A stretch of 64,000 nt of DNA, from the NCBI GenBank assembly GCA_021904315.1, contig CM038921.1, forward strand, positions 15,164,590 through 15,228,589, written 5' to 3'. Made by a program: the position numbers and the translations under genes. Source of the DNA: Sphagnum magellanicum. Taxonomy: Eukaryota; Streptophyta; Sphagnopsida; Sphagnales; Sphagnaceae. The notes under the pieces were generated by a model, which saw only the letters and a program-made list of their open reading frames with translations, was not told the DNA's origin and searched no databases. This document shows, in pieces, positions 1 through 64,000 of this stretch; positions within the stretch are counted from its first letter, which is position 1, and each line of letters opens with the position of its first letter.

Positions 1-454
1 CCTCACCTCAATTGAAGGTCTGAAAAAGAAGTTATGACCCTCCAAAGTCGTGAGAATCTCAATTTTGGGAATTTCGAGACTTTCAACTTGGGGAGTCCGA
101 AGACCAAATGACATTTGGTGTAGGCCCCATGGCCAAGCATTGAGAATGCTATAAGGGGGAAGGTGGTGGCTTCCCCCAAGTTTGTGCTGTGGTGAATCTG
201 TGTATGCCCGTGGTTTGTCCATGCACCAAAAGTGCTCCAACCACACACTAACCAACTTGTTGTTTTGTTTGTGCAAGTTTATGTGAATAATTGACGTGCT
301 TGTCACTTGTCCTAGTCCCCATCCTGGAGCTCCAACATGCCCCTCTACCCCCTAAATGCTGCGAGCAAAGGAATGTACCCCAACTCCTCTTTCTTCCGTT
401 TTTTTCACTTTTGGATTCACATTTGAGTCTTTCAAGGAGTGTGGGGGCGTGTCA
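1..454 (+). mobile_element. Partial solo LTR-like repeat, family R1 copy a
   Basis: This is the right-hand part of a repeat that occurs three more times in the window (3504-4420, 22182-23094, 31833-32747). It is read in the same orientation as the 22182 copy and ends in GTGTCA at 454, matching the CA end of the family. The left part lies outside the window, so no target duplication can be checked. Shared landmarks are the CTTCCCCC block near 171-180, the TTGTTTGTGCAAG-like block near 270 and the pyrimidine-rich stretch near 385-420. No coding domain is visible. I infer an old LTR left after recombination. Confidence 0.6.
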
Positions 455-3400
455 CCTTAAATGGTTAACATAATCCCAAAACATAGTACAATCCTTAAGT
501 GGTTGACACAATGCTTAAACATGGCATAATCCTTTTAAGTAGTTAACATAATGCTAACAAAATGGCACAATCTTTAAAATGCGGTTGCCAAAAAGAAGTA
601 TGTAGAGGTTTGTGGTACTAAAAGTAGTCCACTAAGGACTATTGGTCTTGTGGTTTTGGCCCTAGTGCTAAATTGTTTAGAAAAATAAATAGGTGGCTCT
701 GCCAAATTATTGAATTGTATTGAAAGGAGGGTATAAAAACTACATGTTGAATGTGGTTTATGGCATGGTATTTAAATAATTGTGTAACTTTGACAAAAGC
801 AAATAGTTAGTGGTGTGTGTTTTGTGTTGTACTCTAAGGAGTCTGGAATAACTTTAGTGATCAAATGCTTATGCCATGTGGTAGACGGGGTACTATAACA
901 AAAGACCTATGTTAAATAATGTTAGTGATGATGACCTCATAAGGTGCATATGTTAATGTTGTAGGGGAGCTTTCTAAATTTATGGGTTCTACAACTTCTA
1001 TTGAGCCTATAGATAGAAGATAGTAGCCCTCTTGGGCTAGTGTCATCTACAAGATATGTTCTTGTAAGATTTGCAACGCTAACTATTGCCCCCAATGAGG
1101 TTGTGTCTCCTCTAAAATTGGTCGTGACATAAAAGCTTAATGAAGATTTTGTAGAGAATGAATAATTGAATCTATTTTCCAATGACCCCCTTCCTAATGC
1201 AACTATCTCCCCCATCAATGGCCAAGAAAAGTCCCTTCCTGATGCACTTCTCTTGCCCATTGGCACCCAACATGATTTACATGATCAGGAAATTGAGCCG
1301 CATGTTATGATTATTCCAGCTATTACTAAATTAACAAAGGTCACATATACAAGTTAATTTTTTTCAATCAATATTGTTCATGTGTTGTATTTTGAACTTT
1401 GGTCCAACTATGCATGCTTTGAAAAGTTTGGTTCAATCTAAGCACTCATTGCCATATGGTTCATGCAAAGGAGTTTGAAGGTGACACACACCTAGTGTGG
1501 AAGAGCCTAAAGAAAAAGCTGAAAACCAAGTAAATGACCCTACCATAATAGAATTTCAGGCAATGGACAATCTAATGTGCACAACAAAGGTCAATGAAAT
1601 TCCAATGGGAGCCAGATATTCCTTTCAAAAGCATAAGGCTCTTGAAATTGAGAATAAGAAAACCAAGAAAAACAAGACATTTGGTATTAACCTTTTAACA
1701 AGCTTGCCACAATCATGTGAACTAACAATTTGTTGTGATTCATTATTATGATAGTTTTGGAATTATCTAAATTTTCATTTGCATGTGCGCATTATGATGT
1801 TTATTAAATCATGTGTCATATGAAATGTGAATGCAAATGCATCAAGAGGTATGTTAAATGAACAAGAAGTTGGCCAACTTGCACTTCACAAATCATAGTA
1901 TGTCAAATGTGTTAATTTTTTGCATTAGGTTTTTAATTGACCATTGAACAACTCATTTTGAGTATCATGCCTCATGAAAACTATATCCTAGTAGAATCAA
2001 ATAAATTATCATGTGCTAAACTTATGGTTCTTTCCTTTTTTTTTGTCAAATGTTTTTATTGTTGTAACAATAGCTCTTTGGATCATAGTTTACACCAATT
2101 TTTGAAGCATATTTTCTTTCTAATATCAAAACCAAAATGGGTTTCTTTTTCTACATTTATCTCAAGGTGGGAATCTATCTCTTCTTTATTGATGTGGTCT
2201 TTTATTTTATTACAAATTTTGTTATGAGATCTTTTGGGTTGGTTGCAAAAGTTGGAGTTTGCATACTTTTGCTTCTAGAGGCTAGGGAACCTACCCACTT
2301 TAATAGATCCATAATTTGTATGGTCTGTTGTTTATTTGATCTACTTATCTTTCAAGATTTTTCTTTTTCATTATCTGTCTATTAATTAACTAGTCATTAG
2401 TTTTAAATATACTAATTTTTTTGTACATGGACTCTTGCTTCTAAAAATGTTGATGAATTGATGTGTGTCTCATGATATTTTGCTATTCATAAAAGACGCC
2501 ATGTGTAGGGATATCATGTGTGGTTTCATTCTTTTGCTTTTAATGTTTCCAACTAGGAATTGGCTATGTCTAATGTTTATCTTCAAGTGGGTTGCCACCA
2601 TTTCAATGATCCAACCTTTATTGATTGACCATTTCCCCATAGTTGTGATTTGATAATCTAATCCTAGAAGCAGAAGTGTGTCAACTAGTAGCTTGACAAT
2701 TGATTACAATTTAAAGGTTGTTGTGTTTTTCAAATTGTTGTTATGGATAATTATGAGCTACACAACTTCATGTAGATTTTATAGGTGTATGTCTACTACT
2801 AAATGTAATTATGATGCAAGTGTGGATTGTGAGCTATGCTTTGGATAACATGGCTCATTACAAGAAAAAGAATTGTGGATGTAGCCAATTTTCAATTATA
2901 CGAGGATTTGAGCACTATGTTGTAGTTACAAAGTTTTATGTTCATAACATACTGCTACAGAGGTAGTTCAATATAGTGAGAAATAAAGCATAATGCTTAT
3001 GTTGTTGACTAAATCCCTTATTTTCAGAGTTTCAACAAGTAATTAAGTCTCTGGATCCTAATAGTGTACATGCAAAAGCTTGAACAGTGTGTTAAAAGTG
3101 TTTCCACATCATGACACTATTTTGGCATGGAACACTAATTACAAATTGCAAAATGTTTGTGACAAGTTTGTAACAACATTTTAAAAGGTTGAGTTGATTT
3201 TAACCACATTGAACATATGTTGAATTCTCGAAAAATGATAGAATCAATGAGATACAATAATCAGTGGGATGTGGTGTTTTAGTGTGTGGAGAAACAATTA
3301 GAAGTTGTTCTGCTTTTGCATTTCCATGATATGTTAAAATAAACTCCCCAAAAATCATAGCAAAAATACGAGGTACCACTTGACAACGATTACATGCAAA

Positions 3401-3503
3401 ACTTTTTATAGTCACAATTTTGACATTGGAGGTAATAGATAGCCATGAAAGAGCATTTGCCAAGCCACTTTTCTAAATGGGATCGCACATCTACCTTCAT
3501 ATT
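455..3503. other. AT-rich intergenic DNA
   Basis: Short open frames here are not supported by any recognisable motif. I see no gene, RNA or intact transposon. A run of degenerate GGTTAACATAATCC-like units lies just after the LTR remnant, near 465-590. Confidence 0.5.
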
Positions 3504-4420
3504 TGATGCACCCCTAGGCTCCTCAAGGGACTCAAATGTGAGTCCAAACTAAAGGCAATGGAAAAGCAAGGAGTTGGGGCACGCTCCCTGGTTCGCAACA
3601 CTTTGAAGGGGTAGAGGGGTGTGCTGGAGTTTCGCGATGGGACTAGGAAAAATGACAAGCACTTAATCACTCACTCGGATTTACACAAACCAAACAACAA
3701 GTTGGTTAGTGCATAGTTAAAACACTTTTGGTGTTAGGACGAGCCACGGGCAAACTCGGATTCACAAGACTCACCACGGCCTGGACTTGGGGGAAGCCAC
3801 CAACTTCCCCCTTATATTATACTCTATGCCTCTCCACGAGGCCCACATCCAAATGGCTTTTTGTCCCGGGACTCCCAAATGGGAGTCCCGAAATTGCCAA
3901 AGTTGGGACTCTTGCGACTTTGGAGCCCCATAACTTTGTGTGAAAACCTCTGATCGTAGTGAGGTCTAAATCAAAGTTGTAGCCCTCTTCAATAGCTTTC
4001 CAACAATATGTTGCATGCCACCTGCACACAAGGAAATCGGGTTGATTCCTGAATTTTAATGGTCAAGAGTCAAACTGCCAATTTGACTCTCGGCCTTTCT
4101 TTTGGCCATAACTTGTGTTTCAGATGTCCAAATGGGTGATGCGAGCCCATTTTAGACATTTATGTTTCAATAGCTTTCCAATGATATAAAGAACTTTTCA
4201 AACCGATTGGTTTTGACCCCTGCAATCATTCCTTGATGATTTAGGAGTCCTTCGGGACTCCAACTCCCCAAGTGGGAGTTGCCTTGGGAATGTGAGGGTT
4301 CATTCTCTCACATTCTCTTGCACTCCCGGGAGTATAAGATGTGCCTCCCGGGTCTCCCTCTTGTCTCGCCCTCTTGCAAACCCTTGCCTTGGTTGTGAGC
4401 CCAAGGTTAGGGTTGCGATA
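3504..4420 (-). mobile_element. Solo LTR-like repeat, family R1 copy b
   Basis: This 917-bp copy is inverted relative to copy a. It starts on the plus strand with TGATGCACCCC and ends with GGTTGCGATA. In family orientation it therefore runs from TATCGCAACCC (TG start mutated to TA) to GGGGTGCATCA. The flanking five bases, ATATT and ATACC, match at only three positions, so the target duplication has decayed. A palindrome in which GGGACTCCC faces GGGAGTCCC sits near 3868-3890. No primer-binding site or coding domain adjoins it. Confidence 0.7.
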
Positions 4421-6514
4421 ATACCAACCACAAATTTGCCTGTTAAGTTCAAGACTTACTTGACATCCTTAAAAAAAATTATTTTGAGTTCCAATATACC
4501 TCTGAAGAAAATACCATGCGATAGATCTCCTCCTGTACTAATTATAGTTCTAACAATCCCTATGATTAGTGTCTAGATGTTAATTGAGCTTGAATGGTAC
4601 ACACAATCTTATGTGGGTGGACATGGCCTTGAAAACCCCATTCAATTTGACTCTTGTCAATGCACTTGACTTGCACAAACTACTTCTGTTGCTATTTGAA
4701 AAAAAGATTAAAGTTTTAGTTGGAATTTCTTTGAATCTGTTGCAAAAAATATGATACATGATGCTTGTGTTCTAACATTGGCTTGATGTCTTTTCTACAA
4801 TGCACCCAAATAAACAACAATTTATGTCTTTGAATAGAGACAGGTGCCAAAGATTTGAATATGTAGATATGAGCAAAGCACAACAAAAGGTATTCTAACA
4901 TATCCATGAACTTGCAGAGAAAACTTTACAACAACGTTTTGAATGTAAACATTTTGTTAATTCCAATAAAAGCAAACTTACAACAAAAATCCAAACATAG
5001 AACAAGAATTAGTGTAGTCGTAACCTTATAAGTGCACTCACAAAGTATGAGACTGTCATCACCTTCATCACGAATACTTGGCAACAACAGACTATCATGT
5101 GTGCCCACTAGCTTATCACCTTTCAACAACACTAGGTTTAGATGAAAAAAGGTATAACAATTTGCTAAAAATTTTGGGCAAACCACTACACAAACATCTA
5201 TGTCCTGAATTTTTATCACATTTTTGGAAGTAACTAGTAGACTCAATCATGTTGTTGGTTACCACATAGTACACATTTAAATGAATATCCATTTATCAAT
5301 GCACAAAATGAAGACAAGGTGGATCTTGGAACACTCTTTATGTGTCATGTATTCAAAGTGCCTTCAGAATAAATAGAAAAGCACTCAAGAGCACTTTCAA
5401 CAATTATATCGTTCACCAAATTCTAGTCAAGACCTAGTAATTCAATTTAAGACTTTCTTCTAAAATCAAATGCAACAACAATTCCTAATTTTCTGCTGCA
5501 ATCATGTAAATCCTAAATAGCTAAATTATTGTTGTTATGGACAAAAAAGTTTGAAAACAATCTTCCAACCTTTAAACCATTTTCCATGTATACTCCACTC
5601 CCTTTCCATTCTTGTGAACACTTGAAATAATTGTATTGTAATGCTTTTCCTACTTTTGATTTTTCTTGAGGATTTTTAATGCTAATTGAAAGATCCCTTA
5701 ACAACCCAACTATGTCAAATTATTTTTGACTTGATCCCTTGCATGTTCATATGAAGCGGCATCAAATGTTTGATACCTAAAAAACCTACATATGCTCATT
5801 CACATCTGGGTATCTTAGAGACTGATGATTTGGAGACTTGATGTTCATGAAAATATAGGGTTTCAAGGACAACATTAAGTTCCCAATTGCTCAATGAGAT
5901 AGATAAAACCTAAAGAGGTGTTGAACCTCATATTACAAGCCCAACATCTTTGATTAGATCCCTTACATGTTCTTTTAAAATGGCAACAAATCTTTGATAG
6001 ACCTAAAGACCCACATATTCTCATTCATGTCCAAGGACCTTGGAGGCTTGTTATTGATGAAAATCCAAGGTTCCAACACATCATATTGACAATTAACCCC
6101 CAATTGCTTAGTGACATAAATAATACCTAAAGATATATGGGCCTCATATTGGAGACCTAGCATCTTTGAACAACCTACTGAAATAATAAATTTTTTAGAG
6201 CACATTTGTAAAGGTCTTCAACAACCTTAAAAGTCGTCCTTCCATATTGAATGCATGTAGCTTAGGTTTGTCGTAGTACAATACAATGTCACATAAATAT
6301 GTGAACATATTTCTAAGTCCAAAATCTCAATTTAACAATCTAACAACTTCTAAGGCTTCCAATATAACACTTGTAACCTCATTAGTGAGCTCATAGGTAG
6401 CAGAGTTCCCCTTCACAACATGGCTTGTAGGCGACATGAAAATTTTGAGGCTAAAACCAAATGGGAAAAAACAAAAGCTAAAGGCCTATCATCTCAAAGT
6501 TAATAAAATCGACT
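4421..6514. other. Intergenic DNA with no recognised feature
   Basis: Minus-strand frames at 4926-5246 and 5975-6205 are open for 76-106 codons but show no motif I recognise. They may be part of the decayed transposon that begins at 6515. I assign no function. Confidence 0.4.
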
Positions 6515-7858
6515 ACTTGCATGCAACTATTATACCAGTAGCCTCAAATAACCATGTCGCCTTTTGTCCATTCATTTGCATCATCTTTGAATGACTTGGC
6601 CACAACATGATCAGGACCCTTTTCAACTAGCACTAACCAAAATGGTTCATTAGTTGTAGGAATTACAACATTATCACTTGGAAATAGGTTGTCAACAATC
6701 CATTCACCCTCAGTACATGCCTCAATTTCTTTGTCTGAATCGTACATCATCTTTCATACCTCTAAACCATTCCTAGGCCTTAAATGAGCCAATTTCCATT
6801 AAAGAACATGATCTTTGTTGATACAATCTGCTTCAGGATTCCTATCAAAACAATTCACACAAAAACAAGAGAGTTAATGATATTGGCAAATAGTGGGATT
6901 TTTAGCAAACAATCTCACACTCATAAATCTTGTTCCTATCGATATTTCCCACTTTCATTTCATAAAAGAACTTATTGATGTGTTGTCAAGCATGTGGATG
7001 GGTTGCATGGATCTTATTTGCTTCAGATTTTAGATATGCCGCAACTTTTGTTGCATTTTGAATCTTCATGGCCCTAGGTTTGATATGTTTTTTTTTTTTA
7101 AATTCCTGTTTCGATAGAGCCCTTACTCCATCCACCTCCCCCTTCCCATGCCCAATGGCAAAAAAGTTCCAAATCAATTGACATCCTCCAGGGTGGTCAC
7201 TAGATGTGGTGAGGTTGGGATATTGTGATACAGAGTACCATGCTTGTGCACTTTTAAACTAGCCAAAACACCCATCTGTCCACACAACATGTTGTGCTAG
7301 AGTGCACCTTTCACTCTACAAATAATTCCAACAAAGCATGAAAGCATGTTGGACATAAAGAATCATGATTTGGGTCATTAGAAACATAGTAATGGGCATC
7401 TTTGATGACACTAGAGTTTAGATTAGCAAGGTCAGCTAAAGGATTGTGTTGGTAACTAATATGCACTAGATTACTAATTTGAAAGTTATGCTAGTGCATA
7501 CTTTGAACCTCGTTTTGAGTCTTCATGGTGTAGTTCTCAAAGAAATCAACACAAGACAATATTATATCTAGGGGTAAGTTTTCTAAGCATTGTTTGAATT
7601 GTGTCTCTTGCCACTTAGCAATGTAGTTATGAAGCACAAACTCCTTAAGTCGTGGCTTGATATAATCCAATAAAGCTTTAGGCTCAGACTCATAATATTC
7701 TAGTTTCTGAACTTTTTTATCCCTACCATCATATGTCTTCTTAACAACCTCATATCCAATGCTCTTCCACTGAACTAATTTGTCATAAACAAGTTCCTTT
7801 GGGCAAACTTTAAAAGTATCAAAGTTTGAGTTTTGTTGAATAAAAAATTTGCTTCTAA
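6515..7858 (-). pseudogene. Decayed transposase-like protein (HGKG-type domain)
   Basis: A minus-strand reading can be followed from about 7858 down to 6515 by switching frame at several points. The first ~130 codons (7858 to ~7460) are nearly open and contain PKELVYDKLVQWKS. Then come WTDGCFG followed by FKSAQAWYSVS near 7285-7220 (with a stop where Gln is expected), WNFFAIGHGKGEVDG near 7180-7125, NKFFYEMKVG near 6965, WKLAHLRPRNG near 6780 and FWLVLVEKGP near 6640. The HGKG-x-x-DG block with an upstream W-x-DG motif recalls repeated, probably transposon-derived proteins in plants and animals. The superfamily assignment is from memory and uncertain. Multiple stops and frameshifts show it is dead. 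Confidence 0.55.
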
Positions 7859-8197
7859 AGAGTTGAATTTTGTATGACTTTGTTTTGTTACATTTGTCTA
7901 GTAATTTGGATGAATATAATTACTTTAAAAAGGTTTTTTTTACCTATGATTATTTTCTAAGTCAATTTTATGAATGTAAAGATTGGTTTGATGTTGTCGA
8001 ATACAATGGTGTATTTAAAAAAACAATTAAAATTTTATAAAAAAATTTGATAGTCAAGATTTTTTTTCAATTTTTTTTCAAATTTCAAGTTATTTTTGTA
8101 ATTGAAATTCAATCACCTCATGGATAGAATTGGATTTGGGTGGGATTGGGGATGTCCACAAGGAGTAAGTCCACCCCATCCTTGGAATTGGGAATCT
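7859..8197. other. AT-rich spacer
   Basis: Very AT-rich DNA with T and A runs between two transposon remnants. Nothing else was recognised. Confidence 0.5.
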
Positions 8198-8690
8198 TGT
8201 TTGTATTGGAAATAACTAGAAAACAAGCAAGGTTTGAAGCACCAAAGTTTAACAAAAAATGCAATTGTATTGAAATGACAAGAAAGGAAATCACATGGGT
8301 TGAAAGTGTCACAAACTACTATCATATAATTATAATTTGTAGCAAATTAATTCCAAACTTCAAGGTCTCTAAGTGCATTCAAAAACTTGATAGAAAAAAA
8401 TGAAAGGATATTCAAAACCACTTCAATATATACTATTTCCTAACCCTAAAGTAGTCACCACTTAATCTTAGCTGCCACCTAACCCTAACTGCCACCAAAC
8501 CCTAACCTAGCTGCCACCAAACCCTAACCTAGCTGCCATCAAACCTTAATGTAGCCTCCACTTTTAAATCCTAGCTGCCACTATTCAACCTAACCTAACT
8601 ACTATAAGGATGTGAATATTATTCATCCTTTTGATGAATGTTTAACACATTTTTCAAATTGGGAATTAGAAATGAATATTATTTCTAACA
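8198..8690 (-). mobile_element. LTR-like repeat, family R2 copy A
   Basis: This ~490-bp block recurs in the same orientation at 15341-15748 and 16157-16600. Read on the minus strand it starts TGTTAGAAATAATATT and ends near CCAATACAAACA, as expected for a TG...CA LTR. It lies on the 3' side of a minus-strand copia integrase relic (9312-10180), and copy C lies directly beyond a copia RNase H relic. I therefore infer that R2 is the LTR of a Ty1/copia element. Copy A also contains a short internal repeat of AAACCCTAACCTAGCTGCC-type units near 8490-8550. Confidence 0.55.
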
Positions 8691-9311
8691 ATTTGTGATA
8701 GAAGTTGGGAATCTTGAAACATTGAAGGTAGTCAAAAAATTTGGTAGGTTAACAGAAGTTGAAAGTCATATTGAGTTTCATCTTGGGTAGGAGTTGAAAA
8801 CCTTGGGAGGTCAAAAGTCTTGGGCAAAAGTTGGGAGTCTTGAGAGGTCAAAGGTCTTTGGTGGGAGTTGAAATAATGAAGGGCATCTTGAGTTGGGAGT
8901 TGGATGTTGAGAATGGGTAATTAGGAATCAAATTGGAGTAGGGTGGGGGTTGGGTAAGAATTGGGAGTCAAGTTTTATAATCCACTTTTCAAGTTGTAAT
9001 TAATATTCAATCACAACTTGGAAAACAATGTTGTTCCATGTGCCAAATTGAATTGGGACAATGGATACCCTTCTATAGGTTGTAACCAAAAATTGATCAC
9101 AACTTGGACAAGAATGCTCCATGGACCATGGAGATGGAAATGTTGTTCAAGGAGTGCATGTGAAGGCAAGATGTATTGGATTATTTTGATTTGAAATGTG
9201 TGTATAAGCTTGCAACTAAAAATTTCAAATGAAACACATCAAATTTCATACCAATTATGTTTCTTGAAGGGTTTTTGAATTAAGGGCTTTGGTTGGACAC
9301 TGATTTTTGCG
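8691..9311. other. Spacer between LTR-like repeat and copia relic
   Basis: The sequence is rich in short GGGAGT, GGTCAAAAGTC and TTGGGAGT-type repeats on the plus strand. No coding motif could be followed. It may be the remains of the reverse-transcriptase part of the adjacent copia element, but nothing in the sequence proves that. Confidence 0.35.
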
Positions 9312-10180
9312 GAAAATTATCATGTTCACCACTTCCACCCAAAATCCAGGGTTGAATCCTTATGCAAGAATCATGTTTTTAGCACATTCCATTATCATCC
9401 TATTTGCTTGTTTTGTAGCATTATTTTGTTGTGGTGAATATGGAGCACTGGCTTTTCATTGGATTTCACATTCACCCAAGAAGGCATCAAACTTTTTAAA
9501 CACAAACTCATAAATTCATTACACAATCATGAAATTTTTATTTTCATCCCTATTTTGTTCCCCATTAAAATGCATTGTATTCTTTGAATATGTCAAACAT
9601 TTTTCCTTTGACCTTCAAAAGATAAATACTTTTTTTTTCTCAAAAAATTGCCAATGAATGTCACAAAATATTGCACTACACCATGTGACCATATTGTTTT
9701 CATTGGCCCACACACCTATATATGCACCCACCCACAAAGCTCCAAAGCTTTCATTGTTCCTTCCTTAAGGATAATTTTTGATGTTTTCTTTCCATGTGTT
9801 TTCTACACATGGTGTAAAGGCGCTTCTTTCAAGTTTATGCCCTTCACCATTTTATCCAACTCCTTGAGACTGACCATATTGACTTTCGTGTCAAAACATA
9901 GCACCATCATTTGACAACCTTGCCAATTTTATTTTTATTTTTCCAAATCTTGATATTAATAATATACAAATTATTTTCCTTTCACACCTCTACCACAACT
10001 CCATGCACATTGATCACCTTACAATATATTTGTCAAACTTTATTATCAAGCCCTTTGAAATGAGATTACCAATCGAAATAATGTTATTTTTCAAATTTCA
10101 AACATGAAGAACTTGAGTGATGGTTGTAAGAAACATTTTACCTCCAACTTGGATTATAGTTTTCATGCTCCCTTTGCCAA
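9312..10180 (-). pseudogene. Ty1/copia gag-pre-integrase and integrase relic
   Basis: On the minus strand, 10180-10010 reads as a GAG-pre-integrase segment: MKTIIQVGGKMF, then ITQVLHV, a stop, then NLKNNIISIGNLISKGL. This matches the conserved copia pattern (I-T-x-V-L-H-V-P, NLISIGKL). Further down comes the integrase core with ASAPYSPQQN near 9450-9420, then NRMIMECAKNMILA and FWVEVVNM near 9320. The YSPQQN motif is characteristic of copia integrases. Stops and indels interrupt the frame many times. The small plus-strand open frames over this interval are antisense shadows. It probably belongs with the R2 LTR-like copy at 8198-8690. Confidence 0.75.
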
Positions 10181-12370
10181 TGACCTGCAAATTGTGTTGA
10201 AAAAGAACAAAGGTAATTATTGACTATGAATGAAATGTGGTTTGAACAATTATTAAATTTATTTATGACTTTTTAATGAAGGTATTGTCATGAATTTTGT
10301 GAGGGGTTGTTTCTCCTTGGTAACTATTATGTTTATTGGGATGCTTTTAGGCAAAGAATATGCATTTCCTTGGGTCTACAAGCCTTAGCATTAAAAGTGG
10401 ATCTTATTTCAATAGACCTATGTAAGATACTTAGCCACTTAGAGTTTTAGATTGAAAATACTAATTACTTTGGACATTGAGCTTTAGAACTAAATAAGGG
10501 AGGCAAATGATACATAATTTATTTCTTAATTTCATTTAATTTTTGTCACATACAATATTGTTTTAATGCAATTTAAATGTTATGTTTAAAGATTACAAAT
10601 AACATTGTTTTAAATAAAGGAGGTAACTTGTAATGAATTTATTTTTAAACCTAGTGAAATCAATGTAAATATCATATCATGGCCTTGTGTATTTTATACC
10701 TTTAGTGATGGATTTGAATATCAATTATTGTGAATTACTGATTGGGAATTGTTTATTTGCACATTTGATTATTTGAACTATAATTCATGATTTTATCAAA
10801 TTCATTTTAATACCATATCTTCCTTTACAATCATATATCCCTCTTAGTTTTGTTTCAATCCATAGTTCTTCATTTTTGTGTATTTGCATTGTGATTGGCC
10901 ATTTTTTTCCTAAAATAATACAAAGCCATTGTTACAAATCCTCTTGATCGAATGCAATTGAGTCCAATGTTGTAAATTTGTTTCACCTTGGGGAAGCTTA
11001 AAAAAAGTTATCCAATCTGAAATGTATAATATAAATTGTTCAATATTGGAGCATTGGAGTTCATACGAACTAAAAGAAATTTGATTTAGCGAGACACATG
11101 TGAAAATAGAGCACCAACATTGGTACTAATGTTAATTGAAGGCATTGGCTATGTGCTTAAAGCCCACTCTAGTAAGGATTGCCACATAACTAGTTAGTTT
11201 CAATTGCACTTTGATCTTTGCATCTTGGTCATGGGAGTTTGCTTAGAAGGTTCTTCAAACAATGGCTTAGATTTTGAAACCGCATCAAATCCCTTAAACT
11301 CTCTTCTTGACCTAAATTAGGCAATTTGCAATCAAATAATAGATCTCATTGTCATCATCCCACAAAAGTTGATTTTGAAAGCTTATGAGTTTTTAATTTC
11401 ATGTTGAAATGGTCAATCTTATGATCTTGGGGGTTATTTATAAAAAAAAGGAGAGCACGATTTTTTTGATACATCTATTATGTATATATTGATATCATCC
11501 AAACTATCTCAACAAATTAATTAAGTTGGAACAATCAAAAGTGAATCCTTGGGTAGAATTCTCCTCTACAAGGATGTGGACACTAAGAGACCAAATCAAG
11601 AGAACGTGGAATCCCTTTGTTGTAATATTTTCATAAATGGTGTTTTTCCCCAAAAAGTCAGAGATAGATTGACATAAAGAGTTTGATGGCAACAAACATA
11701 CATCTTGTGCTTGTTATATTTTTCAATTCACATTTGTTGGTCTTCGGTATTTTGACAACCTCCTTAAGACCCATAAAATAAACCTATAGTGAAATTATCT
11801 CCAAAGGGGGCAAAGTTGTGTGCAACAAAAGAACATTAAAAAAATTATCATAAGGTGGTGAGAATTTCATTAATATGTGAAATGAATGTGTAACATGAAA
11901 GCAATTTATGATGAGCTTAATATACTTCCAAAATAATCAGAGGGAAAGAAAATAGCCACCATGAACAATGAGGGTTTTCTTTAATGTTATTTTTCCAAAT
12001 AGAAAAATATTACATAAAATTTTCATTGTTTCTTATTATCATCATTTTTCCTCCAAATTTTTTAAGAATGTACATAAGAAATCAAAGGCTCTAAAGTTGA
12101 GGCACTTTCATTCACATCATAACCTTCAAATGATATAAGAGGAAAATTCATAATAGATTTTCACACAATGTTGTCCTTCAACCCAATCATATGTGCTTCA
12201 CATTTGAAATATCCATTTAGGAACCAAGACCAACATTTCTAAAATCACAATTCAGAAGTATTATAGTGAACTGAATTTATGTATACATCTTTTTTTTTTA
12301 GTAAGCAAATGTTTTGAAACATGCTAGAAATGTCATATACTACTGAAATATGTCAAGACTTTACTTACAG
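10181..12370. other. AT-rich intergenic DNA
   Basis: No coding motif, tandem array or RNA gene was recognised in this stretch. It may hold upstream parts of the copia element or of the relic gene at 12371, but I cannot show either. Confidence 0.45.
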
Positions 12371-13640
12371 GTGATAACTTCATAACTTCCATGAACACCA
12401 CCTCATGGAACACCCATATTTTCATTTTAGGACCTAGCCTTGTTGTGTCCAAGTCTTTATATGTCTTCACCACAGGCATCCCTATTTCCCCAATCGAAAT
12501 TGAAGCTCCTGATGGTATGTTATCCCAAAGCAAAACTTAAGTATGTTTTCAAGATCTTCCATCCTTAGGCCTTTAATCACAAATAATGTATTCCACACTT
12601 CATTTAAAAAGATTTGGAATGAAGACCTTAACAAAGTCAAATATAATGGGTCATGTAGGATTGGATATATGGTTGACAATACAATGTCATGGGGGTGCTG
12701 CTCGCATCACTCTACCTGATTACATAGCAAACTACACCTCTATCCAAGCTGATAACAGTGGAATATGGACCTTGGTGCCCATCCCTAACAATGCAACAAT
12801 ATCAGTGACAGGCCTAGGCATTAGGTTTGAAGCCAACGAGTCAATAGCCAATGCAGCCCTCGATACATTGACTTATGGCAAAGGTCAAGACAATGTTTGT
12901 CCACCATATCCTCCAACTTTTTACAACCTAATCATAGAACAATCCTCCCTTACCCATACCATGTTTATTACATTGTTGATTTTTAAAAATGTGCCATTAT
13001 GTTGCAAATAACCTAGACTTTTATTCACTGTTATTCTTGGCTACCTCAAAGTGATTTGTTGTAACAAGTCAATTTTCAAAAATATTTTAAGAAGATTACA
13101 TATGATAAATCTATGTTATGAGATGAATCATGAAGTGGAATGATGGATTTGGGAGAGAGGGCAGGATATCATAGGTTGGGCAACAATGACAATTCTAGTG
13201 ACTTGGAACTTCATAGGACAAGATGGTGAAATTTATCAAGAGCAAACAGACTTTTCAATTGCTATCTTGGCACCTACTGCTAGTAAGTTCATTCTTCACC
13301 AAACTAATCCTTTAAACTTGAAACATTTGTTATTAATTTCAAGTATTTCAAAAGAATGTGTTCAAGTTTGTGCATTATACATCTTAAGGTAGTAATTGAG
13401 ATAAATTGTTTGTGGATGTAGTGACATCATTTTCTACATATAGTGGGACAGTGGCTGCAATCTGTTTGATGGGTCTTTTCTTGTTGGTATGTTTTGGTTG
13501 TTTAAACAAAATTGGAGCACAATACATGAAAAAACACCACGCCTTATTACATAAGAAGAGCTTTGAAGATTTCAAGTGTGAGCAAACGAGGGCACGTGTT
13601 ACACCTTTCAACTCTTTACATAATTGTAAAACACTTTTTA
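12371..13640 (+). pseudogene. Exon remnants of a putative single-pass membrane glycoprotein gene
   Basis: I do not recognise the family. Exon-like blocks with splice sites are visible. Block one, 12371-12514, is open for 47 codons plus split codons at both ends, between TTACAG and GTATGT, and contains NTTSWNTHIFILGPSL. Block two starts at 12659 after TCATGTAG, continues the same phase, and runs to about 12950 with LDIWLTIQCHGGAARITLPD and CPPYPPTFYN. Block three (13217-13282) contains QDGEIYQEQTDFSIAI before GTAAGT. Block four (13435-13560) encodes a hydrophobic helix, VAAICLMGLFLLVCFG, then a basic tail. Several N-x-S/T sites in blocks one and two fit an ectodomain. The donors and acceptors after block two do not join cleanly, so I call it a pseudogene or partial gene. 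Confidence 0.45.
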
Positions 13641-15340
13641 AGTTTAAACTAGCAATAGACCAATCACATATGTTAAGCCAAAAATTCATGAACTATTTTG
13701 CTTAAGAAGAAATTGAAAAGGATAAGAGTTTTTAAAAAGTAACTAAATGGTTTTTGAAAGGATACTTTAGGTGTTCAATCCACTATGGATTCCATGTGCA
13801 CCCATCAAAGGAGGATACAACAATTTTGAATCAACTGCAAGTCCACTTGTGATTTTGAAAAAGCAAATTGAATTGAAACACGGGTAAAAACCTCTACATT
13901 AATTGTAATAGATTATACTATCTAACCATGTCTTGATATGGAGATTGTGAGAACATAGTTTACTCCCACACAACCAAAATAGAAACAATGTACTTTAGGT
14001 CAAATGTTGCTCAATCCACCTATGAACCAAAATTATAATTGCATGGGATTTTTATGCAGGAAAGCAATAATCAATCCCCCACATAACCTAGAAAACTTGT
14101 GAGTATTTCAAACCTATTATTTAACCTTCGAGAATTGAAAGATCTGCACATATATATTTTTAAAATTATCATTTAAATGATTAATGAATTCAAAATTCTA
14201 GTGTGGATTATTAAGCTAGTTGAAACAAGAGTTTGTCCCACTAAAATAGCCTCTAGACACAATCATTACACTTATTTACAAAGTTTGATTTCTTACTTCC
14301 TTTCATAGCACTTAAAACCCACTTAACCTAATGTATAAAGAAGATAAAGTGATAAATACACATTTGGTTTTCACCTTTCATGTAGGCTAATAAAGGTAGA
14401 ACAATTGAAGGCGTTAAGAAAAAAAGCATTTTGTGCATGTGACCCTTTTCCACACCATTTTGACTCAAGTTCAAATAATGATAATGATGATGAAAAAAAC
14501 TTAGTGCATCAGAGAGACCTCATCCAATGAATAGCCCTTGAGAACACCAACTACAAAATATGGAGTTAATATTCATTCAACAAGTAGTGACCTTTGACCA
14601 ACCATAATGGAATTTACCTCCATCAAAAGTCATCCTTACAAATATCAAAGTCATGTTAGAGATATGACAAGTGCATATGTTAGACTCAGTGATGTATTAA
14701 TCCCTTAAGAACTCGGAAAATTAACCCTATCCACATTACCATTTCAATTTTTTGGTGTGAAGTCTACCATTGACAATGAAGACTAATGAGTCTTATTGGC
14801 AATGATATTGGTTGATATTATTATATGCAAGGGACATATTTGGTCAAGTTGACCAAACATATTTTGACTACTATGAAATATCCAAAACAAGGATAAATGT
14901 ATTTTTGGATGAGTTTTTTTTCAACATATTTCCTCCACTTTCTTCAAATAAGATCACAAAATTGGAATAAATTGCCAATAACCCAAAAATTCACTACTAT
15001 AGATCATTTCCTTTAAAGAAGTTTGCACCATAGCTACAACCTTATATTCACCAAGGATTAATTATCATGGGAAAGAAACTTTCTTTAATGATCTATCATC
15101 CAACCTTAAAATCATAGCCATCATGAAGAATCTTTGAAAAAAAAATCCAAACATAATTCATAACTAAAAATAAACCACCGAGGGGAAGAAGAGGCTTACA
15201 CCATCAATTCATTAAACCTAATTCTTTAGCAAGGATGTGCTACCATGGTTCTAATAATCAATTCACCAAAACTAAATTTATTAATAACAATGAACATTAA
15301 AATGCTTCATGGATCCAACTACAAAGATTTTTCCCATTTT
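13641..15340. other. Intergenic DNA
   Basis: No gene, RNA or clear repeat was recognised. The sequence is AT-rich with short open frames only. Confidence 0.45.
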
Positions 15341-15748
15341 TGAAACAAGTATTGAAAACAACTAAAAAACAAGGAAGATTTGAAACACCAAAGGTGATCA
15401 AAAGGTACAAGTGAAATGACATGCAAGTAATTCACATGGGTCGAATGTGTCACAAATTACAATCATACACTTATATTTTATAAAAAACAAATTTTCAAAG
15501 TCTTGATAGAAGAGAATGGATAACTACTCAAAACACTTCCAATATATACTACCTCCTAACTCTCATGTAGCCGCCATTTAGCCTTAACCTAGCCACCTAA
15601 CTTTAATATATATGCCATTTCTAAACCATGGTCACCACCATTCAACCTTTTTTAGCTACTACAAGAATGTGAATATTATTCATCCTTTTTATGAATGTTC
15701 AAAACATTCATCCACTTTGGGGATTAAAAACAAATAATATTTCTAACA
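15341..15748 (-). mobile_element. LTR-like repeat, family R2 copy B
   Basis: This diverged copy of the 8198-8690 block ends at the plus-strand motif AATATTTCTAACA, which is the TGTTAGAAATATT start on the minus strand. It lies in the same orientation as copies A and C, about 400 bp before copy C. Confidence 0.5.
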
Positions 15749-16156
15749 TTCACATTTTATGAAATATGAACAATATTTGTGGAAGTGATATATATTGGAA
15801 TGGTTAGAATGGTTTTGTAACTATTTTTACCTTTATGCACTCAAAAAATTAAATAAATGAAAATGATTATATTACAAACCATTCCAATATGTATTACATT
15901 GTGAAATTTTTTGCACCCCTTTAAATTTGAAGATGTGCAAAACCCACACAAGTTATTCGAGGGTTACAATTGTACTTGTGTTTTAGCATTAAGATATGCT
16001 TCAATGGAATTTAATTAATCAAATTGCAAAAAAATTATTGTTTTATAAATCCAACATTAGATATTGCTTCTAATGTATTTTGGAAGAATCAACAACTTGT
16101 AGTGGAAAAATGGGGAACAAACATCTAAAAGGTACATATTCATGAATCTACAATTG
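15749..16156. other. Spacer between two R2 LTR-like copies
   Basis: AT-rich DNA with no recognised motif, separating R2 copies B and C. Confidence 0.4.
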
Positions 16157-16600
16157 TGATAGTTTTATTGGAAATAATTAGAAAACAAACATGGTTTAAA
16201 ACACCAAAGTTTAACAAAAGATGCAATTATATTGAAATGACAAGGAAGGAAATCACATGGGTTGAAGGTGTCACAAATTATAATCATAAAATTATAACTT
16301 GTAACAAACTAATTCCAAATTTCAAATTCTTTAGGTGCACTCAAAAACTTGATAGAAGATAATGAAAGACTACTCAAAACCTTTCTAATATATATTCTTT
16401 CCCAACCTTGAAGTAGCTACCACATAACCTTAACCTAGCTACTATCAAACCCTAATGCAGCTTTCAATTCTAAAGCCTAGTCACCACTATTCAACCTAAC
16501 CTAACTACTATAAGGATGTGAATACTATTCATCCTTTTCATGAATGTTTTAACACATTCATCAACGTTGGGAATTAGAAACAAATAATATTTTTTTAACA
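16157..16600 (-). mobile_element. LTR-like repeat, family R2 copy C
   Basis: This copy closely resembles copy A. It begins (plus strand) near TGATAGTTTTATTGG and ends with TTTTTTAACA at 16600. It lies 55 bp beyond the stop of a minus-strand copia RNase H relic, the expected position of a 3' LTR. That supports reading family R2 as a copia LTR. Confidence 0.6.
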
Positions 16601-16655
16601 TTTTCACTCTATGAAGTTCTAATTTGAACATGGACCTTATCAATTTATTATGTCT

Positions 16656-16858
16656 TTATTTTGATAATGTTTTAGTAAGCACATCCACCACCATGTCCTC
16701 TATTGAACAATATTCAAACATGAGTTCGCCATTTTCAACTCATTTTCGAACAAAGTGATGTTGAACATCAACATGTTTTGTTTGAACATGTTGGGTGGGA
16801 TTATTTGTCAATGATATTGCACCTTGGTTGTCACATCGCAATGACGCTAATAAATGAA
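16656..16858 (-). pseudogene. Ty1/copia RNase H C-terminal relic
   Basis: The minus strand reads SLRCDNQGAISLTNNPTQ, then HVQTKHVDVQHHFVRK, a TGA stop, then VENGELMFEYCSIEDM and VVDVLTKTLSK before the terminal TAA at 16656-16658. This is the conserved end of copia polyproteins (D-N-x-x-A-I-x-L-x-x-N-P, T-K-H-x-D-x-x-x-H-F-x-R, D-V-L-T-K-x-L). One in-frame stop is visible and the upstream reverse transcriptase is not recognisable. Its 3' side adjoins R2 copy C. Confidence 0.85.
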
Positions 16859-17618
16859 CATGTGAACATGAGTGTAAACCTATGAGCATGAGCCTATGAG
16901 TAGGAACGAATATATTTGGAATATTTTGATGATGGGGACAAAATATTCTTAAAATATCCCTATGCCATGTAAGAATGACGTGGCAAATATTTTTGGGTAA
17001 AAGCATGCTACATTGGACCATTTATAGTAGCTCCAAGTCAATTTCTAGAGTCCAAATCCAATGATTTTTTTGAAAAACATTTAAATGGTGTTGAAATTCA
17101 CATTTTTTTTCATTTCCAAGTTCATACCACCATGATTTAAACCTTTTTTTAAAACCTTTGAAAATATGGGCCTTGAAAAAGTCAATTTAAATATTGAAAT
17201 GGACTTAACAAATTTGAAATTTTCAATTAAAATCTTAAAAAAAATTTAAGACTTTTTCTTGCTTGATTTTTTTATCTTAAATGTTATGGTACTTCAATGT
17301 CTGGTGGTAAAAGTTGTAGGCTTAGTTTCCAACTCCACTAGAAGAAAAAAATCCATAATGATTGTTTTTCTAGAATAGTTTGGATTGGGGACATTGGATG
17401 TACCATCCTTTATAAAGACCACCTTGGATTGAACATTTATTCTTTTGGTTTTTTTTTTTGGGTTTGAAAAATTAGAATGTAGGTTTCAATTTTTCATCTC
17501 ATCTTTGCCAAATTTCTCAAATAGATTTGCATATAATGCACCAATACCTAACTCACTCAGAATTTTTTTGCCATTAGGACATCCCAAAAAATCCATTGTA
17601 GTATTTTTTTACCCTTTT
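16859..17618. other. Intergenic DNA
   Basis: No gene or repeat unit was recognised between the copia relic and the GGATGAA-rich duplication. Confidence 0.4.
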
Positions 17619-17962
17619 CACATGTACGTGGATGAATTTTTTTAAATGGATGAAATGTTTGGATGAAAATTGAACATCAATGAACCTTTTGGATGTTAAT
17701 TACAAATAGACAAATTGTTTGAATGAAATATTCGATAGGTTGAAATGTATAGATGAAACTAATTCCAAAATAGTTATGTCGAATGAAAACCACATGTACA
17801 TGGATGAAAGTTACAAAAAACATGAAATATTTGGATGACTATGGAGCATGAATGAAGTTTTGGATGATAATTGAAAATAGATGAATTGTTTGGATGAAAC
17901 TTTTGGCTAGTTGACTGTATGGAAGAAAGTAATTCCAAACTAGGTATGATGAATGGAAATTA
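17619..17962. repeat. Tandem duplication of ~172 bp, GGATGAA-rich
   Basis: Two diverged units start at CACATGTACGTGGATGAA (17619) and CACATGTACATGGATGAA (17791), a spacing of 172 bp. Each unit is itself built from short GGATGAA / GAATGAAA motifs every 15-35 bp. No reading frame is maintained. It looks like a decayed minisatellite. Confidence 0.6.
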
Positions 17963-18350
17963 TTAGATTCACATAATTTTTATGTCCAACTTCATCCACA
18001 AAAAAAGTGTCAAAGGTGAAACTTAGCGGAGTCACATTACAACACAAAAAGGTGAAACAACAACTTGTGTAAGTTAAGTTAAGTCACATAGTAAGTCAAG
18101 GGTAGGAAGTCCACATAATGATGAAATGGGAAAATGCTTGAAAAATTAGTGAATAATGCATTACACACACCATGCTGAAGAATATTTTTATTTCTACAAC
18201 AAAATGCATTCCAAAAGAAAAAAACATATAACAATTTTATTTAGCAACTATATAATGACATTGCAACCTAATTTACCTGCAGGACTTTGGCGTAATCTAA
18301 TAATTTATGAACCTCATTCCAATTGTAGGATGGATAGTGGATAAATGATT
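17963..18350. other. Spacer
   Basis: AT-rich sequence downstream (minus-strand sense) of the MULE-like relic. Nothing was recognised. Confidence 0.4.
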
Positions 18351-20562
18351 ATTTAATCCCAGAATACATGGCATATTGCAAAATGTAATACAAGTGCTTA
18401 CATGGCACCCACAACCCCCGCTTGTTGAGGTATGTAACCATCACGGAAGAAAAGTCCATGCAATTGCAAGTTGGGTAATCATTAATTGTTACCTCATATT
18501 GCTTACGGTTTTTTGGTGATCCTGAAAGGAGGTGGTAAATCCATCGATATCCCAGAGGAGGAATGTTTGAGGGAATTAATAATGTGGCTTCAAGAGTTCA
18601 TCCCACCTCCCATTTGTTTTCTTGTAGAATGGATAATTTGAACATGTTGAGATGATAAATCTTCTTCCCATTCCTTGATTTGGGCCAAGCATTTGGATCC
18701 AATGGCTTATAGAAATGGGTAGAAGTACCATCACCAAAAAGATTCTGAAGGGCAGATGCAAAAGGTTGGTTCATGGGTGTAGATATGTTGTCCCCAACCT
18801 AAATAACAAAGGGACATCTTGGCTTTCTTGAAAACAAAAAACCAGCCTCCTCCAATACCACCACCTCAATTTGAGTGAAATCTATCCCTACTTGCATAGG
18901 CCATAAGGAAGGCAAGGCTAACCTATCGAATGCATATTTTTTATTTGTCCCTCCCACATAATGCATAAGGTCATCACGACAAAACCTTCGCAACCATTAT
19001 GGGTGATAATAAGACTAAGGTTGATAGCCTCTCCCACATCCACAACTGATGACTAGTTGATTGGAACCATTGCATTGGCCACTTTTGGATGAAAAAAATT
19101 TACTTAATCATGTTGGTGTGAATTTACTTCTGACCCAAGTGGAAGGTTTGCCTTTCATTTGGCTATCCACACACTTTTTCACCTTTTAAATGTAGTATTT
19201 TAATGGAAAGACTAGAGCTTGAGGTGTACTTGACAACTGCAATAGTAATTTGGACCAGGTCCTTAGACTAACTAGCTTTATGCAAGAGTATTTCATTCTT
19301 ATTTAAACATGTCCTAGATGCACCTCCTTTTAAGAAGGCATAATACAATGAGGATTGCTTGAAAGCTCGCATGTAATCATCGAACGTTGTAGCAAAGAGG
19401 CAAGTACCCTTGTTGCCATATTATTGCAACCAAATGTTATGGACTATTTTAGATAAGTTATAAGTTGACATATTAACTTCCTCATACAAAGAAAATATCT
19501 ACAAGCACATAAAAGGAATGGTTAGAATTCATAGAAAGAAAGATGGAAAATAAAATTTGAACATAGTACTATGGAAGAACTTACATCCAACATGAAACCT
19601 CCCCGTTGTTGCACATGAAAGTGCTAGAAGCTGAACCAATTGTTGAACTTTGAATAATGCCTTCGCTAATAGTTCTAAACGAATACCACCATGACCGAAT
19701 GGTAGCATATTGAAGGTCAACTTCCTCCATGGATGTGGCTTTCTTATAATCATAACAAGAGGCTTTGTGTTGATCATGGAATTTTGATGTGGTCAACTAC
19801 TTGGTGTGTATGTCGAAAAACTAAGACCAATAGAAAAAACACATCCGCTCTTTGTCAACCATTTTGATCGTAGGATCTCCAATTCCACAAACAATGTGAA
19901 TAACATTTTAGTTTACTTGCGCATTATTCGCCATGAACCCCTTGAAAATGGACATACCCAACCCTTTCAACAACTGCATTCAGCTTCCTCCACAAAATGC
20001 ATTGAATTTCCGTGTCTTTGAATTGAATGTCAACTACCACAATCGTCATGACCTTATAATAGACTGAATCATAAACATGATAGGCCATGGTCGTCCATCC
20101 TTGAACACATTTTACATGATCGAACATCATCCACACATTTTGCATATCATCACTCGGTTGCATTCGCCAAACTATATCAAATTTGGATGCAACTCCATAA
20201 ACAAACATTTTGAACAAATAAACCTTCTACCCAACTCATTGACAAGGGAAAAAAAATTCGTAAGTATAGTCATAACCAAATAATGCCTTCAATTTTAAGA
20301 TACAATCAATGAAGTCCAAGTTACCAAGATGATGCTTTAATGAAACAATCAAATTGTGTATGCTAGGAGAGCATAAAGGAGCAAAATTTAACAACATTTG
20401 ATGTAGTTTTTCACCTTTGATAAGCTCCACATGACCTTTTCCATCTTTGTTGAACAAGTGACGAAAAAAAAAAGTTTTACTTGCAAATAAAACAATAGTA
20501 TAAATGGTAGCAATTGGTGTGTGATAGACCTCATTTGCAATTGACTGGGCATGGGTGCCCAA
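18351..20562 (-). pseudogene. Mutator-like (MULE) transposase relic with SWIM zinc finger
   Basis: A minus-strand coding signal runs through this interval with several stops and frameshifts. From the N-terminal side: ALFGYDYTYEFF near 20270; FVYGVASKFDIVWRMQPSDD near 20200; GWTTMAYHVYDSVYYKVMTI near 20090; CILWRKLNAVVE near 19990; FHDQHKASCYDYKKATSMEE near 19760; then IRSWWYSF. A later open block (18993 to 18360, with two stops) ends in YEVTINDYPTCNCMDFSS and VPCKHLYYILQYAM. The C-x-C ... C-x-H spacing is a SWIM zinc finger, which in plants follows MULE/FAR1-type transposases. The family call rests on this order of motifs. The many lesions show it is not functional. Confidence 0.6.
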
Positions 20563-21090
20563 GTGGATTGTGGCTCTTCAAAGATTTGGAAACTTGTGAA
20601 CAACATAATACATTATGTAACTACAAGTTTGCAAACATGTGGGCAAAGAATCGTAAGGATTATATCTGATGGTACAGATCGGGGATCTCACAAAACACTA
20701 CCCAAATATATCCCCACTCCAAAAAACTTCATTGTGTGTAGAAGATTATTAAAACAAAGGACAAGAATCATTCTAACAACACAAATGCCCAAGGCATTTC
20801 GTCATTATGAATCCCAATCCAAACAAATTTTTGATGTTACTAGTCTATAACTTGCACCAAACACAACCATTGGACTTTTTGTGTATACCTTGCAATTGTT
20901 CGAAATGTCCCAATGAATGATGAATAGGAGAAAGTTCAAATAATATGTTACCATTAAATTTAGTGGGAAGACAATTCCCAAACTCAATTATGATGGCCCC
21001 ATAGTCAAGGGACTTTAATTTAGAACAAATGTGCGGAGTTAAAGACATTGCCTTCAACAAATCAACAACATTGGAGAAAGTAACCACTTG
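20563..21090 (-). pseudogene. Possible upstream part of the MULE-like relic
   Basis: The minus-strand frame at 21102-20845 is open for 85 codons and sits directly upstream of the clearer MULE-like motifs. I recognise no motif in it, so its link to the transposase is inferred from position only. Confidence 0.3.
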
Positions 21091-21290
21091 TGGCACTTCC
21101 ATCGTAGAGGTTGCACTTTGTTAGCTCACAAATTCATGAATGACACTTCCATCCACACATGCTACTCTTCATTAGCTCACAAATTCATGAATGGCACTTC
21201 CATCCACACAAGCTACTCCTCATTAGCTCACAAATTCATGAGTGGCACTTCCATCCGTAGAGCCTACTTTTTGTTAGTTTGCAAATTCAC
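21091..21290. repeat. 51-bp tandem repeat, about 3.5 copies
   Basis: Units begin TAGCTCACAAATTCATGA at about 21121, 21172 and 21223, with a partial unit before and after. The period is exactly 51 bp (17 codons) and unit identity is high. The plus-strand frame reads through as LAHKFMxxTSIHTxYSS repeats. The multiple-of-three period could reflect past coding, but no start, splice site or family supports a real protein. Confidence 0.8.
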
Positions 21291-22176
21291 GAAAACATGG
21301 ACAACAACATTAGGAAAGGAAAGGTTGTTTTCATCAAAAGAATCACAAAGATTGATAAACAAAACCTTCACAGTCGAAATAAGAAACTTTGAGTTGTGAG
21401 AAACCGAAATGGGTTCTTCCTTCAGTAGGACGCTTTTCCACAATAATGTTGCCCATTAATGTAACTATGCCCAATGCTATAACATCATCTTGAGAATTTT
21501 TATGCACATTTTCATTGAGGATCTGATACCTATCATTGGTGATAGTCCAAAACATCCTTCCAAGATTTACATCCAAAACTTGGAAAATATAATTTAATAC
21601 GATTTTTTTGTCCTCCTAAGAAACATCTTTAGAAACATGCATAGATCCTTGTCGGAAAGCAAACATTGCACATAAACACATTTTCAGTCATTTATAAAAC
21701 TAAAGAATTAAAAACCAAGATGGTAAGATTTGGCTTTCCTATAGCATGGAAAGTAGCCATGGAGAATAAAATAGAAGCCACTCAATGAGATAAATCTCAC
21801 ATCAATTTTAGAGTTGGATAACAAAACACACCACTACACTAAGAACTAAATTTGAGGCTAAGATGAACAATTGGAACTTGAATTCAATGCAAGAGATAAA
21901 GGTAAAAAACCATACAAAATGTAAGGAAGAGTAATAATCTTCATTGGAAAACAACAATGTGAATGGAATAAAAAGGCCTATATTGGTAAAACACATGTAT
22001 TTTTCCCCTTGCATAAATTTGAATGATATAGCTGACAATGCAATAACAAAAATAGAAATGGCAACAAAAATACAAAGCGTACAACAACCTTAACATTACA
22101 ACAAGGGAGAAATTGAAAAGTTACTTAAATATGTAAGGAAAATAATGAACTTAACGACAATAATGAAATTAGAGCA
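21291..22176. other. Intergenic DNA
   Basis: The minus-strand frame at 21576-21343 may belong to the MULE-like relic but carries no motif I recognise. The rest shows nothing. Confidence 0.35.
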
Positions 22177-22181
22177 TTGGG

Positions 22182-23094
22182 TGTTGTAACCCTAACATTG
22201 GGTTCATGATTAAATGTGAAATGCAAGGGCCCATGGGGCCAAGAGTATGTTTAAGTGTGAAACAAACTTTCACAAATGGGGGAGAATGCAAAGGATGAAG
22301 CCCAATGACTCCCAAGTGCACTCCCACTTTGGGAATTGCATTTGTGTGGGAGTTGTGAATGTTCAAAGCCTTGGTTGGAAATGCAAACAAACACCAAATT
22401 GGTCTTTTAGGACACCATTAAAAAGGTCTTGAAACGTAGATGCTTAAATTTTCCTTGCATTGTTCATGTGGACTTGATTTACACGAATTATGATCAAAAG
22501 AAGGGGTGAGAGTCAAATTGAGAATTTGACTCCTGATCACAAATCCCTTGAAATCAAGGGTCAAATGGCATCTTATTAAGGCGTGCTATACATCGTTGGA
22601 AAGATATTTTTAAGCGTTATAAGATATTGCCCTTGTATTATCAATAAAACTTAAATTAAGAAAGATATGAGTGTCCAAAGATTTGGAACAACATTAGTCC
22701 CAGTTTTAGGACTCCCATTTGGGAGTCTTGGGGAAAAATGACATTTGGACATAGTTTCTGTGGAGATGCACCAAGTATACTATACAAAGGGGAGTGGTGC
22801 CTCCTTCCAAAGTTTATGGGCCATGTAAAGCTTGTGCTTGAGGTTATCTTCACTAAGTCTATTGCACCACTTTCATTCAACTTGCACTCATTAGCCTCTT
22901 TTCTTAGTTGTGTAGGTTGATCTTATCTTGAACTCTTGCTTGTGAGTTTGTGTTAGTCCCACCCCAAAGCTCTAGCATGCCTTCCTACCTTCAAAGTGCT
23001 ACAAGTTAAGGAACATGTCCCAATTCTCTTCTTTTTTTGTTATTTTGCTTCAGGACCCACATTTGGGTCCCTTAAGGAATTTGAGGGTGCACCA
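22182..23094 (+). mobile_element. Solo LTR, family R1 copy c, with TTGGG target duplication
   Basis: The element starts TGTTGTAACCCTAAC and ends GAGGGTGCACCA, so it has TG...CA ends. The five bases before it (22177-22181, TTGGG) are repeated immediately after it (23095-23099, TTGGG). A ~913-bp block with these ends and an exact 5-bp direct duplication is the signature of a solo LTR. No internal domain, primer-binding site or polypurine tract flanks it. It lies in the same orientation as copy a and inverted relative to copies b and d. Confidence 0.85.
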
Positions 23095-23099
23095 TTGGG

Positions 23100-26000
23100 G
23101 GTGATGAAAAATTTATATGAGGACCTATTCTTAATGCGATATATCATCATTAATCAATTCATCCCCTGGTAATCCCAATAACTAAACCGTAATCACATAT
23201 TCGTGTTGGGAAATATGATTGACATAATAATAAGAATAATTTGGAAAAAAGAAGTTATGACATCATTGTCTAGAAGAACTCAACACATTGAACCCAATTC
23301 AACAAGAAAACAGATGGTGGTATGAATCCAAAATTAGTGGATGCATATCTCTAAACAAATTCCAAATTATTATACCTTTTATACATACTAAATCGTCGCC
23401 ACTATAAACCATTGTCCCAAGTTAGAACGACACATGATCGAATAGAATTGTGTAATCCCATTAGTGAAAGCATAGAAATGGTCCCAGATTAGTCTATGAT
23501 GAATTTGAATCAAATTAACAAATAACATAATTGGCATGAACTAGGTGACCAACGATATGGGCCAGAAAAAAATAAATTACCATAAAAGTTGGAGGCATGG
23601 AGAACCTAGGTTTAGGCTAGATTACAAGCTAGTTCATTTTGTATTATTGTTTATCATTTCCCCTTATATGGGGGTGCATAGGTGAGCTACGAATCATCGT
23701 TCAATAAAGGATGAAGGTCAAAAATTCCATAGATTGGAATATATTGAAGATTACAACAATCTGAGATGCCACATATAGAAAACATCAACGTCGTCTTGGA
23801 GCAAAAGGTTGTTTGATTAAAAATAAACAAGGAGCAAAAATAATAATTTTAAGAAGGAATGAATAATCCGATTTGCCATAAAACTAGAAGACGTCCAACA
23901 ATTAATAAAATAACAAGTGAAAGAAATATTTGGCACTAGTTAGAGTAGAGAACATCATAAAAGCTATGGATATTAATGAGCGAGAAATCTTGAAAAATGT
24001 AGGTTGGATTTGGAAAATATTAAGAATCTGTCATGTGGAACCGTATCATTAACTAACAATAGAAGAATCCAACTAATCCTTATAGAATGTCATATCAAAT
24101 CAAACATACAACAAAATTCCACATAGGTGATTGGATCCTTGTAGCACGGGGTTTGCAAGCTAATTAACATTCAACCCAATTAATGATAAAACAACATCGC
24201 CAACTCATTCTAGCAAGTACAAGTTGTTAGGTTGAACAAATAATTATTTATTAGGGAACAACTCACTATGAGCAATCATGACTTCACAAATACTTAGGAG
24301 TATGTTTAAAAATTTCTTATGGTTACTATTAACATTAAACCAAATAGGTGAAGGTTTGTATAGAAATTCCTTACACATTGTAAAAAAAATGGTTGTTAGG
24401 TCAATAGTTAATAACACATGATCATCGTAAGACTATAGTTTGATAAATTGTAATTGTTCACAATTGTTATTTTACTAAGTTAGATTGGAGTGTAGTTTAT
24501 AGATTCTAGGAATTTCATTTTTATTGTTCAAAGCATCTATTACCACCATGATTGCCATGTAATTGAATGACAATGAAACAACGTTGAATTGTCAAAATTG
24601 TAGCAACAGACACTATTTGCTATACCTAAGGACATTAACAAACTATGAATAGCTCTTACCTAATTGATTTAATGATTAGCATCGGACCAAGTATACACAT
24701 TGAATAATGAGTTGTCCTAACACATAGAAAACCAATTTGAATCAATAATTGTTAGGTATACTTTCCTTGAATGGTCATGGGTACAACAAGGATGTAAGAA
24801 AAGTCAGAAAATGATGGCATCCTTTAAAAAAGAAAGTATAAAAGCCATAGAGTGGATGTAGATTAAACATTTTTTAAATGCAAAAGGTTAGCAAACTTCT
24901 AACCATAGGCCAACATAGGAGTAGAAGAAGGTGAGGTAACAAGAGGACTCATATCAAAGCAAAACATTGAAACTTAACAATGGCGATGAAGAAAACATGG
25001 AGACACGCCTTGCAAGTTCCTAAATAAGAGGTGTTATTTTTTTCTTAGAGTGGAACAGAGATGTGATGTGTTGTATTTTAGCAACTTTCATAACTTTTAA
25101 TACATTTTTTGTGCAATTGTGAAAGAGATAAAAATATTGGTAAAGGAAAGGAGCTTGATTTCTTTAAAGGGTAGGAGGAATCTTTCAAGGTAAGATTTTT
25201 TGTACTATAGGAGTAGTATATTAACTAAGAGGATATCATGAGTTCTAACTAGTGGATTTTTATCATCAAAGAAGGAGGTAGAAGTGGGCTATGTCAAAGA
25301 TTTGAGGGATGACAATAGGAGCACACAAGGCACAAGTCCTCGTCCTTTAGTACATCTGAATGTATTTAGGTTTTTAAAAAACACACTTGTGGGTGCAAAT
25401 GAGTTCAAACGAGCCAAAATCAATGTCAAAAGGTTAATTTTTCTACAATTTTTGTTGCATTTGTCTATATGGTCCTACTTTAGTGGCATGTGATTTAGGA
25501 AAAGTTGTGTTTATTGAATAATATGGGTGTTGAGAAATTCAAATTAAATCATAAAATGTTTTAATTTCATGTTTTGGTTTGAGTAAAGGACCTTTAATAG
25601 GTTCATTGAACAACAGTACTTTCATAAAATGCCCTTCAATTTTCATAATACCATTTTTTTTACTCTCAATTTTTTGTAGTAATATGTGGCTATTAAACAC
25701 ATTTAAAAAACATTCAAAATACCATAATTTGTGAAAGTTTTGTTTTTGAAATTTAGGGTCTATTTCAACTTCATGAATCTTTTGTGATGGGTAAATATCA
25801 TGCAATGTACATGATATTTAAAGCAAAGTTTTATATTTTAATATAAGAAATTCATTCATGAAATTATGAAATTTTTTATGCATGAATTGTCAATTAATCA
25901 GTTGTACCACCAAATTTCATGCATTCAAACAAAATAATTTGTGTAGGAAGATGATCAACACACAATTGGCAAAATATTTAATTTAATGTCCATGGTCAAT

Positions 26001-28695
26001 TTGCAACTAATCCCACTTCAAAATTCCATTTGGGCTTCATGCAACAATTCATCTAACACGACTATCTATAATTTAAACACCAAATAAAGAATATATGCCA
26101 AAGTTCATTGTTGAACAATGTGGATGTTTTGACCATAATATTCAAGTTTCATTTATCATCCATAAACCTAAAAGGACATCTTTGCGATTTGCTTTGATCC
26201 AACAGTCTTAGTAAGTTTATTTTGAAAAGACAAAAAATTTCCCATGTGATCATTGCGACACTCTTGTCAAGAATGGTTGTGTGCTTTCACAACAATGATT
26301 GAGAGATGCCTTTGGTGTTGGGTATGTGCATTGAACATATTGTCAGGACTACACTAAACGTGTGCACTTGAGAAAAATGTCATCACTAAAAGGTATTGTT
26401 AAGGCTAGAAAAAATTTTAGGCCAATTTTGAAGAGTTGTAAATTTGTATTAAAAATCAAACTTGATTAATTTTTGAGATATAAACCAATTTTAGGTTCCT
26501 ATTGATTTTAGGTTAGGACCGATTTTAGGATACTATTGGTTTTAAAATCACTACTGGTTTTGATAAGTTGTTTATTAATAGAAGCAAAAAGTCAGCTATT
26601 GCCTCTGACTTTTGTTTTGGGTTTTGGATATAGGATAAGGTTGGATAACTTGGAGTTTAGGAGGATTTCTAGGGATTTTCAAAAAATTTATGATCCCCAC
26701 CATTTTCTAACGAACTTGAAGTCTTTTCTTGGGGAAGCTTAAGGGGTCTTTTGGTAGATTTTTGTTTTTTATTCAATTGTACTATATTCTGGCACTTTGG
26801 AATTCTTTTTATAAAAAGAGTTTTGTTTTTGTTTTGAAAAGTGTGTTGAAGTTGTTTTTTCCCACTTACTGCTTTGACTGCAAGCTTTGGAGATGCTGCA
26901 AAGTTGTTTATTGTTATTTGCTTGTTTTTCCTTCTAAAAAAATGGTAGGCTATTTGCCTAACTATTTTCCACATGTTTTAAAGTGATTATTTGTCACTAA
27001 ACACTAATAAATTTGAGGTGTTCAAGTCTGTATTTGATTTTCAATCAATCACCCAAAAACATTTGGGAATTCATCAGGTGGGCCTAACATTTGGTAATCA
27101 TTTCACAAATATAGAACTAAGATTTATAGTTTACTAATGTTCTTTTTGAGATATTTCGTGCAAGAATTTTTTTTTGGCTAAAATAACAAATATTATTTCT
27201 TACCAAAATTTTACTGTTTGTGTAATTCGTTCTTTTGTTTAAAACTAAAAAAAATATAGAAAATATTTATTGTACATGTAAACCACTTTTGTTGGTGAAA
27301 GATGACAATTATGCTGACGAGGAATATGAGGAAGCAAATGAATGAGGTGTCACAGCAAGAAGGTGGAGATCTATTTTTTGATGGTCAGGGAAAATAGTTT
27401 CACATTATGGAATGAAAAGGCCTTGCTACCTTGTAAGTGGTAGAATAGTAGGAGGTCAGAATCAACATTGAAAGAAAATGATTAAAAATACAAATTGACA
27501 CTGAAATTCATTTGATGGAGTGGTTAGTTGTGATACAAATGCAAAACCTTCACAAGGCCCTATTTGAACCCCTATTGGAAATGATGTTTTTCAATATTAG
27601 GAGACTATTGCACCTAGTATCCGAGCCTTATAAATTGAAAATTTTCAACTTCAAAGGACAACTAAGGATTTGGTGGAATCTTTGGAGAAGGTTGTTCCTG
27701 AAACTGATGGTAACGACCACTCATCAACGATGATTCTTTGTGAAGAGCATGATTTACATGAGACGATTTTGGAAATGCCTGCTTTTACTATTGATTCCAC
27801 ACCCAATAGCCAAATTTGCACTTTTGGTAAAGCTCTTGCACACATAGTGGAAAATTGCCCCTATAGATGTAGTTAATTATCATTTTTTGTGATTAAATCG
27901 ATTTTTGATACCACCCAACCTGCCATCTTAGTTAGTTCCCAAATTCTAGTGATTTAGGTTCCTATAATACCTGAGTGTAACCCTTCTTTCACTGTTGCCC
28001 CAAGTTATTTCGTTACTCAGATGTCGAACGACCAATATCTGATAATGAATCTTATTAGAAATTAAGTATTTTACCAGCCTACCTTGGGAACTGTGGACCA
28101 TTTTATGCAAACAATGGCAATATTCCCAACACATGGATAATGATTCCTAATACTTATTACCTAGGTAACCCCCCACTTACTTTCTCCAACACAACTAGCC
28201 TTATGGCATACCCTTTTTTGAATATGGTGTCTGAATGTGGTTAATAGGTCTTTATCCTTTCAATTTTTTTCTCATCAAATGTGTTTTATTATATGAGTCC
28301 TTTTAATAATCCTTTGCAAAATTGACTATGGTTTAATGCGTTGTTGTTCACTTTTAAAGGTCCTAAATCAAAACTTAAGCTTAAAATTTTATTAAATGGA
28401 TTTTTGGTTTGAATTCCTTGACATTCATATGAATGAAATAGCAACAACTTGCCATGATTGCCATGGCTTTAAATGATAAAACATAAATATTTATCCAATT
28501 TTGGTTATTTTCCTTTGTAGTTTGACACCTTTTCTAGCATGTTGGATTGTGACTGCACCCAAATGACTATTTTGATTAATTGTTAAGTTGTAAATTTAGT
28601 CAACATGGACAAATTTTTTAGATTGTCCATCAAAATGCCCATGGCATAATCAAATTGGCCATATTAATTTAAAAATTACCTAGCCTCATTACTAT
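23100..28695. other. Long AT-rich intergenic stretch
   Basis: I followed both strands and found no protein motif, RNA gene or clear repeat. Open frames such as 25284-25493, 26729-26986 and 27670-27876 are short and without family features. Parts may be very old transposon sequence that can no longer be recognised by eye. Confidence 0.4.
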
Positions 28696-29165
28696 GTTTA
28701 GTAACCTACCTACCTACCTACTTACTTACTTACTTACCATCTACCTACCTTAGTCCTACCTTAGTCCTACCTACCTAGTATCTACTAAAATTACTTATTT
28801 AATTATTTACCTACCTATCTGTCTATCTACTTACCTACCTACCTACCTACCTACCTACTTACTAGAGATACCTACCTATCTATTGATGTATCTACCTACT
28901 TACTATCCATCAAAGTTACTTATTTATTTATTAACCTATCTATCTACTTATTTACTTATTAAAGATACCTACCTATCTCTCAATCAATTTACCTACCTTT
29001 TATCTACCAAAATTACATATTTATTTACGTATTTATCTACATACCTACCCATTTATTATAGATACCTACCTATCTATCAATCTATTTACCTAACTATTAT
29101 CTACTTATCTACCTACCTAGTTATCCATTTATTTACCTACCTACCTACTATCTACCTAATTAAGT
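28696..29165. repeat. Degenerate TACC/TACT/TATC tetranucleotide array
   Basis: About 470 bp consist largely of TACC, TACT, TATC and TATT tetranucleotides in tandem, with short interruptions such as TAGAGATACC. The resulting Leu/Thr/Tyr-rich open frame (28883-29248) is a product of the repeat and not a gene. Confidence 0.9.
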
Positions 29166-29281
29166 ATTTATTTATGAAAAAAATTGAAATTCAAATGTTG
29201 TTATACAAATTGACCAAAAAATTCATTAAAATTCAAGGAACATGTTAAATGCATTTGGTATCATATTGTTTTACAAAGTGA

Positions 29282-29345
29282 TGTGATCGTTTGATGGCCA
29301 AGACATTTGGCATGGAACCAAGGAGACCAAGGTTCAATCCCCCTT
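29282..29345 (+). repeat. Possible tRNA-derived SINE head
   Basis: The stretch TGATGGCCAAGACATTTGG resembles a pol III A box, and GGTTCAATCCC 30 bp later resembles a B box. An AT-rich simple tail (TATATA, TGTATA) follows. No cloverleaf can be folded by eye, so this is a SINE-like remnant at best. Confidence 0.35.
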
Positions 29346-31832
29346 ATGAACATATATAATGTGGACTATATATATTTGTATATATACCTTGTACATGTGT
29401 GTAAATGTATAACATCTAGGTGGGTTGTGGATAGGTAAATAAGAAGCCATGGTGGGTGGGAAAATAGATATTTATTTATTTATTACAATTTATATTTTTG
29501 AACTTATTTTTCAATTAATTTTTTTTGGTTGCCCAATTTTTTGTCCAATTTCACTAGTCAAAAAAACCATCTTATGGTTAGCCAAAAAAACCACTAGTCA
29601 ATCAAGTTGGACATGTTCAAATTGACTTGTCCAATATGACTAAGTGGTCAAATTAACCAAATGTCAAAATGACTAGTTTTTGATCTAGTTTTCGAATCAA
29701 ATAAACTGTGATTTGTTGTATTACATATGATCCCCTACATCTGGTTTAGATTTTTGAACCTAATTTTGGTGTGGAATATTTAGAATTTCAAATTTTTTCT
29801 TGCACATACATGGTTTTAAGAAGGATGTGCTAACTAGTTGTTTAAGTTGTGTTTCTAGACTTAATTGCTTAAATGTAGTGAAGTTATGAAACAATAGTGC
29901 AGTGTTGTAACTTTTGGCCTCATTCAAAAACTTGAGCAATAGTTCAAAACATACCAATGTGATCTATTTTTAGTTTTAGGTGTAACCTAAAGTTGAGCAA
30001 AAGTTTATGGCTCAACTTTCCATTCTAAAAACTCATCATTTTGGCAAGTAGATGGCTCAAAACAATTGTTCATTGTTAGTGTAACAAACATATTTTTTGA
30101 AATTCACTATGTTTGCTAATTACCATGTTGCCATGAATCGTCTTCTAGACTGTAAACCTTGCACAAAAATTTGGACCGACTTGGCCAATAATCAACTATT
30201 TTTTCATCGTTGTCTAAATGGCTCAAATTCATTGAGTTATCCATGGCCATGGGTAGTGTTGAAGATGAGAGATGTTTATCTTATTTGGGGTTTATGAAAA
30301 ACAAGCTAAGGAATAAACTAACAACCCATTTGGATCTAGTTGTTATAATGTCTGCTCAGAAGTTCTTTACATTGAACATATTCCCTTTTGTTACAACAAT
30401 GAATTCTTGGACTATTGTAAAATCCCAACAAGGTGTAGAGGGATAGTTCAAGCAATCAAAAACTCTATACCCTAGCCTTTAATACAATATGTTGTTCTTG
30501 TGTTTTTGCTATGATGTTCGCAATACTTGTTTCAATTCAATGAATTCTGTCGAATTGGTTGGTTTGAGCTTTGAGGTATATGCAATTCTATTTTGTGCAC
30601 AATCCTCCATTAAAATAGTATGTAATTTTGATTTGTTATGTTTTATTAGAGGCAATCTCCTATTGCAATGGGCAGGGTCTTTAAAGTTGGGGTTCAATTC
30701 CCTAGGAGATTTTAGCACTAATGTTAAAGTAAAATTTAATTCTTACAAAACTATTCCACATTATTGTAACAACAAATTTGCACTTCACATGCATACATTT
30801 AGTATTTATGCCTTGATTCTCAACACACTTAACATTACCATTCATTAAAACACTAAATTCATGGTTGTTTCATATAACCAGAATTTACACTTCAAAATAC
30901 ATTGTAAAAACTTTAGAAACAAGATTATAATTCATTTCATCATATTGTAATATTACAAAAAAAAAATTCACACAATAATATGAACATAGAATTAATCGTA
31001 AAAGTCTGATTTTTTATATTACTGAAAACATTAATCAAAATTACAACAAAATCCCATGTTTTGTTTAGGGTTCTCTATGGTTCTTTCTCTTCTTAACCCC
31101 TCCTCTGAGGTCTTGTGGTTTTTCTATTTAGACCTCCACCTCTTGTTGCTCCATTTTTAAGGTCTTATGGTTCTTTAATCTACACTTCCTCCTCTTGAAT
31201 TGTTCCACTGGGTCTTGTTTTAGTCTCCTCATCTTAGTTCAACACCTCTGTATTTGTTGAACTACCACAAATAAAATTTGGAAAATTCTTTTGATAAGCT
31301 TCCAACTTGTACCCCAAAGACATTTCATCAACTTTATGTTGAACCAAATTCTTGTCCAATTCTTTTGTAAAATATTCCTCTGTAACCTCCCACCATTCTT
31401 CAAAGTTTTGCTTCAAAATCTTTCATCTTGTTCTTTGTCCTCATCAAGGTATAATATTATAACATTTGTTCATAATCCTCTAGTCTTTTCTTGACACCAA
31501 CTGCGTCCAAACTATTCTTTTATTCTTGTGCCATTTCCAATTATGCTTGTAAGTGCTGCTTATTCCTTTGAAAACTCAAAGGTTTTCTCCATAAACAAAA
31601 GTTCAAGCTTTAACACATACTGAAACCCTAATTCCAAAAACAAATCAAACCTTAATTTCAAATGCAAAAGCTCATAAATTCAAAGCTTCATCCCAAAAAC
31701 AAAAGCACATAGACTCATAATTTCATTCCAAAAATCAAAGCTCAAGTTTCAATATATTATATTGAAACTTTAATTCCAAAAACAAAAGTTCAAGCTTCAA
31801 TAGATTCTAAAGTTGAAAGTCCAAACAATAGT
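29346..31832. other. AT-rich intergenic DNA
   Basis: A weak repeat of CCAAAAACAAAAGCTCA-like units is visible around 31580-31800. No gene was recognised. Confidence 0.4.
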
Positions 31833-32747
31833 TGACACACTCCCAACCTCCTCAAAAGACTCAAATGTGAGTTTAAGATGGAAACAACTGAAGAGTAGCA
31901 AGTTAGGGCATGCTCTTTGGTTTGCAACACTTTGAAGGTAAAGGGGCATGTTGGAGCTCCAAGATGGGATTAAGAAGATTGACAAGCACTTTAATTACTC
32001 ACACGAACTTGCACAAACCAAACAACAAGTTGATTAGTACATAGTTGGAGCGCTTTTGGTGCTAAGACGAGCCACGGGCAAACTCAGACTCACAAGACTC
32101 ATCATAGCCTAGACTTGGGGGAAGTCACCACCTTCCCCCTTATAGTGTACTTTGTGCCTCTCCATGAAGCCCACATCTAAATGACATTTTATCTCGGGAC
32201 TCCAAAATGGGAATCTCGAAATTCCCAAAGTTGGGACTCCCGGGAGTTTAGGGCCCCATAACTTTTTGTGAAGACCTCTAATTGAAATGAGGTCTAAAGC
32301 AAAGTTGTAGCCCTCATTAAGAGCTTTCCAATGGTATGTTGCACGCCACCTGCACGTAAGGAAATCGGGTCGATTCTTAACTTTTAGTGCTCGGGAGTCA
32401 AACTATCAATTTGACTTCCGACCTTTCTTTTGGCCATAACTTGTGTCTCATATGTCCAAATGGGTCATGTGAGCCCATTTTAGACATCTATGTTTCAATA
32501 GTTTTTCAATGATATAAATAATTTTTCGATCCAATGGGTTTTGACCTTCGCGATTTCCCTTTGAAGATTCGGGAGTTCATTGGGACTCCAATTCTTAAAA
32601 TGGGAGTTCATTTGGGAGTGTGAGGGTTCATTCCCTCACACTCTTTGCACTACCAGGAGCATGAGGTGTGACCCTTGGGCTTCCCTCTTGGCCCGTAACC
32701 TTGCAAGCCCTTGCCTTGGTCGCAAGCCCAAGGCTAGGGTTGCTACA
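31833..32747 (-). mobile_element. Solo LTR, family R1 copy d, with ATAGT target duplication
   Basis: This 915-bp copy starts (plus strand) TGACACACTCCC and ends GGTTGCTACA. On the minus strand it therefore runs from TGTAGCAACCC to GTGTGTCA. The five bases before it (31828-31832, ATAGT) are repeated exactly after it (32748-32752, ATAGT). It is colinear over its length with copy b. No flanking retroelement coding sequence is present, so it is a solo LTR. Confidence 0.88.
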
Positions 32748-32752
32748 ATAGT

Positions 32753-35700
32753 GTTACTATACCAATGTCCATATTCCATCACAATTCATTGAATCACCAA
32801 CAAAATCCAAGTAACCAATTCCTAAAGCCAACTATTAAAACTTGGTAGTTACATCAACCCAAAAAGGATTGAGGCCTTGAACATTAAACCCTAACAATTA
32901 ACCTTAAGAATGGTTGGTGGGCCTCGAAAGGATTAAGGCTTGCAAGTTGCAACCTTCTTTTAACCTTTTTGAGCATTAAACCCTAACATTCATATTTGTA
33001 ACAAATCCAAGCTTTATGGGGAAAAGGTTTAAGCACTCGTACCTTGTAAGTTGTACAAATGTTTCATGAAGTTACGTGATTACAAATGAATGAACCTCTA
33101 TTGTTATAGAAGTTTTGGCGATTGAGATTGCATCAAAAAGTGACCGGCGATGGCATGTTCGAATGTGTAAGAAGCTTCGACAAATCAATGGAGAAGATTG
33201 AACTGACATTGAAGATGACTCCTCTCAGAGCATAGTCCTAGAAGTGGCAAAAGTAATGACAAAAATGAGAGAATGAGAAGGCTCCTCCTTGCTAATCAGG
33301 CTCAAAAATGGCAAACCCTAACCATAGGAAGGACCCATATGGCACATTCATATCAAAACCGAGGGCCATACAATGGCAACATGTGTTTGTTCTTTTTTAT
33401 CGCTTCTTTTGCGAATTAGGTGAAGTCAAAGGAAGATATTTGACAGATTTTCCAAAAAATTATAATGTTTTTCAAGCTTAGAGGCAGCCAACCCCCTTGA
33501 AAGGTAGGGATTTGGCTAAAATTCGCCAGTAAAAGAAACATTGGTCTGCAGTTGATCTAGTGAGAGGTTCTCTCATTTGCAGGGTTATTGTCGGCTGGGG
33601 TATTTATTTGGGAATGTCCTAAGTTGCCTTCAAATGATTGGTCAAGTTTGAGAGTGCACAAATAGAGCACATCTAGGTGAGGAAATAACTCAGTGATCCT
33701 ATGGGTGAGGAGTGATAGAAGGGAATTACAAAATTCTGTTTCTTGGACTCCTTTATGATTGTAGCCTTATATTATTGGCGAAGGTTGCTGTGATCACAAA
33801 TTCTGCCTGAACATTGGCTTTCCACTCGATTTGTTCTTTCTAGAAGTGCTCAAAATCATCTCATGGGCCAAAACTCTATAAGTCAAGCATGATGAAATGC
33901 AAAGTTGTGTGAGTTGTAAGTTGTGTGAGTTGTCAATCAATTAGTATATCATCACCTAAGTTGACATTTGTCACCCCTTTTTTTTTGGGGATCATATGTC
34001 ACCCATCAATTCTCTACAAATCAAAGATTCCCAATCTTAACATAATTACCAACAGGTTTCCAGCCTAGTTCCAACCTCCAGCTCTCCAAAGAAAAGTCCA
34101 TGTGGATGCAACAACAAACAGGGCACCATTTCAGTGGGATTTCCATCAGGCTGTTATGATCACAACACTCGAGCGAGGCCTTTAATCAGGTGAAGAATAG
34201 TACCTATAGGGGTTGCCATTGTAAACAAATTGTGACTAGCATTGATTATGACTAATCCACCTGCTATTGACATTGTGAATGATTTAAGAAATATTTAGAG
34301 CTTCACCAATTGTATTGTGAGTTAACTTCCAAAAGGTGCCAGATATTTATGTAATGGTTAATCCAGGCTTGAATGAATGAATTATTGCAAGCTTTCAAGC
34401 CCATATGCATTGCTTGCTAATTAGGTTTAAATAGACAGTCAAATCTATTAGTCATTTGCGGTTTGTTTTGCACTTCCGTAATACATGCTTCCTCTGAATC
34501 TGCAATGCTTGCACACTATTTGACAAGTCTCTTCCAGGGGGGATAATTCACCTTAGTAGGAATCATCTATAATGAGTTTAAAGGTACTCATTTGACACCT
34601 CCTGATTAATGCAACACTATAACTACATCACTGCAGCCAGAGTGAACCTATAGCCACCAGCGCACCATCCATTGGAAGCCTCTATTACAACTCATCAGTT
34701 GCAGATGAATCCCAACTGAAACCCAACTGAGTTGACATCAGGTTTCACCTTGGTAGCCTATCCTGCAAAGAATTGGTCCTGAAGGTAGAGAAGCAGGTAG
34801 GATAATAGGTGGCTATTAGGTGAATAGATGAACATAAATGGATAATACATAAAAAGTAAGGGCTAGTGGGTTGTTAGTAGGTAGGTAGCAAAAACAGAGA
34901 CTGAGCTAACCACTATGGGTTAGCTAGGGAACTGAAACCCATTGAAAAAGACCATTGAATCTTCCTTCAAGCAGCAAGAAGCTTGTGAGAGAGAGCAAGC
35001 TTCATTTCACTGTAGCTTGCCCCGCTGTCCAAGCAAAGCATGTGAGCTTGAAAGACATAGGGAGAGAACTATGTTGATGGTAATGATTGAGGACCCTGCA
35101 CTCAGAACATTTCCTTTAAGCACATCATCACTGGTGCTAGAAGCATCATGTTAAAAAAAAAGCATGCATCTGTACAAAAACTTGGAACTCCAGCAATTAA
35201 AGAGAGATACATTCATCAGTTAAAACCATCTCCTAGCTCTAAAACCTACAGCCCATTTCCTGAATCCTGTACACTCTTGAGCAAACCTCTTGGTGAAGGA
35301 AGGAGGTGGGGTGTAGTCATTTCTGCATCCTCCAAGCTCTTCCATTTTCACTCACATTACAGCTGTCTCCTGGTAGTGAACCTAACCAACTCAGTCCCAC
35401 TTGAGTTTCATTCAATCCAAAAACTGGACAGTTTGCAGCAGCACACAGATGTAGCAAATTCAATAAGGGATGGCATCACATGTCCAGAAAATGTAATCAA
35501 ATTCTGTCTCACATTCGCCAAACCCAAAACTTCCTGGATTTTGTTCATCTTTCACTTGCACAAATTCCAGGCACTGGAATTTCCTTGGCATTTTCCAATC
35601 TTGAGCTGTTTCTGGCCTGCTGCAACAGATGGTAATACCTGGAGTTATGGGTCCACCACCAATCTGTATTGCTTGATCCATCCAGACGTACACCATTGTT

Positions 35701-36508
35701 TGGAGGTAGTAGCAATGTGAGGACTCTAAAGGCCAAAAAGAGTTCACCTCTATGTTGCTGTTCAAATGTCCTAATGAGGCCAATGTATGCACATGACAGA
35801 AGCCCCTTGTGATGACAACTGGGAACCTTGCTCCTGTATGCAACCAGATCCCGCATTACAAAAGCAACATTGGGCTCCTTCACACATATCACCATCCTGC
35901 AGAGCCTTACAGGAATCACACCCAGAACCTCAAGACATGTATGACTACAAATACATAGATCTAGTGAGAGAAAACCTGTATAAAGGGTGCCAGCATAACA
36001 GTGAGCTGACAAACAGAATTGGTTTGCTGGTGCACTGAAACCTGAATCTGACTTGCTGCTCCTTTGCTTCTCATTTTATTGCCCTGCCAAGTAAATGGAT
36101 GCTAAAATCAATTAGTAACCCTGGTAGGACAATACACAAATCATGTCATGACCATTCATTAGCTAGACTGTACCTGAATTCTACATTGCCCTAATCTCAA
36201 TGTCTGTACACCTCCCACTAGGATAACCTCAATCCAACAGCCTTGTGGTAGGTCATCATGGCCAGCATGCAAGTGCTTGTGGTTGCCCCCATGCTGGGCA
36301 TTAACTAAGGTAGTGTCAAAATGGTGGTAACTGGATGAACACTATTTTGGGTGTGAGAACCTACAGGCTTCTAAGCCCATCAGAAAGCAGTGCCCAACCA
36401 AGTCACCCCTAGGTAGAACATGTCCAGTTCCAGAAAGGAAACAGTCATCCTAAAGGTGAGAGAGACTCAATTGTATATGCCAGGAGAGATGGGGTTACAT
36501 CAGGTCAA
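32753..36508. other. Intergenic DNA downstream of the CBP60 gene
   Basis: Base composition shifts from AT-rich to more balanced around 34,000. Open frames of 127-190 codons on both strands at 35148-36012 overlap each other and show no family features. Minus-strand sequence near 35.4-35.8 kb could hold a further CBP60 3' exon or untranslated region, but no match to a known CBP60 tail is visible. Confidence 0.4.
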
Positions 36509-39500
36509 TTATGTGAGCACACAGATGTGTTTACAATGTGAACCTTGTAGATAGTAGGTAGGACCACTTGGCCTAGTGATTGGATCTTCTGTGTATGTGT
36601 CCATCCCTTTAACTGGGTAAGCTTGCACATCTGCAAGTGCTTCTCCTTCATACTCCACCACACTCTCCCAATTCTCATATGCGACTTTCACTAGCTTGTC
36701 CACATACACCTGTATACATACCAAAAAAATCACAAAAATTGCTAAGCGACTCCATTCTATCACATAGGCATATGATTAAGTTCTACAAGGTTAGTACTTG
36801 TTCACCAAATGTTTCAAGTTCAGACCTAGTAACAATACTATGATAATCCTTACCATGAATTAACACCAACATGTAACTATGAATTTGCAGCACATCACCA
36901 AAAAATGCTGATACTACCAGAGGACAAAGACTAGGTTGTTTAATCTGCATGCAATTCCTAGCTACTTTCATTATCCACCTGCATGGTCTCAAACCTTCTA
37001 TGCATGTACAGAATTGTACACCATATCTTGGTAGAGTCTTCAAAAGACTGCCAAAGACATCAAGTTCTCAAACATGGTGCAGTGGGAGGTCCTCTTCAAT
37101 CCAAATTTCCTACCTTCTCACTTTCAGAGAGAGAGTCAACAGACATGTATGAGCCATCAGCAATAAGCCCCATGAGCTGGAAGATGTTGTTGAAGATGAC
37201 ACCAATATTTTGATTGTCATCAGCATAGTAGACATGAAGCTTGCCCGATAAAATACATGTCTTGGCATGCTCCACTGTGCTATCCCACATTCTATTTGAC
37301 ATGCCACCACCCAAAATCTGGTCCAGAGAAACACATACTATATGAGAAGCCAAAGACTCCGATGCAAACAGAAGGTCTACCACTAATCATGCCTATCATA
37401 TAAGTTCACCAACTACTTGGAATACCAGCATTAACAATCAGAATATGTCCATACAAGAGTAGTGGTACAACAGGAACTTACATTCCGGAGTCGTTGTGGA
37501 TCCATGACAACCAATCGAAGAAAATCCTCAACTGTCCATAGGCCTGCCTTGTTGAGACGCTTATGAAAAGCACCATCCTTCCCTATCTTATCCAGTCGCC
37601 ACACCTCATCATGCAGTGCAGGCGGATAGTGTTTCTTGTACACTGCATCCACAAAGAATACACAAGAACAAAAGAACCAGACCTCATGAACAATTTGACA
37701 TCAAAACACTGGAGAGATGCAGGTTTTGAGTGGTGAAACTTGATCCATGCACAAACAAATATTAGTTCCGTCATTTCATTTCACTGGTTGACACCAACAA
37801 AGCAATTTTGGTGGGTATCATCAAAACATGCTCTCTGCTGGATAATTTGAAACTTTCTGTTGGAGTTCCAGGAATGGCTTACACAAGACTTGTCAATTAT
37901 CACCCGTGTATGCAGACAATACAGGCACTGAGCAATTGAAAACCACAGAATTCACAACATTGCATGCATGGCAGCCACTTGGTATGTTCCTCAAAGGCAG
38001 GGTATTCAGGATCAATAACACCTAAAACCCTAAGTTAACCTGCTTTATAAACACAACCTTGCACAAGTGATGAGGGAGTCTGTTGAAATCAATCACATGA
38101 CACAGTAGGCCCTACTTCAGGTAAACATCCTGTCTGTGACAATCAAAACCATTCATGAACTCTGGAACCAACTTCAGAAAGGAAGTAGCAAGAGAGTAAC
38201 GTACACTCTCCACGATGATCTTTCACAGTAAAGGCCTCAGTCACAGCTTCTCGGATCTGTAAACCATCCAAAATGCCTTCTGACACTTTCACCCCAATCC
38301 GAAACTTGCGACTGCGAATCCAGCTTGAATTGTCAGTGAATGTCAGCTCGCCTAGTATTGCTACTCCATTCTTGAGCGCAACAGATAGTTCTCCAGTGAG
38401 CAGTGGTCTTTTTCCATCTCGCTCCCGAACCACAGCATTCTCAAACTCCTCCTGAGACCAATTTTCTTCATCATCTGCAGCAAAGTCACCTTCCAGGACT
38501 ACAATATCAAGCTTTGCAGATGCTTCTGGACCTGAACTTACAATCTGGCCTGTATCAGCATCCAGTAATGCCACATGAATTCCAGATCCTTGCTCTCCGT
38601 CCACCTTGCTTCCAGTAAAAAGGGGCAATGCTAACTTGTTCCTGAACTGTAGCCGTAAATTCCGCTGGTTTGGCCCCTGTATCCTCTTTGGCAAAGACCT
38701 ATGACAGACAGTCCAACATTTAGCCCAGTTTTTTTCTCTGAAGCAAGTCAGAAACATTTGAGACAAGATGTTGCTAAACACTCAGGACAAATTTTAGAAA
38801 TTAAGGATAGTATGATTTATACCGGAACCCCACTTTGGGTGGTCGAAAGTTCACAAGTGCACGCTCAACCTCTTCTCCCACCTGTAGTTCACTCATACAT
38901 TTTTAACTTCTGGAGTAAATCAATAGGTTGAGCCTGAGTGCTAGAATAGATGAAGGAAGAGCAAACTAATAATTCCTTGGATCGAATCTTCCCTGTCTTT
39001 CACTACAAAGGCCATGTGCATCAAAAAAGAAGAATTGTCAAATAGAGAAATCACTAATATTGCTACAGTGTGCATACAACTCACTGGAATCAGATAGAAA
39101 AGGAATTCCACAAAATGATTGAACAGATGCTTACCACTTTGCGAAGTAACGGTTCCAAAGAGGAGCACACCTTTTGAAAACTATCAATCTTCACCGCCTC
39201 CACAATAACTCTGCAAGGCGGTCTGAAATTAGATGGACGTTTCTGTCATTTCTTAGGTAAGATTCCATAGATCTACCATGATGCAGTACATAACAACACC
39301 CCCCAATGTAGACTAGACAAACAACGTCCTGAGACAGCAATGAGCTTGGTTGAAAGGCTGGGAAACAAAGTCACAGGTGCTGCATGGTTACAGAATGTGG
39401 ATGGACTATTTGTTTGAAGACTGAATTTCCAAGATTCCTTAGGGTCAAATAGCTGGAAGAGAATGGTAAAAAAAGCTTCAAATGGAAGAAAATCAGACAC

Positions 39501-40198
39501 TAGCTGCATACAGAGTTCTGGTGTCCTAGAACATGTTGATAAGTCCTCAGAGAATTATATATCATCAAGCATGATATGTAATCTCTACAAGAAAGCTTGC
39601 AGATGAGGAGCTTCAAACTAGTGTAGGCTGCCACAGATCCATTTCCACATCAAGGTCCAGACAAGGAAATTTTATGGGGCTGTGCCAAGACCAAAATCAC
39701 ACTCTGTTCATCACAAACTCATGATCTACCATCTCTCTCACAGTTTCCAAAATTGCAACATTTATAAAACTTGGAGGAACGTATCCTTGTCTAGTTTAGA
39801 ACAAAGCGACTACTGTTGGCCTACGCTGAGAAATTTCCCCCAAAAAAGGAGCACAAACACGCATTAAACAAAAAAATGCATCCAGAAAAGGAGCTCGATA
39901 AGATATCTGCAAAGAGATCTAGAAATCAAAAGTTTACCGAAAGTGTATTCGATAGCCATGGAACAGGGGAAATATTTCTGCAAGGCGATTTTGAACTGTA
40001 GACCACAACAACTATTCACACACTTAAGGAAAAGAAACGTTCAAAATCACATCATATAAAGGTCAAGATTTGTATCAAAGAGGAGATTGTGAATCTGTTA
40101 AGTCTCACAAACCGTGCAAGTCCAGAACGAGGCCTCTTCTCATTCTCCACGCCCTCCCTTGCACCTTCCATCTCGAACGGCCGCTTCTCCCTAGCCAT
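36509..40198 (-). CDS. CBP60-family calmodulin-binding protein
   Basis: Seven exons with GT-AG sites join in frame: 40198-40113, 39210-39135, 38881-38823, 38698-38205, 37642-37482, 37317-37114 and 36709-36509, giving 426 residues. The N-terminus has EKRPRSGLA then [20 protein letters not shown] (residues 30-49), the usual CBP60 start. The conserved central domain (about 77-390) includes [73 protein letters not shown] and [13 protein letters not shown]60 proteins bind calmodulin, and several are nuclear DNA-binding regulators of salicylic-acid and immune genes; whether this one is such a regulator cannot be read from sequence. An in-frame ATG at 40255 would add 19 residues. The last exon could instead splice at 36544 (CAAG/GTTCAC). 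The 426-residue form is short for the family, so 3' exons may be missing. No lesion was seen. Confidence 0.9.
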
Positions 40199-40312
40199 CC
40201 CCGTCGCGTTTGTAAAGAACGCCAGATTGACCACTTTTCCGAAAAAATCCGCCACGAAAATACTTCCACGAGCTGTTCAAACAAACAAAGCCCTTTCGCA
40301 CGCTTGACAAGA

Positions 40313-40314
<2 letters not shown>

Positions 40315-40352
<38 letters not shown>
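40315..40352. repeat. CT microsatellite in the CBP60 5' flank
   Basis: About 19 uninterrupted CT units lie 117-154 bp upstream of the CBP60 start codon, probably in the promoter or 5' untranslated region. CT/GA tracts are common near plant transcription starts. Confidence 0.9.
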
Positions 40353-40355
<3 letters not shown>

Positions 40356-40422
40356 CCACGGGAACCTGACCTGCTGTTTGAAAATACCGGCGCAACGTTC
40401 AGCTGATCTGGAAGCACGATCT

Positions 40423-40454
40423 GGGCGGGGGCGGGGGCGGGGAAGCGGGGGAGA
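40423..40454 (+). promoter_or_regulatory. GGGGGC repeat with G-quadruplex potential upstream of CBP60
   Basis: The plus strand has GGGCGGGGGCGGGGGCGGGG followed by AAGCGGGGG, five G runs in about 32 bp. It lies about 225-255 bp upstream of the CBP60 ATG, on its template side. A structural or promoter role is inference. Confidence 0.55.
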
Positions 40455-40804
40455 GATTCCGGGAACTGATGTGGATACCGAATTGGAGCTGATGTTCAGA
40501 TCTCGGAAGCCTGCTGGAGAAGAAAAGATGATGAGAAGAGAAAAGAAACTCGTGCAGAGAAAAGGAAAGAAACAGGAATGTGGATATGGAAGTCACTAGA
40601 AATTGAGGAAAGGAAAGGATCTGAGGGAGCAAACTAAAGTGCAAAACAAACAACAGGAAAGAAACCACTGTGCAGAGCGCGCTTTCCTCCGCCACAAAAC
40701 ACCGGCACAAAGACCACCACAACAGAGAACAGTCGCAACAACAAACCAACTACACCACAACACAACAACAGACCACAACCAGCGAGTGACGGCAACCAAA
40801 GCGC

Positions 40805-41345
40805 GTCCCAAACATTCATCCTGATTCCCACTCGTTGGCCTTCTTTTCATCCATAAACACTTCCGGTCCCGAACATTCATCCCGCTCTTTGCCCTTCTTT
40901 TGCATTCTTCTCTTTATCGTCCAAGTGCACTTCCGTCCCAAACATTCATCCCACTATTTGCCCCTTTTTGCATCCTTTCCTTTATCATCCCAGTAAACTC
41001 CAGTCCCAAACATTCATCCTACTCTACGCTCCTGGTTTCATCCTTCTCTTTTTCATCCATAAACAATTCGGTCCCCAAATATTCATCCCACTTCTCAGCC
41101 TTCTTTTCGTCACTCTCTTTATCCTCGAAGTGCACTCCGGTCCCAAACATTCATTGCACTCTTTGCCCTTCTTTTCATCCTTCTTGTTATCATCCATGAA
41201 CACTCTGGTCCCAAACACTCATTCCACTCTTTGCCCTTCTTTTCATCCGCTTCTTTGTCATCCCAGTGCATTCCTTCCCAAACATTCATCCTCTATTTGG
41301 CCTTCTTTTCATCCTTCTCTTTATCATGCAAGAGATCTCCGGTCC
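40805..41345. repeat. Eight-unit minisatellite (61-69 bp period)
   Basis: Units begin GTCCCAAACATTCATCC (or close variants) at 40805, 40866, 40935, 41003, 41071, 41140, 41208 and 41275, and a partial one at 41342. The spacings are 61, 69, 68, 68, 69, 68, 67 and 67 bp. Each unit also holds TTTGCCCTTCTTTTCATCC. The array lies 0.6-1.15 kb upstream of the CBP60 start. The long Ser/Pro-rich open frames across it are by-products of the repeat. Confidence 0.92.
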
Positions 41346-41395
41346 CATGCGTTTGAGCCCAGTCAAAAAGTATAAAGCAGAAAGACGGCCGACCA

Positions 41396-41455
41396 CCCCT
41401 TTGCCCTCCTTCCCCTCACCCCCCGGCCCCCCGCCCCTCCCCCCACCCTTTGTCC
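41396..41455. repeat. C-rich tract
   Basis: About 60 bp are almost entirely C with a few T, A and G, including CACCCCCCGGCCCCCCGCCC. The complementary strand carries many G runs. It marks the edge between the GC-richer CBP60 side and AT-rich DNA. Confidence 0.7.
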
Positions 41456-41589
41456 CTTTATTTTTTCATTTTTTTGGGGGTGGTCATTTTATTTGGAAAC
41501 ATACCCCTCTGGATATGTTTTGCAGCTCCATCATTTGTTGACCTTGGGTACTATGAACCTTTGGGCTTTTGGAAATTGGGTTTATGGTG

Positions 41590-41665
41590 TATAGATTTAG
41601 AGGTTTTAGGGTCTAAGGTTTAAAGTTTTAGATTTTAGGGTTTAAGGTTTAAAGTTTTAAAGTTT
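41590..41665. repeat. Degenerate telomere-like TTTAGGG motifs
   Basis: The stretch carries TTTTAGGGTC, TTTTAGGGTTTAAGG and related GGTTTAAAG motifs. It looks like a short decayed interstitial telomere-type repeat. Only two exact TTTAGGG units are present, so this is a weak call. Confidence 0.4.
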
Positions 41666-41762
41666 CACAAGTAATTGAGCGGGCCGTGATTAACTATTTA
41701 ATGTTGGAGCACTTAAGTGGGTGACAAATATAAAAATGTGATGAAAATTCTTCCAAATTTTT

Positions 41763-41789
41763 GGGGTTGGGGTTGGGGGCGGGGGTGGG
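41763..41789 (+). repeat. G-rich tract with strong G-quadruplex pattern
   Basis: Five G runs of 3-5 bases are separated by TT, TT, C and T (GGGGTTGGGGTTGGGGGC, then GGGGGTGGG). The short loops fit a stable G-quadruplex. No gene adjoins it. Confidence 0.7.
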
Positions 41790-42200
41790 ATTATTTGACG
41801 ACTTTTTCTCCCCCAAAAAAAGGAAATATGCAACAAAATATTCCTCTCTATTATTATTTTTTTAAACCTCATTTGTGCAAAATTTCATACAAAAAAATAT
41901 GGATGCACTTAGCTTGTGATTGTTCATACCTATCAAAACAAATAAAGATTTTTCTTTCGTCGAGCACTTGGGATAGAGTCAAATAAGTCATTGAAAAGAG
42001 AACCTATGAAAATCGAAGATATCTAAGTGTGTCCTTGATCTATTTTATATTAATTAATTGGGGGTGCTTCATAAGTCCAACTCTTGTTTTTTTTGCAATG
42101 AGCCAATTGCAAGATTCTATCGAAAGTTCGAGTACTTCGCCCTTTGGTCCAGCTATTTACCTTTCAAAGGGGAGGACATTGGGCAAAAACATATGGGATT

Positions 42201-43120
42201 TAAGTGAGGTGCTATTGGGAACACCTTTGGGGAACACATTGGTAACATGATGGGAATTTGAAAGGAACATGTTGGGAACAAAGGGAAAATGAAAAAAAAT
42301 CCTCCCCCCCACCTCCCACCTCCCCACCAAAACCTTTTTTTATAAAAAATCAAGGCAATTTGAGTGAATGGTGAGCCTTCCCATTGGCTGCATGAAATTT
42401 CTATTTCTAAAATCGTCACCATTTTTGGCCTGGGCTAAAGGTTTGAAGGGTTTATGGGGGGGGGGGGGGGGGGGGACGCTAAAGGCTATTGGTACATTAA
42501 CTATATTGTTTTGAATATTTTGCAGGTATATGTTAGTATATTGTGACTCATATTAATTAGTTGTGGTGACCCCCAATGTTCTTTTTTTTTTGCCTTTTAC
42601 GATGGCCATCTTTTATTGACCCATCACAAAAAAATTATTCAACCTTTGAATCAGGTTTTTTTTTAAAAAAATCTTGTGGGTTTGAAATTTTTGTGATTTG
42701 TTTCCTTTTTTTAGCATTTAAAAATTAATTTACACTAAAAAAATTTTAAATTCCAAAATATTATGTCATCACATTGCAGAAACTCAACACAAAAAAAATG
42801 TTGTTTTGGAGAGTCCCAAAATAGACATGTTGTAATATTTTGGAACCCTAAACCCTTTGGCCTTCTTATACAAGTTACAAGAGTTTAACTTATGACAAAC
42901 AATATGAAAGAAAGTGAGGAGCTATTGGGAACATGGTGGGGAACACATTGGGAACGTCATGGGAACACATTAAGAACAACCAAAAAACCAACTTACGCCC
43001 CCACTCTCCCCCAAAAGAAAAAAAAACGTGAACCCTTTGGGGTCATGTTGCCTCGCCTCATTGGCTCCAAGATTTTTTTTTGCCTACTTGTGTTTTACCA
43101 TTTTGGCCCTAGGTTATGAC
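42201..43120. repeat. Diverged direct repeat pair with GGGAACAC units
   Basis: The motif GTGAGGTGCTATTGGGAACA near 42203 recurs as GTGAGGAGCTATTGGGAACA near 42914, about 710 bp apart. Each is followed by short GGGAACACATT repeats, a pyrimidine-rich block and similar sequence ending near TTTGGCC. This is a local duplication of roughly 250 bp. Confidence 0.6.
42456..42475 (+). repeat. Homopolymer run of 20 G
   Basis: Twenty consecutive G bases follow GGGTTTAT. Such a run is rare, and its length in the assembly may be unreliable. Confidence 0.9.
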
Positions 43121-43261
43121 AAGGCCATGAACTATGAGTGTATATTGAGATAACAATTCTCAATGCATACAATGAAATTCATGTAAATTTCTGCCAATTT
43201 TAATATGTGGTAATAAGATATTAATAAATTAAAAACCGCATCTATCAATAATTACATTTAA

Positions 43262-43475
43262 AGGTGCATTCACACTTGGTGTGAAGGACTCTAGTATTAA
43301 GTCCCCTAACACCAAGCTTAGTCATTTAGAACCTAAACCTATTTACCACGAAGATTTTATGTTAAGTTAACAATCGTTTAATATTAAACAATCAACATTT
43401 TAACAATGGGTACCACCGAAGATGCCACCTAGATTTTCACTTAACGTTGATTTAACATTAGGTGTGAATGCACCT
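43262..43475. mobile_element. 214-bp MITE with 14-bp TIRs and TAA target duplication
   Basis: The ends AGGTGCATTCACAC and GTGTGAATGCACCT are perfect 14-bp inverted repeats. TAA at 43259-43261 is repeated at 43476-43478. Size, TIRs and the 3-bp TAA/TTA duplication fit a Tourist/PIF-Harbinger-type MITE. It has no coding capacity. Internally it is AT-rich with some further inverted symmetry (GTTAAGTTAAC). Confidence 0.8.
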
Positions 43476-43633
43476 TAAGGATCTTTAAACCATAGTCCAT
43501 CATTTAAACTAGCTACATGTGATAATAAACATAAAAGTGTGACTTCAAATTGATTCAATATGTGACCAAGTCAATTGCTTTTGAATTTGATGAAACTAAG
43601 CTTCTCAATGGTATGTTGACTTGGAATCGTTAT

Positions 43634-44127
43634 TCATTAGACTCTCATAGTTGTAATCTTGTCCATTTTCACATCTATTATTTAAGTTCCTTGGATTGAA
43701 GTCAATTAAAAGTTGTTCAACGATTTCCACCCAAGTTTGTTTGTTCATTGTATTGTATTGTATTTGTAGCAATGTCGTAATTTGGAGATTGAGGTAACAA
43801 GGCTAATAATTGTTTCAAGAAGAGAGCTAGGATGTTGTTTTTTTCCAAATCATTGACGTTTTGGTTGGGTTCTAACCTAATATTCATTAGATTCTCATTG
43901 TCATAATCTTGTCCATTTCTACATCTATTATTTAAGTTTGTTGGATTGAAGTCAATTAAAAGTTGTTCAACAATTTCCATCAAGTTTGTTTGTTCATTGT
44001 ATTGTGTTCGTAGCAATTTCCTAATTTGGAGATTGAGGGAACAAGGCTAATAACTATTTCAAGAAGAGAGATGGGATGTTGTTTTTTCCAAATCATTGAC
44101 GTTTTGGTTGGGTTCTAACCTAATATT
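43634..44127. repeat. 250-bp tandem duplication
   Basis: Two adjacent copies start with TCATTAGA at 43634 and 43884 and share nearly all their sequence, including TTGGATTGAAGTCAATTAAA and GTTTTGGTTGGGTTCTAACC. The minus strand is open through both copies with a repeated NIRLEPNQNVNDLEKN segment. No family was recognised; it could be a fragment of a retrotransposon gag. Confidence 0.8.
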
Positions 44128-45664
44128 TTTTAATCCCCAAATCTTTTCTTCTTCCTTTTGTTTTGAAATGGTTTGCACAACATTGGTCCATTTGAGATAT
44201 GACACAATAACGATAATTTCCATTTTGTATTCCTTAGATGTTGTGGACATTGTTGTTATCAAATCAAATTGCTTTATTTCAATAGGATCCTCAAAAAAAT
44301 GGTCATTTTGCTAGTGTCAAGTCCAATAATGTTTGGCATACATCATGGAACAATGTTGAATACAATGTTTGTTTTGGTCAAGGATGCAAGTCGTTCATAG
44401 GGGGTTGGTATTTCCAAGTTTCCAACCACCTCTTCCCCCACTATTGTTAAGAGGACTATTGAAGTATTGCCCACTATTGTGAATTTGGACTCTAGAGGTC
44501 CTTGGTATGGAGTTTCATTAATCCTTCCTTGAGGATGCCGAAGTCATCCTGTTATCATGCTTCAAGGTTCTTGGCAATATTACAAAGGGGTTTGTGGAGA
44601 TTTGGGTGTTTTTTTAAAACATTAGTTTGAACATCACGTTGAAGGTGCCCCATATGAACCTTTGATGGAGTTTTTTTTTTTTTTTTAATGTGTTTTAATT
44701 CCATTGCAACATAAATTTCATCCTAACTACATTGTTTGATTTTTTCACTTTTCATCATCTCCTAGACAACCCTTTGCATTCATTAATACTAACTTGACCA
44801 TTTGAAATAAACATTTAATTATTTCAACAAACTATTCAAATGCAAGTCTCCAAACAACCAATTTACAACATATTGTCAACATTATTCTTTCAAGTTCATA
44901 ACATGTTCAATACTTGGTTAGTAATTTATATACCATAGTACCTTGGTAGCTTTGACACATGTTGAAATTTTTGCTTTGACAAATAGACTATTCCTAGAAA
45001 TTCAAGATTATCCTTCGCATGATTTTGTTCTTTTGATTTCTTTTAAAAATCGACATTTCTAAAAATAATATAATTATTATCCAAATTGCCAAGGTACTAC
45101 GGTATTGTTGAGTTGTATTTTTATTTACCATCACAATTTTTAAAATTTTACATGTCACATCCTCTCCTATAATTCAATTAGGAAACTAGTGGTTAAAATC
45201 ATTTGCACCAATATCAATGCTTTAATTATGTGAAATTCCAAAAAAAAACACATCTATTATACATTTATCACCTTTCAACAAGAATACAAATCAATATTCT
45301 ATAATTTTGAATTAAAACTATACCTAAGAAATCCAAAACAAAAAAGAAACAACACCAACCTTATTGAGTGTCAAAAAATAAAATGTATCCAAAAAAGAAA
45401 ACCTTGACAATTAATGACAACCACTTGGAAACCATTTTCAATAACATTCAACATGATTACATGCTGTAAAATACAATCTTTGAAGGTTTAAATATATTAG
45501 AATGTAATACATAAATCTATATTAAAAAGGTATTCTAATCTCCTTTTGATAATCCAAATTTATCCAAAAAATAACCATTTATTTTTTAAATTGTTAAAGT
45601 GCAAATAATATATGACCAACCAAATACATCAAGATGGCACCAACTTTTCCTTTTATACATTAAG
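44128..45664. other. AT-rich intergenic DNA
   Basis: No gene or repeat was recognised here apart from A/T homopolymer runs, for example the T run near 44671-44686. Confidence 0.4.
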
Positions 45665-45745
45665 AATGTTGCACCAAACATTTTAAATAATCATGTGTAA
45701 ACAATAAATTATTGCAAGATTATTTAAAATGTTTGGTGCAACATT
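45665..45745. repeat. Perfect 28-bp foldback with 25-bp loop
   Basis: The 28 bases at 45665-45692 (starting AATGTTGCACCAAACA) are the exact reverse complement of 45718-45745, with a 25-bp spacer. A transcript from either strand would form a perfect 28-bp hairpin. It could be a small MITE, a small-RNA precursor-like hairpin or a palindromic insertion. No flanking target duplication is evident. Confidence 0.85.
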
Positions 45746-47380
45746 TTATCTTGGTTTTTTTTTATGTTTGCTCTAGATTGACATATGAACTTTAATTCCA
45801 CATATAGGGGACTTTGTTCCATTTGTTGTCATGCTTTGGCATTGTGTCAAAAGAAGGAACCCATCCAAAATAATTGGAATACAAATAATTGAAAGAAGAA
45901 GTTGGTGATTCTTAGTGTTTGATCAATTAGTTAAAGAAGGAAAACTAACAAGTTGTATGTACCCATTATATAATGAAATGCATGAAATCTACATTAAGAC
46001 AAAAGGAGTAAGAGAAACCATGAACAAGGAAAGATGATTGAGATGATTTTTTGGATACTCATTGGACTGAAATGAACCTTTTTCATTTTTTTCTTTAATC
46101 TATTGAGTTGGATTCTCATAATATTGATTTTGATTTTGGCCAAACGAAAGTGAGGTTTCAATATAACATTTGAATGATAGACTTTTGCAACTATTTATGC
46201 ATGCATGGGTAGTACTAACAAGTATGGAAAAAATATTTAGAAAATTTATTATTAAAATTTAGAAAAAGATATCCACACAAGCACATTTTGAGACTATCCT
46301 TGTGGTGGGTGAATACACTTAGGGGGGTGGGGGAGGCGAAGGTGGGGGCATCTTGGGCACTTTCACAACATGTATGTAATGTATATTTTTGCAAAATCAT
46401 GTTGTATTTAATTTTGGGTTTCACTTTTTGTGTTTGGGCTTGAAATTTTTATTTTCACAAAGTTAATGATGTTTAATATTATTTGAAAAATAAATAAAAT
46501 TTAAAATTTTAATTTAAAAAATGGGTATATTTATGGTATATGTAATATAGTAAAGTTTATTTTTGTTTTTGGACTACATTAGGTTTGGGTTTGAATTAGT
46601 TAACTAAAAAATGTTTGAAAAATGAGAATTTAAAAAATGACCTACCTCACATATTTTGTCATTTTCCATTTGAAAATGATAGTTTATCAAAATGTTAATT
46701 TATCACATACTTCTGATTATTGCCCTTCAAAACACCCATTTATGATATGATAATTATCAAACTTTTCACATGGCTCACAAACTTATTCCAATCATATGGA
46801 ATCACAATGTTTAATAAATACTACAAATTTCATAAATACTAAAAATCATTTCTATCATTTTTTGAGTATATTTTCATTTTTTAATACATTGTGATGTATA
46901 AATTTGTTTAACACAAATATATTTTAACATCACATCATATTAGATTAAAAAGTGTATTTTTTTTTGGAATTTTGGGTTTTGACCTACCATAATATGCAAA
47001 AACATGTCATTTTGTGAAGATTTTTGACAATTTTATTCCATTTTTTACGATTTTAATGCACTAGATGTGCCAATAAAAGGGTTTCAAGTTTTGTTTAGAC
47101 ACCAAAAACAATGGAACCCTCCCCTTGGACCTGGCCTTGAGCACTTAAATGTTATAGTTGCAACTCAATTGCAATTAATGAACAATTAAAAGATTAACTC
47201 ATATGTTTTGTCTTTGAATCTCATGTTACAAACTATATAAATAAGGTTTGTTCTTTTATGTTTTCACATTTAAATATATGTGTCATTTTGGGATGAGTTG
47301 AACAAAGCTTAACCTAAAAGCGAACATAATTTTTAAAAAATAAATTCATAGCTATTCTTTAATGCATTTAGTATTGTGCT
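45746..47380. other. AT-rich intergenic DNA
   Basis: No recognisable gene, RNA or repeat unit was found. Confidence 0.4.
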
Positions 47381-47515
47381 TTCCTACCCACTTACCTACC
47401 TAGGTAAGTAAATAGGTCCTATTTATTTACCTAGGTAAGTAGGTAGGTCCTAGGTAAATATGTAGGTATGTAGGTCTTAAGACCTACCAACCTACTTACC
47501 TATGGTTATGTATGA
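47381..47515. repeat. Palindrome-rich TACC/GGTA repeat cluster
   Basis: TACC and GGTA tetranucleotides alternate, creating repeated CCTAGG-centred palindromes (ACCTACCTAGGTAAGTA, TTACCTAGGTAA) and a GGTCTTAAGACC palindrome. It differs from the 28.7-kb array in having both orientations interleaved. Confidence 0.7.
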
Positions 47516-49888
47516 CCTACTTAGTTATTAATTTTTCTTTTCCAAAATATAGTTAATATGCAATGTGGTAATTTTTTTATTGTGTCACGTGTCACAATCT
47601 TGGACTGTCATTGACAATCATAATGGACGATGGAGATCAATATTTCAATTTTTTATGTCCAAAATTTTTCATAATGCCACGTATCAAATTTTGATAGATG
47701 AATGACAATTAATGACATCAACATGACATCATGGGTGTAGTTATAATGGAGTTGAATAATAGTTGAAAATGAATTGTTTTGATTGAGTTACAATTGAGTT
47801 GCAAAAAGTTGCATCGTATATACAGTGAGTTGCAACTTTGTAACCAATGCAACTTGTCCATTAAAACTCACAATGTATAAATATAGTGAGTTGCAAGGCT
47901 AGTTGCAAAACACCTTTTTTTTTTCTCATAGTGATTATTCACTTGTCATCACATATAAAGTGCATATAACAATTGGGAAATAAATTTCTTTTGACAAAAA
48001 CGTAAGACTAGATATATTTGTAGAAATTCCTTTACCTAAGTTAATTATGACCAAATAAAATATGTCCAAATTTTTTTGGAGTCATAGCTCACAAGGGGAA
48101 AACAATTGTATTTTCTAGTTACTAGTGGTTGAGAAGCTATTTACTTCTATGTAGATTACAACTTGACAATATGTTTATGTTTGTAACAAACTACATAATA
48201 TGATTAAAGAAGACTACCCCTTCAAAACCAAAACCAATGATTTAGTGGTATTTTGGGAAACTCCCAAAGAAAATTATAAACATGACCATTTGCTTGTGAT
48301 TGTAGCCCAAGAACAAAATAAATGAAAATTGGTGTCTCTCAAACCCCAAGGGTTGAGATTGCCATCCCAAATTCATATTTCATGGGTATTTTAAAAGCAA
48401 TAACTTAGTAGTTGTTTTGCATCTGATGTAAAGAGTTGAATGACAATGGATGTGAGTGTAAGGAAATATAAGTAGATAAACATGTGGGAAAAGAAATTGT
48501 GACATATATATTTATTATTCTTCTCTTTTATTAAAAAAATAATTTATTTTTATTTTTACCTTGACAAAAAATTTGGCCACTTAAAGGAGGAGAAGGTTTT
48601 ATATATACTTTGTCATTAACATCCTTTCTTGTAATTAAAATCCTCCCCCTTCCTATTTGCTTAATGTATCACAAAATATTTTTACCTATCTACTAGTTTT
48701 GGCATTTGAAGTATGTTCTATTGCAACCATAAAGATGTGAGAAATCAAACACTTTGGTGGGTTTAAAGGAAAAGTATTGAAAATGATGACTAAATAAAAA
48801 GAAGTTGCACTTTCAATAAATTGTGATATAACATTGGGAAGATTAGTGTTCACACGTCAATTGGAATTCACTTTTAAATAAATTTATTTTACTAGTGGGA
48901 ACATTTTTGAGTTTCACCAACGGTGTGTGATGGTGAAGAGACACTTCAAAAAGTTGAATGATGTGAAATTCAAATGAGATCATTGTAGATATGCATGAAT
49001 TAATAAACCTTTTATCTAACTCAATGAGTATTCATCAATTCCAAAAGAAAGGGTGATTGAAAGGGAAAAGAAAATTGTTCACATTTTGAGGTTTCAAGAG
49101 TTGTATCGGTTGGCTTAATGATGTCTTCTTTGTGTTCAATAACCTATTCACCATTTGCTTCAAATATCCCTCTTTACACAACTCAACCATTTCATTTCTA
49201 TTTATTCATGTTTTATCAACCCAATGACTCATGTGATTTTTGTGTGAGTTGATGGATTAATTGCAATCCATGTGACCTCAATTTTACAAAAGGTGTTTGA
49301 AATATGCATTGTCAATAATGGGGAATCAATGATGATTCTTGGTCCCAAAGGGAAAGAAATGGTTTTTGGGTTATGAGGTTTGTGTGTGTGTGTGTGTGCA
49401 CATTGTGAACCATGATGGTTCATTTTTTAATTGTGAATGGGTGGAGGGTAGATGTAAAGATCATGGACGAGATTTTGAAGATATTTTTTTGCGATTGAAT
49501 TATTATGCAACCAAGCTCATCGGATTAGGGGTGAAGGTAGAGTGACAAAAAATATTATTATTACTATTATTATTTTGCAAACTATGTGATGGATGGAGCA
49601 AGGATTATAGAAAAAGGTTGCATTACAAATTCATGAGTTTGTAGGAATGGCAATGTGGAGGACATAATTTTACTTGGGTAGAAGCTTATTTCATGCAAGT
49701 AGACATGAGCAATCATCGATCACAAATTTAGTAGGCAATAATTTTGTTGGATCTGAAACGGTGATGGCATTTGAGTCCTTTCAAGGATATACAATAGTAA
49801 GTGTTTGAAGTTTTGAGTGTAGGATTGAAATTTATAGAGAACAAAATTCAAATACTTTTAAGTAGGAATTTAGGTAATTTGGAAGACA
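47516..49888. other. AT-rich DNA upstream of the SINA-like gene
   Basis: A short GT microsatellite (TGTGTG) lies at 49380-49398. No gene was recognised, and no convincing core promoter could be assigned. Confidence 0.4.
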
Positions 49889-50956
49889 ATGGTTCGGTTT
49901 GCAATGCAGACATTTGCAACCTCATCAACTTCTCCTCATCATCAGAGGCCAACCAAACGAAGTCGAAAAGAACAACATGCAAATCAAGTGCAACTGCAAG
50001 TCAATGAACAACAATATTTGCCATTACCATCATTACTTACCCATCCTTTAATTGATCAAGTGCCAAACAACGATCATCAATTAACAGCTACCTTTGATCC
50101 TGATACTCTCGATTGCAACATTTGCATGGAAGCACTTTCTAACCCCATCTTCCAGGTATAGTAACACCCATTTCCAGCTTTGAGAGTTTGTTTATAATTC
50201 TGAATCCATAATGCCTTTTCTCTGCCTCAAAGTTAGAGATATCTAGGAACTGACACAATTATAAAAGGGTTAATAATGCAGTGTTCAAATGGTCATATTG
50301 CTTGTGCAAGTTGTTGTCAAAAACTCAACAATGTTTGTGCCTCATGTTCCAAGCCCACGGGAAAAATTAGATGCTTGGCAATTGAGAATGTGATCGACTC
50401 TTTGCACATGTGTTGCAAGTATGCTGAGTACGGTTGCTCACAAATGCTGAAATTCACAAAAAAGAAAGCACATGAGACTTCATGTCCTTACATACCATAC
50501 ACATGTCCCGTGTTAGGTTGTTCCTTCTCAGCTGCTGCCACATCTTTTCCAAATCACTTCTATGGTATTCATCAAACCCGAACTGTGGACTTCCAATATG
50601 ATGTTTGGTTCACAATTGTGTTGAACCCAAGTGACCAGCATGTGGTTTTGAGAGCTGTAGACATGTTGTTTCTTCTCCACTATGATCTTAATCATGCTTT
50701 GGGAAACATTGTCTATGTCACTTTCTTTGGAGGAATTCATCGAGAAGAATTCTTCTCGTATCATTTGGAAGTGAAATCTGGGCAAACAAGATTAACCATG
50801 GAGACCATACCTCGCAGTATTCTACAAGATGATAAACATTCTACTAATTTTGTGCTCATTCCCAGGCCTTTGAATGCCCCTCAAGGCCCAGCTCAAATTG
50901 AACTCTCTTTTCATCAACCCGGTGAAGCAATATCTGGTTTGCAAATCAACAAATAG
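49889..50956 (+). CDS. SINA-like RING E3 ubiquitin-protein ligase
   Basis: Two exons, 49889-50155 and 50282-50956, join at CAG/GTATAG and AATGCAG in phase 0 to give 313 residues. The intron splits the RING finger after PIFQ. The N-terminal ~70 residues are polar and low-complexity. The RING follows: C76-x2-C79, C90, H94, C97, C100 and C108-x2-C111, in DCNICMEALSNPIFQ and CSNGHIACASCCQKL. Next is the SIAH-type zinc finger with C134, C141, H153, C157, C164, C169, H181 and H186, then the SINA substrate-binding beta-sandwich (VDFQYDVWFTIVLNP, IVYVTFFGGIHREEFFSYHL). SINA proteins act as dimeric E3 ligases that target proteins for proteasomal breakdown in development and stress responses. No lesion is visible. 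It is the only intact gene inside the AT-rich part. Confidence 0.9.
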
Positions 50957-51329
50957 AAAAAAACTTCTATTTCTGCATATCCAATATAATTCTTCCAGTT
51001 CTATAAATATGGGAGGATTTCTAAGTTCAATGAGTGCATGATTTCATCATTGGCTAGGTCTGCTTCATGTGCTTCTAATACACTTTACAAACATGATTAT
51101 CATGAGCTAACTATACAAATAAATGACAAGCCTATCATCATCATCGACAATGTTACATCACCTATCAAATGTGAAATTAGACTTTGTGTGTATAATGCCT
51201 CAGGATTTGTATCCTTGTAAGTAGGACTAAACTAACCAACTGCTTTTGTTGAGATGTGCATAAAAAATGGAATTTTGCAAGAAGAGCATTTGATGTTTTG
51301 TGGTATTCTGCAAGTAAGCAAGCTAAAAG

Positions 51330-51600
51330 AAAGGGAGGTTGGAGGAAAAGAAAAACTGTTCAGTATTCCAAACAAGAGGGAGGTTGGTGACCCATTGTTC
51401 ACCCATTAGGAATAAAAGGAAGGGTGGAAGCGGGGAAAGAAAAAAATTAACCCATTCCAAAGGAGAGGGAGATCAGAAGAGAAAAGGAAAATTGTTCACC
51501 CATTTCAAGAAGGGAGAGGAAGATCAAAGGGAAAGGGAAGAAAAATAATTGTCCACCCATTCCAAAGGAAATGGAGGTTGGCAAACATATACAAGTAGAT
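51330..51600. repeat. Degenerate ~50-56-bp purine-rich repeat
   Basis: Units contain CACCCATTCCAAAGGA or similar followed by GGGAGATCAGAAGAGAAA-type purine tracts. CCCATT motifs recur near 51392, 51451, 51500 and 51556. It lies 0.4 kb downstream of the SINA-like stop and does not hold a gene. Confidence 0.6.
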
Positions 51601-52262
51601 TTGTAAACAGAGAAAGGTAAGTTCATAACCAGGTTTGTAAGTGGGAAAAATAGGGATAGAATGAAATCTCCCACAATTTTAACTGCAAGAGTGTTTCATT
51701 TTTTCCCAAATAAAGTTCTCATTTTGAGTCACAGCTCTAAAACCCAAAATGCATAAATGCTTCATGCTACTCAAGAATCTTGAAATCTTAATTCTAGTTT
51801 TCAGTAACCCAAGCCCTCTATAATTTGCTAAAAATTTCACCTTGCAAATTTGCATATCTTCAACTTGTCCATAGTCTCAATTTCCTCTTTAAATGTATCC
51901 CCTTTGTCTTCTTACCATAAAGCCAAAGGTTAGAACAGATCTTTGAAATGCCATGGCTTTGGCGAGACTTTTTTCTGAGACCAGAAAACAGCAAGCTGTG
52001 AGCTACTACAGAAAATGTCAAAAGCGTCTTATGCCTGGTTATGACTTCACTGGAACATGTTTATAACAATCAAACAAACACGTTACCAAGTAGTTGTAAG
52101 ATCAGAGGTTTTCCGCAGAGGGACCAGAGGCTTTTTTTGTCTTACTCAAAACAAGACAAGTTCAATCTTCTGCTCACTACAAGAAGTGGAAAAGATGAAT
52201 CAGGAAAAAAGAATATGAATTTTTATTGCATATTCCCCTCTCTTAAGACATCAATCAAGTTC
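51601..52262. other. Intergenic DNA between the SINA-like gene and the reductase pseudogene
   Basis: No gene was recognised. It may include the 3' untranslated region of the reductase pseudogene, near its stop at 52263. Confidence 0.4.
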
Positions 52263-53929
52263 TACAGCTTCTTGTCAGCCTTCTCCCAGATCTACACAGT
52301 GAGAGAAGAAATTACACATACATGAGAGATTTGCCATAATTTCCCTATCTCCACAACACTGTGAAAGATAACACAATGCAATGAATGCAATTGTAAACCT
52401 TATGAGAGAAGTCGTAAACCTTATGCATCTCTTGAGCTTCTGTTGAGTTTTCAGAAGCAATGAGAAGATGACAGTGAGAGAAGAAAGCACACAAGGAACC
52501 CACCCAAAAGACAAAATAGTGAACACAATAAAAACCCATTTTCAACCACTCTTCAAACTCATCCAGAGCTTTCTTCAAAGCCCCACCTTCTTTGCAAGGA
52601 ACAGAACAGCATCCACTGTGCCTTGAGCATAAATAGGCCTTCCACAAACATTGTGCTGGAATTCAAACACAACCCTGTGCCTCCCACCCATACAAAGATC
52701 TTGTCAGATTCTGTAATAACTGGGTTAAGTAGTAGTACATGTTGTTACTTACACAAAGCACTCCACTCAAAAACTTTTAAAGAGCAGGGAAGGAATACTT
52801 CATACATACATGCCATCAGCAGAAACAACTTGGTAGGTGTGGAATGCATGCCCATTGAGGTGGCTCACTGGGCACAGCCATCCTTGTTACTTGCTCTTCA
52901 GGATCCTTCACCATCTCAATCTGTCCAGAACCTCAGAACAAAACCAAAACCAGCTGTTGTCTCAATCCTGCACTAAGTCCTAGATACAGCAAGATCCAGC
53001 AATTCTCACTACAAAAGAAGGGAGTGGAGGTGAAGCTGGGAAAACATGGTAACATGGGAAAATAATAAACCAACCTGGTCCAAGTTAAAAGGAAGGCCTC
53101 ATTTCAGGAAACTGGAGATAACAGCTTTTGCAGTCCCAGACGTATCAACTTCACTCGACTGATGTGACTCTGTTACCTGCATGCAAGGAAGCAAACAAAA
53201 AACTCTTGAGCCATTCTATACCCAATGCTCCTACTTGTGTCTTTCACCTTCCCATGTCAATTTTATGCTTGCAGCAAGCTCAACATATGATATGTCTACA
53301 AGATTGCAGAGAAAATCTCCCACCAAAAACACTTGGAAGCTAACATGACAATGAGCGAGGTCATAGCCTTATGAGAGAAGAAGGATGATAAAAAACCTGC
53401 AGTGTATAGCCTGCAAGAGCACCTGGAAACTGCTCTGCCATGAGTTCCATAGCTGCCTGAAATGCTACAACCTGTTGCAAATCCCCCGATTGAAGCAAAT
53501 TGTCTCTGGCAAATCAGTTCCAAAACACCAACCAGCAAAAACCACCGCTTGGAGCTTTCTTGCATGGCAACAGAAAAACTAGTTGAGCAAGTATTGAATA
53601 TCAAGGTTCTGTTGTTGTCAATAGGAAAACCTGATGTAATACTCCTCTTCCTCCACTCTCCCCACCCCTTCACTTGCACATTGAATTGTGTCTGAGACCA
53701 GCAGAATCATCATCACACACACCTACCTGCTTGCTCATTTGTGGAGCAATGACTGTATAAACTCCAGACGCCTCAACATCCTTCACCAGTTTGTTCCAGT
53801 TCCCACCTGTGGTACCCATCACTAAATGGCAATCCTTGACAACAATAGAACTCCGCATTCCCTTCAAGAGAAAAGACCAAAAGGGAAAAAACACCAGAAC
53901 TCGTTAAGCAGATATCAAATCTGCAAGCA

Positions 53930-54320
53930 AGCAAGCAGACTTGTTACACAGTTGTGAACCTGAAAGCAACCTTGTTGTGCACTTCTAAATCCACAAGCAC
54001 CTGAAAGCACACTTGTTGTGCAGTTCCAAATCTGAGAGAAGAATTCTAAAGCAGTTCTTAATCTTCCAGCAGATTTGTTCTGCAGTTGTGAATCTGCAAG
54101 CAGACTTGTTGTGCAGTCATGAATTGGGGAGAAGGATTCTTGTGCAGTTCTGAATCTGCGAGAAGAATTCTTGTGCAGTTTTGAATTGGCGAGAAGGATT
54201 CTTATGCGGTTCTGAATTTGCGAGAAGAATTCTTGTGCAGTTTTGAATTGGGGAGAAGGATTCTAATGCAGTTGTGAATCTGCAAGCAGACATGTTCTGA
54301 ATCTGCAAGCTCAGACTTGT
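53930..54320. repeat. 31-bp minisatellite in intron 2 of the reductase pseudogene
   Basis: TGCAGT (or TGCGGT) recurs exactly every 31 bp at 54019, 54050, 54081, 54112, 54143, 54174, 54205, 54236 and 54267, with weaker units on both sides. Units alternate between AATCTGCGAGAAGAATTC and AATTGGGGAGAAGGATTC forms, hinting at a 62-bp higher-order unit. The period is not a multiple of three. It lies wholly between exons 2 and 3, enlarging that intron. Confidence 0.92.
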
Positions 54321-54756
54321 TATGCAGTACTGGGATGTGCAAGCAGAGACTTGTTCTGAATGTGCAAAGCATGAAGCTTCGAGGAACAATTGTAGAGGAG
54401 AAGAGTTTGCATGCACCTAGAGCAGCTGAAAGACGTGTGCTCACCATTGACAGCAGCAGGCAATGTATAGTCAACGACAATGAGGCCAGGGTAGTCTTGA
54501 AGCACCTGATCCATCACCTTCTCTCTCTCATCCCCATCCACAACATCAACCTTGATTCCCTGGACCGAGAACTCTGCATATCCCCCGGCTCTACCACGTC
54601 CTGTTATAGATTTGGGAACCAGTTGAAGACCTGCTGCTATGGCTGCTTCTGCCACCGCCTGACCCATCTTCCCTGTGCAGCCATTCCCCTGATCCATCTT
54701 GTTAGTAAAGCTTTCTCACATGAGGAGCACCAGCAGCCATCAGCCATCACCACCCA

Positions 54757-55265
54757 ATGCTCAAAACCTCGAAGCTCAAAACCCAGACCTCGTAAACCTC
54801 GAAGCTCACTAAACCCTAGTAAAACCCCGGTCCTCAATCCGACAAATACTTCGAAGGCAAAAGGAATGTACCATGACTGATACAGTGGGGCGGAGGAGGC
54901 GGGGGCTCGCATCACTGCTGCTATCAGAGGAAGGAGCTCTGGCGCCCAAGCTGTATCCCATCGTCTTTTTCTTCTTCTTCTTCTTCTTCTTCTTCTTGTG
55001 GTGCAGCACCAAGCCAGGAAGAAACCCAGCGCGTCGCCTCCTTGAACACGTCTAGCCTGCCTTGCGCCGCGACGAAGAAGTCGCCAGAGGAGAAGCTGCT
55101 TGTGCGGAGGAGGTAAAGCCTGAGTTGCGAAAGCCCGGGTTGCAACCGTAGGTAGGAGACGTCGGATTCAAGCTCCAACGTGCCGCCATTGGTCCCCCAA
55201 CCACCACAAGCAAAAAACCCAGACCTTGCAAACCTCGAAGCCCACTAAACCCTAGTCCTTGATCC
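54757..55265. repeat. Direct repeat flanking the reductase first exon
   Basis: The block CCCAGACCTCGTAAACCTCG continuing to CACTAAACCCTAG (about 54778-54815, inside intron 1) recurs near 55208-55247 upstream of the leader. A shorter AAACCTCGAAGCTCA copy lies at 54762. This suggests a local duplication around the 5' end of the pseudogene. Confidence 0.65.
54964..54998. repeat. TTC/GAA microsatellite
   Basis: Around eleven TTC units (GAA/AAG on the minus strand) lie just before the downstream candidate ATG of the reductase leader. In the leader frame they encode a Lys run. Confidence 0.9.
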
Positions 55266-56432
55266 GAGGCAGGAAGGAAGGATTCTGAGAGGCATGGTTC
55301 TTATGAGAGATCTTCGGCTGCTTGCTCATTGATTTTGCGCAACACAAGCCTGAACAATAGAACATGGGCCGTTCTTCTCCTTCTGATATGCTGCGAGCAT
55401 TACCAGGAGTTGATCGACATACTCGATGCAAAGAACTCAAGATCTTCTAAGAGAATGATAGATTTCTGCACTTCCCATCCAGCAATTGATCCATTACAAC
55501 CACCAATGATGGAAACTGCAACTGTGACCAAGAAAACGCGAGAGGAGGGTTCTTGCACTCAGGTTGTGGTAGGTTGTTGTGCTTTGCTGAGACCAAGAGC
55601 TTGGCTACAGAAGAAGGATTGAAGCAAACTGCAGAGCATCCACAGGAAGAAGAAGATGTAGAACAGTTGCCATTCTCATGGTTTCTGTGATGTGCAGAGC
55701 TTGGAAGAAGAATCAGCTGAAATTGGGAAGATAAGATTTTGAGATTGCTGTGACTTTGCAAGCAGCCAGCTGCCAGCCTGCCATCATCAAAGCTTGAAGC
55801 ACCGTGAGAGTGGCTTCACCATACTCATCATGCATTACACAAGAGAATCTGCCATTGCTTAGAAAAATAAATCCAAAGTCTTTTTCCATTGTAAACCGGA
55901 TCTCTTTTTGTATTGAGAGTTATACAGTGGCAGTATGCACTGTGAAATTCCATATACATTGAACAATAACAGTGATCCACAACATGTAGTAATGCATCAA
56001 TTCTCATTTCCTTCCGGAAGAGATGCTGGACTTGCAAAAGTTCTAATGGCCAGTTCTACCAGGTCTCTGGGTTTTGTGCATGCTTTCCACAGAGGTACTG
56101 AAGCACATCTGCAGAGATACCAACAAAGCCCTGCAGATATACTAACAAAGCCCTGCAGAGATACCACCAAAGCCCTGCAGAGAGACAATGAAGCTCCTAA
56201 GCCACTTTGCACATTTTATGACGATTTTGGGTGATCCAATGATCTGCCGCAACTATACCTGGTTTGACTATTTTTGTTTCCATCTAGCGTCTCCTCAGGG
56301 ATGGATTCTCAAACCCACAACCAGTCTGTGGTAGTCATTTGAACTGCTACTTGTATTTTGAAATACCATAAGAAGATTCTTCCTTTTTCTAGTACCAAGA
56401 TTGCTTGCATCTATCTGATTTGCTCTTCTGTT
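55266..56432. other. Intergenic DNA between the reductase pseudogene and the PEPC gene
   Basis: A 22-bp tandem repeat (CTGCAGAGATACCAACAAAGCC-like) starts at 56109, 56131, 56153 and 56175. Otherwise no gene is seen. The stretch next to 56432 should contain the PEPC 3' untranslated region. Confidence 0.6.
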
Positions 56433-59400
56433 TCAACCAGTGTTGCGCATGTTGCTGGCAATTGCTTTGATGGTTCTTAGCAATGGTTTCTCCCACAAAG
56501 CTTTACTGGTGTCAGATGCTGTTATGTCTCTCTGTCGACCAAGTAGGATAATCTGCAGCAAAACACACCCCCACAAAAAGGAACAATTTCCTTAGCTACA
56601 AATGCAGGATATGATGCTCTTTGTCAGGATATGACGCTCTTATGCCTCAGATTTGGGTGCAGATCATTTCAGTGAGACTTTGATCAGAGACTTAAGACTT
56701 ATTATGTACCCCGAGACAAGGATGCAGACTGTCCTTACAAGGTTAGTGTACTTGCTTGTCAATGCGCTTTGTGTTTGCAAGTAGATAGATGCGCCTTCAG
56801 AATTTTGAGCTCAACCCAATATGTCATACTTCAAAAGGTGATAGTAGAATACATACATAACCAGTAAATAGATGACAAAAAACCACTGGGTAGTAACCAA
56901 CAACCCATACCTGGAGATGATTCAAGGGGTCAAGGTACTTGCGTCGTGTATCAAAAGACCTTTCCAAGCGCTCATTATCACTCAGCAATCGGTTTTGTTG
57001 AGAAATCATCAGAAGCTGTCAATGCACAAAGAGACAATCTCAAAAGAGTTAGGCTTGTCTAGGTTCCAGGAAAATACAATACACAAAACTTGAAAACTCA
57101 GATCTAACCTTGAGAAGCCCAACCCAAATCCTCCATTTGATGAAGCTGATCTCAGGTGCAACCCAGCAGGCACAGGGGTTGCATATGTGAACAACAATCA
57201 AAGGACAATGCAGAAACAAAAATCCTGGAACTGTTATTGTCCAATTGGATTCAACAATACCTGTCCCCTTGTCAGGAAATACTCTTGTGCCACCAGATCA
57301 TACACGAGCTTTTGGGTGATGCGGTTTCTGTGCCAAAAGAAGATTTGGGTTTTTTCAGTACTGTACACAAAACAATGTCTGTGGTGTGTCATACCACAAA
57401 GTAGGAGAATTGAACAAAGGAAACTGAAGAAAGCTTTGTAAAGTTATTGCAGGAACATACCCACAGAGGCGTGCATATTCCTGTGCGATCTCCATAGATG
57501 CTTTGAACAATGACATCTGTACACTCACCAACAAAAAACCCCAACCAAAAAAACTGACTTTGAGAATGCAATGTGATGCCACTAGGGGCATGACACCAGT
57601 GTGAGTAACTTCTCTACAGCAGCAAGAACAGTGCAGACTAAAAGAGAAACACTTACACGAACGTTAGACAGAAAGTTGTGGAAGAAAGGCCAATCTGTAT
57701 ACATCTGCTGCAGCTCCCGGATGCGCTCGGGATTCTCCTTTGTGTATTGCACCATGCCAGTTCCAACACCATACCAGGCTGGTATTGTATGCCGTGACTG
57801 CCATCACAAATCCATGACCCCGATACAATAAAACCAGCATATGTATGTATGCACTCTTCAAATCAGTAAAACTGTATTCATGATCTTTACTTACTGATTC
57901 ATTTGTAAATTGGTGGTAATGAGACAGAAGAAGAAATATGCAAACTAAACTACTAACCTGCGCCCAACCAAAGACCCAAGGAATGGCACGCAATGATGAT
58001 TTGTCACGCACGCCAGCTTTGCGGCGTGCTGGGCGACTGCCAATATTTATTAGACTGATTTCATTTACAACTGTTGCTTCATAGAAGTAGTCATAAAAGC
58101 CTTCAGTTTCATCTGTCAGTTCACGGTAATGCTTCTCTGCTGCCATTGCCAGGTCCTCCATGATTGCAAAGTACTGGTGCATGCACCCACACAAAGCAAA
58201 GAGTCAATCCAAAGTTCATCAAGACTACCTATGATCGAAAGGCAAAAGCCATGGTGGCACACATCAACACAAAACAACCCTGGAAGAGATGGCACACTAT
58301 GAGAGAGCAAGAGACCTTAGGATTGTCAGAACCTCGGGATTGAGTAGTGGGATGACTGGCCTTCAAGAGTCCTGTGATACCCACCTGTGAACCATCCATC
58401 AGACACAAGGCAAATGGATAGTAAATCCACAAGTTGAACAAGAGCGCATCACAGCGTTAAGTGCCCACAAGCTGAAATTGGTAGGTGCATGGCAGAAACA
58501 AAATGTTATGGGTGGGTGATTTTGGTCTTTTTCTTACAGTCAACTCATAGGCAGCAGTTTGGGCGTTGCCATATCGATACGTGATAACCTCACCCTGTTC
58601 TGTGAACTTGATCTTGCCATTGACGCTCCCTGGTGGCTGTTTCATTTCAATTGACAATATCAAATGAGCACCATGTCGTGTTGACACATAACAAGAAAGA
58701 CACTGAGCAGGTTCAGAAACACTCTGAGCAAGCTTTTGAAATTGTAGTAAGTTGTGAGAGTCCAGGGCAATTCAGTCTTTCTTTTGTACAAAAGTGACTA
58801 CCCAAGGTGTGCTTCAAAGCTCCTGTCGTAGTGAGGACAGAGTCCTGTTGAGCATTGAAAATGACAGAATGTTTACTAAGTGTAATTTTGCACATTTTCT
58901 AACTGCAGCTGGAGGAAGAGCATCATCCCCCATTTCAGCAGTTTACCTGTGAGAGAATACTCTCATGCGTAGGTCCAGCTCCACGACCAACTGTACCACC
59001 ACGGCCATGGAAGATGCATGAATTCACTCCTGCATCCTTTGTCAGCTGCTGAATCACACACTGTGCCTTGTAGAGATTGTATGCACTTGCAGTAATGCCA
59101 CCATCTTTGCAAGAATCAGAGTAACCCAACATAACCTCCTGCAAACTCATCAAGTAATTATGTCAACCGTCCCACGCTTCTTCACACCCAGATGCTTTGA
59201 TTACAGTCTTTGAGACAATAAGCCAGTGACCACATTGCAAGAAGTTCATGATGCACAAAACAAAGATGTGCTATATTGTAAGATCTTGGGAAGGAGGAAA
59301 GACCAGATCTAAAGTGAATGCTACAATTCTGAAACCAGGAAGAAAGTGTAGATAGAAATGGACAACACAAGGAGAGAAAAACAACCTGAACACCCCCAGA

Positions 59401-62400
59401 TGCCAGAAGGATTTCCTTATATGTATTGTTATTAAGCAGTGAATGTAATGCTTGTGGCATATTCTGCAACCCATCATAGAAAAAACCAAAGAATTCATTA
59501 TTTCTTGTATTTGTTTCCTCCACTTCCAAAAGCAAAAGAACTTGTTTTCAACTTCTGAAATTGTCATTGGCAAGATGTTTGCACTCAAAGTGTCAGTTTG
59601 AAGCTTCTTTACACCTTTCAATCAATTTTTCTTACATCTCTCCCACAAAGAATGTCATGTGTTATTATCCCATTACCTCCAAATCTGGAATGGTTTCAAA
59701 GAGAGGTGCCACCACCAGTCTTGCTACCCAATCACCAGATGCCTTCTTCACCAGAAGGTCCTTGCAGCAAAACCACCCAAGAAACAACACCTCCATCACG
59801 TGGGATGCCACCCTTGTCATGGAGATAACATATGAGGCAATCGACTTTCGTGATACAGTTTCCATGATGTCAGCACATGCGAAGTACAGATCCACCACCT
59901 GCTTTGTCGCCTCAGACATTGATGGCAGAAGTGCCTGGAGTCAAAACCAAATACACACTCAGTCCAAAAGGACTAATATTCTGCTCAAGTGAGCAAGGCA
60001 ATGGGTGCAAGGCAAAAAGGAGTATCACCTGGAAGCAAAAAAGGTGACATCTAGGTGTAGATGATTGCTTGTACCTCAATCTTGTCAAAGGGTGGAGGTG
60101 TTGCCACTGTTTCTGTGAGCAGTTTCATTCGCTCTGTCTCAGATAGAGAGCTGTAATTCTCCACCAAACCCAAAAGCCGCAAAATCTCATCTGTCGCCTG
60201 CAACCCAAAGAATCAGATGTGTTATGAAGGCATCAAGGATTTCACCAGAGTCACATGTCAGATCCACTGCAAAGGCAGCACATCCTGCAATCATGCTTTG
60301 ATTACATATGTATGTATGTTCCTGAACCAGTAGAGGCCATTTGCATGTTGAACCTGAGAGTGTATTGTTGACTCTTGCCGAACATCAAGAGAACAGCAGT
60401 AGAATCCGAAAGTTTCTGCCAAACGGACCAAGTCTTTCAGCTTGCTGTCAGCAAGTTGGGCATCTCCGTTGCTCCTCAAAGAAGTCTGAAAGTCCACCAG
60501 AATTTGGTTTAATACTCCTTGTCATTATGTGATTTATGGTGTGTTTTTTTTCACAGTTTCTAGAATGAGTTTCTCTCAGGTTGCAAAAATCAGAAATGCA
60601 AATGAACCCAAGTTTTCTCCTCTTTGCATTTTTCCATTCAATAGTTATGAAACGCAGCTCACATTAGATTCAGATCATATTGAGAAGAAAAGGCAAAAGA
60701 CTGACTAACATCAATGAAGCGCAGGTCCTTCAGAAACTCCTCTTCATTAACATATGCATCCTTTTTCGGATCCAACCCCGGAATCTCGTCCAAGTTGTAT
60801 TCAATATCAAAGAGGAGCTGTTCAACATCTCCAATGCCTCAAAAAAGGTCCAAGATTTGCACAGAAGAAATCTCCACAACAGCATGTGAAGATATGTAAC
60901 ATCTGCATGCCTCAATATAGCATTCACCCAATCATCACTTTTCTCATTTAAGAACTACCCATTTTCAGATTAACAGGTCCTTACTTGGTCTGCCTCTCCA
61001 AGTTCACGCAAGCGTGCATTCACAATGCGCAGATTTTGTTCAAGGCGGTGGCGCATCACCAGCAGTTTCAGTCGGTATGGTTCCTGCACAGCACATGCCC
61101 AATCCAAAAGTGTTTGACTAGTGGATGCTTGCTGCTGCTCAACCCACATAGTGTAGAAACAGAAGCTCAATCTCACATACAACACAGGAGGAAAAATCAC
61201 AAGGTTCTTCTGGATGCACTATGAAAACTACATTATCTTTTCCATATAACTATTGAGAACTTCTCCAATACAGAGAAAGAGTGAGTGCCTGAAATGGATA
61301 CCAACAGTGCACTACAATGGGTTTTGCAGAGGAAAGAGCAGAAGCTTACATGCTCATACATGGCACTGCTAAATTGGAGAGCTGGGATCATCTGAATCAT
61401 TTCCATATCTGTCACAAGGCTGTCCAGTAGCTCTGGTGAAACTTTGCAAATCAAAACAGAGTGTGTCAATATATCCTGCAATGGTGCAAACAAAGGCAGA
61501 TTGTGTCAAATTCCATAACAGCAGAGTGCATGCAATGTGGATGGACTGGACCTTCACAAGCATTCAGTGCTGCACTTGGGTAGGTAAGTATGTGCACCCC
61601 ATTGGAAGTCTTGTTCAAACAACACACAGAGAGGCTTACAAAATGGAGACTGTGGAAGGAGCACCAACAATCACCTGACAAGCACGGCAGCGTCGAATGT
61701 ATTCTGCTAAAATCAATCGACTTGCCAGGAGTGCTGCCATGATCGTGGTTTCCGGAAGTACTAACCCATGCCCCCCACAAGAGTAGCCAATGAATCATGC
61801 ATAGATTGTCATACCATCCTCATGACCTTCACATAGATTTTACCAAAGAAATTGACAAATGCAAAATCATGCTATTGCCATAATAGAACTCACCATAAGG
61901 ATTACCATCACGATCACCACCAATCCATGATCCAAATCTGATGAAGCTCGGTAAGGTGACATGCTCATTTGGATATATAGCCTGGATGCAATCAGGAAAA
62001 AAATCAAATGAGGGAAAAAAAAAGAAAGGTGCGAAAAGACAGCATCATGAAGACGACTACAACTACAGCTGCACTTGTTTCTTCTCAAGGTAGAACTCTT
62101 TCACAGCCAAAAAGACACAGTAATGTTCTCTCCCTGTGTGTAAGAGTAGCTCACATTCAGTGAGTTTTCGGCATATCTGTAAGTTGTGCAAACAGCCTCG
62201 AAGAGAGAGAATCGAAAGTAATCAAGTCCTGTGATAATCTCTTCCAGCACCGTTGGTTTCTTGGTGCGCATCTCATCTGTCCTCCACAGAATCTCAATCT
62301 ATGAAAAAAAATGCATCACCACACAACAACCCAGTTCATGGTTTTAGTTCAAATGTCTCCCAGCAAGATTGAGGTTCAAATCCACGATCACTTGCAATGA

Positions 62401-63938
62401 GCACCATCAGCACACACCTCCTACAACTCAAGCTCCTGGCTAGATGCTGATCTGAGCTGGAGAACAGCAATGTTCAGATGAGGGTGTAAGATCGAATCTC
62501 TGAGGACAAACCTCTGCTTCCACTTCTGCTTCCACCTCCACTTTCTGTGCAGGACTGAGCCGTGGATCCTGCAATGATTTGTCCAACAAGTAAGGCAGAG
62601 AGAAACATGAACTTTATCATCAGCTGGGAAGCAGGAAATTGCAAGTCAAGAGAAGAAGAAGAAGAAGATGTGCAACCTCACGATTACTGCAGAGCAAAAA
62701 GATTCGATGTAAACATGTGAGAACTTCTCTGCGTCGTGCCTCTGTTGGGTGTGCTGTAAACACTGGATTGTACTGCCAAAAAACACAACAAGAAACACAT
62801 CATCAACCAGGGTTCTCATCACTAGCAACATCAAGAGACATGGGAGTATTGTCATCTTCCATGGTCACAGAGACCTGGTGAAGCTTGCTTGTCCTGGGGA
62901 TCAGCACATAATCTTTGCTAATGAATTGTTTTTAGACTGTACCTCTATCCTGTTCAGTAAAGCCTGGAGATCTTCTGCACCCACATTTGCCTCCTTGAAA
63001 AGACGCAGTGTATGGTCAAAAGATGCAGGCCACAGTGGTCTTGCATTTCTGCTAGCCCACACCTGAAACCCGAGCACTTCCAGGCTAACAATCAAAATGG
63101 GGTTCATTTTAGGCATAGCTGAAGACTGCAGTTCATCATCATCATCACTACTGCAGAAGAATGTATCAACAAGAATCTTAGCTGTGGTTGTCAAATGTGC
63201 TGCTGCAAACCAAAGTGCGGCAAAACAGAAAAAAACATTCCACCGTTTTCTACCTCTTCTCGACGCCTTCGATGACTATGTGCTTCATCAGCAACATTCA
63301 GAAGTGACGAGTACAAGTAGAAAATCCTGATTACAGCAGTCATCTGCAACAAGAGATAAGATGTGTAGATAGATTAGGGAAGAGAAAAAAATTACCACAT
63401 TCACATCTGACACAGTAAAAGAGTGAGAGTGAGAGAGAGAGAGTGGGGGATTCATGACAGGCTGCCATGATCCATCCATATCCTTTAGCAAAAACCAATA
63501 CTAACTTCACTCTCAGGATAACACTAGCAAAATCTTTATTTGCAGTTCTCATTCAATGTTCAAGCAATAAGGACATACCAAGGGCTCTTCCATCTTCTCA
63601 ATGTAGCGCAGCAAGTCCGCTCTCTTACGTGGATCCTCCTTGTTGCGCAATTGCTCAAACCCATTTTGCAAAAGCAATGCCTTGACACCCACAACATATG
63701 AAACATCATTACTGCAGTGCACTTTTTCCTACTCCATGATTCCCCTTCTTCTTTCCTAACATGGCAGCACTTCTCTCTCTCTCTCTCTCTCTCTGAAAAG
63801 AAGGAAATGTGAGGACTACAAATCTCTGTTCCATTAAAAGCAGTGGAGAAAAAGGGACTTCATACTCACTGCCTCAACCACTTGAGCTTGCCCATCTGCC
63901 TGCACTACCTTATCCAATGTGCTGATCAGAAATGTCAC
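56433..63938 (-). CDS. Phosphoenolpyruvate carboxylase of bacterial-like type, 5' end outside window
   Basis: The enzyme makes oxaloacetate from phosphoenolpyruvate and bicarbonate. The 25 visible exons, all in frame with GT-AG borders, give 946 residues: 63938-63870, 63680-63579, 63343-63254, 63062-62943, 62772-62677, 62568-62512, 62298-62155, 61981-61894, 61760-61675, 61475-61350, 61083-60985, 60817-60710, 60485-60354, 60197-60075, 59934-59677, 59463-59386, 59138-58947, 58636-58538, 58384-58316, 58173-57958, 57797-57657, 57516-57461, 57327-57261, 57015-56911, 56552-56433. Landmarks in visible numbering: [11 protein letters not shown] with catalytic His (132-142), [12 protein letters not shown] (243-254), [10 protein letters not shown] (597-606), [14 protein letters not shown] (635-648), IGSRPAR (756-762) and C-terminal [12 protein letters not shown], the FRFSLFEAV region and [15 protein letters not shown] differ from plant-type PEPC (SDSNKDSG) and from plant bacterial-type PEPC (SDSGKDAG); they resemble some bacterial PEPCs as I remember them. 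The regulatory N-terminus is not visible. No lesion was found. Confidence 0.93.
63768..63795. repeat. CT microsatellite in a PEPC intron
   Basis: About 14 CT units lie in the intron between the first two visible PEPC exons. A shorter GA tract (63420-63442) lies in the next intron. Confidence 0.85.
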
Positions 63939-64000
63939 CTGTCCATGCCCACAGATCATAAGCTCTCATAATTCAACTTTTGCTTTGATTGCCTTCTTCA

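What the first reader, a model, noticed from the sequence alone, without database searches (positions are those of the whole stretch)
56433..63938. A PEPC that fits neither known plant class
All 25 visible exons are open and keep phase, so the gene looks functional. Its motifs differ from both established plant forms. Plant-type PEPC carries GYSDSNKDSG, and plant/algal bacterial-type PEPC carries GYSDSGKDAG; here it is [10 protein letters not shown] followed by [12 protein letters not shown]. The [24 protein letters not shown] and [11 protein letters not shown] regions and the RNTG end resemble PEPCs of certain bacteria. Either plants of this lineage hold an old third PEPC lineage, or a bacterial gene was acquired and later gained introns.
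Basis: partly seen in the sequence, partly recalled or inferred. Interest (0 to 1): 0.85.

Follow-up and report, generated by a model that had tools for sequence, protein, structure and literature searches.

The report
Moss PEPC acquired from bacteria
A moss chromosome carries an intact, intron-filled gene for the carbon-fixing enzyme PEPC whose nearest known relatives are bacterial enzymes and not the moss's own plant PEPCs, so it was most likely taken up from a bacterium long ago and apparently kept in use.

Summary
Confirmed: 25 exons on the minus strand, 63938-56433, all GT-AG and in frame, encode 946 residues of PEPC; the 5' end lies beyond the window. The host is a 439-Mb plant genome, very likely Sphagnum divinum, which also holds canonical PTPC (QNTG) and BTPC (136-residue insert, RNTG) genes. 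The window gene is neither. It falls inside a mainly gammaproteobacterial PEPC clade (100/100; identity 45% on average, 50% at most, against 30-32% to own PTPC, BTPC and E. coli PEPC). Grouping with BTPC, with PTPC, or with both plus E. coli is rejected (AU p 1.4e-9, 2e-65, 3e-5), and so is a tree with the eight sampled bacterial clade rows as one clade without it (p 0.007). Thirteen known active-site or effector residues are kept; decayed copies of part of the gene suggest constraint, not decisively. Best reading: old bacteria-to-plant transfer, later intron gain, anaplerotic PEPC. Prior art: a 2012 study apparently placed a Physcomitrella PEPC (A9SLH0) among bacteria. So this is a further case of a known kind. 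Expression, spread in other plants and location in the cell were not testable here.

The parts
63870..63938 (-). exon 1 of those visible ([12 protein letters not shown]...); a further 5' exon lies beyond the window
63579..63680 (-). exon 2
63254..63343 (-). exon 3
62943..63062 (-). exon 4
   Evidence: decayed copies on C4 and C28
62677..62772 (-). exon 5, TAHPTE with His135 (E. coli His138)
62512..62568 (-). exon 6
62155..62298 (-). exon 7, [15 protein letters not shown]...FRFSLFEAV
61894..61981 (-). exon 8, [12 protein letters not shown]
61675..61760 (-). exon 9 (preceded by a phase-1 intron)
61350..61475 (-). exon 10
60985..61083 (-). exon 11
60710..60817 (-). exon 12
60354..60485 (-). exon 13, LDVRQES with Arg431 (E. 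coli Arg396)
60075..60197 (-). exon 14
59677..59934 (-). exon 15, PLFET with Glu560 (E. coli Glu506)
59386..59463 (-). exon 16
58947..59138 (-). exon 17, [22 protein letters not shown] and [14 protein letters not shown] (Asp600, Lys603, His636, Arg638, Arg644)
58538..58636 (-). exon 18, [17 protein letters not shown]
58316..58384 (-). exon 19
57958..58173 (-). exon 20, [11 protein letters not shown]...LRAIPWVF (Arg759, Arg774)
57657..57797 (-). exon 21
57461..57516 (-). exon 22
57261..57327 (-). exon 23 (preceded by a phase-2 intron)
56911..57015 (-). exon 24
56433..56552 (-). exon 25, ends [10 protein letters not shown] and stop
62161..63216 (-). stretch (part of intron 3 to most of exon 7) of which two decayed genomic copies exist on contigs C4 and C28

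Best explanation
This is a PEP carboxylase that an ancestor of this moss acquired from a bacterium with the '[11 protein letters not shown]' form of the enzyme, a form found here mainly in Gammaproteobacteria. In the nucleus it gained the 24 visible introns and at least one more upstream. It presumably carboxylates PEP to oxaloacetate as an anaplerotic enzyme. The plant phosphorylation motif was not found and the BTPC insert is missing, so bacterial-style allosteric control is expected in place of PEPC kinase or the class-2 complex. Shown here: gene structure, chromosomal context, placement in the tree, kept active-site residues. Suggested: constraint relative to decayed copies. Inferred: direction and age of the transfer, intron gain, activity, regulation, expression.
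For: Careful ML tree (47 of 89 collected rows, 908 columns): window gene in one clade with 29 bacterial rows at 100/100; own BTPC, own PTPC and E. coli together at 100/100 elsewhere. AU tests on 14 hand-picked rows: with BTPC p 1.4e-9, with PTPC p 2e-65, with BTPC+PTPC+E. coli p 2.9e-5. In a second set of 14 rows with basal clade members, the 8 bacterial clade rows as one clade without the moss gene are rejected, p 0.0068, and moss gene + 5 core rows get 96/91. In 369 gammaproteobacterial genomes 229 matched, best full-length identity 50%. The window has 11 of 13 residues found only in the clade and 24 of 28 clade residues where BTPC and PTPC share another one. No sign of a mosaic: mean clade identity beats E. 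coli, BTPC, PTPC and the mean of other bacteria in 10 of 11 segments. 13 of 13 usable active-site and effector positions identical to E. coli (14 asked). In 137 codons copied to C4 and C28, polarised replacements are 3 on the gene's branch and 8 on the copies' shared branch, with 9 and 10 more private to the copies.
Against: The bacterial rows were found by similarity to this gene, which enriches the clade. The five core gamma rows as a clade without the moss gene are not rejected (p 0.208; p 0.161), and the sister row L027 (99/89) is not stable (70/90, another place), so the donor is open. The end branch is long (1.3) with at most 50% identity. Overall exon divergence between gene and decayed copies (0.102, 0.102) is not below intron divergence (0.084, 0.097), so the case for constraint rests on the polarised replacements. 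Two otherwise invariant residues are changed. No RNA, enzyme or other-plant data.
Confidence: 0.85

Rival explanations
1. An ancient third PEPC inherited vertically from an early eukaryote or alga (itself bacterial in origin) and lost in most plants; the moss merely retained it.
For: At most 50% identity to any bacterium found and many introns fit great age; one intron position agrees exactly with the own PTPC C6 out of 10 junctions, in a doubtful part of the alignment, and a second (before IQAAFRTDE / IEILWRTDE) agrees by eye.
Against: The gene nests inside the bacterial clade above the Chloroflexi, alpha and Lysobacterales rows (p 0.0068 for the alternative); by my own estimate (no call) about 0.3 shared intron positions are expected by chance, so one or two is weak evidence.
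Confidence: 0.12
2. A diverged member of the known plant bacterial-type class (BTPC).
For: RNTG end; passes NCBIfam's PRK00009.1 model, the family by which PMC8784020 called BTPC (passage).
Against: Rejected with delta lnL 290, p 1.4e-9; lacks the 136-residue BTPC insert; two canonical BTPC genes exist in the same genome.
Confidence: 0.01
3. Bacterial contamination or a recent, dead insertion.
For: Nearest known relatives are bacterial.
Against: 25 exons with GT-AG introns, 18.2-Mb contig, plant-family neighbour ORFs, at most 50% identity, older decayed partial copies elsewhere in the genome.
Confidence: 0.01
4. A PEPC-fold gene kept for a role other than carboxylation (regulatory subunit or altered substrate).
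For: Two of 66 columns invariant in the other rows are changed (W612Y next to the GYSDS motif, G646A in the glycine-rich loop); possible long N-terminal extension.
Against: 13 of 13 usable active-site and effector positions kept.
Confidence: 0.07

Closest known systems
Bacterial PEPC of the [11 protein letters not shown] clade, mainly Gammaproteobacteria (Thiohalomonas, Halochromatium, Thiodiazotropha, Methylomonas, Halothiobacillus and unnamed MAGs)
   Same: Full-length match, 45% identity on average over 29 rows and 50% at most, clade signature, RNTG end, placement in the tree
   Different: The bacterial rows are single open frames; the moss gene has 25 or more exons and differs at W612Y and G646A
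Physcomitrella patens A9SLH0 (Peng et al. 2012, PMC3521007)
   Same: A moss PEPC that, by my count of the paper's Table 1, is one of its 19 non-bacterial sequences inside bacterial branches (text parts 1-3 of 4 seen; passages); probably the orthologue
   Different: Its sequence and the figure were not at hand, so orthology and exact place are untested; the text seen does not discuss it by name
Plant bacterial-type PEPC (BTPC)
   Same: Ends RNTG; same active-site residues
   Different: No 136-residue insert, different clade, [10 protein letters not shown] in place of GYSDSGKDAG
Plant-type PEPC (PTPC)
   Same: Same active-site residues; 32% identity to own C6 gene
   Different: RNTG in place of QNTG, no SIDAQ motif in the 946 residues, different clade

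Membership tests
PEP carboxylase (PF00311) | full-length match with active-site His, Arg, Lys, Asp, Glu residues | tested here: met
PEP carboxylase (PF00311) | carboxylase activity | not testable with these tools
   needs recombinant enzyme
plant-type PEPC (PTPC) | C-terminal QNTG (criterion as in PMC4196954, passage) | tested here: not met
   RNTG; QNTG in the own C6 and C14 genes
plant-type PEPC (PTPC) | N-terminal SIDAQ phosphorylation motif (recalled) | tested here: inconclusive
   absent from the 946 residues and, by eye, from the 5' frames printed; present in own C6 PTPC; true start of the window gene unproven
plant-type PEPC (PTPC) | placement with PTPC | tested here: not met
   AU p 2e-65
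plant bacterial-type PEPC (BTPC) | C-terminal (R/K)NTG (PMC4196954, passage) | tested here: met
   also a bacterial trait
plant bacterial-type PEPC (BTPC) | disordered insert of about 130 residues (size recalled) | tested here: not met
   136 residues of own BTPC without counterpart
plant bacterial-type PEPC (BTPC) | placement with BTPC | tested here: not met
   AU p 1.4e-9
[11 protein letters not shown] bacterial PEPC clade | clade placement | tested here: met
   100/100; nested among the sampled members, p 0.0068
[11 protein letters not shown] bacterial PEPC clade | clade-only residues | tested here: met
   11 of 13
horizontally acquired nuclear gene | absence from sister plant lineages or patchy presence | not testable with these tools
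   no other plant genome held
horizontally acquired nuclear gene | integration in a plant chromosome with introns | tested here: met

The most novel reading that the evidence does not exclude
Mosses (or early land plants) hold a third, functional PEPC class of gammaproteobacterial origin, possibly sent to the plastid by a long serine- and threonine-rich N-terminal extension, which would give peat mosses a second, differently regulated compartment of PEP carboxylation.
Probability: 0.15. Interest if true: 0.7.

Novelty: new member of a known kind. Interest (0 to 1): 0.47.

Why it matters
Plant PEPC surveys sort genes into two classes, and common criteria would misfile this one: an (R/K)NTG end plus a PRK00009 hit would call it BTPC. 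It is a clear candidate for a central-metabolism enzyme taken from bacteria by a moss and then filled with introns. It makes testable whether such an enzyme escapes PEPC-kinase control and what a plant gains from a third PEPC.

Tried and rejected
Looked for close prokaryotic copies with window-specific peptides: of 6 pattern matches in genome contigs none was a relative; nothing matched in viral contigs. Looked for closer donors in the phylum of the Chloroflexi genome (143 of 301 genomes matched, best 49% over the last 354 residues) and the class of the Magnetospirillum genome (33 of 289, best 52% over that part). Those two best are L066's and L072's own genomes, already in the tree at 41% and 43% over their full matched length; the others were not measured over the whole length, so a closer donor there is not excluded. 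Looked for similarity between introns: none at the setting used. Compared intron positions with own PTPC C6: 1 of 10 junctions exact, in a doubtful part of the alignment, and one more by eye; not taken as common descent. Rfam: nothing at gathering score in the window. PMC8784020 counts PEPC-domain genes outside both classes in an alga, bryophytes and ferns but also in spruce, pineapple, rice and maize, and says the spruce ones may be fragments (passages), so I do not use them as evidence. The AU tests on 47 rows did not finish and were run on two sets of 14 hand-picked rows. Rows dropped before the tree: 18 of the 80 loci; then 47 of 89 rows used. Rows L107-L121 were taken from stop to stop (some residues upstream of the true start) and cut to 960 when longer than 1000. 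Own PTPC rows are incomplete joins (at least one exon missing in C6, more in C14). Own C18 and C2 genes were fetched but not read in full. Structure prediction and fold search were not run. On checking, three things were mended: the count of active-site residues, the claim of constraint (exon divergence told), and the confidence, lowered from 0.87 to 0.85 for that reason.
Full report
Observation. Reading the minus strand of 63938-56433, 25 exons join with GT-AG introns of 108-358 bases and no stop or frameshift, giving 946 residues and a stop. Twenty-two of 24 introns lie in phase 0, more than the share of a little over half usual in plants (recalled). Pfam PF00311 covers 4-946 and NCBIfam NF000584/PRK00009.1 covers 2-946 above its cut-off. 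The reference motif given for plant-type PEPC is not: the four solved plant enzymes shown and both plant classes in this genome carry GYSDSGKDAG.

Host and context. The window is part of an 18.2-Mb contig (C15) of a 438,994,042-base genome in 31 contigs. The S. divinum assembly is 439 Mb (PMC9946827, passages), so the host is very likely that peat moss; this is an inference from size. The window also holds a Calmodulin_bind (PF07887) ORF and a Sina_ZnF ORF. Beyond the window, an exon at window-equivalent 64175-64053 (L015 2643-2765) joins exon 1 in frame. In a codon model trained on this gene and the own BTPCs it scores 0.40 (exon pieces 0.12 to 0.45, intron pieces -0.31 to 0.03). An open Ser/Thr-rich stretch further up (about 64774-64430) scores 0.13, the low edge of the exon range. 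The protein start is not settled: 987 residues from the ATG in that exon, or over 1,100 if the extension belongs to it.

The other PEPCs of the genome. Contigs C16 and C19 carry BTPC genes, single open frames of 1066 and 1068 residues with RNTG ends. C14 and C6 carry PTPC genes with QNTG ends. C18 and C2 match exon by exon and were not read in full. C3 holds a partial gene and a decayed one. Over aligned residues the window protein is 31.9% identical to the BTPC C16, 31.9% to the PTPC C6, 30.1% to E. coli PEPC, and 45% on average (maximum 50%) to 29 rows of a bacterial clade.

Bacterial relatives. The top rows (41-48% identity) are mostly Gammaproteobacteria: Thiohalomonas, Chromatiales, Halochromatium, Thiodiazotropha, Methylophaga, Methylomonas, Halothiobacillus, Cocleimonas, Thiomargarita and many unnamed MAGs. 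A Magnetospirillum, a Burkholderiales MAG and a Chloroflexi MAG are among them; Psychrobacter and an alphaproteobacterial MAG lie at 38-40%. Bacillota, beta- and other alphaproteobacteria, an actinobacterium, a cyanobacterium and an armatimonad follow at 32-37%. Most clade rows read GYSDS[C/S/A]KDGG, usually followed by I (L070 has KDAG). In 369 gammaproteobacterial genomes 229 matched, best full-length identity 50%, so no near donor is known here. Two further sets gave 143 of 301 and 33 of 289 genomes with a match; their best rows were the already known L066 and L072 genomes.

Tree. With 47 rows and 908 columns the window gene lies in the clade at 100/100 and next to L027 at 99/89, while own BTPC, own PTPC and E. 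coli form another group at 100/100 (the quick tree agrees on the clade). AU tests on 14 rows reject the moss gene with BTPC (p 1.4e-9), with PTPC (p 2e-65) and with BTPC, PTPC and E. coli together (p 2.9e-5); they do not reject the five gamma rows as a clade without it (p 0.208). With three basal clade rows added, the eight bacterial clade rows without the moss gene are rejected as one clade (p 0.0068), the moss gene with the five core rows has 96/91, and those five alone are again not rejected (p 0.161). So it is nested in the sampled bacterial clade, beside or within its core gammaproteobacterial part; its sister row is not stable between sets. It has 24 of 28 clade-fixed residues where BTPC and PTPC share another one (1 plant-like, 3 neither), and 11 of 13 residues found only in the clade. 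No segment points to recombination with the plant forms; in residues 431-516 E. coli (0.35) exceeds the clade mean (0.30) but not its best row (0.37).

Function and constraint. Fourteen recalled E. coli positions were asked. One (647) is not the residue I recalled and was set aside; the other 13 (His138, Arg396, Glu506, Asp543, Lys546, His579, Arg581, Arg587, Arg699, Arg713, Lys773, Arg832, Asn881) are identical in the window protein. Of 134 columns invariant in the clade the window differs at 4; of 66 invariant in all other rows at 2 (W612Y, G646A). Contigs C4 and C28 carry the same 1.06-kb piece of the gene at 89% identity, inside a 3.2-kb unit that both share at 93.6%. These copies have stops and have lost parts of TAHPTE. 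Between them exons and introns diverged alike (0.066 and 0.052); between gene and copies exons (0.102, 0.102) are not less diverged than introns (0.084, 0.097), which taken alone shows no constraint. In the 137 copied codons, replacements shared by both copies are 8 with the bacterial rows siding with the gene, 3 siding with the copies and 3 uninformative; 9 and 10 are private to the copies and one site differs in both. By that count the gene changed at 3 sites against 17 or 18 on the path to each copy. This suggests constraint on the gene; it is no proof of expression.

Mechanism. Most likely it carboxylates PEP with bicarbonate to oxaloacetate. The missing SIDAQ motif (946 residues; 5' frames by eye) and missing BTPC insert argue against PEPC kinase control and the class-2 complex. 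Whether it is cytosolic or plastidic is open.

Known or new. Peng et al. 2012 (PMC3521007; text parts 1-3 of 4; passages) report 19 non-bacterial sequences inside bacterial branches. By my count of Table 1 these are 15 haloarchaeal rows plus Physcomitrella A9SLH0, poplar, castor and Tetrahymena; the figure is not held. PMC8566536 (passages), PMC8100219 (passages), PMC4196954 (passages) and PMC12301720 (passages) work with two plant or green-algal classes. The listings of the searches (open-licence papers; not every hit listed) showed no named third plant class. I therefore file this as a further case of a known kind, a horizontally acquired moss gene, and keep the bolder reading in the section on the most novel reading.

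Limits. Clade rows were found by similarity to this gene; no other plant genome, transcript or enzyme data were at hand; own PTPC rows are incomplete; the donor is not identified below the clade.

Noticed in passing
G000 C4:26640234 (L024) and C28:10798 (L025); source window 63216-62161: Two dispersed, decayed copies of a 1.06-kb piece of this gene sit inside a 3.2-kb unit that both loci share at 93.6% identity, as if captured by a mobile element; copy number could not be counted because the search machine was busy.
   Followed up: partly
L016 (C16:7320500-7326500) and L017 (C19:2731000-2737000): Both BTPC genes of this moss are single uninterrupted open frames (1066 and 1068 residues), whereas the bacterial-like gene has 25 or more exons.
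   Followed up: no
window 56433-63938: 22 of 24 introns are in phase 0, a strong bias; introns show no similarity to each other at the setting used.
   Followed up: partly
L015 3020-3364 (window-equivalent about 64430-64774): Open Ser/Thr-rich stretch upstream that may encode an N-terminal extension (possible transit peptide) of the PEPC.
   Followed up: partly
window 56109-56183: 22-base tandem repeat (3.4 copies) 250 bases 3' of the gene's stop codon.
   Followed up: no
L023 (C3:3394366-3394509): Decayed PTPC-like fragments.
   Followed up: no
window 38143-38781 (-) and 50276-50956 (+): Calmodulin-binding (PF07887) and Sina zinc-finger ORFs, fitting a land-plant nuclear context.
   Followed up: no
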